Of a stretch of 64,000 nucleotides of DNA, positions 1 through 64,000 are shown piece by piece; positions within the stretch are counted from its first letter, which is position 1, and the number at the start of each line of letters is the position of its first letter. The notes beneath the pieces were generated by a model that worked only from the letters and a program-made list of their open reading frames with translations, made no database searches and was not told the DNA's origin. A program made the position numbers and the translations under genes. The DNA comes from Medicago truncatula (Eukaryota > Streptophyta > Magnoliopsida > Fabales > Fabaceae): contig NC_053044.1 in assembly GCF_003473485.1 (NCBI RefSeq), positions 38,010,091-38,074,090 on the forward strand. The letters run 5' to 3'.

Positions 1-1498
1 CACTCAATTCATTTTCGATAAATTATAGGTTATAAGTCATTAGATGAAAGAAAAAAAAACATTGTTTCATGATTGACATTTGTTTCACGATCGAGCTTAT
101 AATTTAGGGTTAATAGTGTTTTTCACCCCTGTAATATAGGTCATTTTCGGTTTTCGTCCCTATAAAATTTTCGTTTGATTTCCATCCTTGTAAAACTTTT
201 TTTTCCGGAAAACACCCCTCCCCCATAAGACTGTGCATATTTGCTGACGTGGTACAATGTGTGGCATGCTGACTGTGCATATATGCTTATGTGGCGTGTT
301 GACTGTATAATTATTTTTATTTTTCTAAGGCTACACGTGGCATTTGTGACTATTTTTTTAAAAAAGTTATAATATAAATTCATTTATATTAATTTAGAAA
401 TAAAAATAATTTTAAAAATTTGAAAATAAAAAAATTCAGGAATTTTTTTTTTATTACGAAAAATATTTACCAAATTTTTTATTTAAATTAGAAAATAATT
501 TTTTTCTAAAATTTTAATTTCAAAAATGATTTTATAAAAATCTGAATTTTTTCTAAATTTGTATCCAGATTTTTAAAAATAAAATATTTTCCAGAATTTT
601 GTTTTGTAGAAAAAATTTTAAAACTGTTTTTTTTTGGGAAAAAAATATGAATTTGTTTTTTCTAATTTAACTTTTTTTTATTTTGAAAATTAAACTCCAG
701 AATCTTTAAAAAAAAAAACCGAATATTTTTTCTGATTTTTATAATATTTGAAAGAAAAAAAACTTTTTTTTTCGATTTTTAAAATCTGAATATTTTTCTG
801 ATTTTTTTTATTTTTGAAAATTTATTTTCAAATATTTTAAAAAATAAAATCTGATGTAGACAATTAAAAAAATAAAAAGGTCAAGTCAGCGCCACATAGT
901 ATGTAGTGGTGTATTGCCTTGGTACACTCTATCGGGATACTTGGATTTTAAAGCATCAGATGGAGTTGGTGTGTGGCCTTGGATTGTGATGTTTATGTAT
1001 TTATTTCATGAGATTAAAGCATAGAGAAGAAGAAAATGAAAAAAATGAGAAAAGTGATTATTCTATATTGAAGAGTTTGTTACAAGATATTTATAGTTTC
1101 TGAATCTCGGACTAACTCCTTAGATGCTACAGCAGGCATTAACTAACTCAACTGTAATGTAACTAGGATAGTCTATGTAGTATACACAATAAGAATGGTG
1201 TGGAATAACTTGCAACAAGTTAACTTGCTGCAAAAGTTAACTAGTGCATAGTAAGTTCAACACTATTCTTATTTGAAAGGGGTTTTGATGTGGAATTCCT
1301 GAAAGTGTTTGGCTTCTGGTGACCTTTGTAATTGTGTATTTTACTTGATTGTTTGGTCGTCTAGCAAATAATAGTGTAGGCTATTTGCTTCATTAAAGAT
1401 GAATAGAGTTTGTTTATGTTGAATTAATAATAGTACCCACATAAGAACTTAAAATATTGCCATGAAAATATCCATATCATAACATGATGAAAATAGGC
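1..1498. other. Gene-free, AT-rich left flank
   Basis: Positions 100-330 resemble the terminal region of a Mutator-like element: spaced phrases of the 'tttcgtccct' kind, then GC-richer text with 'gacgtgg' and 'acgtggc' motifs. The MULE at 62.76 kb begins in the same style. Positions 360-870 are almost pure A/T with homopolymer runs. I see no coding potential; the short reading frames here have no family signature. Confidence 0.5.
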
Positions 1499-1885
1499 TA
1501 AATTGCATTTTTGGTCCCTTAATTATTTAGGTAGTATCGCTTTGGTCCCTTAATTAAAATTCGATTTATTTTGGTCCCTTAACTTCTCTCTGTTACACAT
1601 TTTGGTCCTTTCCGTTAGTTTTAATTCAAAAATGTTAGATTTTTTTCATCTTCTTCTCCTCTTTTTCATCTTCATATCATCTCCATCAACCTTCAACAAC
1701 AAGAATCCAAAAAAAATTCCAGAAGAAAACCTAACGCTTTTGAATTAAAACTAACGAAAAGAACCAAAATGTGTAACGGAAAGAAATTAAGAGACCAAAA
1801 TAAATCGAATTTTAATTAAGGGACCAAAGCGATACTACCTAAATAGTTAAGGGACCAAAAATGCAATTTAAATATTGCCATGAAA
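1452..1885. repeat. 16-bp direct repeat around a MITE
   Basis: The 16-mer aaatattgccatgaaa occurs at 1452-1467 and again at 1870-1885. The second copy abuts the right end of the fold-back MITE at 1499-1870. The first lies 31 bp outside its left end, so this is not a simple target-site duplication. It may be an older duplication or mark a larger event that included the MITE. Confidence 0.6.
1499..1870. mobile_element. Fold-back MITE, 'tttggtccctt' type
   Basis: The two ends are inverted copies of each other over about 130 bp. The left arm starts taaattgcatttttggtccc and the right arm ends with its complement. Each arm carries several 'ggtccctta' phrases. The roughly 100-bp centre is CT-rich and non-coding. 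No transposase is present, so it is non-autonomous. The family is common in legumes but I cannot name the superfamily. Confidence 0.75.
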
Positions 1886-2030
1886 TGCAAAACATAAACT
1901 TAAAATAAATAGCACTAAATTTCTCGGTAACCACATGGCCAACCAGTCATACATTTTGCTAGCTATCCAATATGCTAAAGATGTGCTATATTAGCAGCTC
2001 TTAAAATAAAAGAGCAAAAATAAATGTCTT

Positions 2031-3960
2031 ACACTGATACATAAAGATGCACAAGCTCACAAAATACCAACAAGAAAAAAATGGTGCTAAAGCCCAATTC
2101 CTTCCCTTTATTTGTGTGACATACATCATTACAAATTCTCTAAATTTGGGGAAATATTGTTTTACAATTATTTTAAAAGGGTTAGGTTTAGAGGCTTCAG
2201 TGATTTGCCCCATCAATTTGGAGGGGACGGGCATGTAGTATACAGACACTTATGGCCATCATAATAGGGAAGTCTCTTTCCCAAGTATGAATCATGATAC
2301 AGCCTCAGAAGTTGTTCCATAACAACACAATTCACACCTCTAGACGTCTCTTCTGGAGTAATTGTTACCTACGCAACCAAGAGCAGAAATACTAGCAATA
2401 AGTATAATTAAAAGGATAAACAGTAAGTAATTATACAAATCATTGAAAGTGGAACTTACATCATACTGATGGAGGGTTTTTCAAAGGTAACTCAGAAAGA
2501 AAAAATTGGTTTGCCATAACAACACACTTCTTGCCATAGCTCCCCTTTCCAAGGAGAAGAAGAAACCCAAAGTGATGATTTACTTTGTGGAGAAGAGGCA
2601 TGCGTCTCTTAAGAATGAAATGTCATTTGTCCTAGATCTTGTTCAACTTCAGACACCTCTGGTAGTTGGGAAAATGAACTTGCCTCAGATTGGGGAGAGG
2701 TGAAGGAGACACGAAAACTTGATAGGATGTAGATGGAACTGAGGTTGCTTGATGCAGCTCGGTGCTGGTTACATCAGTCTGCCACCATATGAAGAAACTA
2801 CAACATGGCCACCGCCAGCACCTGCACCATATTGGTGTTGGAGGTGGCCAAGACGTAGTTCCTTCATATGGCGGCCCATCAAGGTAACCACCACCTGAGC
2901 TGCATCAAGCAACCTAAGTTTCATCTGCCCCCTAACCAGTTTTCGTGTCTCCTCCACCTGCTCCCCATTCCGAGACAAGTTCATCTACACACCAGAAGTG
3001 TTTGAATTTGAATAGGATCTGAGGCAAATTCATCGTCCCAAGATTGGGAAGCTTTATTTTTGTAGCTTTGGTGACCGATAGTTGTATTTCTTTCCCTAGA
3101 GGCTTCTAGGTGTTTTTTTTTTTTTTTGTTGGAGTTTAACCCATTTTGCTCTCTATATTTATTTGTGCACAAGATAGAAAACATATGTTTCCTCTCTATA
3201 TTTTCTCTCAATCTCAACACTAGGAGAAACCTTACTCTATATTTTCTCTCTCTCAACAAGCTCTAAATGTTTTTGTTGAGTTACTACTTGATGGGATGAA
3301 TGAAATGGTGGAAATGAACTTGCTATTTAAAAGAGAGGTAAAATATAGTTCCTTGCATGCAATAAGCCACTTGTCTTCCATGCAAAACACCAAGTGTACA
3401 ACATGTCATTTGTATCGCATGCATCTTGCAACTTGTCAATGCATGCAACTGTCCACTTTGCCACTTTGCCTTACATGAAAAATGCAACTTGTCTTACATG
3501 CACCTTGGACAGGTGTCCTGTTACAAAAGTGGCTTTACCAGTTACAATATTGAGCTTCGAGCATCATTTGGGAAAATTTCATTCATAATCATGGGCTTAA
3601 ATCACAGTTTGATCCCATATCATACGCAAAAATATCATGTTTTCTTAGGTGCAATTCGCCATTGTCACTCACACAACAATCACTCCTCACGCAACCTAAC
3701 TAACTTTTTCCCATACTACAAGGCATACAAAACGGAAAAGATTTTTTTGGTTTGATGGGTTACAAGGTAGAGGTAGCTACTTACATATATAGATAGATAT
3801 AAAACCTCCCAAACACATTCATTGGTCAAATATACACTAAAGTTTGTGCAAATTTGACTGGTAGACAAATAATACAATTACTTCAGTGACACTTTGGCAT
3901 CATTAGGCAAACCCAAATACCAACACAAATTTTTGGCATCATTAGGCAAAATGGTTTTGT
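2031..3960 (-). pseudogene. Decayed partial copy of the CPVC gene (5' part)
   Basis: Two blocks match the functional gene at 5.6-8.2 kb. Positions 2031-2240 resemble its intron 1 (about 7540-7740). Positions 3645-3960 resemble its start region and 5' flank (about 8190-8570). At the position equivalent to the functional start (3660-3662, minus) the copy reads Met-Ala-Asn-Cys-Thr and then a stop codon. Exons 2-5 have no counterpart here. Between the two blocks lies an unrelated inverted duplication. This is a duplicated 5' gene end that has lost its coding capacity. Confidence 0.6.
2634..3025. repeat. Hairpin-forming inverted duplication
   Basis: The sequence from about 2634 to the centre near 2828 is repeated in reverse complement out to about 3025. 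Landmarks: 'ggagacacgaaaact' at 2705-2719 pairs with its complement at 2938-2952, and 'gttgcttgatgcagctc' pairs with 'gagctgcatcaagcaac'. The arms differ at roughly one base in five to ten by eye. They are GC-richer than the surroundings and look like a copied gene fragment, but I could not identify the source. A transcript would fold into a long imperfect hairpin. Confidence 0.7.
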
Positions 3961-4650
3961 ACTGTTTTGTTTTCCTTATTGCGGGGAAAAGCAGAAACTG
4001 AAAAAAGCAGAGGGATAAGAAAAGTCATGGTTCAAACTCAGATGGAAGAGGGAAAGAAAAACCAACTACCTAAGAAACTCTTAATTGTATTTAATGTTTT
4101 CAAAAGGTCGTTTAAGAAACTCTTTTAAAGAGTAGTTTCTCTTCTTCACCAAAGGACATGAGTTTTTTTTTTTTGTTTTTATAAATAGAGACACTTTCTA
4201 GCAGATATTGTGATGTTGTTACCGAGTTGTGGCAAGAGTTTATCTTATTATCCTACAATGCCTCCACCAGATGCATCTTAAATCTTAATGTACTAAACAT
4301 TGATATCTGATAAATTGAATTTTGACATGATCAACGATTGTATGTAGGATTTACTTCCACGTTAAGATAAAACATATTTGTGATATGACATTCCATATTC
4401 AGCCAACTTAGATGGTGATGCAGTCGATGATGTACAAACTCACGAATTTTGCAACACAACTACTACTTCGGAACTTCGAAAGCACAAGGTGAAATTGGAA
4501 GTTGGAGTGTCACTGATTGCCACTTTATTAGAGAAAATATTATTTATAGCATCATTAAAACCTCTTTTGTGATCTCAAATGATCAGTTAACTAGTTAACT
4601 GATATCTTAACTAAATCTTTATGGAGACCTCGAATGGATTATGCGAGAAT
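3026..4650. other. Gene-free stretch
   Basis: Positions 3380-3510 hold imperfect repeats around 'acttgtc' and 'atgca'. The right part of the decayed gene copy ends near 3960. From 3960 to 4650 I see only ordinary AT-rich intergenic sequence. The short frames around 3300-3750 lack splice support and family features. Confidence 0.4.
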
Positions 4651-4799
4651 GAACAAAATTTATGGTTAGGAATGCAGGTTTTCATATGCAGAAAGACAGT
4701 AATGACAAACTACTAAGTAAATATATTGCTACGTTATCGATTATATTGGTTTAAAGTTTAAATAATCAGAGTAGGATAGTGCAAGCTAGACTTAGTTAG

Positions 4800-5632
4800 A
4801 AAAACCATATGAACAAATAGGAAATATCTCCTTTTAGTCCTACATAAAATCTGAAAAAGCTAATGTAGTATCTCACACATGAAGAAAAAGTCATTTAGTC
4901 CCTCAAAAGTGAATAAGCTTGTAATATCATGTCTTCACCACGTTTATATGAACAAAAATATAACCAAGTGAATATTTTTCTGTTGGTATTGCAACAGAAA
5001 AAAACGCAATGCCTCTTTTTACATGCATCATCAAAGTTATCTGAAGATATAATTAATAACGCAGTTCCTCGCAAATGCATGCCTATCTATTCAGTTATTC
5101 TAAGAAGTCAAAAATTTGATGAAAAGTGCTTTTAAAGTGACTTTCCTACAAGTGAAAAATTTACTCTGCTGTAACCTTTAAAAAGTGCTTTTAAAGAATT
5201 TGATGAAAAATTGAGTATTTTATGGTAGAACAAAGTATTTGATGAAAAATTGTGTAGAATCAAATCAGCTAATAGTTTATATGACTCCCTTAATAGGGAA
5301 AAGTTTATATGACTCCCTTAATAGGGAAAAGTTTATATTACTCCCTTAATCAAAATTAAGATATAATTTTGAAAAAATAACTAGCAAGAATGAACAAATA
5401 GGAAATATCTCGTTTTAGTCCTGCATAAAATCTGAGAAGCTAATTTCAGTATCTCACTCATGAAGAAAAAGTCATTTAGTACCTCAAAAGTGAATATTTT
5501 TCTGTTGGTATTGCAACAGAAAAAGAAAAACACAATGCCTCATTTTACAAGCATCATCAAAAGTATCTGAAGATATAATTAATAAAGCAGTTCCTCGCAA
5601 ATGCGTCTATCTATTCTACTATTCTAAGAACA
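4800..5632. repeat. Direct duplication of about 250-330 bp
   Basis: Positions 4800-5115 and 5390-5632 are copies in the same orientation about 0.55 kb apart. Both start 'gaacaaataggaaatatctc', both contain 'ctgttggtattgcaacagaa', and both end near 'attctaaga'. The second copy contains the end of the last exon of the CPVC gene, so the first copy is a duplicated 3' gene end. A further weak copy of the flanking 'actcccttaatcaaa' sequence lies near 6220-6255. Confidence 0.7.
5275..5350 (+). repeat. 28-bp tandem repeat, about 2.7 copies
   Basis: The unit running from 'gtttatatgactccctt' to 'aatagggaaaa' is present at 5275-5302 and 5303-5330, with a partial third copy to about 5350. It is non-coding and lies downstream of the CPVC gene. 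Confidence 0.8.
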
Positions 5633-8209
5633 AAGTTGACATAAGCAATTCCTGAGAAAAAGTAGCTCTCTTTCTTCTCTCTTGGACATCCAATTCATCC
5701 CTGGTATCCGTTGCATCTGTCCCAATGCTGCAAACATGAAACCACAATACCAAAAACAGCATACCTTATTAATGTGTATAAAGTACTCAAAATCAATACA
5801 ACAAATATTTAAAAGAGAATGTTTGGAATGTATTACAGGTTACCACTTTAGAATTCAAATATTTCTACACATTTTACAAGTAATTATAAAAACACGTACT
5901 AAGAGACGAAGAGTATAGATATACTTTTCAAGAGAATGTGATTGTGAACCATATCACAGGTAGATATTAACCACAATCAAGTAAATCTGGCAATAGAAGG
6001 GTGTGCCAAAGAACTTTACAAAATTCAAGGTTTGGAGTGAAAGTTTTCATATTCAGAAAGAAAATAATGATAAATTAATGCGTAAACCTCTTATTAAATG
6101 ATCATTTAGACTTAGATCATGATATTTAGAGAAACCATCATAATTGTATCTCAAGTCAACAAATACAGGCTATTAAAGTGAGTAACAGTACATGTGTGTA
6201 TTGGCATGCATTATGTGACTCCCTTAATCAAATTAAGATATAATTTTGCAAGAATTTTTTTGGGATAATGAGGGTATGATATCAAACATACACATACCTC
6301 TCGTATCTTTCAATGTAACCTTAAAATGGAAAGAATATTAGATAAATGAAAATTCGAAAAAGCAGAATATTTGGAAATCTATGGTAAGTTGCTAATTTTC
6401 CTTACCACATGAAGCAGTTTTTATTTAATGAAGAGAACAATGATATTAAATTCAGATAGACTAATTCACTTATAAGTTTAGTTTATATTTATAACATATC
6501 TAAGAACAAGAGATTTGCAAATACTGCAACGGAAAAAATGTTTAATTTTTAATCATGTGCCTTTAATGAGTTTAGTTTATATTTAGGAGTTCCCCAACTT
6601 TGTTCTTTTTATTCATACCAGCATACCACTATTACAACATATAGAATGCAAAGGACAATACCTTTTTGCAATGGATGTGTCGTTTGCAACGACATCATCT
6701 GAGGCATTGCTGATGGTATCTTCTTCATCTGAAAGTATATAATTCAAGCTTTGAAGATACACATTCTCCCTAAACGCTGGCGAAATTGAATCAGGCATTT
6801 GTTCATGTTTGTTGTGTTCCCTAGAAGCATCTTTCTTGCCATGCACTTCCCAATGAACATTTTGTACGCCGTTTTTTTTCCGAGGTTTCCAAATCCACTA
6901 TGTAGAAAGCATACATCGTTATATTGGGTTAGATAAGAATCACAAGATAATTTACAGATACCTTCTGTGAGATTGGGAAGCTTGTGTTCTGAACCATCCT
7001 GATTGCATCCTCCCCTAAGCTTTCATCACACACAGGACAATTCTGATATAGGAACAGTGTAGCAGTCATTCAGATATCAGGACAAGTGCACTATATCAAG
7101 CTGATACATAAATTCTCTGTTCAATTTCATTAGCAGCTAAGCAAGGACATTCATTTTTACAAATTATAACAATGACAATAGTCTAGTTATCATTCAATCA
7201 TGAAATATCGGAAAATGAAACCAAATCTAACAAAAACCCAAAGAAATACTTCAGTAACAAGTTCTGCTAAACATAAATTATGAAATTCAGGAGGTCATAC
7301 CATATTATATGCATCATAATCTACTGAACGGTCAGTTGAAACTTCAATGTTGAAATCACATACAGGACATTTTACAATCGGTAGATTAACCTCATCCGGA
7401 TCGACTTGATTTGAAACTGAAGTATCTTCTGTCGGGTTCAAAATGGATCAGCATCAGAATGTTATTTCTAGAACGAGAACTCCAATTTGCATGACATAAA
7501 AAGTACGTCTCAAACTTAATAAAAAACCGAAGAAAAAAATGTCTACACTGATACATATGCACAAGATCACAAAATATCAACAAGAAAGAAAGAAAGAAAT
7601 CAATGCTAAAAAGAATGTGAGGTTACATCCCTTATTTGTGTGATTGAAATCATTCAAATCCTCTCAATCAGGAGAATTTTTTTTTTAGCAAACATTTGTA
7701 AAGGATTTGGTTTAAAGGTTTTCATGATAATCCTATTCAGTTTTAAAAACTCCATAACAAAGAAAATGTTTAATTTTTAACCTCATCCAAATTAAGAACA
7801 AAATTTTCCTGAGCTAAGTTTAAGACTTGACATATAATCAATCTCTTCAATAAAATACATCCAAGAAGAATAAAATTGATATATCAGAGAGAACCTAACT
7901 TCATTTCTAAGGTACCAACATACAGAAAGAACAGGTTCACACACATAAAGAAAGATTATTAAAATCAAATTAAAAAAAACAACCTTTCTCATCTCCAGAA
8001 ATACTGTGATCATCAACCTCATTCGTCATACAAATATTTGGTGGACTTGTAATTCTGACCCTTCTTAGAATCCTCATGTCTTCTTCATTGATATTAGAAA
8101 GTTCAAGATTCATTGAAGTGAAATTGTCAAAAACAGAAGAATCTTCAGGCACCTCAGTAGGTGTTGTTGAAGATGAACTCAAGTTGTTTTCCTCTGTGCA
8201 ATTCGTCAT
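5619..8209 (-). CDS. Unknown five-exon gene with two CPVC motifs
   Basis: Exons on the minus strand are 8209-7984, 7428-7301, 7042-6962, 6897-6662 and 5727-5619. All introns are GT-AG and phases match, giving 259 residues. The start is the ATG at 8209 in MTNCTEENN. Residues 1-90 are Ser/Thr/Glu-rich and probably disordered. CPVC occurs at residues 96-99 (exon 2) and again at 120-123 (exon 3). The exon 2/3 border lies one codon before the second motif, as though a zinc-knuckle module had been duplicated. Residues 146-152 are basic (WIWKPRK) and the rest is acidic. I see no second Cys/His pair to complete a classical finger, so zinc binding is unproven. I do not recognise the family; a degenerate ubiquitin-binding-type finger is one possibility. 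Partial copies lie at 2.0-4.0 and 4.8-5.1 kb. The last exon is the least certain. Confidence 0.72.
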
Positions 8210-8458
8210 TGTCACTCACTCGACAATCTCTCTCTCTCTCGCGCAACCTTTTTCTAAGCCAAAAAGCCGTAGAAAACTGAAAACTGGAAAGCTTCTTATG
8301 CATACAAATAAAAAAAGAACGTCCCAATGAGTTTGTGTGTGTGTATAATGTGAAGCCAAGAAAGCCTTTGCATGTCAAGATAGTAATAGTACTGACTTCA
8401 AGGAAACGGTTACTTGTACATATGAAAGACACTTGGAACACATTCATTGGTCGAAATG

Positions 8459-8519
<61 letters not shown>
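8459..8519. repeat. (AAT)n microsatellite
   Basis: This is 61 bp of uninterrupted AAT/ATA repeat, about 350 bp upstream of the CPVC gene start. The decayed copy of this flank near 3.85 kb has no such tract, so the expansion is specific to this copy. Confidence 0.97.
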
Positions 8520-8520
<1 letters not shown>

Positions 8521-8772
8521 TTCAAAAACCCTTAATTTTGGCATCATTGGGCTAAACAATTTTCAATGAAGTAATCCGAGAAAATGAAGTGAAAATGAAG
8601 TAGGAAGATGGAGATAAAAACATGTACCGTAGTGAAATCCCAAAAATGCATGTCGATGTTTCTTGAAGAAGAAGAAATCATCGCCAACCATAGTTTCTTC
8701 ATAAGAGTTGTGTTGATGGTTTCTTTGATTACTCTTTTGCATTCTAACACTCTCTTCTTCTGCCACACACAA

Positions 8773-9036
8773 ACAGATTGACTATGGTTGACTCACACCT
8801 GGCATTTTAACCATAATTCGAGGAATGTATGTGTTGCCGTTGTAAATCAAAGATAAAGTTACCCATGCGTAAGTGCATATGTTAATTATTTTCCATTTTT
8901 CATTTTTCTTCTTATTTTATTTTATTTCATTTTTTAATATTTTTTTGGTTTCTGCTACATTGAAATTTACATTTTTTAATATCTCAATGTTACATTAAAA
9001 ATGTAAGTAACGGAAGTTTGAATTTTTATTTTTTTT
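8773..9036. other. Short AT-rich spacer
   Basis: T-rich, non-coding DNA between the CPVC gene flank and the LINE tail. A minus-strand frame at 8563-8772 begins MCVAEEESVRMQK and ends at a plausible GT donor. It could be an upstream exon of the CPVC gene, but I found no acceptor that joins it in frame to the assigned start. Confidence 0.3.
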
Positions 9037-9240
9037 TAAATGTCAAAATGAAATATATTAATCAAACCGAGCAAGTCTTCCGATGTAAGTTGTGCTAGAA
9101 AAGACTTGAAAAGAGTTACAAGACAAAGTCCAACATGAACAAGGAAAACAAAAAAAGAAACAAACTAGGATACATATTGTAAGCAATCACGAGGATTAAA
9201 CCTCCAACGTATCTCTCAACAAATAAGTACCTGCTTTGAA
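9037..9240 (-). mobile_element. LINE-like 3' end with poly(A)
   Basis: Read on the minus strand, a short frame ends WRFNPRDCLQYVS and then a stop. About 150 bp of untranslated sequence follows, ending in an A-rich tail near 9037-9045. A 5'-truncated copy ending in poly(A) is typical of non-LTR retrotransposition. The family is not certain. Confidence 0.45.
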
Positions 9241-9261
9241 TCTAGCTTTGTTTTTTCTAAT

Positions 9262-10998
9262 AATGATGACATTATGTTATGGCATTTAAGGTTAGGATAT
9301 CCTAGTTTTTCGTATTTGAAACACTTGTTCCCTAAATTATTTTCTAAGAAGGATCCTACTTTATTTCATTGTGAAACTCGTGAATTTGCTAAACATCATC
9401 GTTCATCTTTTTCTACACAACCATATAAGCATTCAAAGCCTTTTGCAGCTATTCACAGTGATGTTTGGGGTCTTAATAAAATAAGCACTTTTTCAAATAA
9501 AAAATGGTTTATAACTTTTATTGATGATCATACCAGAATTTATTGGGATTATTTGTTAAAAGAAAAATCAGAAGTTAGACAAACTGTTAAGAACTTCTAT
9601 AAAATGGTGCAGACCCAATATCAAACAAATGTTGAAGTCTTCAGAAGTGACAATGGTACAGAATATTTTAATATGGTTTTGTCCGATTTTTTCCATAAAA
9701 ATGGGGTTATTCATCAAAGTTCTTGTGTTAATACACCCCAACAAAATGGAATTGCAGAGAAAAAATAGGCACCTTCTAGAGGTTGCAAGAGCTTTACTCT
9801 TTGCTAACAAGGTTCCAAAATATTTATGGTGATGCTGGTTTGACTGCTTCATATTTAATTAATCGTATGCCGTCTAAAGTTTTAGATTTCAAAACCCCTC
9901 TTGATATTTTCAAAAAATATTTTCCTCTGACTCGTGTGTCTGCCGAATTACCACTAAAAGTTTTTAGTTGCACTGCTTTTGTTCATGAACATAAACATAT
10001 CGGCAAACTCGAGCCATCAAATGTGTTTTTATTGGTTACTCTCCAACTCAAAAGGGGTATAAGTGTTTTGACCCAAAAACAAAAAAGGTTTTTGCAAACA
10101 TGGATGTTACTTTTGTTGAGAATCAATCTTTTTTTTTATAACATTCATCTTGGGAGGGGGGAGGGGGGACTTGAAAGAAGATTCTTTTTTTGAAAATATT
10201 ATTGCTTTAAGTGATGTAGTGTTGTCACAAAATTATGAGACTAACATTGGTGCACCAAAAGAAAATGCCCAAGAATCGATGGAACTCAATCCGCCTGTGA
10301 ATGAGGTACCTACGAATTATGGGGCAACATTTTCAAATCAAAACCATAATGAACAAATTCTTGATATCGATAGTAATGAGGAAGAGCCTGAAATGCCACA
10401 ACAAAATGACTCAAATAAAGAAACACAAATAAGGTTTAATAGAAGTGATCCTATTTGGAAGGGAAATGTCTATGAAAGAAGGGACCATAAAAGGGGAGAT
10501 GAAGGACCCATTCTCCAGCCCTGCCAAGAATATGAACCAAGAAATGATCCTAATCATCATCCAAATCCTGGTAAGTCTTCTATTCCTAAGTGACGTGGTA
10601 AGTCTTCTTCTATTACTACAAGTGATGATCCTGATTTACATATACCTATAGCAATTAGGAAACCGGTTAGATCGTATCCGATGTCTAAATTTGTGTCATA
10701 CTCAAATTTGTCTTCTTCACTTGATGTGTTTACCTCTCAGTTGTCTGCTGTAGAAATTCCCAAAAATGTACGTGAGACTCTAAAAAATCCAAAGTGGAAG
10801 GAAGTTGTTCTAGAGGAGATGAGAGCTCTTGAAAAGAATAAAACTTGGAAAATCATGACTTTACCTACAGGGAAAATTGTCGGTTGTAAGTGGGTCTTTA
10901 CGGTAAAGTATAACTCTGACAACATAGTTGAAAGATACAAGGCACGCTTGGTTGCTAAAGGATTTACTCATGCATATGGCATAGACTACTCATAGACT
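9262..10998 (+). mobile_element. Ty1/copia retrotransposon fossil (internal pol part)
   Basis: The recognisable parts, in order, are a GAG-pre-integrase-like segment, an integrase core, the integrase-RT linker and the start of the copia reverse transcriptase. The RT start carries motifs such as WKIMTLPTGK and KARLVAKGF. Most of RT, RNase H, gag and both LTRs are absent. The copy is broken, with several breaks, and looks old. It ends abruptly where another copia fragment of opposite orientation begins. Confidence 0.85.
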
Positions 10999-11560
10999 TT
11001 TGCTCCTGTTGCCATAAGGATTGCCGCTACCAGAACTGCCACCACCAGGGACACCTCCACCAGAACCACTGCTGCCAGTAGTGGTGATGTCGTTGTTGTT
11101 GGTGACAATCGGTATGGTGCTGCTACCATTGTTTACCGTTTCTGGTTCTTGAGTTGGACTGCCGCTACCTGTGGTGGTCATAAAAGTTGTTTTCAGCATC
11201 AGGTCGGGAATGGTTGTTGTGTCTTGCATGGATTGTGATGAGCCATTAGAGAGGCGAAAAAAATCGTGATTTTGATGGATCGCAAAAGATTAAGACTTGC
11301 AGTTAACTATTTGCAAGTTGTTAACCCTAATCGAACCATAAGGCTCATGATACCATCTAGGAAAACATATAAGAAATCATATGAGAGATTAGAAGAATGA
11401 TTCTTTCTTATTTTATTTCTGCAGTCCAAGACTGTTTATATAGGAAAAGGAATTACAATAAACATAATGACAAATAATGTTTTATCATGACTAATAATGG
11501 CATAATATATTCTAATAACGACCAATAATATCATTTGACTTTTCTACAATTGGTAATCAA
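10999..11560 (-). mobile_element. Copia-type fossil: LTR part, primer site, gag start
   Basis: Read on the minus strand this piece has an LTR-like sequence (about 11560-11356) with a TATATAA-like motif. A primer-binding-site motif complementary to the 3' end of initiator Met tRNA follows at about 11342-11355. Then come a leader and the start of a gag-like frame rich in Thr, Ser and Gly (11229-10999). The remainder of the element is missing and the copy is not functional. The outer LTR edge is uncertain. Confidence 0.65.
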
Positions 11561-11984
11561 AATTATTTTAAATAATAATTTTAAATTACATATATTATTT
11601 TTATGCAGGGGTATTTTAATCTCCTAAAAAATATGTTTCTTTCTCTTCTTCCACTTTCAATTTTACCAAACGACTAAATAATAATCTCACATTCTATTCA
11701 CTTTCTTTCTTCTAACATTCTTCCCTGCTTTATTCTCTTTCTATTGTGATCCAAACAAAGCATATGACTTTCTTTTCAACATACTTTATCTTATTTTGTA
11801 AAATATATGTAGGTTCCACTTTTTTTTTCCTTTTTGACAAAATGTAGGTTCCAATTTCACTATTTTAAAAATGAGTTCACATAAAAGAGTGAAGGTTGAA
11901 AATAAACAGTTAGTACATGGTTTTTCAATATTAAAAACACAATGCATGTATATGTAATCAAAAGGATATATTTGTCAGATTTCT
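11561..11984. other. Gene-free spacer
   Basis: AT-rich sequence with CT-rich patches. Nothing recognisable. Confidence 0.4.
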
Positions 11985-12182
11985 TTTTTGGATTACCATA
12001 ATATTGGTACAAAGTTTCCACCGTCGTATAGCAGTGACTAGTCTCCGTCAGGGAACCTGTGGGACACGTAAAGTGGATTCTCCTCTCCTATAATTAGATT
12101 TTTTCATACGCATGAGTTAGGAATTGAACCCATAACCAGATGCGTAAGGGACACAAGTCCCTTACCACTTAGACCAATCTAT
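11985..12182 (-). mobile_element. tRNA-derived SINE
   Basis: On the minus strand the element begins near 12182 with an A-box-like TGGTCTAAGTGG (about 12165-12176). A B-box-like GGTTCAATTCC follows (about 12120-12131). Roughly 130 bp of tRNA-unrelated body comes next, ending in an A-rich tail near 11985. The head does not fold into a full tRNA cloverleaf by eye, so I call a SINE rather than a tRNA gene. Confidence 0.65.
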
Positions 12183-13559
12183 ATTGTTGGTTATTTGTCA
12201 AGTTTCTTACAAATTGAAATTACCCCCTTATCCATTAATTTTACCTAATTGTAACTTTATGAATTGTAAATTTATTAATCAAGTATTTGGATTAACTTAA
12301 TCTTATCCTTAAACCGAATATTGAGTTTTCAAAAAAAAAATATATATATTGTTAAATAGAACCTAAGTTTAAATCATGTTGAAACAATCGTTCCATCAAA
12401 TCATGTTATTTAGCTCCCGACTAAACTTAGGATAACCAAGGTCTCATCCCTTCGTAATGAGATGTTTAAAAATATCATCAGTGTATATGAATAATCAATC
12501 TCTTTATTGCTTTAATTTTTGTATCAATGTCTACTTTTCTTTGTAAATATATGGTTGTCACATAAATTATCATGTAAATGATTGTTCAAATAACACACTT
12601 CTCAGATGAAATGAAAAGAATGGTGCACCATTACAGAGACAGATATCGTATTTACTTTGAAGGCTGTGTCCAAATTGACGATTTAGTTTCCTTCCAGTCA
12701 TATTATTAAGGTAATAGAAAAGAGAAGAAGAAAAAAAGACGCAAATGATTACAATGATAAAAATGAGCTTTACCATGTTTTTGAGTATATAGTGCATACA
12801 TGTGTCTTGTAGGTGGTGCCTGCTCAGGATTCAGTAGGCACATTCACAACACCACCATAGTCAACCAATGCTTTTTATGATTAAAGATATAAAAAGTAAA
12901 AGAAAAGTGTATACATCCTTTAAACTCATTACTCCAAAGCCAAATTTAGTGCATGACATTGTTGATTAAAAAGAGAGTCAACAACAAGATCATTGTGTCT
13001 GATTAACCACCTATACAAAATCTAGATGGCATGATTAAACTGCTTTCAGTTTCACACACTACTCCAGCATGCAGTATATTTTAGATGAATATTGAAATCA
13101 TATATAAATTCTTCTGCAGAAAATAAATTTGTTACATTGTCTCAATGTGTGATATATCTATCTACAGTTGAAATATCAAGTTTGAATAAGCAATTCCTCA
13201 TTTAGTTGAAAAAAATTGTTAGTGTTGAACAATATATATACAAGTGAATAGACTCCTACGTTAAATTAAGAATTTGGATGAATATTTACAGTGTTCAAAC
13301 CACATGTGTGTTTGCTAATGTAATAATCCTTCGCTGTTTTAGGTTTTCATCGTATCACAAACATCTATTATGTACATTAAAGCTTTGAATGTGTAATGTC
13401 TTGTACGGCATATGGCACATTGGTTTTGTTTCATATGTTGTGTTCAACGCAATATTTTATTCCATACGGCATATATATGGTATTATTGATTAATGTAATT
13501 AATACACAGGAAAGATTGTAACCAAAACAGTAAGGAAGTAAAAGAAGAATCTGCAATTC
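12183..13559. other. Gene-free spacer
   Basis: AT-rich sequence. The phrase 'acggcatat' recurs at about 13410 and 13466. I see no coding exon and no clear transposon edge. Confidence 0.35.
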
Positions 13560-14260
13560 ATAAATCTAAAAATGTTACAAATTAGATACAGCAATAGATA
13601 GGCTTACATTCACCTGTTTACACTCACTTAACACAACTATTATTCAGATAATAATTAAAATCTACTCATCTGAAAATTAAGCCTAATATAGTAAAGGTAC
13701 AAAGTGCAGAAATAAATCTGAATGAAACATGAAACCATATGCATGCATGGCAGCATCACTAGCTGCATATATATAGCATATATGCATGGTTGCACACTCT
13801 TCAAATCAAAAACCAAATCAAGAAAAAGAGAGAGCAATTAATTAGTAAAGAAGAAATAATGAAAAATGATATAATTCGGACCAGGAATGCTTAATTCCCC
13901 ATGGATGGTTTCTAGGCCTTCCACTTCATAATTGGTGTGATTGCCTCAAGCTAGTTTATGGAAATTTTCAGCTCCCATATCAAACTAGGCAAGTACTGCA
14001 TGCTGCTGCTGATGATGATGATGAGAAAGATGAATATGTGAGTTGTGCAAAGTGAAGGTAGAGAAGATCCATGTTGAGATTGATATGAGAGTATATAGAA
14101 CAAGACATTCTTCAACTTTAACATAATCATGACTTATTAATTGTTTAACAATTAAAAGTACTATGAATAGAGACAGAGAAGAGAGAAAGAGGTACTCATA
14201 TAGATAGAGAGATTAATTTGTATATATATGAACATGTAACATGTAAGATATATAGGTATA
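13560..14260 (-). ncRNA. Candidate long non-coding RNA carrying a miR166-pairing site
   Basis: This transcript is inferred. The minus strand has a TATA-like TATTTATATA around 14258-14271, then CT-rich leader sequence. Upstream, at 14431-14453, there is a GA/CT tract common in plant promoters. Reading frames in the region are short: one of 30 codons starts with MDLLYLHF and is Ser-rich, another reads MKWKA. AT-rich sequence follows to about 13560. The key element is the bulged miR165/166 site at 13876-13900. Both transcript ends are guesses. Nothing here shows that the region is transcribed. Confidence 0.45.
13876..13900 (-). promoter_or_regulatory. Candidate endogenous target mimic site for miR165/166
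   Basis: The minus strand reads GGGGAATTAAG, then CATT, then CCTGGTCCGA. The canonical miR166 sequence is TCGGACCAGG followed by CTTCATTCCCC. The 3' ten bases of the site pair perfectly with miRNA positions 1-10. The 5' eleven bases pair with positions 11-21 except for one mismatch at position 14. The extra CATT bulges opposite the normal cleavage point between positions 10 and 11. This layout blocks slicing and sequesters the miRNA, as known for IPS1 and miR399. There is no star-like arm nearby on the plus strand, so it is not a MIR166 precursor. Confidence 0.65.
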
Positions 14261-15894
14261 TAAATAAATAAGTAACCAGGCACAATAAAAACAGAAAAGG
14301 CAGGGTTGTGATGCACGCATACTGTGTGTGGAGAGAAGCTGGCTAATCTTATATTCCCGCATGCAAAAAATTTCTCTTTAATACAGTGTGGGCACGTTTT
14401 CACAAAGATAAAAAGGCAAACAATGAAAGGGATATAGAGAGAGAGAGAGAGAATGAAAGGGTCTTGTGTTGGAGATCCAAGTAATTAAATAAGAAAATTT
14501 TTAGATGAACAATTTTGATTTTTGATCTACCATGAAACAATTCTTGAAAATCGTCTGAAATTCTAATGAAAACATTATAGTATTCTCGTCCTCACGAGAC
14601 GATGAATTAATCATTGTTAGTTGGCAAAAACAACGGAAAACGAATAAGTGTTGTTCAAAACTCGACTCAAATTTGTTTTTCTTGTTTTTATCGAATTAAC
14701 ACCGATCAGATCATCGTCTCAGCCACAAAAATTAAGAGGATCGTGGTCGTCAATCTTCATTAGAATTTTGATTGGTTTTTGAATACCATTCTATTTTAGG
14801 CCACTAGATAGTCCACATTAGAATTCACTAACTAAGTATTCTTTTTGTTGGCAACTTGTGTTAAAGGCTGCTCCCTGATCTCCGAATAGGTGTTTGTCTT
14901 TTTTGGCTTTTCTTTTCCTTTATCTTTTGGTCGGTTTGTGTCAAAAAAGTATTATAATTTTTTGGAACACTTTGCTTGTAAGTGCTTGCTGTAGCATGCA
15001 TGTGGGTTTTGTCTGAAACTTAATAAACAAAATATATAAATTTTTACACATACATAGTGATCTGAATCTTGATCTGATCTGATCTTCACCAACCTACTTT
15101 GTATGTAGAGAATAGGTGGTGTATGCTTTGTGGGGGAGAATGATGCCTCCCCACATGTCAGTGATACTGATACCTCTCCCATGTATACTTGTAAAATACA
15201 AAGGATGAAAAAAGAAAGTCCTTGCACATGGAACATTTTTTAAGGATAATGTTGTAGTTAAATAATTGTATTAAGAATTAATGACATGAGCCAGCCAAGT
15301 CAGACAATTATATAGTATGCTTTAATTTGGTGATCCGTATATTAGTTTAGGATCTTGTTGCATACTGAATTAAAGAATGTTCTTTTTGAATTAAGAATGA
15401 CAATGGAATATTAATGTATCAAAAAAGAAAAAGTGAAAGCTTGTATGTAAGTGGAATCTTGATTAATATATGGATCTTCATGTGCCATAATGAATACTTT
15501 GGATTCTGATTATTAGAATCCATCAATTCAGGTAGAATATGATCGCGATTCAACTAAAGGCATCAACTTTAGGAATTTCTAGCTAGCAAAGGTAGATAGG
15601 GAGGCCAGACCTTTTTTACCGGAGAAATTAATGAAAATGTGTTCAACATAATGAAGTATCTCTACCATAATTTATAAAGTAGTTGGAGATGTAGTCGTCT
15701 TAACAAGAGCGGAAGCAACCTCATTTGTTTGTCTTATAATACACTTACACTAGAGACTAAAAAAATTGAAAACTAAAGCTCTGCAATGATGTTTGATATT
15801 TCCAAACTTTGAAATCGCTTGAGGCCAAACCTTGTTAAACAGCTTTTTTTTTACAGAAAAACCTTGTCAAACAACTTGATGTACATCTTTTAAT

Positions 15895-15926
<32 letters not shown>

Positions 15927-17232
15927 TAAAAAAAAATACATCTTTTGATAGAATGAGCAACTTGATGTACTAAAAAAAATGATTTTAATTTTAGATCTAA
16001 TTTTTTACCATATTTTAGTTGTGAAGTATCACTAATTTCATTAGTTGAATCTTCTCTTTTTCAAATGTATGTTTGTCATCTACAATGCTCAAACTCTTCA
16101 AAAGATCTCAACTCAATTATAAGACCAACTAAATGAGGCCAGGGTATTAAATCTATAAAGTTAGACAATTAAATTAGGACATTTACAATAAACCTTTTAA
16201 GCTGGATTGGAACCTCTGCAGAAGATCTAAAAATATTTTTATTTTTATTTAATGTTTTAGAATCATATAATCATTGTATTCAGCTTACATTTATTTTAGC
16301 AAAACAAGGATTATGCCATCATCTTCTTCTCTCTAGTCCTAGCCAACCACTACACCTTGTTCAGGTCCCGGGTGTCATTTTCATGGGAACGGGTTATCAT
16401 ATCAAAACTTGGCGTGAAAGGCAAAATACAATCTTGAGGCTCCAAATCCAAATTGAAATCCAATAGTGGCTAGGACCAACCACAGAAATGTGGTTCCCTT
16501 TTACCTTTTTGATTAGCAAGAGAAGCCAAGTCATGCAACGTTTTCAAAAGAGCATTTAAGCAGTCATTTTAACCTCCGTTGAAATTTTACTGTTTGGATC
16601 TGATTAATTCAATTAACAACATCATCACAAATCATTTTCAATATCCAGACCAATGAGGAAAGTAAGGAAAGCTTTCGCCAAACTACTAAAAAATTATATC
16701 ATAATTTACAACAAATTTTTGTACTTGTAATGCCAGCTGCCATATAATTTGAAATTCACATTGGTTTCAATATTGACTTCTTGCCCCTCTTGAATAAAAG
16801 CTAGTTATAACCATAATGCTAAATTTGTGATTACTGGTGGCCTATTCTCTGGTTTATAATGAACCCCATGCATCACCTTCATCAATTCAAGTGCTTTACT
16901 GGCAATATGGAATCCAATACATGACCGTCTATACTAATAAAGTATGCAAGTCCTGTTAATACAGATCACCAATTCTGTGAAAATAAGTCCAAGACTCCAT
17001 GACACTGATCCCATGATTGAGCCTAAACTCGTTTAAGATGCTAAGGTGAACAGTTTTATGACCCAACTTAATCTCCCTGAGATCAAGTGAGTTAGTATTG
17101 CTAGCTCCTAGTAACTGTGTATAATAAATACTAGTGTATCACTGCTACATCAATTTATAGCACTAAAATGAAGTGGAAGTAAGCGGTACACTTTTAATTG
17201 AACAACTATTAATTGGAACCTTCGCTTACATA
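14261..17232. other. Gene-free 3-kb stretch
   Basis: Contains a CT/GA tract (14431-14453), a small hairpin around 'gtgggggag' near 15130, an A-rich run at 15901-15936 and otherwise AT-rich DNA. Around 16.3-16.5 kb the base composition is more even, but I find no open exon with splice sites. Confidence 0.35.
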
Positions 17233-20200
17233 TTAGTCAGGAAGCTCAGAACGCTCCCTCTTTGCTGTATCTATCATTGTACATAAGAACTTGATAGGGT
17301 TGCAATCAAAAGGATTTGCAAGTGCAGCATGTGCCAAAAACGGAAGCTTTCTGAGAGACCTTCCACTCATTCCCTGTGGACACGACACAGATCAAACACG
17401 ACAGTTATTGAGATATAATGGTCGACCTAAAGATTGTGAGGTTAAAGATCAAGAAGTGTTATCTTTTTTTCCTACCTCGCATGCCTCTGCAGTTTCAACT
17501 AGTTTCTTGCACAGTTGCATGAATGTAGTAGCTTCATGAAAATCTGGTGCGTTCATTCTCTGTTTTGCACTAGCGTAATTTGGCAGCATGATATTCTTAC
17601 AATCCTAACCAAGTCAGCATGATTATCCATTAGATTAACAAACTAAAATATCTGAATCCAAATAAAGATTAGATTATTAATGCCTTTCGTTTTCAAAAAA
17701 GATTCCGGGAGAAGATTGAGACCTATCTGTACCTCAAAATTAGTTAATATCCCTGTACGCATAAGTTCCTGCACACAAGACCTTAATATTTCATACCGGG
17801 CTTGAAGAGTTGGTGGGCCAACATATGCTTTGATATCAGCTCGATCAACAAAAGCAATATCTGCATGAAATTGATAAAATTGTATGATCTGTGAAATTAC
17901 ATTTCAAATGAAATTTATTGGGGAAGTGGATCATGAAGAAACTATTTTAGGAAGACATTGGAGTGATGTTCCTAACTAGTGGAGAAAGGTTTTTCTTGTG
18001 ATGTGTTTTAGGTTAAAGTGAGGTTAATTCCAGATACAGGCATATTATTGTTTTAGACTTTAGTCTGATGCTGGCAACAGAAGTCCGTGCTTAATATTTT
18101 AGCAATTTGACTTTCATTCAGTGCATTCCCTTTTTTTACGGTCAGTGGGTCACAAAATCCTCATTAAGGGAAGCTAGATCTTTAGTTCTCAAATAAAAAT
18201 TAGACTGATGTATAATGACAGACAGATCTAACTATCAATATCATCATATTTATAGAACAGAACAGGAGATAACTTACAAGGACATAAGCTGCAAAATTGA
18301 ATGATGAGAAAGTGTGATATAGGCTTACCGATAGCAGCAGTGATGTTGGATGTTGTTAGAATTATAACATTTGGAGATGATTTTAACTTATCCATCTGAG
18401 TTAATAATGCATTGACAACCTGAAATTGAATATTCAGATTGAACCCATATTATAACAGACACCCATAAAGAAGTCATTACTTCTGAACTACATTTTTACA
18501 TGTTTGTGACTATGTGTAACGATCTATCGCATTTTCAGAAAATCGTGTGGAGGGCAGGGAGTTTACCCGAATAGAATCAGAAGGTTCAGAACCAGACAAA
18601 GCAGCTTTTCTGGCAGCAGCAAGACTTTCGACTTCATCTGCAGGATCGCAAACATATATATCTAAGCAGATATATAAAAATATACACATGCAGTAAGTTG
18701 ATTTTTCTTCAATTATGCCTCACCGATCAAAACAAATACCAGATTGCCTTCTTCCTCTACCATTTCTTGAATCTTTTGGAAAAGTTTTGCTACCTAGAAA
18801 ATAAAGAAACGCCATTACGCATTGGACACAACAAAACTACAAACTTGGTTTGTGTATAGTATATTGCTTTGTTACAGTTAGCAATTTCACCAATTGACTT
18901 ATCTCCGCGATTCAACACTTCTTAAATTCCAAAATGGATAGTTAAATGATACTAAGAGATTCTTGGATTATAGTTAAGGGAAATAACATAGTTTATGACT
19001 AACGACTCCAAATGGCCATCTAAATGATACACGTAATTTACTAATTAATCATACATTATTTTTCACACACACACATGCCCATCTCAATGCCCATTTGGTA
19101 TACTTTTTTCTTTCATTATTTTTTGTTGAAATATGTGATAAAACATAGGTTAAGCATCTCAATGAACTAATATTAATTACAAACTGCTGACTGCCAAATC
19201 ACCCATGCCCTAAAATGTTTCATCCTCTTGTTAGTTGGTAAATGGTAATTATAAACTAAGTCGACCTCCCAGCATAATAATGCTCTAAGAATGTGTTTTC
19301 AAGCATAAAGTTGGTAATTCTAATCCATCGTATAAAGGTAGAATGGGCATATGAGCAACCTTAACCAATCCTAATGGTTAAAGATCTGCATCACTACCCA
19401 AACTCAAAAGTCATGCCCAAACCATAGGGATAAACAGAAATTTCATATCTCCTGGATGCAATTCTAACTACCAAACAGTGGGTTTTCCTAGCTATTGAGT
19501 CAATTCAATCCTTTGATCAAGCTTGATATCAATTTGAAAGCGACAAGGGTAAGTACATAAGTTCTATCCCCCCAGCCCACATAACATGAAGGAAATTTGA
19601 TTGCCAAGATCACCAATATAATAAACATTGAAGCTAATAAGTAATAAAAGTGTGAATTACAAAAGGCCAATAAGAAATTTACAAAAATGACATAAACCTA
19701 AAGTAAAGGCATACATGCATACCAGCTTTCCGCTTTCGGAGAACCATTTACTGAACAAAGAATGTGCATTCACTTCAACAAGCTGAGCCTGTGGGAATCT
19801 GAGTGGGAAAAAATGGTAGGTAAATTTGTACTCCCTTCATTTACTTGTTTTCAATGATAAATATGATTAAGAGTATAAATAATAGATCAATTTACCTTGA
19901 ATTGAATCGAATTGACAGTTTCTGAGCTAATGCTTTACATAAAGACGTCTTTCCAGTCCCAGGGGGTCCATGCAAAAGAATTATGCTGCAAATAATGACA
20001 AATCCTAAAATTATCAAGATATGCGAATAGGTAAATCATCTCATCTCACTCATGCTCACTCATGTTCGACTATCATTTTATATAAATGCATAATATATGT
20101 AAAGATACAATGTTTTTCAGGAACATATAATCATCAGTAAGTTGTGGTCACAACATATAAGGCAATACAAAAATAAATACATATCTCTAGTACTCACCGG

Positions 20201-22133
20201 TTCCATGAAACAAGGAATGGGTCAACTGCCTTTTCAGTGAAGAGCAAAGCACTCGCTGCATACCGTAGCAACCTTTGCTTTAGACCAGATTCATATATTA
20301 GGCTGCAAAAGCAATGGAAAATAGTGCAGGATAAATTAATTAAAATTTTATCAAGAAAACTATAGTTGAGGGAAAGTCACAAACTACAAAGAAGTAAGAA
20401 CCTTTCCCACATGCCATCAAATTCTTTTGCAGGAAGAATCCATTCATTGAAGCTAGAAGACTGGCCATCAGAGCTGATATCCTCACACGGTCCTTCTTCG
20501 CTAAGCTGTCAAAGCAAAATACAAACAATATTCACAAAGCTCTGAACCACATTAACAGAACAAAGAGATTCTAGACTAAGCAAAGTACAATTAGAGGGAA
20601 TGTGATATTGATGCATAATGGAACATTGCATGTTACAGCATTAACATATTGTAATATCATATTATCTTCTTTTTTTTCCTTTGTTTGCTATATGCATGTT
20701 TCTATTATATCAACTTTTGTTACTTTCTCTTTTCGGTTAGAAACCATTCTAGAAGTTGTGGGTCAGCCAGCACCTTCTACCATGAGCTGATTACAGATTC
20801 TGCTTATATGTCGTTGTAATGGGGAAGTTTATTATGGGTTTTATCAACCGATTGAAGCTTATCACCTTTTGGATTTAAAAACACAAAGGAAAAACCATAG
20901 GACCATATATGTTCATTGAATATATTAGTCAAGCAAAGATATGACAACTTAGGAGAACTAAGACTGCAACATAATACATTGTCAATGAAATAAAATCAAC
21001 ACTAATCAGTATCACCTGAAAGACATGTACAACAGGCTTGACTTGCCAGAACAAAAGAACGTTATCATTCTGCATCCCTTCACCTATACAAAAAAGAAAA
21101 GTAACTAGCATCAGAATGCGGCAATGGATCAATCTATATGTGTCTAGGGAATGCAATTATGTTATTCTTGTATTTTGAACACTACCTATCTTCCATTTTG
21201 ACATACTAATTGCTAAATCGCTCAATTCAACTCATATAACTCGGCCATTGTTTGGTTACGCAACAGGATTTCCACATTTAGTCAAAATCACGCAAAAAAT
21301 TCTCATTTAAAGTGAAACTACAATTACTAGCTTCTCGATTTCACGACAAAAGGGTGTCTAGACGTGCGGCAGCCATGAGCAAACGTAAAATCAAACACAC
21401 ATAAGACAGTCTTAATGGAATTTTAGATTGGCGAAAATAAAAATGATACTTTAAAAATCAAATCATTGAGTTCCATATCTTGCCACTCCATAATGATAGC
21501 AATAAAATCAACAGTTAACCACCATAGAGACAATTGAAAATAAATAAACAAAAGATAGAGACCTGTATCACAAACGCAAATTCTTTGCACATTATCTGCA
21601 AGAAAGGGTTCGTCAAGGGGAACAGGAATCGGTCCACCATTATAGCTCAAACTCCTCTTTTCAAGCATCCTAAAAAAGCAGTTGAATTATCATAAATACA
21701 CCAAGCAACACAGAACCCGATAGAATAATTAAAATTAGTTGAATTAAAGTCCCGAATTACCCTCACACAAAACTAAAACCACAAAGAAAAATAATTTGTA
21801 TAAACCCTAGAAACTATAAGAAAATAAAATGAAGAGAAATAGATTATTACCCCTCAACGGCGGAACGAACATCGTGAATGGAAGCTGTGCTGGAAGGTTT
21901 TAAGCAAACCTCGACTATAATAAGCAAAATGAAACGAAAATTAGTTGAAAAAATTGGAATAGGAAGATAAGATTAGAGAGAGTGGAAGTACCAGGGACGA
22001 GAATTTTATCCTCCGGTGGAAGAGGAGGAGGGGGAGATGGTGGTAGAGGTGAACGTTGGGAAGCTACGGCGCCGTTTTGGTCGGTCGTAGGGTTTTGCTC
22101 CGTCTCCATTGGACTAGGAGAACTACTACTCAT
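17233..22133 (-). CDS. PCH2: PCH2/TRIP13-family AAA+ ATPase
   Basis: Homologue of pachytene checkpoint protein 2 (animal TRIP13). This hexameric AAA+ ATPase unfolds HORMA-domain proteins (meiotic ASY1/Hop1, and Mad2) with p31comet, controlling chromosome-axis remodelling and crossovers. Fourteen GT-AG exons: 22133-21992, 21914-21851, 21669-21563, 21083-21016, 20505-20402, 20302-20198, 19985-19896, 19798-19723, 18793-18724, 18637-18567, 18419-18329, 17860-17733, 17604-17476 and 17373-17233. Phases close and give 461 residues, close to the plant family length. Residues 1-45 are a Pro/Ser-rich tail. The N-terminal domain spans about 48-160 and includes the typical [14 protein letters not shown]. 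Walker A is GPPGTGKT at 203-210 and Walker B is LVFVLIDE at 270-277. The sensor region ILTTSNIT follows, then [14 protein letters not shown]. All catalytic motifs are present. A second in-frame Met at residue 9 is an alternative start. A fold-back repeat begins about 210 bp upstream. Confidence 0.96.
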
Positions 22134-22343
22134 TTTGATGCAACTGGGTGGGTCTCTGAGAACGAAGGGGGTAAGAAAAGTGGAAAATTGATTTGAATGA
22201 GGGTTTTCTTTTAATTTCGGCGGGAAATCAAAATCACAATGCCCATCATTTGACTTATACTGCTAGTTGTACTTTCCGCAATCTGCTTTTTTTTTATCCC
22301 ACAAGTGCATTTGAATAAGAGAATTGCCGTTGACACATTACCT

Positions 22344-23477
22344 TTGGCTGAGAAATATTAGTAATTTACCTAAATGTTCTTCGGCAGTTAACTGCTGAAT
22401 TATGAAACCGGCTGCAGTTAACTGCCGAGGAAAAGTTCGGCAGTAAACTACCGAGGAAAACTGAAAATTTCTGCAGTTAACTGCCGAGGAAACCTCAAAT
22501 CTGTTTTTTTTTTTTTTTGACAAAAACCATAAATATTCTTTGAGAATATTCCGCGGTCTTTATCATTTTTGATTGATTTTTCTTAATAATTCGTTTTTAA
22601 TTTTATTGATTTGCCTTCCTTATTTATTTTAATTGTATTACTCCTTTGATCTTCTTTTTTTTTGTTATAACTGCTTTGATCTTCAACAATAGTAAATATT
22701 TTATTTCCAAAGAACTTTCACGGAATTTTATTCTTTTATTTCCTTTTTACGGAAATATTCACAATTATTTTAATTGTATTACTCATTTGATCTTCTTCTT
22801 TTTTTGCCTATTTTATTTCCAAAGAACTTTCACGGAATTTTCTTCTTTTATTTCCTTTTTCTTTGTTTTAGGCTTAACATTTAAGTCCTCAAAAAACATT
22901 TCAATAAGTGTAAAAATTAAGTATTTGAATATTGTTTTGCAAATTACTTAAATAAATAAAAAAATCTTTGTACACAATTATTTTAATGTAGAAAATATAA
23001 CAACATATTATACCTTAAAAAAAATCGTTGTGCACAATTATTTTAACAATTTTTTTATTATTATTTGTATTTAAGTAATGTGCAAAACAATATTCAAATG
23101 CTTAGTTTTTACACTGATTTAAATGTTATTCTTATTAAGATATATACGCATAAGTATAATACTCCAATTGTTTGAAACGTACCAAAATAATGAGTGAAAC
23201 ATTCAAAATCAATAAATATTATTAAAGACAATTTATGATTTTTGTCAAAAAAAAAAAACAAAGGGTTTGTTATTAATGACAATTTATGGATTTTGTCAAA
23301 AAAAAAAAAAAAACAAGTTTGAGGTTTCCTCGGTAGTTAACTGCCGAAGTTTTTCAGTTTTCCTCGGTAGTTTACTGCCGAAGTTTTCCTCGGCAGTTAA
23401 CTGCAGCCGTATTTCTAAAACTTCGGCAGTTAACTGCCGAGGGACATTTGAGTAATTTACTCATGTGGCACAGCCAA
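22344..23477. mobile_element. Large fold-back element with repeated GTTAAC palindromes
   Basis: Inverted arms at about 22344-22530 and 23230-23477 match in reverse complement. Each arm carries four copies of a roughly 20-bp palindrome built on CGGCAGTTAACTGCCG, eight in all (for example near 22379, 22415, 22436, 22472 and 23330, 23362, 23386, 23425). A poly(T)/poly(A) run with 'gacaaaa' follows on the inner side of each arm. Further in is a second inverted pair (about 22905-22955 and 23075-23125). A direct duplication lies near 22630-22740 and 22765-22865. There is no transposase. The superfamily and any target duplication are unclear. Confidence 0.75.
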
Positions 23478-23559
23478 ACCAAATGTGGGAACAACAATTC
23501 TCTATGAATAATTGAATTATCGTTGAATTAATGTGATTATGAGAAAGTCTCTATGAAAG

Positions 23560-24420
23560 TATATCACCAATTTCAATTTGTCTTTACCGTGGGACCAAGG
23601 TTGAGACTATTCTTCATGTGATTAGAGGCTGTACTTATACAACTTAGTTATGGAAGACTTGTACTTTTTGATTGTATAATTGACTTTTTTTTTTCATTTG
23701 ATCGTAGGAATTGGGTTTTTTCCAACCTCAACAAGCATTGGAACATAGAGCCAAGACAACTTACTATTTGTTGGTATTTATGTAAGTGGCGGAATAAAAT
23801 AGTCTTTGAGAAAAAATTTCAAAGATAAGATAATTATAAGTATCACTCAAAAGTTTATTAGTAATATTGAAGATTTTACTCGTAATGATTTTTAGATGGA
23901 TACTTGGCACACCGAAACAATTTATATTGATTGGAAATGTCTCAAGGAGGATGGGTCAAACTCAATTGTGATGGGGCGTGTAAAGAAAATGGAGATCATT
24001 CGGGTTGTGAGTGTCTGCTTTAGGATGCTAATGGCAAATGGATCAAAGGTTTTGTCTGCAAGATTGGTGTTTGTGATGTTCTTCATGCAGAGATGTGTGG
24101 TATGTACCTTGGTCTAGAGTTTGCTTGGAGGGACGACATTTCTCTGTAAAGTTGTTTATTGAGATGGTGACAAATAATAGCAAAATGAATGGGACAACCA
24201 TGTGCTCATTCAACTCAAAATATATTGAATCATAATTGGCGCATTTAGGTTAATCACACTTGAAGAGAAAACAACAGAAGTGTTGATCGTCTAGCCAACT
24301 TCAACGTTACCATGGATTCTTGGAATTTTATTCTTTTGGATACCTCTTCTAGTGAGCTCAATAATATCCTCTTTGATGACATATCTGGGCTATTGTGCCT
24401 AAAAATGTACTTTTAATTGT
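23560..24420 (+). mobile_element. LINE fossil: zf-RVT and RNase H end of ORF2
   Basis: A degenerate zinc-finger region typical of plant LINE ORF2 (around 'ggttgagactattcttcatgtg') is followed by an RNase H-like domain. That domain carries WVKLNCDGACKENG near 23950-23990 and HAEMCGMYLGLEFAW further on. The frame is interrupted by several stops and at least one frameshift. The reverse transcriptase and endonuclease are absent, so this is a 5'-truncated, inactive copy. Confidence 0.75.
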
Positions 24421-24716
24421 TTTATTTTCTCTTTTGGGCTTCGACCATCTCTTGCACATGATAAGAGTATTTTAGTAAAGTTATTATTCCCCCTTTTACA
24501 TTTATACAATTTTATTAATTATTAATTTGTTCATTAGTTAACTAGGTCATTTAAATGATAAAATGGATAGAGTATTTTAGTCTAGAATTTCTCTAATTAC
24601 ATAATTTTGGTAAATAAAGTTATATTTAATTTAACGCAAACTAAAAATATTGAGAACCCGTTTTTTTATATTTTGGGTATTTTTTTTATTCAATTTTTTG
24701 TTTATAAACGTAACGA

Positions 24717-24846
24717 TAGATGCCACTCAAAGTTCACACAAGAGAAAGAAAAAAAATTGGTTTGAACTTATGTTATTTACTTAGATGCCACTCAAAGTTC
24801 ACACAAGAGAAAGAAAAAAAATTGGTTTGAACTTATGTTATTTACT
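24717..24846 (+). repeat. Perfect 65-bp tandem duplication
   Basis: Two identical adjacent copies, 24717-24781 and 24782-24846, each starting tagatgccactcaaagttc. Complete identity, including an eight-A run, suggests a very recent duplication. Confidence 0.95.
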
Positions 24847-24972
24847 AACTATTTTGTCATTACCAATCAAACTAAGTTCTATAAACTACTTATTCAATTT
24901 TAAGTACTGAATTAAAAATTAAAGAAATGACATATGATCTATAATTAAGTTGGAAAAATGTTAAGGGTCGTT

Positions 24973-24995
24973 TATATATATATATATATATATAT
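24973..24995. repeat. (TA)n microsatellite
   Basis: Uninterrupted alternating TA of 23 bp. Confidence 0.9.
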
Positions 24996-25599
24996 GAGTG
25001 GTGTGTTGGTATTAAGTGAAGGAGTGTAGCTTAGTCATATGTTCTCATGGTATGTCTTCCCTTACGTATGAGTTCGTGTGGAGGGATTATGATTGAATGA
25101 CTTTAGGAAGAAAACGCCGCAATGATTTTCTCTTTATTTCTCTTGTATTACTTTAATATCTCATCATAACTATTATTTTTCTTTCATCTTTCTCACTCAT
25201 AAAACATACATACTAAATACACCAAAATCGCCATTAATTTTCTTCCATAAAATCATTCAATCTCAATCTATTTGAAAGTGGTTCTTCGCAGTCTAAGAGA
25301 AATTGGATCTGGTCTTCAGACCAACCCTCCTTACATATTTTTAAAAACAATTCTCTTAAAAAAAATATTTTAAAAAGATAATATATTGTTCTTACTATCA
25401 TCATTATTTTTATTCTTTGTATTTTGCACTCGCGCCTCAGTATGGTTTTTCATTTGAAGAGATGAGAGTAACTTAATATAAGTAAGCAGAACACTCTTCT
25501 CATAGCAATGTGGCGGTCAAGAGGACCCCAACCAAGCAAATTAAAATAGTATAGATGGATAGACTTGACCAAATAAAATAGCATAGATAGATTACATGC

Positions 25600-26200
25600 A
25601 TAAATAAATTATTTTAGTACCAAAAACACATTATATGATATAAGGGGATTTAAATAAGTTTTATTTTTGTTACATGGGATAAGAAAAAGAAACAAAAGAA
25701 AAAGAAGTAAAGAAAAACTACGTCCTAATAAGGACACTCCCATAGCATCAGCTAGTAAGGCTGAAGATAGACATGAGAATGGTTGATGTACCATCACATG
25801 AGACTCTAAATGATTAGCACCTAATTTTGTAAGTATATATGAGCAAGAGTTTCCTTCTCAAAAAATTTGATGAATGGAAATATCTCACTTCCTTTGACAC
25901 TAAATGCACTGCATGAAGAGAGTAAGAAAAACAAATCAGTTTCATATAACGAACCTCTCAGCAAAGCTTAATCTTAATCACAAAGGCAAATTGCAATTTT
26001 CCCTCAAAATTCCTAACCAATCCACCATATCATGTTTTACCTAGGTTAGTTAAAGCGCTACCATCTACGTTGAAAACCAGTGAATCATTATCACCATGTT
26101 GCCGGTATACTTCATGAGTGGGCCTAACTAGTGCGGTTGAAATAATATTGTCGAATGTCAGCTGCGAAACTTGCAATTGCGCATGAACAGCTGAAATTGT
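25600..26200 (-). mobile_element. LINE fossil: RNase H end and 3' tail
   Basis: Read on the minus strand, an RNase H-like start carries VFNVDGSALTN and YGGLVRNFEGK. The typical C-terminal end follows, with LTKLGANHLES and VMVHQPFSCLSSALLADAMG. T-rich sequence and a non-coding 3' region come next. Several stops interrupt the frame. The copy is 5'-truncated and inactive. It belongs to the same general type as the remnant at 23.6-24.4 kb but lies in the opposite orientation. Confidence 0.75.
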
Positions 26201-26880
26201 AGTTGAGACTATTGATTAAATAAGTTATTTTAACCATATAAGTTACAGGTTCATTTGTTAACTCGATAATAATTTTATAACTGACCTAAAGAGAGTTTTT
26301 ATGAGAGTGAATGGGAGTACTTTAGACGAAAGGAGAGGGAAAGAGAGAAATCTCCTTGAATATTTAAAAAAAAAAATATTACTGTAGATAATAAGAAAAC
26401 AATGTTATAGCTTATATATATAATATTTTTAATTAAATTTTATAAAAGTATATTATATAAAGATGAAATTGAAGAAGATTTTTAAACCTCCAAAATCCTT
26501 CCTTCAACCTTCCTAATAAGCTTTGTGGATTTGGGATAGAAGGAGTGGTTTGCATACTTAACAAAATCATTTATTTTAATTCAAATCTTATCACCAATTG
26601 AGTAATTTTTAAGAGTGTATTTTCTTCGTTAAACTTTTCATTTTGATTTTTCCTCTATTCTCAATGACCACTACCGTTGAAACAAACCATCCCAGTTATT
26701 TTATGTTTTAAAAACTCTTTTGTGTGGTCGAGATTTAAGGGATTCTAAAAGAATCCCCGTATTCATATTGGTTTACACAAGTTTCGATCATGTAGAACTT
26801 GAATTTTGAACAATGACAGATCTCAACAACAAAAGTTTAAAAAACAAACATTACAATAACTCATGGCTTGTTAATTAATT
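26201..26880. other. Gene-free spacer
   Basis: AT-rich DNA with no recognisable feature. The duplicated block carrying the small-protein genes begins near 26880. Confidence 0.35.
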
Positions 26881-26932
26881 TAAATACATGTTATTCATAT
26901 GCTTCATTAATTATTGATACAAGATTTATAAC

Positions 26933-27000
<68 letters not shown>
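26933..27000. repeat. (AAT)n microsatellite
   Basis: This is 68 bp of pure AAT/ATA repeat just downstream of the small-protein gene of copy A. The equivalent place in copy B (about 30340) has only two units, so the tract expanded after the duplication. Confidence 0.97.
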
Positions 27001-27001
<1 letters not shown>

Positions 27002-27117
27002 GCTGACCAAGCAAGAATTTATTTAATACAAACACACCAATGAGCATATGTTAACATAGCCTGCCTAGCAAATTTAGTAGCCAAATATATCACACGACAA
27101 CATCAACAACAAGCTTA

Positions 27118-27468
27118 CTATGGCCTGAATGTCTTCCATTTGTGCAATTCAAGACCACCTGGTCTGTTCCTTCGTGGATAACTTTGATTGGTTTCAACAT
27201 CAACGCCCTCTTCAATTTCGTAGATCACTTTATCACCATACCTAACCTCAGGTACTCGTTCATACTCCACCACTTCAACCCTCTCACGAATCACAGGGTT
27301 GTGGTGGTGGTGATGGAGGCCAGGGGATCTCTCGATATCATCTTCCTCATAGATAACCCTCTTGTTGAAGGCCATCTCGGCATTTGGGTAGCGAGGGACG
27401 TCGGTGAGAATACTTGGCTCCCTTCTGACACCTGAAATGTGGGAGAGGTAGTCCTCGGATCTCAACAT
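27118..27468 (-). CDS. Small acidic/His-rich protein, copy A (116 aa)
   Basis: Single-exon frame of 116 residues with an ATG start at 27468. It begins MLRSEDYLSHISGVRREP. The middle carries FNKRVIYEEDDIE, a His run (HHHHH) and the charged stretch RVEVVEYERVPEVRYG. It ends KWKTFRP. It has no signal peptide, no membrane segment and no domain I recognise. The paralogue at 30448-30777 keeps the same order of motifs and the same TFRP end. Conservation of the frame with substitutions and small in-frame length changes supports real coding. Function is unknown. The promoter of this copy carries a hairpin insert that copy B lacks. Confidence 0.85.
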   Translation of the reverse strand: MLRSEDYLSHISGVRREPSILTDVPRYPNAEMAFNKRVIYEEDDIERSPGLHHHHHNPVIRERVEVVEYERVPEVRYGDKVIYEIEEGVDVETNQSYPRRNRPGGLELHKWKTFRP

Positions 27469-27767
27469 GATGTCTTTCTTCTTTGTTTTTAGATAACACT
27501 TGCTTAATTACTGCCTCAACCGTGCATGTATTTATATCAACAAATATATATGGCATATGCTATTCGTTATTCTCAATATTATTTAAAGTGATAGTAATAA
27601 ATTGAATCTAATTCCCTTCATGCACCTGACTACAGCCAACAATTGCTAAAAAGAAGATATGGTGGAGGGAAAAGAGGTTGTGCAAAAACAATGTGGTTCA
27701 TTGTTCTTTGCATGTTATGTGACCAAATTGGCGCGTCATTTCAATAGAAAAATACCGGTAAATAAGA

Positions 27768-27846
27768 GACAAATAGATATCATTCCGACAAACATCTATT
27801 TATCTCTTGTTAAAAAAAAAATAGATGTTTGTCCGATTGATATATA
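27768..27846. repeat. Hairpin insert in the promoter of copy A
   Basis: A 25-bp inverted repeat: 'gacaaacatctattt' on the left and its complement on the right, with further pairing through 'atatca'. The loop is about 20 bp and A/T-rich. The matching part of copy B (about 31060-31150) lacks it. It could be a tiny MITE. Confidence 0.6.
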
Positions 27847-28195
27847 TTGTAAGAGTATAAGTTTAGTTCTGCTACCACCGATGTAATATGTTAATACTTA
27901 TGTCATTGTTCTTTGAGTTTGAGGCATGTTCTGACCCTAGACAGCCCGGTTAATCAACTAAAGTAAACTTTTATTAGTGGAAGAAAATTATTCCGAAGGT
28001 ACGGCCATTAAAAATACTCTAATCACAGGGACAGTTCTTTTAACAATTGGCATACGAATTTTGATATAAGGCTTTTTCCTGTTTAAGAACTTTATTTGGA
28101 TGTTAGGTACAATTATTTGAGTGTGTAATAGAATAGAAGATGATCTTACTTTATTCTCTAAATAAAAATGTCAGTTCATAAAATTCTCTCAAGAT

Positions 28196-29875
28196 GCTAC
28201 GCGCGTTGCTTTGGACAAATTCTCTCGTGTGCGATTACTATTGCATTGTCGTTCAAGTAGCTATGTATTAATTATATTTAGTTTATTACACATTTTTATA
28301 AGTCATTGTTGTTGTTATTTAACGGTGTTTTACATATAAAAAGAATAGAAACACTGATCCATGCTTTTACTAGTTTTTACATAGAGTCCTTATACACATA
28401 CCTCAATAGGTGGCACTACACCCTTATACCACTTTGGATGACATATTTTATAATTAAAACATGAGTTCAGTCATGCCAATAAAATAAAAACTCAAAAACA
28501 AAACAAACAAAAAACTAATTTTATTTTCTATCTCTAAACAAAATCAGATCCGTCTCTCTCTCTCACACCACTGTTCTCGGCCCTCCTCGCCGCCGTCGCC
28601 GTTCCCCAGTGTCTCCGTTTCCTCGCCGTTGTTCGACCTCCTTCCACATGCTTGTCATCGCCGTCGTCTCCCTCTTATTGCTGCTCACTCTCTCTTCCTT
28701 CACCATCTCTTCTCTCATCGAACACCACCACCGGCCGTCCCAGATCCGACGCCATCACCACCTCCACCGGTTCTCTTCCTTCACCGGTTCCTTCACCAAT
28801 TCTTTTATGCTCACCGACAGAACCCAACTGAGATCTGAGATCAACATCCCAAAATCACTACTTTATTACTATATCCATCAAAATTAAAATTATTGCAATA
28901 TATCTCAAATTTTTGTTGTGGTATGAAAGGGTGTATCCAAAAGATTGGTCTACCTATCTTTTCCCTTTTACATATTAGTGTATGAGATATTTAAATCTAA
29001 GGAGGGTATGTGCCTCCATGAAAAAAGGTGGATATGTCCTATATGCAAGGACGGAATTACGTATAGTATAGTTGAGGGGTTGTCGCCACCCCAAAAACTA
29101 AACTTTTATGACAATATATATGTAGCATCATATATATACTCGTCCACTTTGAGAGAGGGTGCATTTGTTGATCAACAAAATACAATGTTCAAGTGGTAAC
29201 ATGTGTCACGTGAGACATTTATATAAATTTTCCATGTTTTGCCATGTTCCATCATCTTTTCATAATGTTGTTGTTGCTTTCTAGCTTTAAAAATTTGTGT
29301 ACATTAAATTTGCGTGTTTTAAAGATAGTAGTAGTAGTGATTTTTATTTTTATAGGATAAAAATAAAGCATTTTTTTGACAATATAAAATAAGGCATCGT
29401 AATGATAAGTAAAAAAAATATGGAACTACGGAGTTGGATCAATTTGTATTTAACATTTGGATAGTTGGATTAGTGAAAGTGAGTTTTTCTTTTCGATAAT
29501 AAGGAGTTCTTAAATATAATAATTCATCTCAGAGTTATTCTTGAAGACAGCTAACACAGACTATCGATCATCACATAACTATGAATTTTAGTTAATATTG
29601 AATTGGAAGCCTAATGATAGTGCAACGGTATGCTCGTGCCAAAACACATTTGATTGGAAGCCTAATGATATGTTGATGACAAGATATGATGATTAAAGTC
29701 CATAAAACTCGAGTTTTGGATTCAATATTTCATATTGCTGATTCTTTCTTTGATAATGATGAATAACAAGAGAATAAATAGTTAAGCTCAAGCTCTAACT
29801 GTTATGCCATATCAACAGAGACCCTAACTAATAACTTCGTTACATCAGTTGAGAAATTTAACCACATTAACTAAC
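28196..29875. other. Gene-free stretch with a low-complexity GC island
   Basis: Positions 28540-28830 are GC-richer, with CT repeats and 'gccgcc'-type text. They hold frames of 92 and 69 codons with a hydrophobic start and His runs. This looks like the 5' end of a captured or decayed gene, not an intact one. Segments on either side share a weak inverted match around 'gtggtat' and 'agggtgta', hinting at a terminal-inverted-repeat element of about 0.5 kb. Nothing else is recognisable. Confidence 0.3.
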
Positions 29876-30140
29876 CCTTGTGATAGCTATAATGATGATT
29901 AACGCATTGTTTCATATACATTGATGGATATCCCCACCCAACTTAATTGATGGTTCCTTCGCAGAAAACACCTTGAGTTTGGTAGGTATGGAATCAAAGC
30001 AGGGGTAGAGTGGTTTAGTGAATGAGTCTGAAATTTGTAAGACCTAGGAACATGCAACATAACAAGTTGTTTGGCAATTACTCTTTCTTAAACAAAATGG
30101 ATGTCAAATTCAATGTGCTTTGGGTGAGGGCCGGGCCACA
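29876..30140 (-). mobile_element. Copia-type fossil: RNase H end
   Basis: On the minus strand the residues resemble the last part of copia RNase H, with HIEFDIHFV followed by a stretch like the usual 'tail' ahead of the 3' LTR. Only this end is recognisable. Sequence beyond it (to about 29700) could be LTR but has no clear edge. Broken and old. Confidence 0.5.
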
Positions 30141-30289
30141 ACACTTTAATTATCACAAGGGTTAGGGTAGGCATCAAGGCTCAAAGAGTGTTTACAGAGT
30201 TACCTACAAAGGCTCACGGATTTGGTTTACACAAGTTTTTGGCATAAGTTTTGATCGTGCTCACGGATTTGGTTTACACATGTTCATTA

Positions 30290-31490
30290 ATACATGATAT
30301 AAATATGCTTCATTAATTATTGATACACGATTCATATAACATAATAACGGCTGGCTAAGCAGGAGTTTATTTAATTAATACAAACACACATCGGTGATCA
30401 TATGTTAAGATATCCTGCCTTGCATGTTAAGTAACCATCAAACAAGCTTATGGCCTGAATGTGTTCCATGAGTGACCATTTGACCTGGTCCTTCGTGGGT
30501 AATATTGATTATTGGTCTCAACATCCACGTCCTCTTCGTAGATCACTTGACCACCATAGGGCCTAACCTCAGGTACACGTTCATATTCCACCACTTCAAC
30601 CCTCTCAACGATCTCAGGGTTGTGGTGGTGGCGTCCATGGCGCGATCCTTCAATCGCGTCTTCCTCGTAGACAACCCTCTTGTTGAAGGCCATCTCACCA
30701 TTTGGGTAGCGAGAGTAGTCGCTAGGCTCCCTTCGAACTTCTGAAATGTGGGTGTGGTAGTCATTGGATCTCATCATTGTTTCTCTTGTTTGTTTTGTAG
30801 ATGACTCTTGCTTAATTTCTGCTACAACTATGATATTGAATTGGTAAGTGGGTGTATTTATATCAACCGATATATGTCGACATATATTCTTTATCCTTAG
30901 TATTATTCAAAGAGATAATAAATTTTGAATCTAATTCCCTTCATGTACATGACATTTAGCCATCAATAGCTAAAAAGTGGATGCCGTGTGGGAAAAGGAG
31001 GGAGTTTGACATTGCATGCAGTTCATTGTTCTTGGCAAGTTTAATGATCAAATTGACGTGTGAATAATTTCAGTAGAAGAATATTGATAAAGAAGCAACA
31101 AATGAAGGTTGGTCCGGTCAATAAGAATTAAACTTGTATTTCACAAGAGGCGTAGACTTAGTTCCACTGCAGTCTGCAGCATAATATGTTATTATGTTAG
31201 CGTTTTTTGAGCTTGAGATTTGTCTTGACTTTAGCCTATCCATTTAAAAAATCCATGTAAATTTTTATTTATGGAAGAAAAATATTCCGAGGTACGGCTG
31301 TTAAAAATACTCAAATTATAGGAGCAATTCTTTTAACAATTGGCATAGGAATTTTTTAATATTAGACTTGTCCTTGTTTAAGAACTTATTTTGAATAGAC
31401 AGATACAATTATTTGAGAGCATAAAAGAAAAAGATTTTACTTTATTCTCCAAAAATGTCAGTTCATAAAATTCTTTCAAAAATATCATGA
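30290..31490 (-). repeat. Duplicated block, copy B
   Basis: Paralogous partner of 26880-28195 in the same orientation, about 3.3 kb away. Both flanks and the gene match, with many substitutions and small indels. The duplication is therefore not recent. Confidence 0.85.
30448..30777 (-). CDS. Small acidic/His-rich protein, copy B (109 aa)
   Basis: Single-exon frame of 109 residues starting at the ATG at 30777, with a second ATG directly after it. It shares RREPS, YPN, EMAFNKRV, YEED, the HHHN region, ERVEVVEYERVPEVR, DVETN, YYPRR and the C-terminal TFRP with copy A at 27118-27468. The two differ mainly in the linker between RREPS and YPN and in the tail. No recognised domain. The strongest constraint appears to lie on the VEVVEYERVPE core and the C-terminal TFRP. 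Function is unknown. Confidence 0.86.
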   Translation of the reverse strand: MMRSNDYHTHISEVRREPSDYSRYPNGEMAFNKRVVYEEDAIEGSRHGRHHHNPEIVERVEVVEYERVPEVRPYGGQVIYEEDVDVETNNQYYPRRTRSNGHSWNTFRP

Positions 31491-32751
31491 GGCTTCTGGA
31501 GAATGCAATTCTAGCCATGATCTGCTCATGAAAGAAAGCATTTTATCAGAGTATGGAATTCCAGCCTAATGATCTCCTCATGAGATCTTCATTTGATGAA
31601 TTGAAATCAGATAACTTCAAAATAATAAAAATAAAAAAATATTGACAGAGTTCAAAATAATAATATGATATATTCAAATCACAACTTCTTATATTGTCGG
31701 TCCCAATTAGGTCGAAAGGCAATTACTGTCAACTAATATACACTATATTTTACAGTGGATTTTATTTATTTATTATTTCTTCACTATCAACATGCATTTT
31801 ATAATTTAGATTTTTTTTTAATATACAACACTAAAATTTAAGTTTATGCTCAACATTACAATACTTCCACATCCGTTCAGGATGAGAAATGTTTTTTGAT
31901 TTACTCTTAATAGAACAAACAAAAACGAAAATTTTTTGATAAAAAAAATAAAATAAAATTGATTTTTGTTTGGCCCTATATTACAGGAGGAAAATCGAAA
32001 ATAACATATATTACAAGATAAATCTATTAACCCATAATTTTTATACAAAATCTGACATCAACATCATATATATGTATACAATTTCCAAGATTTATATTAA
32101 TTTTCTTTCACTATGGAAATGTGGAGACAGATGAAGTAGGTGTGGGGCATACTAAATTACCAATCATACGCCTTTGATAAATTACGACATATATTTGTGA
32201 CTCTTATTAGATCCAATTGTCGTATGAGCAATCATCAAACATATACATACTTTAATTTTATCCAACCTTTACTTCTAGTATATTAATGAATGCATACAAT
32301 TTTGCGTGACAAAATGTAGACCAGAAGAAATTTTCAAAAAGTAGCTCATCTCAATCCATGGCCACCATTGCGATATATATTAATGTTGCCTTCGTCTGGT
32401 CATTGTTTACCTTGGCTTATTGTAATAATAATGTCTCCAACTGGGAATGAATAACAGAACAAAGAAATGGCTTCTAATCTCATGTGCCCACTATGTATCA
32501 TAGAACATTTCGACCCGCAAACTTATAGCAGATAAGTTATAGTAGCGTATAAGTTTGTATGACTAAATTAGAGCTCGAATAAGCTAGGTGGAATATACCA
32601 AAATAAAGAACTAAATTTTACTAGAATTGTAAGGGTATTATTATTAATCTGAACATTTACCAAGTCATCAAAAAAGGATCCCTCTTTAGACAAGATTCTA
32701 TGTTACAATTTTTTTAATTGCCATTTTGTACTTAAAAGACCTGTTCACGAG
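31491..32751. other. Gene-free spacer
   Basis: AT-rich DNA with no coding signal. The right part is the 3' flank of the kinase gene. Confidence 0.35.
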
Positions 32752-35700
32752 TTAATAACACTGACTGAAACAGCAAAGGAAACCATTAGGCTTGATTTCG
32801 TCCTTTACTCTAGGTGTATCACCCGTGTCATCACGTTTCGCCATTAAGGAGCTCGTACCAGGAGACTCTGGCGGCAACAGGGTGTTCTCAGAAGTGAATA
32901 TTCTTGAAGGAATTGCAGGTGTAGGAGGCGAAACAGTGTAAAGATAATTTAGGAGCATTTGGATTATCTGTGTGAAGTTGGGTCGGGCATTTGCGTCCTC
33001 TTGCCAGCATGAAGTAAGGATTACAGCCAATTCCTCGGGAAGATGATCCGCATTCGGCCTTACATTCTAAAAAACCAAAAGACGTGTGTCAACAGTTTCC
33101 GATGGCTTTAAAAACAATATTAGATGACAGCATGTAAGAAATAAGCATGATCCTAGATTACCTTAAAGGCTGCAGCATATGCTGCTTGAAGGTTTGACAT
33201 GCCTTCAAAAGGAACTTTGTTGTGCAAGAGCTCCCAAAACACGATCGCAAAGCTATAAGCATCGACTTTATGGTTATAATGCTTCTTCTCCCCCTGCCTC
33301 AGTGTGACAGTACTGTATAACTGCAATTGTGTTCACACAATCAGTTCAAGCTGCTCGTAAATATGAATCATACGACACAAAAAGTAAATCAATTCGGCAA
33401 TATATATACCTCTGGAGCCATCCAACGGTATGTTCCCGTTTCAGCTGTCATCATCTCAGTTAAAGACTCTTCTCTTGCCAAACCAAAATCTGCTAACTTG
33501 ACTGTTCCGTGGTCTTCGGTCAATAGCAAATTATCTGTATGAAGGACAAAAGACAATCCTCATATTCATTATTATGTTGATTGATATACACTTGGGTGAG
33601 TTCTACATCTAAGAGGAAGCTTCAGTACTGAACAACTAATAGCAAATCATGAATAACAATATTCATATTTTTTTGCTAAATAATGAAGAAATGTTTTCAC
33701 AAATCTATATGGAAAGTGTTACGATAAGTAACTTTTTTCCATAAGATCAATTATGAATATAGAGACAACATAGTAGTCCCGGTCCAACTATCTATAAAGG
33801 ACATGTTATATATTATAATCAATCAAAGAGCTAGTTATCTTATAGCGGTCAGTGGAGCACTTGGATCAATTTTAATTATAAAGAAAAGCAAACAGGAGAG
33901 AATGAGCATGTTCAAAAGGAAAGAAAGAACAACAAATAAAAGCTTGCAATTTCAAGTAGAAGTTTTGTAATGTGAACTAAACAAAGCAGATAATGATAAA
34001 TAAAATAGGGATAGATCTTATAATTAGGGACTAGGGAGCATAGTATATGACAAGAAGAAAACCTAACAGTCATCATCATATATTGCACTGTTAAAACTTC
34101 AAACTATAATTATTTAGGCCCGACCAAAATGCTAATTCAGTAAATCTTTTTGTATGTGTACGCAAAAACCAACATTTCAACCCCAATAAACACAAACATA
34201 CAAGAGTAAAGTGTCCTGTTTCATGTTTACTGTGACTGTTTTATAGATCATAGATGAAATTGTTGTAATAAACATTTTAAACCAGTTATCTAACTGAGTT
34301 TAAAACACAAACAAATCTGACTCAGTGACATGTATTATGAAATCCATGTGTGGTTGACATTTAATTCTACAAAATGGCAGGCAAGTATGAAGCATGTGAC
34401 AGGTGGCAACCATGATTTGGAAGATGATATTTTTAAACCACAATAATGTCAATTTTTCTGGACTTAAAATTTTGATAGGGGGAAGATAATTAATCAGTAA
34501 ATATAATTGCAATTTATTACATTTAAAATAGAAAAAATAAAAGATATATTAGAAAATACACATTGGGCAAGGCCAATTTCTTATAAAATAAAAAGAACAG
34601 ATTTGAGTATGAGATTATATTGGAGGAGCCATAAAGCGGATACTAGAAAGAGTCAATCTTGTCACAGGAAGGCAACATTGATGTAAAATAGAGAGCATAA
34701 AAGCCTACATTTACTTGATCCGACATAAAAAGGATTCTTTTACAGGGGAAAGAAAGCAAGCCAAACCAGACTATTACCAGGTTTAAGATCACGGTGTATG
34801 ATCCCATGAGAATGCAGGCACTCCATAGCACGTGAAATATCAAGTGCAAAACCAATGGCCACATGTGTATCCAAGCATTTGGGGCGCATGTTAAGCAAAT
34901 ACTTGCGCAGAGTTCCTCCTGATAACAGCTCAGTGACTATCACCATCACTGGCTCCTTGCAGGCACCGATAAACTGTAGACAAAGAGGGGCAATATTTAA
35001 TGTCTGTCAGCTGTTGTAAACTTGACGCATAACAAGTAGCCCTTGCTTTCATTCAATAACATACACAGCAGACAAAACAAATTCTCACCTTCACCAAGTT
35101 CTTATGTTGCACTCTAGACAACATAGCCACCTCCCTTGCAAAACGATCTTCTCTCTTGGCAATCTCTTCAGTAGTTTCTCCTTTATGTACAATTTTAATA
35201 GCAACAATCTGGTTTTTATATCTGAAACGAACCCAACAACAAAATAACTTAGATGAGTGACATTACTCCAAACTCAAAAAGTAACAATTCAAAAATAACT
35301 ATTCAAGTAGGAGTATTAAGGTAGTTTGGATGGAGGAACATAAGGGTTAAACTTGCCCGCTAACATTTCTAACAACTAATTAATTACTCCCTCCGTCCCG
35401 CAATAAGTGACCTGTTTGAAAATGTGCATTTTTGACCTAACTTACTTTGACCATATTTTTCTACTAATATACAAAGATAAATAATATCATATAAGATGTC
35501 GTTAGATTCGTCTCGATGAGTATTTTCAAAATATCAAATTTTCATAATTTTTTCCAATATATTATTCAAGATATTTAAACTCAAAATTACGCATTGGTAT
35601 GCATAATTGGGCCAACTGTGTCACTTATTAAGGGACGGAGGGAGTACTAATTAGTAACATTTGTCATTCAAAAAAAAAAACTACACAGATCAGAGAAGCC

Positions 35701-36205
35701 TAAGTCATTTCCATTAGTGATTATTGCAATTTGCAAGACATGAACATTAAGTTTGATCAAATAGCTGCTATAGCAGAGGTATGGCACTAGCATAGTAAAA
35801 TTTGAACAACCCACAATTTTCCGTGATCCGCGATTGACAACACTGAGTTCAATTCAAACCAACTATATACTAATATGCAGCCTATGCAATACATACAGCT
35901 ATAAAGTATGATGCTTTAGAAATCAAACACAAGACAACAAGGTATACACCATTCAATCAAATCAATAATCACAAATCTAGCTGAAAAAACACCCACCGAA
36001 AACAACACAATACAATTACTGATTAAGTAAAGATACAAAATTTAACTTAATCAAAAGCAATTTAAGAAACTTACTTTCCCTCATAGACTTTAGCATGAGC
36101 TCCTTCACCAATCCTGGGCCCAACATAAAGATGTTTAGGATCAACCAACCATTTAGGGTCTAAATTGAACTCATCAACTGAGTAGAATCTACCACCAGAT
36201 TCCAT
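32752..36205 (-). CDS. Raf-like MAPKKK-type Ser/Thr kinase, ATN1-like
   Basis: Plant Raf-like protein kinase of the ATN1 group, probably a cytosolic signalling kinase. Six GT-AG exons: 36205-36075, 35221-35089, 34973-34778, 33534-33410, 33320-33162 and 33066-32752, giving 352 residues, close to Arabidopsis ATN1. The Gly-rich loop GEGAHAKV is at 33-40, the ATP Lys (VAIK) at 53, and catalytic HRDLKPDN at 148-155 with Asp150. DFG is at 169-171 and GTYRWMAPE ends at 195. The WELL, RP and C-lobe motifs follow. All catalytic residues are present. The tail after about residue 290 is Ser/Pro-rich and ends with a Cys cluster (FLCCFSQCY). The start MESGGRFYS is typical of the group. The frame stays open upstream to an ATG at 36364, which would add a 53-residue hydrophobic leader; I judge that less likely. 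Intron 1 carries a Stowaway MITE. Confidence 0.95.
35387..35644. mobile_element. Stowaway-type MITE in kinase intron 1
   Basis: Starts CTCCCTCCGTCCC and ends with the exact reverse complement, flanked by TA on both sides (35385-35386 and 35645-35646). It is 258 bp, A/T-rich and non-coding. The terminal sequence and TA target are diagnostic of Stowaway (Tc1/mariner) MITEs. It lies well away from the splice sites. Confidence 0.92.
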
Positions 36206-37986
36206 TTGTTTATGTAAGATGCTTACAAATCCTACATGAGGGAGGTAAGTGTAGTTGAGAGTGAAATCAGAAGAAGAAAAGAACCCTAGAAAATGGATAT
36301 GCTGACATGAAACAGAGAAGTAAACTAGACATCCTCTGAAGAGTGGTCTGAAGCTCAGAACCACATCTCAATAAAGTTAGTCAGTCAGGCCCGGAGATCA
36401 ACACTTACAAAAGATTCATGTTTTAGCATGGAACCCACATGCTAGAGAGAGAGAAACAAGAGAGAAGAAAAAGCCCAAAGCCCAAAAAGATATTTTCAAA
36501 ATTCATTCATAGGGAAATGAGAAGAATCCCTATAAAGGGAACATGGAAAAGAACCAATCACCATGCGCTCCAGTAAAAAAATACCTATCTCTGATACAAA
36601 TTTTGTTTTTAACTAAAATATTATGCATCCGTAATTGTCGAGATTAATCGTTGAGATTCGTTTAAAGAGTTTACATCTTCTAAACAATTTTTTTTTTTTT
36701 TTTATGCATCAATCATGAACTAAATAGTTAAAGAGTCAAAATGTTTTTTTATATTGCTCGATAGAATGAGCTGAAAATTAAATGTCAAGTCTCTGAAAAG
36801 CACATAAGTCAACTTACAATGCTATGTTGTTAAATTGAACATTTTCATCTTAGTTCGAATTTGAAAACTCAGCAAGTATATATATGTAAATTTTATATGG
36901 TTGTTGTCACTTAAACTACATACAAAAAAATATAAATGCATGATCTGAAGAATGAATCATGATTTACGAAAAGGATTGAGGTGAGAATATGAGTAATGCA
37001 TTATTGATTTAATAATTGAGTTAAAAGAGAAAGGAAGAAGATTAGTGGAAGAGAGTAACGTAATGAGAGTGATGAGATAGCAATAAACAAGTGAGACCAC
37101 ATGGAGACTGAACATGACAACATGGGACGACCCGCTACATAAGCAAAAGCAACCCACACGAACGATGGTGGATTTTCGTGAGTTCTTTTTCCAACCAAGG
37201 GTCATTAAGATGAAAATTATTATTTATAGTTTAATTTGGGTCCCACATGTGTTGATTTTTCGTTTCATAAGTTTGCATCAATTCCTCATGATAGATCCTC
37301 AATTAGTACTAGTAATTAAATAGTTCATTTAATCCTTAAAAAAAAAAAATAGTTCATTTCAAATGGAAAATGAACTTCAATTAGTTTAAGAATAAATAGA
37401 TCATCTTATAAAAATAAATAAAAAATTGGGAGTATTGACTTGAATAATATGTTATCAAAAATAGTCATTTAGAACGTGCGACGTAAACTTTTATAAAATA
37501 ACAATGACTAGAATTGTTAACAAAAATTTAGAGATCAAAATTCAAAGGAAAAATTGATAGAGACTAAAAATAAAAGTTGTTATATTTAAAAAGACAAAAA
37601 ACATATTTAAATTAAAAAAAATTATAATGTTAAAATAGATTATGTTATGACACTTCGTGCTTGTTTGGTTACGTGTTTTGTGGGTACAAACGTGAGTCTG
37701 GAGCACTCAAAAACAGTTTTGCTATTTTTGTGGTGTTTGGGTAACTGCAAAAGTGATTCAACAAAACGTGATTAAACCCTTTAAACTCAAGTCTACTAGA
37801 AGCCATGAATTGGAGCTTTTGCAGCAACTCAAAAGCAATTTTAGAATTCAACTTTTGGTGGCTGATGTATTTTCGCAAATTACCCATGATATTCTTTTTC
37901 ATTTTCCTACAAAGTTGTATACAACACAGCCAAAGTGATGAATTTTTTTGTTGCTCAAATTCTTTTCTCGACTGTGTTTCAGCGTT
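36206..37986. other. Kinase 5' flank and gene-free spacer
   Basis: Positions 36206-36500 contain the probable leader and promoter of the kinase gene, including a GA-rich stretch near 36445-36460. Positions 37660-37986 hold sequence of the 'cttgtttggtta' type that often marks hAT-like MITE ends; the LTR at 37992 interrupts it. A possible right-hand partner ends near 41480. The frames at 36957-37205 and 37669-37989 are not credible genes. Confidence 0.35.
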
Positions 37987-37991
37987 CATGT

Positions 37992-40950
37992 TGTAACGTC
38001 CTATTTCTATTAAAACGATAAAACACGCGAATAATACATATATTCAAGAAATAGACGATACGTCATCAAATAAAATCCAAAACAACATGCATGTATAAAA
38101 ATCTCAACAGTCGCAACAGATATAAACCATATACTTCAAAGCATACATGCCATGATGTCAAAAATACATCAACATAAAAGTTCTCAAAGTCCCGACAAAT
38201 GGGTAAATCTCCAACATGAATAAATCCAAACAAATAATCTAGATAATTATATACAGACACCTATATCAGAGCCTATCCTAGACTCTATGAAACTGATACC
38301 GGAGATAGCTCCCGATATCCGACCAAGCATCAAGCAACTCACCGAAGCAACTAATCATGCACAACGTCTACCCATCCATACAGAAAGGTGGGCGGTCAAA
38401 ATCACTGGGGGTAAGTATTACATCAATCATAATCCACATAAACAGTTTAACATGAATAAATCAATTCCAAGTACTTAACATAAACAGTTAATTCAATATG
38501 TATATTTACATAACATTTCAAAATAATACAACCAAGTATTCACCAAGTACACTTATCATCAACAAACATCATTCACAAACTTCAACAATTATCATTCACA
38601 TGCCACAATCAACTCATGTTAATTATGCAATGCGCCTAACTCCGACACCTACATGCATGTGGTACCAAGCACAACAACGTCTAGGCCGTTACCCCATGAT
38701 GCCAACCGCACATCATATGTAAGAGTACACCTCCTCTTACGCATAATTATGTAAAAGTACACCTCCTTTTACATTTCTCATATGACTCGATATGACAATG
38801 ATGAGTGGACATAAGCAAAGACCAAATAATGCAACTACTCAACATACAACAACACAATGTAAAAGTACACCTCCATTTACATTGCTCAACTTCAACAACA
38901 ATTGCATTATCAAGCATTTACATCCACACACTCAACATGTCATTATTCAATTAAGAGTCATCACCAAAGATCATAATTCATTAACATGTATTCATTAGAC
39001 AACTTCAACTGCATCATATAGTTTCACCACTCCAAATATTTCTCATATTCCAAGTAAGAGAACATACAACATCTTATGATAAATATCATATCAACATATA
39101 ACAATTCATTCGCACATCTTCATTTAGTCATATAAGGCTAATCACGAAAGATCATAAGATAATTGGCTTAAAAGAATCATTTTCGATAAAATCCACATCA
39201 AGTTTGAAAAGAAGGTAACAATATAAAGTTTGAAAACTCTCAAAACAATCTTAATCAATCATGTAGTCATGAGCTTAAGCCACTTACAAACTATTAAACA
39301 TTAATTTAAAGAATAGCTCAAGTTCGTATGAGAAAACCCAAGTTCACATTTTCCACATTCCCACCCGAAATATCAAGTTTAACATGATTAAGATATTTGA
39401 CCAACTTTACAAGTCTCACCTAAGTCTACATGAACTGTAGGTTGAACTTGTAATCTCAATTAGTTTGCAAAAGTTCGTTTCGACAAAAATTCGAATTTCC
39501 CAAAATATACAAGTTTCAACCCAAAACGGAAAATCCCAAGTTTAAGTAAGCTAAACATGTTTCAGTAGGTTTAGGGGTTCAAACACTGGTTAAACAAGTT
39601 GAAAGAATCATTTTACAAAGTTCGGATTGACCCCCTAAAGCCGGAACGAAAAATCAAAGTGGCTGAAACTGGGAAAGTTCGCATAAGCAACCACCTGGTT
39701 CGCTTAAGCGAACAAGTTCCAGTAGCTACCAGCAATGTACGCTTACTGGTCGCTTAACGTTTGCTTAAGCGACCACCTGGTTCGCTTAAGCGAACAAGTT
39801 CCAGTAGCTACCAATAATGTACGCTTACTGGTCGCTTACCGGTTCACTTAAGCGACCAGGTCCTAGAACTTGCTATGCTGGTTCGCTTACGCGTTCGCTT
39901 AAGCGAACAGTCATAGTTCTGCAGAAAAATATTACGGGTTTCAACCTCTTTTCACCCAAAATCCCCAATTTTGATCTCCAAATGCCCAAATGTGTTTCCA
40001 GAGTTTGTTTACAGGTCAATACAACTAACAAGGTTCACAAGAACACAACAAACATGAAAACAAATGACATTTGAACATAATTCACCAATTCAACCCATTT
40101 TACAAAACCAACAACAACAACTCAATTCTCATCATCAAATTATGATTTATGAACACTCAAGCCATGAATCATCAACAACAATATCACTTAGCAACAACAA
40201 CATCAATCGAACATGAATCTCATCATAATTCAACAACTACATAACATAATTCAAAATTTAGAGCATAATTCAACATGTAACACATTCACATATTTTGAAC
40301 ATGCAATTTCACCAACAACAATTCAATTATCACCAATTTCATGCATTCAAACATATCATTATAATTAATCACTTACTCAATTAAGCACTTAATCATACAA
40401 TAATTGAAAAATTACACTAAATGATCATGATTGAATTCTAACCCCCTTACCTTAATTAGCTCAAACTTCACTTTAGCTCCTAGGATCTCTACCAATTCTT
40501 GAATCTTCAAGCTACTTCTCCTCTAACCCTTTTTCCTCTTCTCTTGCGCTTTTTCTCTCTACCTCTCTCAAAATATCTTATGTAATGAAAAATGAATGAT
40601 ATTTTCTCTTAAGACAAGGCTTATATAGGCTATTCTTCTAATAGGCTTAACCCTAATGCCTTAGTTGACTTAACACACTCAAACACAATTTTAAAATGTT
40701 TCTACACTCTTAACGGTAAAATACTAACAATGGTCACTTAACGGTAAAATACTAACAACTACACTAGTAACTTAATAAAATAATGGTTCTCACTAAAACA
40801 CTAAAAATAATTCTCACCAAAAATTACGAATTTATCCCTCTAGCACGAAAACTCATGAAATGCACCCAATGATAATTAATCACACTCAAGCACATAAAAA
40901 CACATAATAAAACAATTAAAAATAAATCTAACAAAAATCGGGTTGTTACA
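37992..40950 (-). mobile_element. Solo LTR, about 2.96 kb, probably Ty3/gypsy Tekay/Del type
   Basis: The element begins tgtaacgtcc and ends gggttgttaca, the usual TG...CA ends with short inverted termini. It is flanked by the 5-bp direct repeat catgt at 37987-37991 and 40951-40955. No gag-pol sequence is present, so it is a solo LTR or a similar remnant. Orientation is inferred as minus because the reverse strand starts tgtaacaacccg, as in long legume gypsy LTRs. Inside are an 82-bp tandem repeat with TTCGCTTAAGCGAA motifs and repeated 'agtacacctcc' hairpins near 38720-38880. The intact ends and target duplication suggest moderate age. Confidence 0.8.
39691..39855. repeat. 82-bp tandem repeat inside the LTR
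   Basis: Two copies, starting at 39691 and 39773, each beginning ccacctggttcgcttaagcg. Each contains the palindrome ttcgcttaagcgaa, and degenerate copies of that palindrome continue to about 39910. Confidence 0.85.
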
Positions 40951-40955
40951 CATGT

Positions 40956-42617
40956 TACCCTGCAAACCTCAACGTTCTCTCTTTCTTTGAGAAGAAGATG
41001 AAATTGGATTTGTATTTAATTATTTAAGAAAAAACTGTTTGACAACATTTGTTATTATTTTATTTTTTTTGCTAAAAAGAAAAACATTTGTTATTTTTTT
41101 TAAGAGACGAAATTTGTTAATTTATATGTGTAAGAAAATTAATATAATACCTAACTCAAATTAAACTATCAACTTAATCTGCATTTTATTTTAGAAGTTT
41201 TACTAATCTACAAATAATTAAATTGATAATGTAATTTGAATAATTTTATAAAATAGAAATGAAATCTAATTTTAAATAGATATTAATACCCATTTTAGTA
41301 ATTATGCATTCAAAATCAATTTTGGGTCAAACTATCCAACCAACATTAATTTTTAAGAATCAATTCTAAGTCAATGTATCCAAACATAAATCAATTCGCA
41401 TTCAACTCACTTTTAACCAAAATCAATTTTATCAAACTTAATTCTATCAAAATCAATTTTCTCCACTGCTGAACCAAACACACATTTCACATACATAGTA
41501 AAAGGCTATTCCATAAAACAAGAAATAAAGAGTTGTATATGATATACTAAGATAATAGTATGAAAATTGTTAGAAAAACGTATGCTTATAAAAATTAGTG
41601 ATCAAGAATGATTGGCCGAGTTTGAACAACGTCTGTCAGAATTGATGTGTGAGGTGGTACATGCATATACTCTAACGCTCGAATCAATAAAAGAACAAAG
41701 ACTGAAATGTATGAAGTGAAAAGAATTGTGTACCTTGCATTGTAGTGAATAAAAGTTTCTATAAGTGTCGAAGACAAACCGTTGTAGAGTGATGGAGAGG
41801 TTGTTATGAATGATCGCTGAGAGGCGTTACAAGTCCGAAAGGATTTGAGTTAGAGGAAGTGCTCTTGCATACTGCATTGAGCTTATTGGGACTCACTATC
41901 CCACTAAACTATCATTTGTCTATATATCTCATAAATGAACAATAAATTGAGCAAAATCAAACTCTACATCACATGTGATACATTTCTCCTATCTTGTTTT
42001 CAAGTTGGACATGGTATATATATATATATATATATATATCATGATAGAATAACTCTCAAATTGATGATACAAGCAGTTCCAATATAGTTAATTAAATCAC
42101 AACATATTTGAGTTGGTTAGGATATAGTTAAAGTATTTAGGATCCATGTGTTTGATCATCTTCCTTATAGTAGTCTTAATAATGCTATTAAATCAAGCAA
42201 CACAGTGACTAGAAATTTAATTTTTAAAGATGAATAAGTCGGATGTTTGAAATTTAAACTTCGATCCCTGTATATTACAATACATTGTCTTAAGGGAAAA
42301 AACATCTTTTACTCAACAAAAAAAAAAATTAGAATACACATTTCAACCGCCTGATTACTTTTGTTTTTGTTGTTGAATGATTTGCGGTTGTTAGATTAAA
42401 ATCCGAAGCTTCAACTTTCAAACAAATTTTATTATATTTTTTTAAATCTAAAATCCGAGATTGAAATCAGGAAGCCACCTAATTACTTATGATCTGATTG
42501 TCAAAAGCTATGTGATTGTTTGATTAAGATTAAAAGGTTCGATTTTCAAATAGATTTGATTATAATTTTTAGATTTAAAATTTGAGATTGAAACCAAAAT
42601 CTCAAACTTTTAGATAT
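40956..42617. other. Gene-free stretch
   Basis: Positions 41250-41480 carry 'aaaatcaatttt' repeats and end 'gaaccaaacacac', like the right end of a hAT-type MITE interrupted by the LTR. A minus-strand frame at 41595-41777 (60 codons, hydrophobic middle) has no support. A TA tract lies at 42015-42039. Confidence 0.35.
42015..42039. repeat. (TA)n microsatellite
   Basis: Uninterrupted alternating TA of about 25 bp. Confidence 0.9.
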
Positions 42618-42626
42618 GTTAATTGG

Positions 42627-43646
42627 GGGAGTGGTTATGGTGCATAAGGAAATCCTTATGCACCGTGCATAAATCTCATTTGAAATATAATTGCTTCCCT
42701 ACACCTCCAAGCGAAACCAAACGAAACAATACTACAACCTTGGAAATCATCATTTTAGTTCAATAATGATTTCAGAGTATTGATTTGGTTCAATGACAGT
42801 CACAAATGTCCTTATTATAGTATGTTTTGTATAAAATTATGTCAAAACCATTTTGCTGTGAAAATGGTTTATGTGAGTTGTACTCCAAAACCATTAGATG
42901 TACTTAATGGTTTCCAGCAGGTGAAAAAAAAACTAAGGACCTAGAGCCATTGGCATCATTCAGTTTTGGACTGACAGAATTGGAGGATGAGAAAAGAAAT
43001 GGTTTCTGTGAGTTGTACTCCAAAACCATTTTGCTGTGGAAATGGTTTCTGTGCGTTGAACTCACAAACAATTTTGCTGTGGGAATGGTTTCCAGAAATT
43101 TTTGCTGTGGGAATGGTTTCAGCAATTCATTTTTTGAGCTTTCACTACAAATCCATCAAACACTTTTCCAGCAACAATCATCAGAATCATAACACACTAC
43201 AAATTTCGAATTCTTATCTTCTCTTCTATCAATTTCGAATTCTTCTCTTCCGTGTCCTTTTTTTTTCGAATCTTTGAAGCTAGATCTAGGCATATGTGTT
43301 TGCTTTTCGAAAATTTTAAAGGTGGATTTGAGTTTAAAAAGAAAATGGATGTCGGATTCTTGAATTTTTTTTTGAAAACGGAGGTTTTTGCTATCTTCGG
43401 TGCGGCGCCGCCGCCCTGTTGGGCCGGCAGCCACCGCGCCGGCGCTTGAAGAGGAGGTCGGAGAAGAAACTCTTTTGCAGAGCATCTCTCTCTAAGTTTC
43501 AGACTTAGAGAGAGAAAGAGTGTTGGTTTATGACTTTTTTTTGTTTAAAGTTATTTTTATACTGCCTTTTCTTATGTAAATCCAATGGTTGTGAAATGTT
43601 TATGCACGGTGCATAAGAAAATGGCTTATGCACCATAACTTTTCCC
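42627..43646. mobile_element. Non-autonomous Mutator-like element, 1,020 bp
   Basis: The ends are inverted: the left reads gggagtggttatggtgcata and the right, reversed, gggaaaagttatggtgcata. A second matching block follows around 'tgcaccgtgcataa'. The element is flanked by a perfect 9-bp direct repeat, gttaattgg, at 42618-42626 and 43647-43655. A 9-bp target duplication is the hallmark of the Mutator superfamily. The interior has no transposase. It contains repeats of 'ttttgctgtggaaatgg' and, at 43200-43490, a gene-like segment with a GC-rich patch, possibly a captured host fragment (Pack-MULE). Confidence 0.85.
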
Positions 43647-43655
43647 GTTAATTGG

Positions 43656-44288
43656 ACAGCCACTAACATACGATGCAGGATTGCATGCAGTCAAACCAAA
43701 ATATGCTACAGTTACTGTAGCACACAGGTTTACCCCATAAGTAATCTCGACTCTTGATTTAAGATTAAACGGTTACGGTCAATTTCATTCGGTTAACCGA
43801 TGTCGAACATCAATTTAGATTGGACAAATAAAATGTGGTGCAGTTACTGCGTCTAATCTATCTCACATATTATCCCGATCCAAATATCAACCAAGAATCT
43901 TTGGTATTAGTTACTTTGATGGCATGTTACAAGCATCTCCCACCATTAGGAAGAAAAAAAAGTTAAGGTACGAATATATACCCCTTCCACTCAAATCGCA
44001 TGACATTCAAATCACAACGTGACATGTATAATTACTTTTTTCCTAAAAAAAAATGTATTAGCTTTTGTTTATTTAAATCTCAAAAATAAACAAAATAATT
44101 CAAAATTCAGACAATTATTGTGAGAGGCATGCCTCTCAATTATACACATTGATTACCAAAACATACCCCAACAAAGGAGGAAGTAGCATGAAGTATTTGC
44201 TAAACAGTAAACATAGTATCCGAAAACTACAAATTTCATCGGAAATGCATGCTTGAAAGTTCCTGATAAGAGCTGGACCAACCTCACT
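43656..44288. other. Gene-free spacer and PIRL 3' flank
   Basis: AT-rich DNA. The last about 150 bp are probably the 3' untranslated region of the PIRL gene. Confidence 0.4.
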
Positions 44289-47200
44289 TCAAAGCTGCTG
44301 ATTAAGATAAGCATCTGTGGTGGGAGATTTGGGTGACATAGGAGATCCAACAGCAGTTCCAATATACCCAACTACATTTCCAGAAACATTCTTCAACCAG
44401 GAGGTGCTTCTGGTTAACCAGCCACCCTCTCCTTGTTCTTGCATTTCTTGATTGCTTTTTAGTTCTTCCTCTTCCAACATAGCAATCCACCTCTTGGCCA
44501 TAAAAGTTTTTATGGCTTGGACCCCTTGGTTTACAATCTCCACTGGTGGCAGTTCAAGAGGATTCTGTTCCAAGTTGAGCTTGGTCAAATTATCAAGGCA
44601 ACCAAATGTATCTGGAAGTGCATGAATCTGATTATTACTGACATCCAATTCCTTGAGATTAGTCAATTCGCCAAATGTCTCTGGAAGTTCTTTAAGATCA
44701 GCGAAATTACTGCTCAAGTTGAGAATTTCCAGAGTAGTCAGTCTCCCAAATGCTGCTGGAAGCCCATGTAGCTCATTGACGTGAGCATCCAAATAGCATA
44801 ACGACTTCAACTCACAAATAGATGAGGGAAGAGATCGAATTTTGTTCAACTGAATCATGAGTTTCTTCAAGTTTGGTAATTCATACCCAATGTTTGTTGG
44901 CAAGTATGACAGATCGTTGAAGCTTACATCCAGCTCCACCAATGACCTGATTATACAAATAGAAAAGGGAATCAATCAATTGTGATAAAAACATTTATCA
45001 TTTGAAGATGTTTCTAGATGACTTGAGCATTTATAATGTTTGGTGTAAGATATGAGATAATGTGTGCAGAAAGAGAACATGGAATTGGTAATTTACAATT
45101 TCTGAACACTTAAATTAATCTTAAAAGGCATAAAAACAAATAAAATAAATATGAAACAATGTTGCCATATAAGACTTATAGTTTGAAGAGTTTAAATAAA
45201 AAAACAGTTCTTGCACATGCATGAAAAAAATCGCTCCCATTTTCACTATAAAGCAGTTCACATGTCTTTCAAAATACTCAAATGAGGTAAGTCTTAAAAC
45301 ATGTGGATGTCAGTGTCCAAAATAAATTTCTTAGGGATCCCAACCACAAAGGATAGCAATTATTAGGTGATAACGAGTGACGACGATAACAGCATAAAAA
45401 ATATTCCGCCTTTTATGAATCTATCACATACCTGCACTGACAAATGGCATCAGGAAGGGCAGTAAGCTTGTTTCCAGAAACATTGAGCAATTTCAACTTT
45501 TGTAGAAATCCAATTGAATCGGGCAGTGATTCCAAATGATTTGCAGAGAGATTAAGCTCCTCCAGATTTTGCAATCCAACTATTGAGTCAGGAATCACCT
45601 AGTGTGTTGAACGAAACATATTAGTACAATATATGTGGAATTACAAGAAAGGCCAACCAACTAAGTAATTCAGTACTACGTTTGATATGAAGTGCCAAGG
45701 AAACATAGATATTCAAAATTAAACACAGATAAAAATTGTCATAAGAACTCAGCATCCACCCTCTCTATGGTATAAAGTACGAAAATCAAATTTAATCAGC
45801 CCATACATCAACATGTTTTCTAGAAGTTTGAAGACACAAACAGAGCCAAGCAAGACACATTTAATTTTCAAATCAAGCTCAATTCATGTTATGAGCATAA
45901 CTGATAGTGTGATTAGTCTCATGTAAACAAAACATATCTCTGAAGTGCACAAAAAAATGCATCTATCCACCTCTAGAAGCTCTAACAGCAATTAAATAAC
46001 AAAAATTTAAAGTAAATTTGTGTGCATAGTGACCTGGTTCATAATTCTCTTCGGTATGAGGTAAGGGTTTGGGATACATACGCAACCATCAAAATATTAG
46101 ATATGTAGGCGTATACATAGCCAATACACTATTTAGTTCATTCTACATTTTAATATACTAATTGGTACACTATTAATAAAAGCATTTTAATAAAACTATT
46201 TAGCGATGGGGTATAGTTCTGGCCATGGTGGATGCTTCACCGGTACCAAGTGATTTTCTCTCCTCCACATCATGATTCAATCTTGTGTGTTGCGATCACA
46301 AATGAAAGCCACAATCTATGATTCATTGATATTGTCACAAATGAAGTGTATAGTGGATACTACATCGATTATAATAATCAAATTTTGCTTTCAATTGGTG
46401 AGCCATAATCATCAGATTTTTCGTCGGAACGCTAATGACCGTGAATACGATAAACTTACGACACTAATTAAAAGCAAAATTACGAGACCGTGCGTGTATT
46501 GACCGGTGAGAGTGAACTCTAGTGGAATCTGTAAGCGACGGGAGTGGTGTGAGTGAAGGGTTGGTGTTATATTAAACCTAATATAATATTTATAAAAAAA
46601 TATGCAAATACTACTGCGCGCGTGGAGAGTAATCATATACACGCGTCCGTGAAATTTCGTATAGGAAACACTCGTACTATATAGCAGTTCTGTTTTAAAA
46701 TATTTATGACTATAAACAAATAATTAAATAAAGAAAGAGTATTTAACATTTATTTCAAAAATCACATTCTAACAAAAGTCACGTTAAAAAGGAAAGTCCA
46801 ATAGTCAGCGAAAGAGATATTAACGTCGCAGCAGGCTCATATGTATTATGCTTGTCTAACATAGAGAGATTGCAAGAACATTAGTTCCACTCATTAGTTT
46901 AGTAAACATTGAGAGGTAACTTCATCACTATAATAAAAGCAGGGTAGAATGTGAATGGATGTGCAGTGAGCGAGTGCCATAGTTTAAATCTCAGTTTTTT
47001 ATTGAGCTATTGTCATGCTCAAATAAACCGGCAACAGTTTTGCCTCTTTTCCGCTTGTTCCTGCGAATTTTCACAAACTAGTTTGCAAAAGAACCGCGAA
47101 TTAGTTCTAAGGGTACTTGAGTGAATTCTGCAACTATGTTTGTGTGTATTTGAACTTGCTAATCAGTAATCACTGATTTAGGATTTATTTGGACTGACTT

Positions 47201-48068
47201 GTTGGAGTTTATTTACTATCAAAAGCAACTGTGAGAATGTTTATAAGACCACACGGAAACAGCCTATGACATGTCTATAATAGTCAATGAAAACAATTTA
47301 TAACTTACATGAAAACACTGTAAGTAAATCAGAAACTATTAGTAGTGAAAAGCACTTTACCGAAAGCAGATTCTTAGAAGCGTCAAGCACAAGCAAACCA
47401 GGAATCCTCCCAAAAGCTTCCGGCAACACCTTCAATTTCCGATCCGAAATCTCAATCCTTTCCATTCCTTTCCCATCAGCTTCCTGCAAAATCCCAACAA
47501 CCACTTCATCCACTTCATCACTACCATCACCCTCTCCTCCAACATCACCGGTATCTCCATCATACATTCTAACCAACTTCTTCTCAGCACTCTTAAGAAG
47601 CTTCTCATACGCCTCATGCATCTCATCAAGCTGAATAAGTGATTTCCAAACACGCTTTTCCTTTTCAGCTTCCTCTCTACACTGTTTCTCCTTCTCCGCC
47701 AGATGTGCTCTCCATCCATGAACCTCGATCTCCGTCGGCCTCGATAACAGAACAATTCCTTCCAGTTGTCGCGAAAGTTCGGCTTCTATATCAGTTAGTT
47801 TGGTTTTGGCGTGGTCGACTTCTTCATGAGTGGGCCGTTCGCCGATAAGTTTGAGAATGGCCCTGGCCTGTTGAACGTCGTCGATGGCACCGGCCATGGC
47901 GGCGATTAATTCGGGATCTGCTAGGTTTGGCATTTGGTCGACGATGCGTGGCTGTTCGATGTCGTATAATTCGGTGTCGGAGGTGGTGGCGGTGGGTTTG
48001 GTGGTTAAGGATGGGAGACGGGACATGACGTAGGAGAGGATCGGGAAGGTTCCTGGATTAGGATCCAT
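44289..48068 (-). CDS. PIRL: Plant intracellular Ras-group LRR protein (PIRL1/PIRL9-like)
   Basis: Three GT-AG exons, 48068-47361, 45598-45432 and 44946-44289, give 510 residues, close to Arabidopsis PIRL9. It opens [20 protein letters not shown], a start shared by the PIRL1/PIRL9 clade, then [20 protein letters not shown]. Residues about 60-190 are charged and predicted coiled coil. From about residue 205 to 440 there are roughly ten leucine-rich repeats with the L..L.L..N.L..LP signature. The 22-24-residue repeats resemble those of SUR-8/SHOC2. The C-terminal tail carries the basic FMAKRW segment and a Ser/Pro-rich end. Members of this clade act in pollen development in Arabidopsis; the molecular role is scaffold-like and unproven here. 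Intron 1 is 1.76 kb and contains an unidentified stretch at 46.2-46.7 kb that may be an insertion. Whether this is PIRL1, 3 or 9 cannot be settled by eye. Confidence 0.95.
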
Positions 48069-48823
48069 GGCGTTGGGGTTCGGGATTCAGATGAGGGAAG
48101 TGATGAATTGGTTGGTATATATAGTAAGAAGAAGATTAGTGTATTCTATTCAGTGCAACTTTGAGACTATCGATCTGTTTTTGTTTGCTGACTGTGACTG
48201 TGATCCATTGATTAATTATAGATTAATCAGTTAATTAAGTAATCATGATGATAAGGTGGCCTGGTGGTCACTGCTGCGGCACGGCACGGCACTGGTCGGT
48301 CATGCTTATTCACTTAAAAATATGAAACTATAATACTTTTAAGAATTTAATAAAATAAAAAACTCATCTTATATTTATATATTTTTGTATAATATGCATC
48401 CACCACGATTGAAACTTCAAAGATGAATCTTAAAGAGACGATAATATATCTCTTCATATAAACTTATATAGAACCAGTAGTTCAGTACTGTTTGTGAATG
48501 AACCTTCAGATCAGACTTCGGGGCACTGATATTTGTAGCTATGTGGAACAAGCACAATGGTCAACCATCACATACAAAATCAAGGACCTAAAAGGCAAAG
48601 CCATGATCGACTCTACAAATTTGTAAGGACAATATGCAACATAAATTAAAATTACAATACTAGTTATGTCTACTCGGCTCAAACAATAATAAGATTTAAA
48701 ACAATTAAGTACCAAATATAGCATATTGTATCAAAATGTTTCATCAGAGAAGCAAAACAAGCAGCTCCCACATTATACATGACCAAATCAAATAACAAGT
48801 ATTAACCCGTATACATTTATCCT
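48069..48823. other. Intergenic: PIRL promoter and C2/GRAM 3' flank
   Basis: PIRL upstream sequence with a short GC-rich 'ggcacggcacggcac' run near 48283, then AT-rich DNA to the stop codon of the next gene. Confidence 0.4.
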
Positions 48824-51800
48824 TTACACATTCGATTTATGAGACATCAATAAAATCTCTTTCTGCAGTAGTTCAAATATTTCTTCCAGTCGAATTTTAA
48901 ACTTGGATGTTATGTTCCTATTGATCCTTTTCTGAAACTTAGAGCTCCTAAGCCACATAATGCCAATGTATACATCACACTTGCAAGCACATTCACCAAG
49001 AGCCGATTTCTCAATTTCGTACCTAAAATGAATCTGCAAGCAAAAATATTAGACTCTCTTCTATGGAACAATAACAATAACCAACTTTATAACAAATACA
49101 ATATAAGACTGAGTTTTAAATTTAGCATACACGAAAGTGATCGGAAAATGGAACACCATTGAGGATCATAACTTCATTCACAATCCATCCTTCAGTGTTT
49201 GTATTTGGATATTTTTGTTGTGTGCTTGTAACATCAAAAACTGACACATGCCGGTTAAATTGGTACGTAACATGCCTTTCGAGTACATCAGGTTTTACTG
49301 GTTCCCAAGGTGTAGTGTCATAGTCCATACAACCGGTTCTTTTCATAATCTTATGCTCTATGTTTCCTCCATCAAAAATTCCCATCATTGATCTTATCTG
49401 TGCGAGAATAACAAATCGGAATAAGGAAAGACTTGATGATAATATAATGTATAAAAGAATGATAATTCTTAAAGAAGGTTGTCACAAAAGCAACCAGGTT
49501 TAAATGTAAAAGATACGAAAGAAACGCAAACATAGAACACACAATGTTCGATCACGGAATTCACTCAACTGTGTCTACGTCTCCAACTGCAGCTGCAGAG
49601 TGGCTTCAGTGCCTTTCTATTATCACTGAAAGCTTAGGGTTTACAAAGTAAAACTCATGTTTAAATAGTAAGATCCGTTTTACAACGTTATCGTTGAACC
49701 TTTTGCAACAAAGAAAATGCTATGTTGACTTGCTGAATTCAAGACGTGTCAAACTATGAATTCATGCATTTGTGATATTGAAAGTGTTTAAAAATATAGT
49801 TTTCATTCATAGTGGATCAAACTGAAGTCATAACGCATAACTCATTTCCTCAAGAGATTGAAAAGGGTTTTTGACTTGATATTCATATCATAAGGCTTCA
49901 AAACTTTGCAAACGTGGGAGTGAATTTTATCTTCATAGTGATTGATGGTTACCTTAATTGGTAGTTCAGCAGAGTAAATCCTGGACATTTTTGCCTCATC
50001 TTCTAGGATAGATCCAGAGTCTTCAGGCATTACCAAGACCTCCTGATCTTCATGCTCTTCTGTAATTTGTTCTTTCTGATAGGGGTTCAGTATTCTTGCT
50101 CTCCACAATGCCATTATCGTTCTTTTGTAGAAATAAAATGTGTCGTCAGCTGAATTTAAATATATACCATCACGTATGCGTCGATTCACGGTGAGTTTGA
50201 TAGAATTACGGTGTATCAATGTGATTTTGACAAAAGCTGCACTTTGAAAATTTAACAAAATCACAATGCCACTGTGATTTTATCAAACTCGCCGTGATTC
50301 CAAGCATTCACTCGACTGATAAGATTAGAAGTATATGCATGCTGATTTAGAATACCTGGAGGCAGAACCGAATGAAACAAATGACTGAAAATGAAACCTA
50401 AGCCTTCCTTCTTCATCTTGCGTCTTGGCACCGTGCCTTGCATCGATACCTCGTCCTCTTCGAAGAATTACGGCCAATGTAGGGCTTCCTAATGATGCTA
50501 ATGATGGAGGAAGCACTTGAATGTTATCAATATCTTCCCAAAGGAAGAAAAATTTTGTTTTATGTCCAAACAAATTTGCATAAAATCCCAGAACCCTTGC
50601 AGAAAGAAATAGCCGACCCTGCATTAGAAAGCATGGTCATTTAGTTTATAAAGTTCATAATGACATTCTAAGAATTCCCCGCTTTGAAGCATTTATATTG
50701 TCTGTGCTCAAATTGTGAACCAAATTTAGTACCTGTAAATGCAATTTTCTCTTCAGGGAACATGTGAAATCATTGATTAGAAATTCTTCTGGTGGCAACC
50801 CAAACAATTTCTGGAATGTAGAATTCCTTTGAGGTGATGGAAGATTGAACTGCAATAGAACCCTCAATAGTCAGAAACAATAATTAGTTAATTTCTTATT
50901 GTTCTATGACTAAGAGTCTATGACATATTCAAATATATTCACATAATCATATATACATGGGGTATGATGAAGATTGTGCTTACCTTTTTTCCTACTTCCT
51001 TTTCCTTCTTCTCCAAGTAATCCTTGATAATTGCAACTCCTTTGTTATTGTCCAAGAAAATTCTCAAATGCAATTTCGATTGAGCAGATTGGGCGAGTTT
51101 TCCTTCAAGCACGACCCACATGTCTGCCAATTCTGTGGATGTATGCTTTAGGAAATTGATCTCAGCATGTCCAAGTGAAACATCCTGGTCAAATGGACCG
51201 TCAAAATCAAAAACTTCCACATACAAAACTGATGGTGGTTCTTCCATAGCATCAAACTCTAATATCTCTGCATATTAGTATATAAAACCAATACAGAATA
51301 TAAGTAAAGAAACATTCAAATTGAAACAATTTTTTTAGCAATTAAGTGGCAAGTCAGAAGGACAAACCATTCCATTGAGGATCTGATGTCTCAAGCTTGA
51401 CAGAGCTTGACCTTGTTTGTCCATTACAGGTGAAAACCACATAAGGATCTGACAACCCTGTTGACTCCAATGAGACTAGGTCAACACCCTCAATTAAAGC
51501 TACAGTAACAACCCATCCATCACCATGTGCTTTCATGCCATGGTCAGTTCCTATTAGAAGAGAATGAAGTCAAAACTAATCGCCTACATGAATTTACTTG
51601 ACAAGTATGAAGTGCTGACACAGATACGGATATTAGTTTGCGAAAAGAAAAGTGTCTTGTTGGTGTTAGGCACCGGATACACCTTCAATTTCAATCTGAA
51701 AGTGTCGGTGCAACATAGATTTACGGTGATAACAAGTACAATAATAGTAGGTTCAAATAACATGCTTACCCATTTGAAATCTAGCTTGCACAAAATGAGA

Positions 51801-52997
51801 TACCATATGATAAACACGCTCCAACTGGATAACTAAAATTCCACTTGTTACTAGTTCTCCTAAGCTATCTGGCAGTTCGATCCCTCTAAATTCCAATCCC
51901 CGAGGTTGACTTGGACCACACCTTAAAATATGCAGCAACACATATAAACACATAAAAAATGTGGAAACTACTGTGAAATTCCAGAAGTATGTAATTGCCT
52001 GCCACCAATTCCACTGGCTCTCTGTCTGCAAAGTTGCCAACAAATGTTCTTTGTTTATCAAATCCTCCTTATCTAGCACCTTGAACCTCTGAGCAAGTAG
52101 GTTAGCAAACTGATCAAAACTCTCCTTCAAACCTTGTTTAGCCCCATTCTCTATCACACCTTTCATCATTGTGCTTTGTAGGAAAACCATTCCCCACGTT
52201 ATCACAAGATGTGAGGATTCCTTTACACAAGACACATCTTCGCCAGGCATTATCTTGTAAAGAATTTCGACCCGAAATGAATTCCCATAAGGAACCTCAG
52301 GGGTGCATACACTAACAAGTACATCAAATTCATCTTTAGTCGCTCTAATATAGGTTTGTTCCTCAGTGGTATTGAGAGCTTTAACCAATTTTGAAGCAGC
52401 TTTTGTATAGTTGACGACTCGAGTCAAACAAGACATATCTTCATCTTTCCAGGACCAAGCCCCTTCTTGCAAATTTGTTGTCCCTTGTTGTTCTGCTAAA
52501 TCTTTCCTAAACTGTGAATCCGGCACGAAAAGAACTACATTAAGATTGTATGGAGATACTTCATAAATCTTATCTACTAAAATACCACCCTGCAAATTTT
52601 CAGGACTTTCTGGTTGGTTATCTCTTGACTGCATTAGTGCAATGCCTTCTTCAAAACTACAAGGGGGTGAATTTTCTTGAACACTATCTTCGTAATCAGA
52701 CAATGAATTTGATGTTTCTGAACAATCCACGGGTTTTGAGTTTCGTTCTTTCTTATGTAAAATCCTTTCTAAGCGATCAGCGATAGCCTTCAACAAATGT
52801 TTGCCTTCACCCATTTTACGATTTTTATGAAAAGATTGATGAGATGAAATGTGAAGACGTTCAGATTCTGTTGAGTCCTTAATTGAAGCAGTTGAGTTTG
52901 GAGAATGCTTATGATTCATAAAAGAAACATGGTCCTTATAATGAAGAGAAATTGTAAGGAGAATCTTCCCTGATTATGCACAACACAAGCCATTGAG

Positions 52998-53034
<37 letters not shown>

Positions 53035-54280
53035 AGATTGGTACGTTGAATTATAGTTCAAGAAATTAAAAACTATGGTTAAACCTTCAGAAAACAGTGT
53101 ACATAAAGTAAAAATAAATGCTAAATAGTAATGGAAATAAGTTCAATTCAACAGTTAATTCTTGACCTTGATTCATGAATAATGAGGTAAATAAGTCAAG
53201 GTTTAGCTAAAAATTGAACTCAGGTAAATGAATGAGTTGAATGCTTAAACTCACGAGCTCGAATGTAAAGGATGCAGAATGCAGCAAAAACTATGTTGAG
53301 AAGAGTGTTAGAGGCCAATAAAGGAAAAAAAATTACAGAAAGCATGATTTATATGCACCTACATGTAACAACTATCACATCCTAAGGTAATAAATATAAC
53401 AAACTATCAAGTAATTGTAACTACCTTAAACAATATTCAACTAATTCTGAAAAATCTATTTTATAACAAACTCAAGATTTGGACACATTATGTTACGCTA
53501 ATTAGCAAGTATTACTCTGCATATAGTTCAAGTTGTATGCTATTGAAACACTACAAAAAAAAAAAAAAAAAAAAAACTAGGAGCCACTCAACGTTGAAAT
53601 AATGCTATCTAGCAAAGTTTCATCATTCTACAATTTATAATAGGGAAAATAATCAACTTTTACTAGTATATGTTCTCAATATGATGAAAACTTGCCCAGG
53701 AAGCATTTATAATTCATGCCGGGTAGCTCACTAGCTTGAGTGAATGGATTAAATGTGATGATGAGTTAAAGGTCTAGGGGTTTGAATCTTGACGACAGAG
53801 AAAATACTAACATAACCATTAAAGTACTGACATTTATTATTCAAAAAAATACTAACATTTGTCATTGAAAACAAAATCAGCATAATATCATATACAAAAA
53901 CATGATCATCTAATACAAGGAAACAAACCACAAAATTTGTTGAAAAATTTGCCGTTCTTGTTAGAACATTGAAGCTCGAACCAAGTGGGTGGCAATATTT
54001 GCTTATTATCCTCAAAACCAACCGAACCAACCGGAATCCGTACCTCACCAACAAAATCCACTACCTTTGATTGATCACTATGATTAACAACATTGACAAC
54101 AAGCACATCCTCAGCAATATCCTTCACCTTAAAAACAAACTCCTCGTTCCAAATGGGATTGAACGTGTTTTTCAATATCCTTGTCTTGTATTTAAACTTT
54201 CCAAGTTTAAGCTTCACACGAGAATTTTTCACGGGTAAGTCTTTGGCTTCTAATACACAGACATATAACTTGTTCAACAT
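48824..54280 (-). CDS. C2 and GRAM domain protein with two VASt domains
   Basis: Nine GT-AG exons: 54280-53929, 52969-51770, 51550-51368, 51267-50984, 50849-50733, 50618-50356, 50121-49953, 49397-49131 and 49033-48824. Phases close and give 1,014 residues, near the about 1,020 of Arabidopsis At1g03370. In order: a C2 domain (1-125, LYVCVLEAKDLP), a Ser-rich linker, a VASt-type lipid-binding domain (about 245-430) and a hydrophobic segment (about 444-465) that may cross the membrane. A second C2 (about 526-640, DLVSLESTGLSDPYVVF) follows. GRAM spans about 684-800 and a second VASt about 850-1010. VASt with GRAM is known from sterol-transfer proteins at membrane contact sites, so a calcium-responsive membrane lipid role is likely. 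The second C2 keeps the acidic residues expected for calcium; the first is weaker. Intron 1 holds a SINE-like element and a 32-bp poly(A) run. For exon 7 a nearer upstream AG would bring an in-frame stop, so the acceptor at 50122 was chosen. Confidence 0.94.
53721..53860 (+). mobile_element. SINE-like element in intron 1 of the C2/GRAM gene
   Basis: A-box-like GGGTAGCTCACTAGCTTGAG at 53721-53740 and B-box-like GGGGTTTGAATCTT at 53777-53790, about 40 bp apart as in tRNA-derived SINEs. The body is short and the 3' end unclear. Confidence 0.5.
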
Positions 54281-55729
54281 AGTTTATAAAGCAAAAGCGG
54301 TATGGCATGTTGGATTGGAGAAGAGAAAACGGTGATAATGGGTTTTAGTGTTTTATACACTTCTGTTTTGTTATTAGTGGCAGAAGAATACGTGTAAGTA
54401 GAAGAAAATGACACGTGGAGGGTTAGCACATGGACAAAATAGAACGTGGAATTTGGGTAAGTGAAAGCTAGTTTGTCATTACTCTAAGATATCATTTTTG
54501 TGACTCATAATATATCATAATGATTTACGTTGTGACTCAACTTTTGCTTAGAAAAAGTTTGTTTTCGTGTAGCTTTGTGTGTTTCTGTTATAGGAAACTT
54601 CAAAATTGAAGTATAACGATAGGATGACCTATATATAGGATAAGTATTGCTGCGAGATTTAAGTTATATATATAATAACGGTGTGATTAAAGTAAAAATA
54701 AGTTGGCGGTGGGAGATAACTTTTGCAGGCAATGAATGAAACATTCTTTTACCTAGAATACAAGCCAATGCAACGCTCAAAGAGGCAAAAAGCACAGTTA
54801 CTTGCACTCACACATGAAGAAAACCGCACGAGTTTGAATCTTGCATTCGATCTCTTTTCATTTCCTTATTTTCCTACCTTCATTCTTTAGTAAAAATGGT
54901 TCCATCAAACATAATAAAAAGTGTAGATTCTTGACAACAAAAATAATACACACAATTTTTGTTTTTATCAAGAAAAAAAGAATTTTCAATACTTTATAAA
55001 TATAAATCGGAATATATCAATTCGTTTGCGAGATTGGAAGAACATTTTATTGAAAGAGTTTTTCTAACGATGAGGACTCGGTTGGTGATGAGGACTTGAT
55101 TCTCTTTTATAAGGGTGTTCTTTTGAGGTGAGTATTGATGACGAGTGTTATGGATGTCGTTTTTTAATGGTTGGTTACTATAAGAACCAAGTTTTAAGGT
55201 GATGTTTATTTTGGTGGGTGTTGATTGTAGGACGATTGGTGTTTATTTAGAGTGTTCCGTCTATATATAACACCTTAGTTTGTACTTTTTGTAACAGCGT
55301 TTTCTGTTTGTCTTATGCAAAGACCGGATTTTTAACAAAATTTTGCTAATTAAAAAAAAAATGTTCAATTCATAATTCGACATGAATTACTGACACAATA
55401 AGTCTTTAATGTAATAACTAATGCATATTCTTTATAAAATTATTTCATATCATTTAAAATTATAATAACTTAATATTATTTATCAAAAAGTTCAACGAAA
55501 CAAAATTGAATATCTTTTAAAGTGAATATTAAAAACAATAGGATAAAATATAAAAAAATAGTATAAAACTTTTTTTTTGAGAGAAGTATAATACTTTTTT
55601 TTGAAACTATTTATAAGTAAAATGACTTTTTTTCTTATAAAATGATATTTCCAAATATCGGTACACATCAATTTATGAATGTAAGATACAAACAATCAAT
55701 GAGTAATGCACACGAAAAAAGTGTAAAAT
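54281..55729. other. Gene-free stretch
   Basis: Promoter side of the C2/GRAM gene, then AT-rich DNA. I see no gene or clear transposon. The frames on the minus strand near 55.5-55.9 kb are chance. Confidence 0.4.
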
Positions 55730-55800
55730 GCGTTTGCCGGGAGTCGAACCCGGGTCTATTGCTTGGAAGGCAATTATCCTAACCGTTGGACTACAAACGC
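55730..55800 (-). tRNA. tRNA-Gly (anticodon TCC)
   Basis: A 71-nt cloverleaf on the minus strand. The acceptor stem GCGTTTG pairs with CAAACGC. The D-arm has GGTTAGGA. The anticodon stem ATTGC/GCAAT encloses loop CTTCCAA, with anticodon TCC at 55767-55765. The T-arm is CCGGG-TTCGACT-CCCGG, and no variable-arm insert is present. It starts at 55800 and ends at 55730; CCA is not encoded, as expected for a nuclear gene. A run of T on the minus strand lies shortly after the 3' end, consistent with Pol III termination. It reads Gly GGA codons, and GGG by wobble. Confidence 0.98.
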
Positions 55801-56193
55801 TTGTTGACATTGTAGCGAAACAAAACTCTCCAAAGTTCTTCCCTTCCGACAAACCCATTATAAAGTTTCTCTATATTTAGTAGGGTTTCTATTATAAAGA
55901 AAAATAAACTCCCTAAAATCCTTTCCTTCCAAAAATCTTCATTCTTTCCATTTTTCAAAGCTCTCACCTCAAACTGAGTCTCAACTCTCCAATGACCAAA
56001 CTTTGGAGGATTATTTGTCATACAATATAAAAGGACAATTTCAAAATTTAGGGGGGGCTGTGACCAATTGAGGGGGCGTAAAAAGAAATAAAAAAAATAT
56101 CTCTCAGTAAGAAAGCAGATGAACAAACAAGTCCAGACATCAAACGAAACTATTTGAAAAGCGGTTCAGAATTCTCTCAGTCGGTGATTAAAA
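55801..56193. other. Spacer and 5' flank of the 97-aa gene
   Basis: Short spacer with a G-run near 56050. The last about 100 bp are probably the leader of the next gene. Confidence 0.4.
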
Positions 56194-57413
56194 ATGCTAC
56201 AGTTTCCGGCGTTTATGACACAGTACCAATTATCGACTCGGATTCCGACGTCGTTTTTGCTACCATCTCAATGGCCTCAGCCTCAAAACGAAGAACTCCT
56301 TCTCGCCATGGAAGAGTCTGATTTTGAAGAAAAGGTACTCTCCTCTCATCATCTCCATCTAGGTTTTATTCTTTCAAATTCAAAATCACTCGTTATTTAG
56401 TTAGCTATGTTAATCAATAAACCATTTCCTGATTGCAATTCGCCATCAACTTTAGCTTATGGTTGAGAATTTCAGATTAAGTGAGGCATTATGTTTATGC
56501 TGTTACATATTGCGGCTAAATATGAGTAAACCACCATTTTAGATCTTGAAATTTGCAAGTGTCTTGCAATTTGGGATCTGAATGTAAGAAATATTAAGTG
56601 GTTTCCCCTAATTGTTTAACATTAGTTAAAATGATCTCACTCCGTCTAGTAGTTTTGTTAGATGTGATGATGTCATCGTGGCTTGTCCACACATTCAAGT
56701 TTAACCACCATTGATCTGGACTTCTTTCATCAGAACCCTGAAACCAATTAGCACTAATGAGGAGTCTACGCACAAAATTTTTAAATTTTTAACTAGTATG
56801 AAACTTGCATTTTAGGTTTTTTGCGACGAAGCTTCAAGGCTTACAATTGTAGGATCCAAAGTGGTGGTTTACTCTACTAAATTATTCATATTTAGGAAGA
56901 TCAAATATGTTTTCCATACAACATGATTCATATATATTATGAATACAATCTCTTCAGAGAAAAACAAATTAGTTTTTTGTTACTTGCTTGAACTTAGCTA
57001 AATAAGTTTGATTATTTGAATTGAACTAGTTGTTGAAGGTAGCTACTCATTCACACTTTGATTACTTTAGACTTTAGTTTAGAGTATTTAGGAATGCATG
57101 GATATATAAGCAAGGTAGTATGTCCACATTTATATAGAAGTAAGTCTGTTACAGTTGAAATGTTTAGATCAGATAGGAATAAGTGACGATGCTCTTTGAA
57201 TGTCTTATTTTTTCTTTGCCACATTTTCATCTCTCTCAGTTTTTGCTCAAACCATTGCAGTGCAATGAAATCAGGAAAATGAACAGCAACCTAATTATCA
57301 TTGGGAAAACCACTAACGAAAATGATAAGGAAGATTTCGACGAGGCTGATGATGATGATCCCGACAATGCAGAAGAGTCTGAGGGTGAAGAATTTGAGCA
57401 AGAAACTGGTTGA
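56194..57413 (+). CDS. Small acidic protein, 97 aa, two exons
   Basis: Exons 56194-56334 and 57261-57413 flank a 926-bp GT-AG intron in phase 0. The product starts MLQFPAFMTQYQLSTR and continues FLLPSQWPQPQNEELLLAMEE. Exon 2 starts CNEIRKMNSNLIIIGKTT. The last 30 residues are almost all Asp/Glu (DDDDPDN, ESEGEEFEQETG). No signal peptide or membrane segment. I believe close homologues are widespread in flowering plants as an uncharacterised family, but that is recollection only. A Met inside exon 1 (FMTQYQ, residue 8) is an alternative start. The two-exon structure, matched phases and a shared stop support a real gene. It is one of only two plus-strand protein genes here. Function is unknown; the acidic tail suggests a nuclear or protein-binding role. 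Confidence 0.82.
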
Positions 57414-59489
57414 AGAATCTGCACGTCAATGCTCACTTATATTTTGTTGGTATGCATTATTGAATGACTGTGGCTCGTATAATTTTATCAAGTATCGACT
57501 CCTCATTAATATTATACTCTTTGTTACACATGTTATTTGAGGTGTGAGGGAAAAATCATGTTCACAAACTTTGATTGGGATAAATGTTTAAACCCAAGTT
57601 CCACTAGTCAACTCAGTGATGTAAAAGTCCAATTAGGTTGAGTTTAAGTAGTATGTGATCGAGTTGATTTGAAGTACGAACAAAATAAAATCATAAAATC
57701 TTTATGTAGTCATGTTCAAAAGAAAAAGTTCATGCAATTACTAAATTTATCATACGCAGTAGAACTTCTCTTAATAATAATGTCATGTTAGGTGTGTTTT
57801 CAAATAAATGAAATGTTGCAACAATCCAAAAAATAAAAGGCATGTTTTCAAAAAGGAGATGAAACGTTGAATAGCTGTGAAGACTATCTAGAGTTTAACA
57901 AAATCTTACATTACGGTTATATGTATGTATATAAATGATTGAGTAAGTAACCCCATGGCTATTTAACTCTAGTCCAGTATTGTTCATAAAAGTAGATACT
58001 AACTCGTCTCTGTTTAATGGGACAATTGGGTTTTAGGTTGGATCGTGAACACCCTTTATTTGATCTTGTACTTGATTAAAGTGATAGTTTAAAACAGCGG
58101 TATGAGGAAAAGGGTGAAAGGAAAGTAAAATAGTTGAAAATGAGATGTTTTTGTCAGTTACTTGTGTTGTAGGAATCCAACTGTGGATTATAAAAGAAAG
58201 GAATCTCACATTGGTTGATTGGAATATAAGAGACAAAGATATGTGTATATACAATGACTTCAAGTTTTGAGTAAAGATAGGGTGCAGATGTCTCTTTATA
58301 CGCTGTTGGTCCACTAATAATGAGGATCCCCTGCTTCTATGCTCTTCTGGAACTATCCTGAGTTGTTTCAAAGTTGATTGTTCAATTGTCGAGTGTGTCG
58401 AATACACAAAGGACTCACACTCGAAGGGAGAGATAGATAATTTCCAAAAATGACTCAATATTCTCGGAGTCTGTGGAATCCAATGACGACGACTCACACT
58501 CGACATGAGATGTTCCAAATCCTGGTGTGTAAGTGTTAAAAGAAAGGAGACACGCTAGCTTGTGTGGTGATTAAAGGGTTATATAAATAGAATATTTGAA
58601 ATTGCTCTTTGATTTGTTCCATTCTCATTTTCTCATATTTGAAATGTTCTTCCTTTTGGGAGCCAACAGCCGTTAGCTGAATGGTGATAAGTGTTTCTTT
58701 TTCAAAATAATAATTACTATTCGATGATTATTACAATTGATAATGCCTAATATGTGTGTCACACGTACTGAGATATTTTGTTGATGGAGCTCTTTAGCTT
58801 GTGTTTTTTTTTTTTTTTTTTTGTGTTTTTGGATGGGGCTGAAAATGCACTAGACAATAATTACGTAGGGGACAAAATTTATGTGAAGTTCTTTGCGTTG
58901 TCTATTTCTCTCTACTCGCAATTCAACATAATTGCATAAATACCATGTATATCTAATAATATCGATAAAACTATTTTCTGATATCAAACTATTAGAATAA
59001 GAAAAACAAGATTAAAGAGAAGAAAAGAGAATAGAGAGATTAGAAAGATGATTATATTATTCTCTTAGTATCACTAATTAGGTTACATATAAGCTCTATT
59101 TATAGAGAAATACAATGACTTGGGGAATAAGTACAATATGATCCAATAAGCTAACTGAACATTTTTTGAGGACTAAAACAAATCAAACTGACTTTTTTTA
59201 TCTAAGAAAAAATAACTAGTATGAACTATGAAGCCTGAACACAAATACGGATATCGGATACGATACTTCTACCGATAATAAATTGAGAAAAAACATTATC
59301 CAATATGATCGGCGGTGTTGGTGTTTGACACTGAAACACATCTAATTTAAAGAATGTATATGTGCTTAATAGATTTAAATGTCCTTTTAGATTTGAACTT
59401 GAAACCTCGAGCAATATTTACACTTCATTATAGCTTAAGTTGTGTAGATATTATGCAAAGTATTATTAACTTGTTGGTATTAAATAATA
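57414..59489. other. Gene-free stretch
   Basis: Positions 58080-58560 include 'ctcacattggttgattgga' text of a kind often seen near plant retroelement LTR ends. The minus-strand frame over it (161 codons, 58033-58518) has no coding features. A poly(T) run lies at about 58806. No other feature. Confidence 0.35.
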
Positions 59490-59614
59490 CTTCCTCAGAA
59501 GTGAAATATAAACAAAAATGATAGGTGAAAAGTTGACGTACGTGGACTAAATTTTTAACCACGTACGTTGATTTTTCAACTACTACCTTTCTTTATATTT
59601 CATTTTGAATTGAG
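59490..59614. mobile_element. Stowaway-like MITE, 125 bp, with long stem
   Basis: Flanked by TA (59488-59489 and 59615-59616). The ends are degenerate forms of the CTCCCTC type. The arms pair through 'gaaatataaa' and 'cgtacgtgg', giving a hairpin over nearly the whole element with a small A/T loop. Confidence 0.7.
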
Positions 59615-59639
59615 TAATGTTTTTTCTCTTTTTTTTTTC

Positions 59640-59775
59640 ACAAGTAGTCTAGTGGCTAGAGTTCACACAATTTAATTGTGGAGAAGTGGAGTGTCAGGGT
59701 TCGAACCCTACATATAAAATTCAATATCCCTATCAACTGAGTTAAGCTCACGGGATCTGATTTTTCTCTTTTTAT
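59640..59775 (+). mobile_element. tRNA-derived SINE
   Basis: A-box-like TAGTCTAGTGGCTAG at 59645-59659 and B-box GGGTTCGAACCCT at 59697-59709, followed by a short body and a T-rich 3' end. The spacing fits a tRNA-derived head, but the stems expected of a functional tRNA are missing. Confidence 0.65.
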
Positions 59776-61432
59776 TTCATCAAAAATAATAGAACCAAAA
59801 GATTCAACCCCAACAAAATTTCGACATCCTTGGGGTTTAACGCGTCACTGATGAAAATAAAAAGATATCTTTCTTTCACATGAGACTTAAGATAAGCTCA
59901 CGAAAGAAGCTTGATGCTCACAATATTATAAATACAAATAGTATATTACAAATCAGAACACTTATTTTAAAAAATATGAAATAAAAAGGTAAATATATAT
60001 TTGTCGAACACAGGTACACTTGACTGCCTGAGAATGTCTTACAGTGAAAACTAAGGTATATTTAGATTGAAGGTTTAGATGGAAGGAGTTGACTTATTTT
60101 TCTCTTTTAAATTATAGACATTATAAAATGTTTTTTAAAACAAATAAAATATCATGTTTAAAATATATTTTAAAATATAAACTTAGCCCTCTAAAGTAAA
60201 ACTCTCCAAAGCCTCCCTTGTTTGGGAGCTTAAGAGGGGGATGAAAGGGCTTAAGAAAATAAGGAAGGATGAAGTGAAAAGAATAAAGGATTTCAAGTGG
60301 TTTGGATAAATTCTCCAAATTTAATATATCTTGTTATAATATTATTAAGATTAAAATATATTGATCATAAGTATTCATATCATTATTTACAAAAATAACC
60401 TCTTAAAAAAGTTCTCTATTTTTTCCTTTATTCTCATTCCCAAAACTCTCAAAACATAACCTAAAAGTCTAAAAGTGATTTAACCAATTTTGTTGTATTC
60501 CATTCGTATTGTGTGTACCAAAAAGCTTACACCCCCTTTTTTCCTAGAGAATTCTCAACATTATTGTGAACACAAATTTGATAAATTGGATATCAAGCAA
60601 TTGGTGTTCCATGCAGATACGTTCCTTAGTTGTTTTGTTCAACAAACAAAGTTCGTCGTTAGTGTTCCGTTCCACATGCAATTCTGAATAGCCATCTCCA
60701 CATAAATTGGATATATTCCTTACCCTTAAAACAACAGCCTCAAGATAAACAATTTCTGCTATCCAAAAAAAAAAAAAAAAACAATTCTGATATCAATTTG
60801 ACTTGACAAAAACCACCTGTATATCTATGATTTAATTGACATTATTTACAAAAATGTCATATATTTGATTATTTTTTTAAGGAATATATTTGATTATTTT
60901 ATAATCAATACAAAAATGACATATGTTTGATTATTTTATAATCAAATATTTGAAAAACATATTAAGTTATAAATTAAAAATGGCTTTTCTATTAAAAAAA
61001 AGTATTTCATATAAATTTTTTACAGAAAAACTTATCTAAATGTTTTTTTTAATAATTTACGTTGGGTTTCAGTTATTGTGGCTATGATTTTTGTGTCGAT
61101 CAAGAAAACAACACTTCAACCTTTTAAATATTTTTTAAAAATAAACCACCCCAACTTGAAACTTGAAGATCATTCCAACTTTCTTTCACAAAGTCTTGAT
61201 AACAATCGAAATCATCCCAATACAAAAGCATCCTACAAGGGTGAGGCCCTAGTCGAGTTGTATGTCACACAACACAATTAGCACATGGCACGTGATCAAA
61301 ACGACTCTTATTTAAAGCGCGTTGAGAATAATTGATTATCCCACGCATCGCACCAACTGACGAGAAACAAAAATCGATTAGGTCTACTCAAGAGTTGAGC
61401 GTCCGAGATTGACTAGGTAAACCTACTACCGT
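59776..61432. other. Gene-free stretch
   Basis: Positions 60180-60475 read like a MITE ('cccttgtttgggagc' near the left, 'ccaaaactctcaaaacataacc' near the right), but I could not fix its edges. An A-run lies near 60764. Otherwise AT-rich. Confidence 0.35.
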
Positions 61433-61660
61433 TTAATGACAAATCAATAAAAGTTGTGTTATCAACACAATCATTATAATATTGCATATCCTCCTCCCTT
61501 GAGTAATCAACATTTCCTTTTTGTTCCAATCTAATCTAATTGCATTGAAGTCGCATACACGCCAAGTCGACCATTGATCACCTATAAACAAATGATATAA
61601 TTGATGATGTCTTAAAGCTCTTTTCTCTTCCATATCACAAGGAGCATACATATTGGGTAC
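61433..61660 (-). mobile_element. LINE fossil: endonuclease fragment
   Basis: A minus-strand frame reads YAPCDMEEKRALRHH and then WSTWRVCDFNAIRLDW. This matches the VYAP... and W.vcGDFNAI motifs of the L1-type ORF2 apurinic endonuclease. The conserved Gly before DFNA is missing. Only this short domain piece is seen. Confidence 0.7.
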
Positions 61661-62755
61661 AGTAAGTTGCTCATTGTTTTCTCTCTTGCAACCTCAATAT
61701 TATGTCTATCTCTAACCTCGTTTTTTTCCTCATTTTTAAACCCTAAGATCTTCATGTGAAACTTTCCATTGATTTCTTTTTTCAAAAATTAGAGAGTTAC
61801 TAGAATCCGAAATATGCTTACTTGAGGAGAAGTTTGAACATCTAAATTTCATACTTTTAGTCCTATCACTCCTCAGGGTTTGATTCTTTACCTTGGTCGA
61901 AAGCCTTTAAATTACTGCTCACTTCTCACAATGTCCCATTTACACCTTTCTCCCCTCTGACTAAACAAGTATCCGGTCATTTGGCAAGCTCAAATATCCT
62001 TCGACTTATTTATTTCCACTTGCTCATGGTTTGGTCATTTTCGGGTATTATCAATATTGATGTCATTTTTTTTTATAACATACTCCAATGGTGGGTTCGG
62101 AAGAAATCAATCCCATAAATTTATTTTTACTTTTTTACAAAGATACAAATTTACTCCTTATTTTCTCAACTTTATCGAATCATATATTGTGGCCTGTTTT
62201 TTGACAAAGAAAAAAGTGACGACGTTGCCAAAAATATAAAGCGGCCTGTTGAACCCACCAAAAAGCTCCCAAAAATATGCCTTAATAATGTGACGTTGCC
62301 ATGTAACCAACTGGCCTACTTGCTCCACCAAAGGTTATCTATTTTGCTCACCACATTCATTATTGGTTTTTTTTATAAGATTACTTGCTTTGGTCTTGAT
62401 GAAAAGTATTTGAAAATTGTTTATAATTATACTATTTTATACAGTTTTGTTCATAATAAAAAAAGTTTTTTGTTCATAATAAAAAAAGTTTAGTGTGTTG
62501 AATTCTAGACACTAAGAATCAGAGTAAGTCTCAATAGTAAAAAAGAACATTCATAGATCTTTCTACGGTAGCACAAGTTAAACGCACACTTCTGCAAAAC
62601 TAAACTACTATCTCCATCTTTAATTATGTGACTCTTTAGCATGTAAGTTTAGTTTTTAACGGTGGTATATTCCTAAATAAATAATTAGTGTAGTTGAAAA
62701 TGTTAAAAAAACCTTATAAAAATGAACAAAATATTTCTCAAAAGATCTTATAATT
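61661..62755. other. Gene-free stretch
   Basis: AT-rich DNA with no recognised feature. It may include more degraded LINE sequence next to the endonuclease fragment. Confidence 0.35.
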
Positions 62756-62759
62756 AAGG

Positions 62760-64000
62760 CTAAAATATGGCATTGGTCCCTGCAAATATGTCCAGTTTTG
62801 GTTTTAGTCCCTGCAAATTTTTTTTATAGTTTTTAGTCCCTGTAAAATTAATTTTTTTTGGAAATGGTCCCTGTCCCCAATTATGTGATGATTTGTCACT
62901 TTTGTGCATATGTGTCATATGATGATTGTGCTTACTTGTCCAGTTGGCATCCACGTGGCAAGACACTCATTTTAAAATCATTTTTAATCATTTTTAATAA
63001 AAACAATATTATTTTTTATAATTCAAAAACAATAATTATTTTTTAATTTAAAAATAATAATAAAATAGATACAAAAGGGGAAAAACGTTAGAGTTCCTCC
63101 CTTTCTTCTGTCGATCTCAATCGCCATCCTTTCTGCTTCTGCTTCTTCAAAATCAATCGTGTAAGTGTTATTCTTCTATTCATTCGATCCTGTTATGGTT
63201 GTTATTCGTCTTGACTGTTTGGTTCATTTCGTTTCCTTTCCATTCGTTTCATTTTTTGGACTGTTGCGGTTTCGTAATCGACGGCTTTGATTTGCAGGTT
63301 TGCCTGGGTTTTGGGTTAAGCAACAATCGACGGCTGGGATTGGTTGAGATAGCTGTAAAGTGTAAGTTCACTAAAAAAAAACCTATATTTATGGTTAAAA
63401 TTTGAAGTAGTTGTGTGTATATATGTGTTTTGTCGTTTTCTTAGTGGGGACCACCATGATTCTGATTTGAATTTTTTTTCTTTCGTGATTTGCATGTGGT
63501 AGTATGGCAATTACTGTAGGGTTTCATCATGGGGGGTCTTTTGTAAAGGACTGGATTATCTATTACAATGGTGGTCAAGAGTCAGTAGTAGAGTTTGAAG
63601 ATGATAAATGGTGTTATTTTGAAGCTTATAGATTAGTGAAAGACTTAGTCAAAGCGTTTAAGTATGGAGATAAATTTAGGATGTGGTGGCAGATTGAAGA
63701 AGAAGTAGGTTTTAGAGTGGTTAGGGTGGATGAGGATGCTACTAATATAAAGGAATATGCAACTAGAAAAAAATGCAAGGTTAACATATATGTTGAGCAT
63801 GATGTGGCTGATGTGGATGGTTTGGTTAGTCTGCCTAATTTTGTTGATGCAGATGAATTGGTTAAAGATATAGGTAATGAAATAGTTGTTGCAGAGGACC
63901 TGGCTAAGGATAATGGGAAGTGGAAGGGGAAGGAAAAGGTTGTTGAGTGGGAAGATGATGGAATGGAATCTGTTAATGGAGGGTCAAGTAGTGATGATGA
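62760..64000 (+). mobile_element. MULE, left part, running off the window
   Basis: It starts near 62760 with a 'ggcattggtccctgcaaa' terminal region in which 'agtccctgcaaat' phrases repeat. An A/T-rich part with 'gcatccacgtggc' follows, then a leader and the transposase frame at 63504. The leader (63100-63500) includes possible intron borders after 'aatcgtgtaagt'. The right end is outside the window. Confidence 0.7.
63504..64000 (+). CDS. MuDR-type transposase, N-terminal part (open at window end)
   Basis: The frame opens with ATG at 63504 and stays open for 165 codons to the window edge. It begins MAITVGFHHGGSFVKDW with YYNGG following. The FHHGG...YxGG pattern opens many plant MULE transposases (PB1-like N-terminal domain), as does the later VDGLVSLPNF region. 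Residues after about 125 are acidic and low in complexity, as usual before the DNA-binding and catalytic domains. Those domains, including the DDE core, SWIM zinc finger and zinc knuckle, would lie beyond 64000. No break is seen in the visible part, so the copy could be young. The family call is sound; whether the element is whole cannot be told. Confidence 0.8.
   Translation, partial: MAITVGFHHGGSFVKDWIIYYNGGQESVVEFEDDKWCYFEAYRLVKDLVKAFKYGDKFRMWWQIEEEVGFRVVRVDEDATNIKEYATRKKCKVNIYVEHDVADVDGLVSLPNFVDADELVKDIGNEIVVAEDLAKDNGKWKGKEKVVEWEDDGMESVNGGSSSDD

Follow-up and report, generated by a model that had tools for sequence, protein, structure and literature searches.

Target mimics of the IPS1 type are described as non-coding RNAs in which a central bulge, lying opposite the slicing site, separates two blocks that pair with a miRNA (PMC6162444, PMC3441763, PMC5854128). 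In Medicago, the described miR399 mimics are Mt4 and PDIL1 (PMC5854128), and miR166 is absent from the main text of that paper. Mimics of miR166 have been tested in Arabidopsis (ath-eTM166-1) and rice (osa-eTM166-2), according to a review (PMC8005961), and in tomato (slylnc0195; PMC4683531), the tests consisting of overexpression or silencing (PMC8005961, PMC4683531), and csi-eTM166 has been proposed as a miR166 mimic in citrus. Among engineered decoys, those tested in N. benthamiana were reported to be most active with bulges of 1-4 nt (Ivashuta 2011, PMC3121747), and MIM165/166 gave rounder leaves, the younger ones being cup-shaped (Todesco 2010). PeTMbase, which covers Medicago lncRNAs, applies a 3-nt bulge rule (PMC5148581), also used in soybean (PMC4274897) and pigeonpea surveys.

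The locus studied here lies in a window of 64,000 nt, the whole stretch of DNA analysed (C3:38010091-38074090), and genome searches covered 429.9 Mb in 42 contigs. On the minus strand, the 25 nt from 13900 to 13876 read GGGGAATTAAGCATTCCTGGTCCGA, splitting as GGGGAATTAAG-CATT-CCTGGTCCGA (plus strand, TCGGACCAGG-AATG-CTTAATTCCCC), and form a candidate target-mimic site for miR165/166. We take miR166 to be UCGGACCAGGCUUCAUUCCCC; the complement of its first 19 bases is present in MIR166 precursors of the same genome. According to both the letters and the duplex prediction, the bases at 13876-13885 pair perfectly with miR166 positions 1-10, the four bases CATT at 13886-13889 are bulged, and those at 13890-13900 pair with positions 11-21 except at position 14 (13893), the single mismatch. 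The bulge can equally be taken as CATT at 10/11 or, one base further 3', as ATTC at 9/10; either way it faces the slicing position. The preliminary description had given this same arrangement (ten perfectly complementary minus-strand bases, four extra bases, then eleven with one mismatch) and likened its two pairing blocks and bulge opposite the slicing site to the IPS1 mimics of miR399; letters and coordinates confirm the arrangement. The predicted duplex with miR166 has an energy of -31.6 kcal/mol, against -44.1 kcal/mol for a perfect complement and -27.3 kcal/mol for an Mt4-type site with miR399. No unbulged miR166 complement was found in the 64-kb window at ≤3 mismatches.

The site has the two-block, central-bulge layout of the miR399 mimics IPS1, At4, Mt4 and PDIL1, and its target miRNA is that of ath-eTM166-1, osa-eTM166-2, slylnc0195 and csi-eTM166, to which it is likened by description and not by sequence. 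It differs from the first group, whose members carry a 3-nt bulge against miR399, in its miRNA and in having no known phosphate link, and from both groups in its 4-nt bulge and in being known as DNA alone. The strict rules for endogenous target mimics are those of Wu 2013, as quoted in the soybean survey (PMC4274897). Measured by them, miRNA positions 2-8 are perfectly paired, the bulge is in the right place (positions 9-12) but is 4 nt long where exactly 3 are prescribed, and there are one mismatch and zero G-U pairs outside the bulge, where up to three are allowed. The site also fits the decoy rules of Ivashuta 2011 (bulge of 1-5 nt at 10/11, ≤3 other mismatches). A 4-nt bulge should work, since inserts of 1-4 nt were the most effective in the decoy tests (PMC3121747); bulge lengths including 4 nt worked in these artificial decoys, which, like MIM165/166, were engineered, unlike the window site.

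We found no report of the C3 locus in open-licence papers, among the matches listed and supplements aside, and passages of PMC3441763, PMC9673970 and PMC8306516 mentioned no miR166 mimic for Medicago. Searches of papers with sequence words of the site gave none relevant by title among the matches listed, the small RNA of an asparagus small-RNA paper being unrelated, and the genome_contigs and viral_contigs collections, searched as a check for plant contamination, gave no match. The C3 locus would thus be a new miR166 mimic candidate of known mechanism, with a bulge one base over the usual definition, though it may be listed in a supplement or database.

We scanned the window with 28 conserved plant miRNAs, in the sequences that we assume for them, asking for perfect pairing at positions 1-10, a bulge of 1-5 nt and few mismatches in the 3' block. 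The site at 13876-13900 was the sole match, whether ≤1, ≤2 or ≤3 mismatches were allowed in that block, and 300 dinucleotide shuffles of the window gave in total 0, 0 and 2 matches at these thresholds. From base composition, 3e-7 sites would be expected in such a window for miR166, 9e-5 for the 28 miRNAs together, and 0.002 in the whole genome for miR166. A genome search with GGAATNAAGN{0,8}CCTGGTCCGA returned nine matches, eight unbulged and one bulged, the latter being the 13876-13900 site, and the reversed pattern returned none. Chance is a poor explanation for this site. It could still be a sequence that once had a function or arose by chance and now plays no part, lying in intergenic DNA that is transcribed barely or not at all. 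Mimics are easily predicted and most predictions lack confirmation: for conserved miRNAs of soybean 10,410 were predicted and 144 were expressed (PMC4274897). We regard the absence of a role as unlikely, though deserving some weight. Against it stand the ~0.002 such sites expected genome-wide, with 0/300 shuffled windows at ≤2 mismatches, and two more sites like it in the genome, on C6 and C4; neutral drift should also have worn down a stretch of 20 paired bases.

The plus strand raises another explanation. Read on the opposite strand, the site has the 21 nt of miR166 in common with MIR166 precursors, and TCGGACCAGG-AATG-CTTAATTCCCC matches mature miR166 at 20/21 positions, so that 13876-13900 could be what remains of a MIR166 gene, damaged or fragmentary, namely miR166 with four inserted bases. 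However, searching 13300-14600 with covariance models at E≤10 gave only three chance-level matches, none of them MIR166 (RF00075), whereas all eight perfect genomic complements score as MIR166 precursors. There were nine MIR166 model matches in seven of the eight loci, which together cover all eight sites (the overlapping L011 was left out): eight at the sites and one more. In the plus-strand fold of 13700-13960 the site is not paired with a miR166*-like arm, as judged by eye, and a fold as good was reached by 23 of 200 shuffles. The absent model match in 13300-14600, with positive controls that do score, distinguishes the locus from the MIR166 precursors and makes a MIR166 relic very unlikely; an old and fully eroded precursor may be what is left of this explanation.

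We consider it probable, judging from sequence, that 13876-13900 is an endogenous target mimic of miR165/166 in a putative non-coding minus-strand RNA. The interpretation in the preliminary description is partly supported: the layout is real and non-random, the site matches no MIR166 precursor model, and sister sites occur in the same genome. Its claim of an undescribed kind of regulator does not stand, as miR166 mimics had already been tested in Arabidopsis, rice and tomato. In the proposed mechanism, miR166 in AGO would pair with the minus-strand RNA at positions 1-10 and again at 11-21, the 4 nt bulged out at the cleavage position would prevent slicing, and the loaded miR166 would be held or destabilised, raising HD-ZIP III transcripts wherever the RNA is made. 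We infer the transcription, non-cleavage and titration of this candidate decoy, and any developmental effect that it may have, in nodules included. Since pairing is near-perfect outside the bulge, the RNA could instead be a target that miR166 cleaves, or could set off secondary siRNAs; this is quite improbable, because an RNA bulged at the slicing position should escape cleavage, as in the IPS1 precedent (PMC6162444) and the decoy tests (PMC3121747).

A built-in family of such decoys, if true, would be a second knob on the miR166/HD-ZIP III pathway, in which miR166 sets HD-ZIP III levels. The miR166 site of HD-ZIP III genes spans an exon junction, and the target pattern TGGGATGAAGCCTGGTCCGG had no match in the genome at ≤1 mismatch. 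Overexpression of Medicago miR166a is reported to give fewer nodules and fewer lateral roots (PMC9623164). The 4-nt bulge of the C3 member would be passed over by catalogues built on the 3-nt rule, which suggests that such catalogues miss real decoys.

Two further mimic-like sites for miR166 were found on minus strands elsewhere in the genome. The C6 site (C6:2162812-2162835, GGGGAATCAAGCATCTTGGTCCGA) fits the strict pairing rules, with one mismatch, one G-U pair and a 3-nt bulge, and with this textbook bulge it may be the better functional candidate. The C4 site (C4:52103563-52103586, GGGGAATCAAGCGTCTCGGTCCGA) also matches the 3-nt-bulge pattern and is weaker, having a mismatch at position 8, which breaks the strict 2-8 rule, and a wobble at position 9. 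The two differ at 2 of 24 site positions, and 24 nt are common in a 26-nt stretch (92%). By eye, they share features beyond what pairing with miR166 demands, namely a C and a T opposite positions 14 and 9, respectively, together with two of the three bulged bases. Counted from the letters, the 13876-13900 site matches the C6 site in 22 of 25 aligned columns and the C4 site in 20 of 25. The pattern GGAATNAAGN{2,6}CYYGGTCCGA, which was devised after the C6 and C4 sites had been seen, has exactly three matches genome-wide, those in the C3 window, on C6 and on C4, and none when reversed. With GGAATNAAGN{4,7}TGGTCCGA there were also three matches, this time the window site, the C6 site and one member of a pair near C3:27.7 Mb (not C4), again with none for the reversed pattern. 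When ≤3 mismatches were allowed genome-wide, the 4-nt-bulge form gave 8 matches vs 2 for the reversed control and the 3-nt form 8 vs 5, so that the weak tail of genome matches nears background.

The pair at C3:27720785 and C3:27725238 was considered as additional mimics, as its members fit the 4-nt-bulge pattern, the first with 3 mismatches and the second with 2. We excluded it from the family: both lie in repeats resembling copies of a 3' exon from a protein-coding gene, and the pattern does not hold in a third copy nearby, as judged by eye. The two are counted as one event, probably chance-born. The surrounding locus (L034, C3:27718000-27727900) consists of repeated exon-like sequence whose copies resemble miR166 mimic sites to varying degrees.

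The relationship among the C3, C6 and C4 loci was examined in their flanks. In the unmasked loci, the site itself is the top alignment for C3-C6 and C6-C4 (0/100 shuffles in each case), and a CT repeat is the top alignment for C3-C4. Once the sites were masked, the best alignments were CT repeats, with shuffles as good in 1/100 (C3-C6), 0/100 (C3-C4) and 10/100 (C6-C4). CT repeats are all that the masked loci have in common, so the flanks lend no support to homology of the loci. Reading frames of at least 50 codons gave no match at E≤1e-3 between ~40 kb around the C6 site and 40 kb around the C4 site. The same comparison with the window gave two short marginal matches for C6 and three matches for C4, of which two were retroelement-like and the third lay on the strand opposite to those two. 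At gathering score, Rfam gave no match in the C6 (L032), C4 (L033) or C3:27.7 Mb (L034) loci. Likeness of sites amid unrelated flanks points to either old relatives that keep just the site or separate origins under the same pairing demand. We tentatively raise the former, in which the three dispersed miR166 mimic genes on C3, C6 and C4 would be a small old family, with likeness left only in the 24-25 nt decoy sites, and would be the miR166 counterpart of the Mt4/IPS1 family; we lean somewhat against it.

Another explanation is a conserved short peptide at the mimic sites. By eye, an ATG stands directly before the site at C3 and C6, and the C6 site lies within a ten-codon ATG frame. However, the C3 frame ends after three codons (ATG GGG AAT TAA), C4 has no ATG directly before its site, and one more base in the bulge puts the sequence out of frame (all also by eye), which makes this explanation extremely improbable.

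The same genome search was applied to other miRNAs. For miR399, the positive control, it gave 22 matches, four of them bulged, including GGGCAACTTCGATCCTTTGGCA, presumably the IPS1/Mt4 motif, and the reversed control gave none. The remaining bulged miR399 sites are at C2:11916688, C2:41695764 and C4:31548780, one of which may, as a guess, be PDIL1. The search for miR160 gave 12 matches with a single bulged one, that for miR164 gave three with none bulged, and that for miR156, restricted to bulged forms and possibly skipping repeat-like words, gave none. The lone bulged miR160 site (C1:16988351-16988373, minus strand, GGCATGCAGGATGGAGCCAGGCA) is a candidate miR160 mimic. Within this set of four controls, which were hand-picked and are no random sample, miR166 groups with miR399, as would fit a selective use of mimicry.

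Regarding the putative decoy RNA, a motif scan found two TATA-like boxes on the minus strand (14222-14254; TATAWAW from 14254 and from 14228), which could be its promoter. Together with a pyrimidine-rich stretch that follows them, seen by eye, they are compatible with a putative RNA start near 14.2 kb. The extent from about 14.25 to 13.56 kb proposed in the preliminary description is a guess, with which the boxes are compatible. On the minus strand from 14260 to 13500 there is no AATAAA, the first one being at 13461, and the longest ATG frame (among those of at least 15 codons) has 59 codons and stops before the mimic site. Repeats within 13400-14500 showed nothing remarkable. The strict mimic rules of Wu 2013 also ask for a distance above 200 nt from neighbouring genes; the nearest host-gene coding sequence among those recognised is a PCH2/TRIP13-like stretch in 17646-17903 on the same strand, ~3.7 kb upstream. 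On the far side of the mimic site, broken retroelement-like frames, which we take to be of copia type, occupy 9169-10995 of the plus strand.

A 443-bp segment at 14071-14513 on the minus strand, the putative promoter or leader, has a 72% identical copy at C5:42257603-42258008 (L035 4604-5009), with a 37-bp direct repeat (92% identical) at its borders, such as an insertion would leave. We rejected this copy as a whole paralogue, since it aligns over 14513-14071 only and ends short of the mimic site. Being partial, site-free and flanked by a direct repeat, it resembles a captured fragment and offers no conservation test.

As to folding, the prediction speaks against the decoy reading: at all three loci the site comes out less open than the sequence around it, with mean unpaired values of 0.44 vs 0.53 in the window, 0.30 vs 0.55 at C6 and 0.47 vs 0.61 at C4. 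The window site folds on itself at -6.4 kcal/mol, and shuffles do equally well; the 271 nt around it are not structured as a whole (187/200 shuffles fold as well). A small stem-loop just upstream of the site, at 13941-13992 on the minus strand, is weakly better than shuffles, 9/200 of which fold as well.

Elsewhere in the window, the Rfam families found were MIR2629 and MIR5272, which we take to be Medicago miRNAs. The MIR2629 matches, at 23376-23447 (plus) and 22374-22442 (minus), are inverted, ~1 kb apart and surrounded by similar reading frames, and are possibly two ends of one repeat element. Two similar short frames lie on the minus strand at 27118-27468 and 30448-30777, beginning with MLRSEDYLSHISGVRREPS and MMRSNDYHTHISEVRREPS, respectively. 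The second, the only one searched, had no Pfam match at E≤0.001; the two are perhaps a tandem gene pair.
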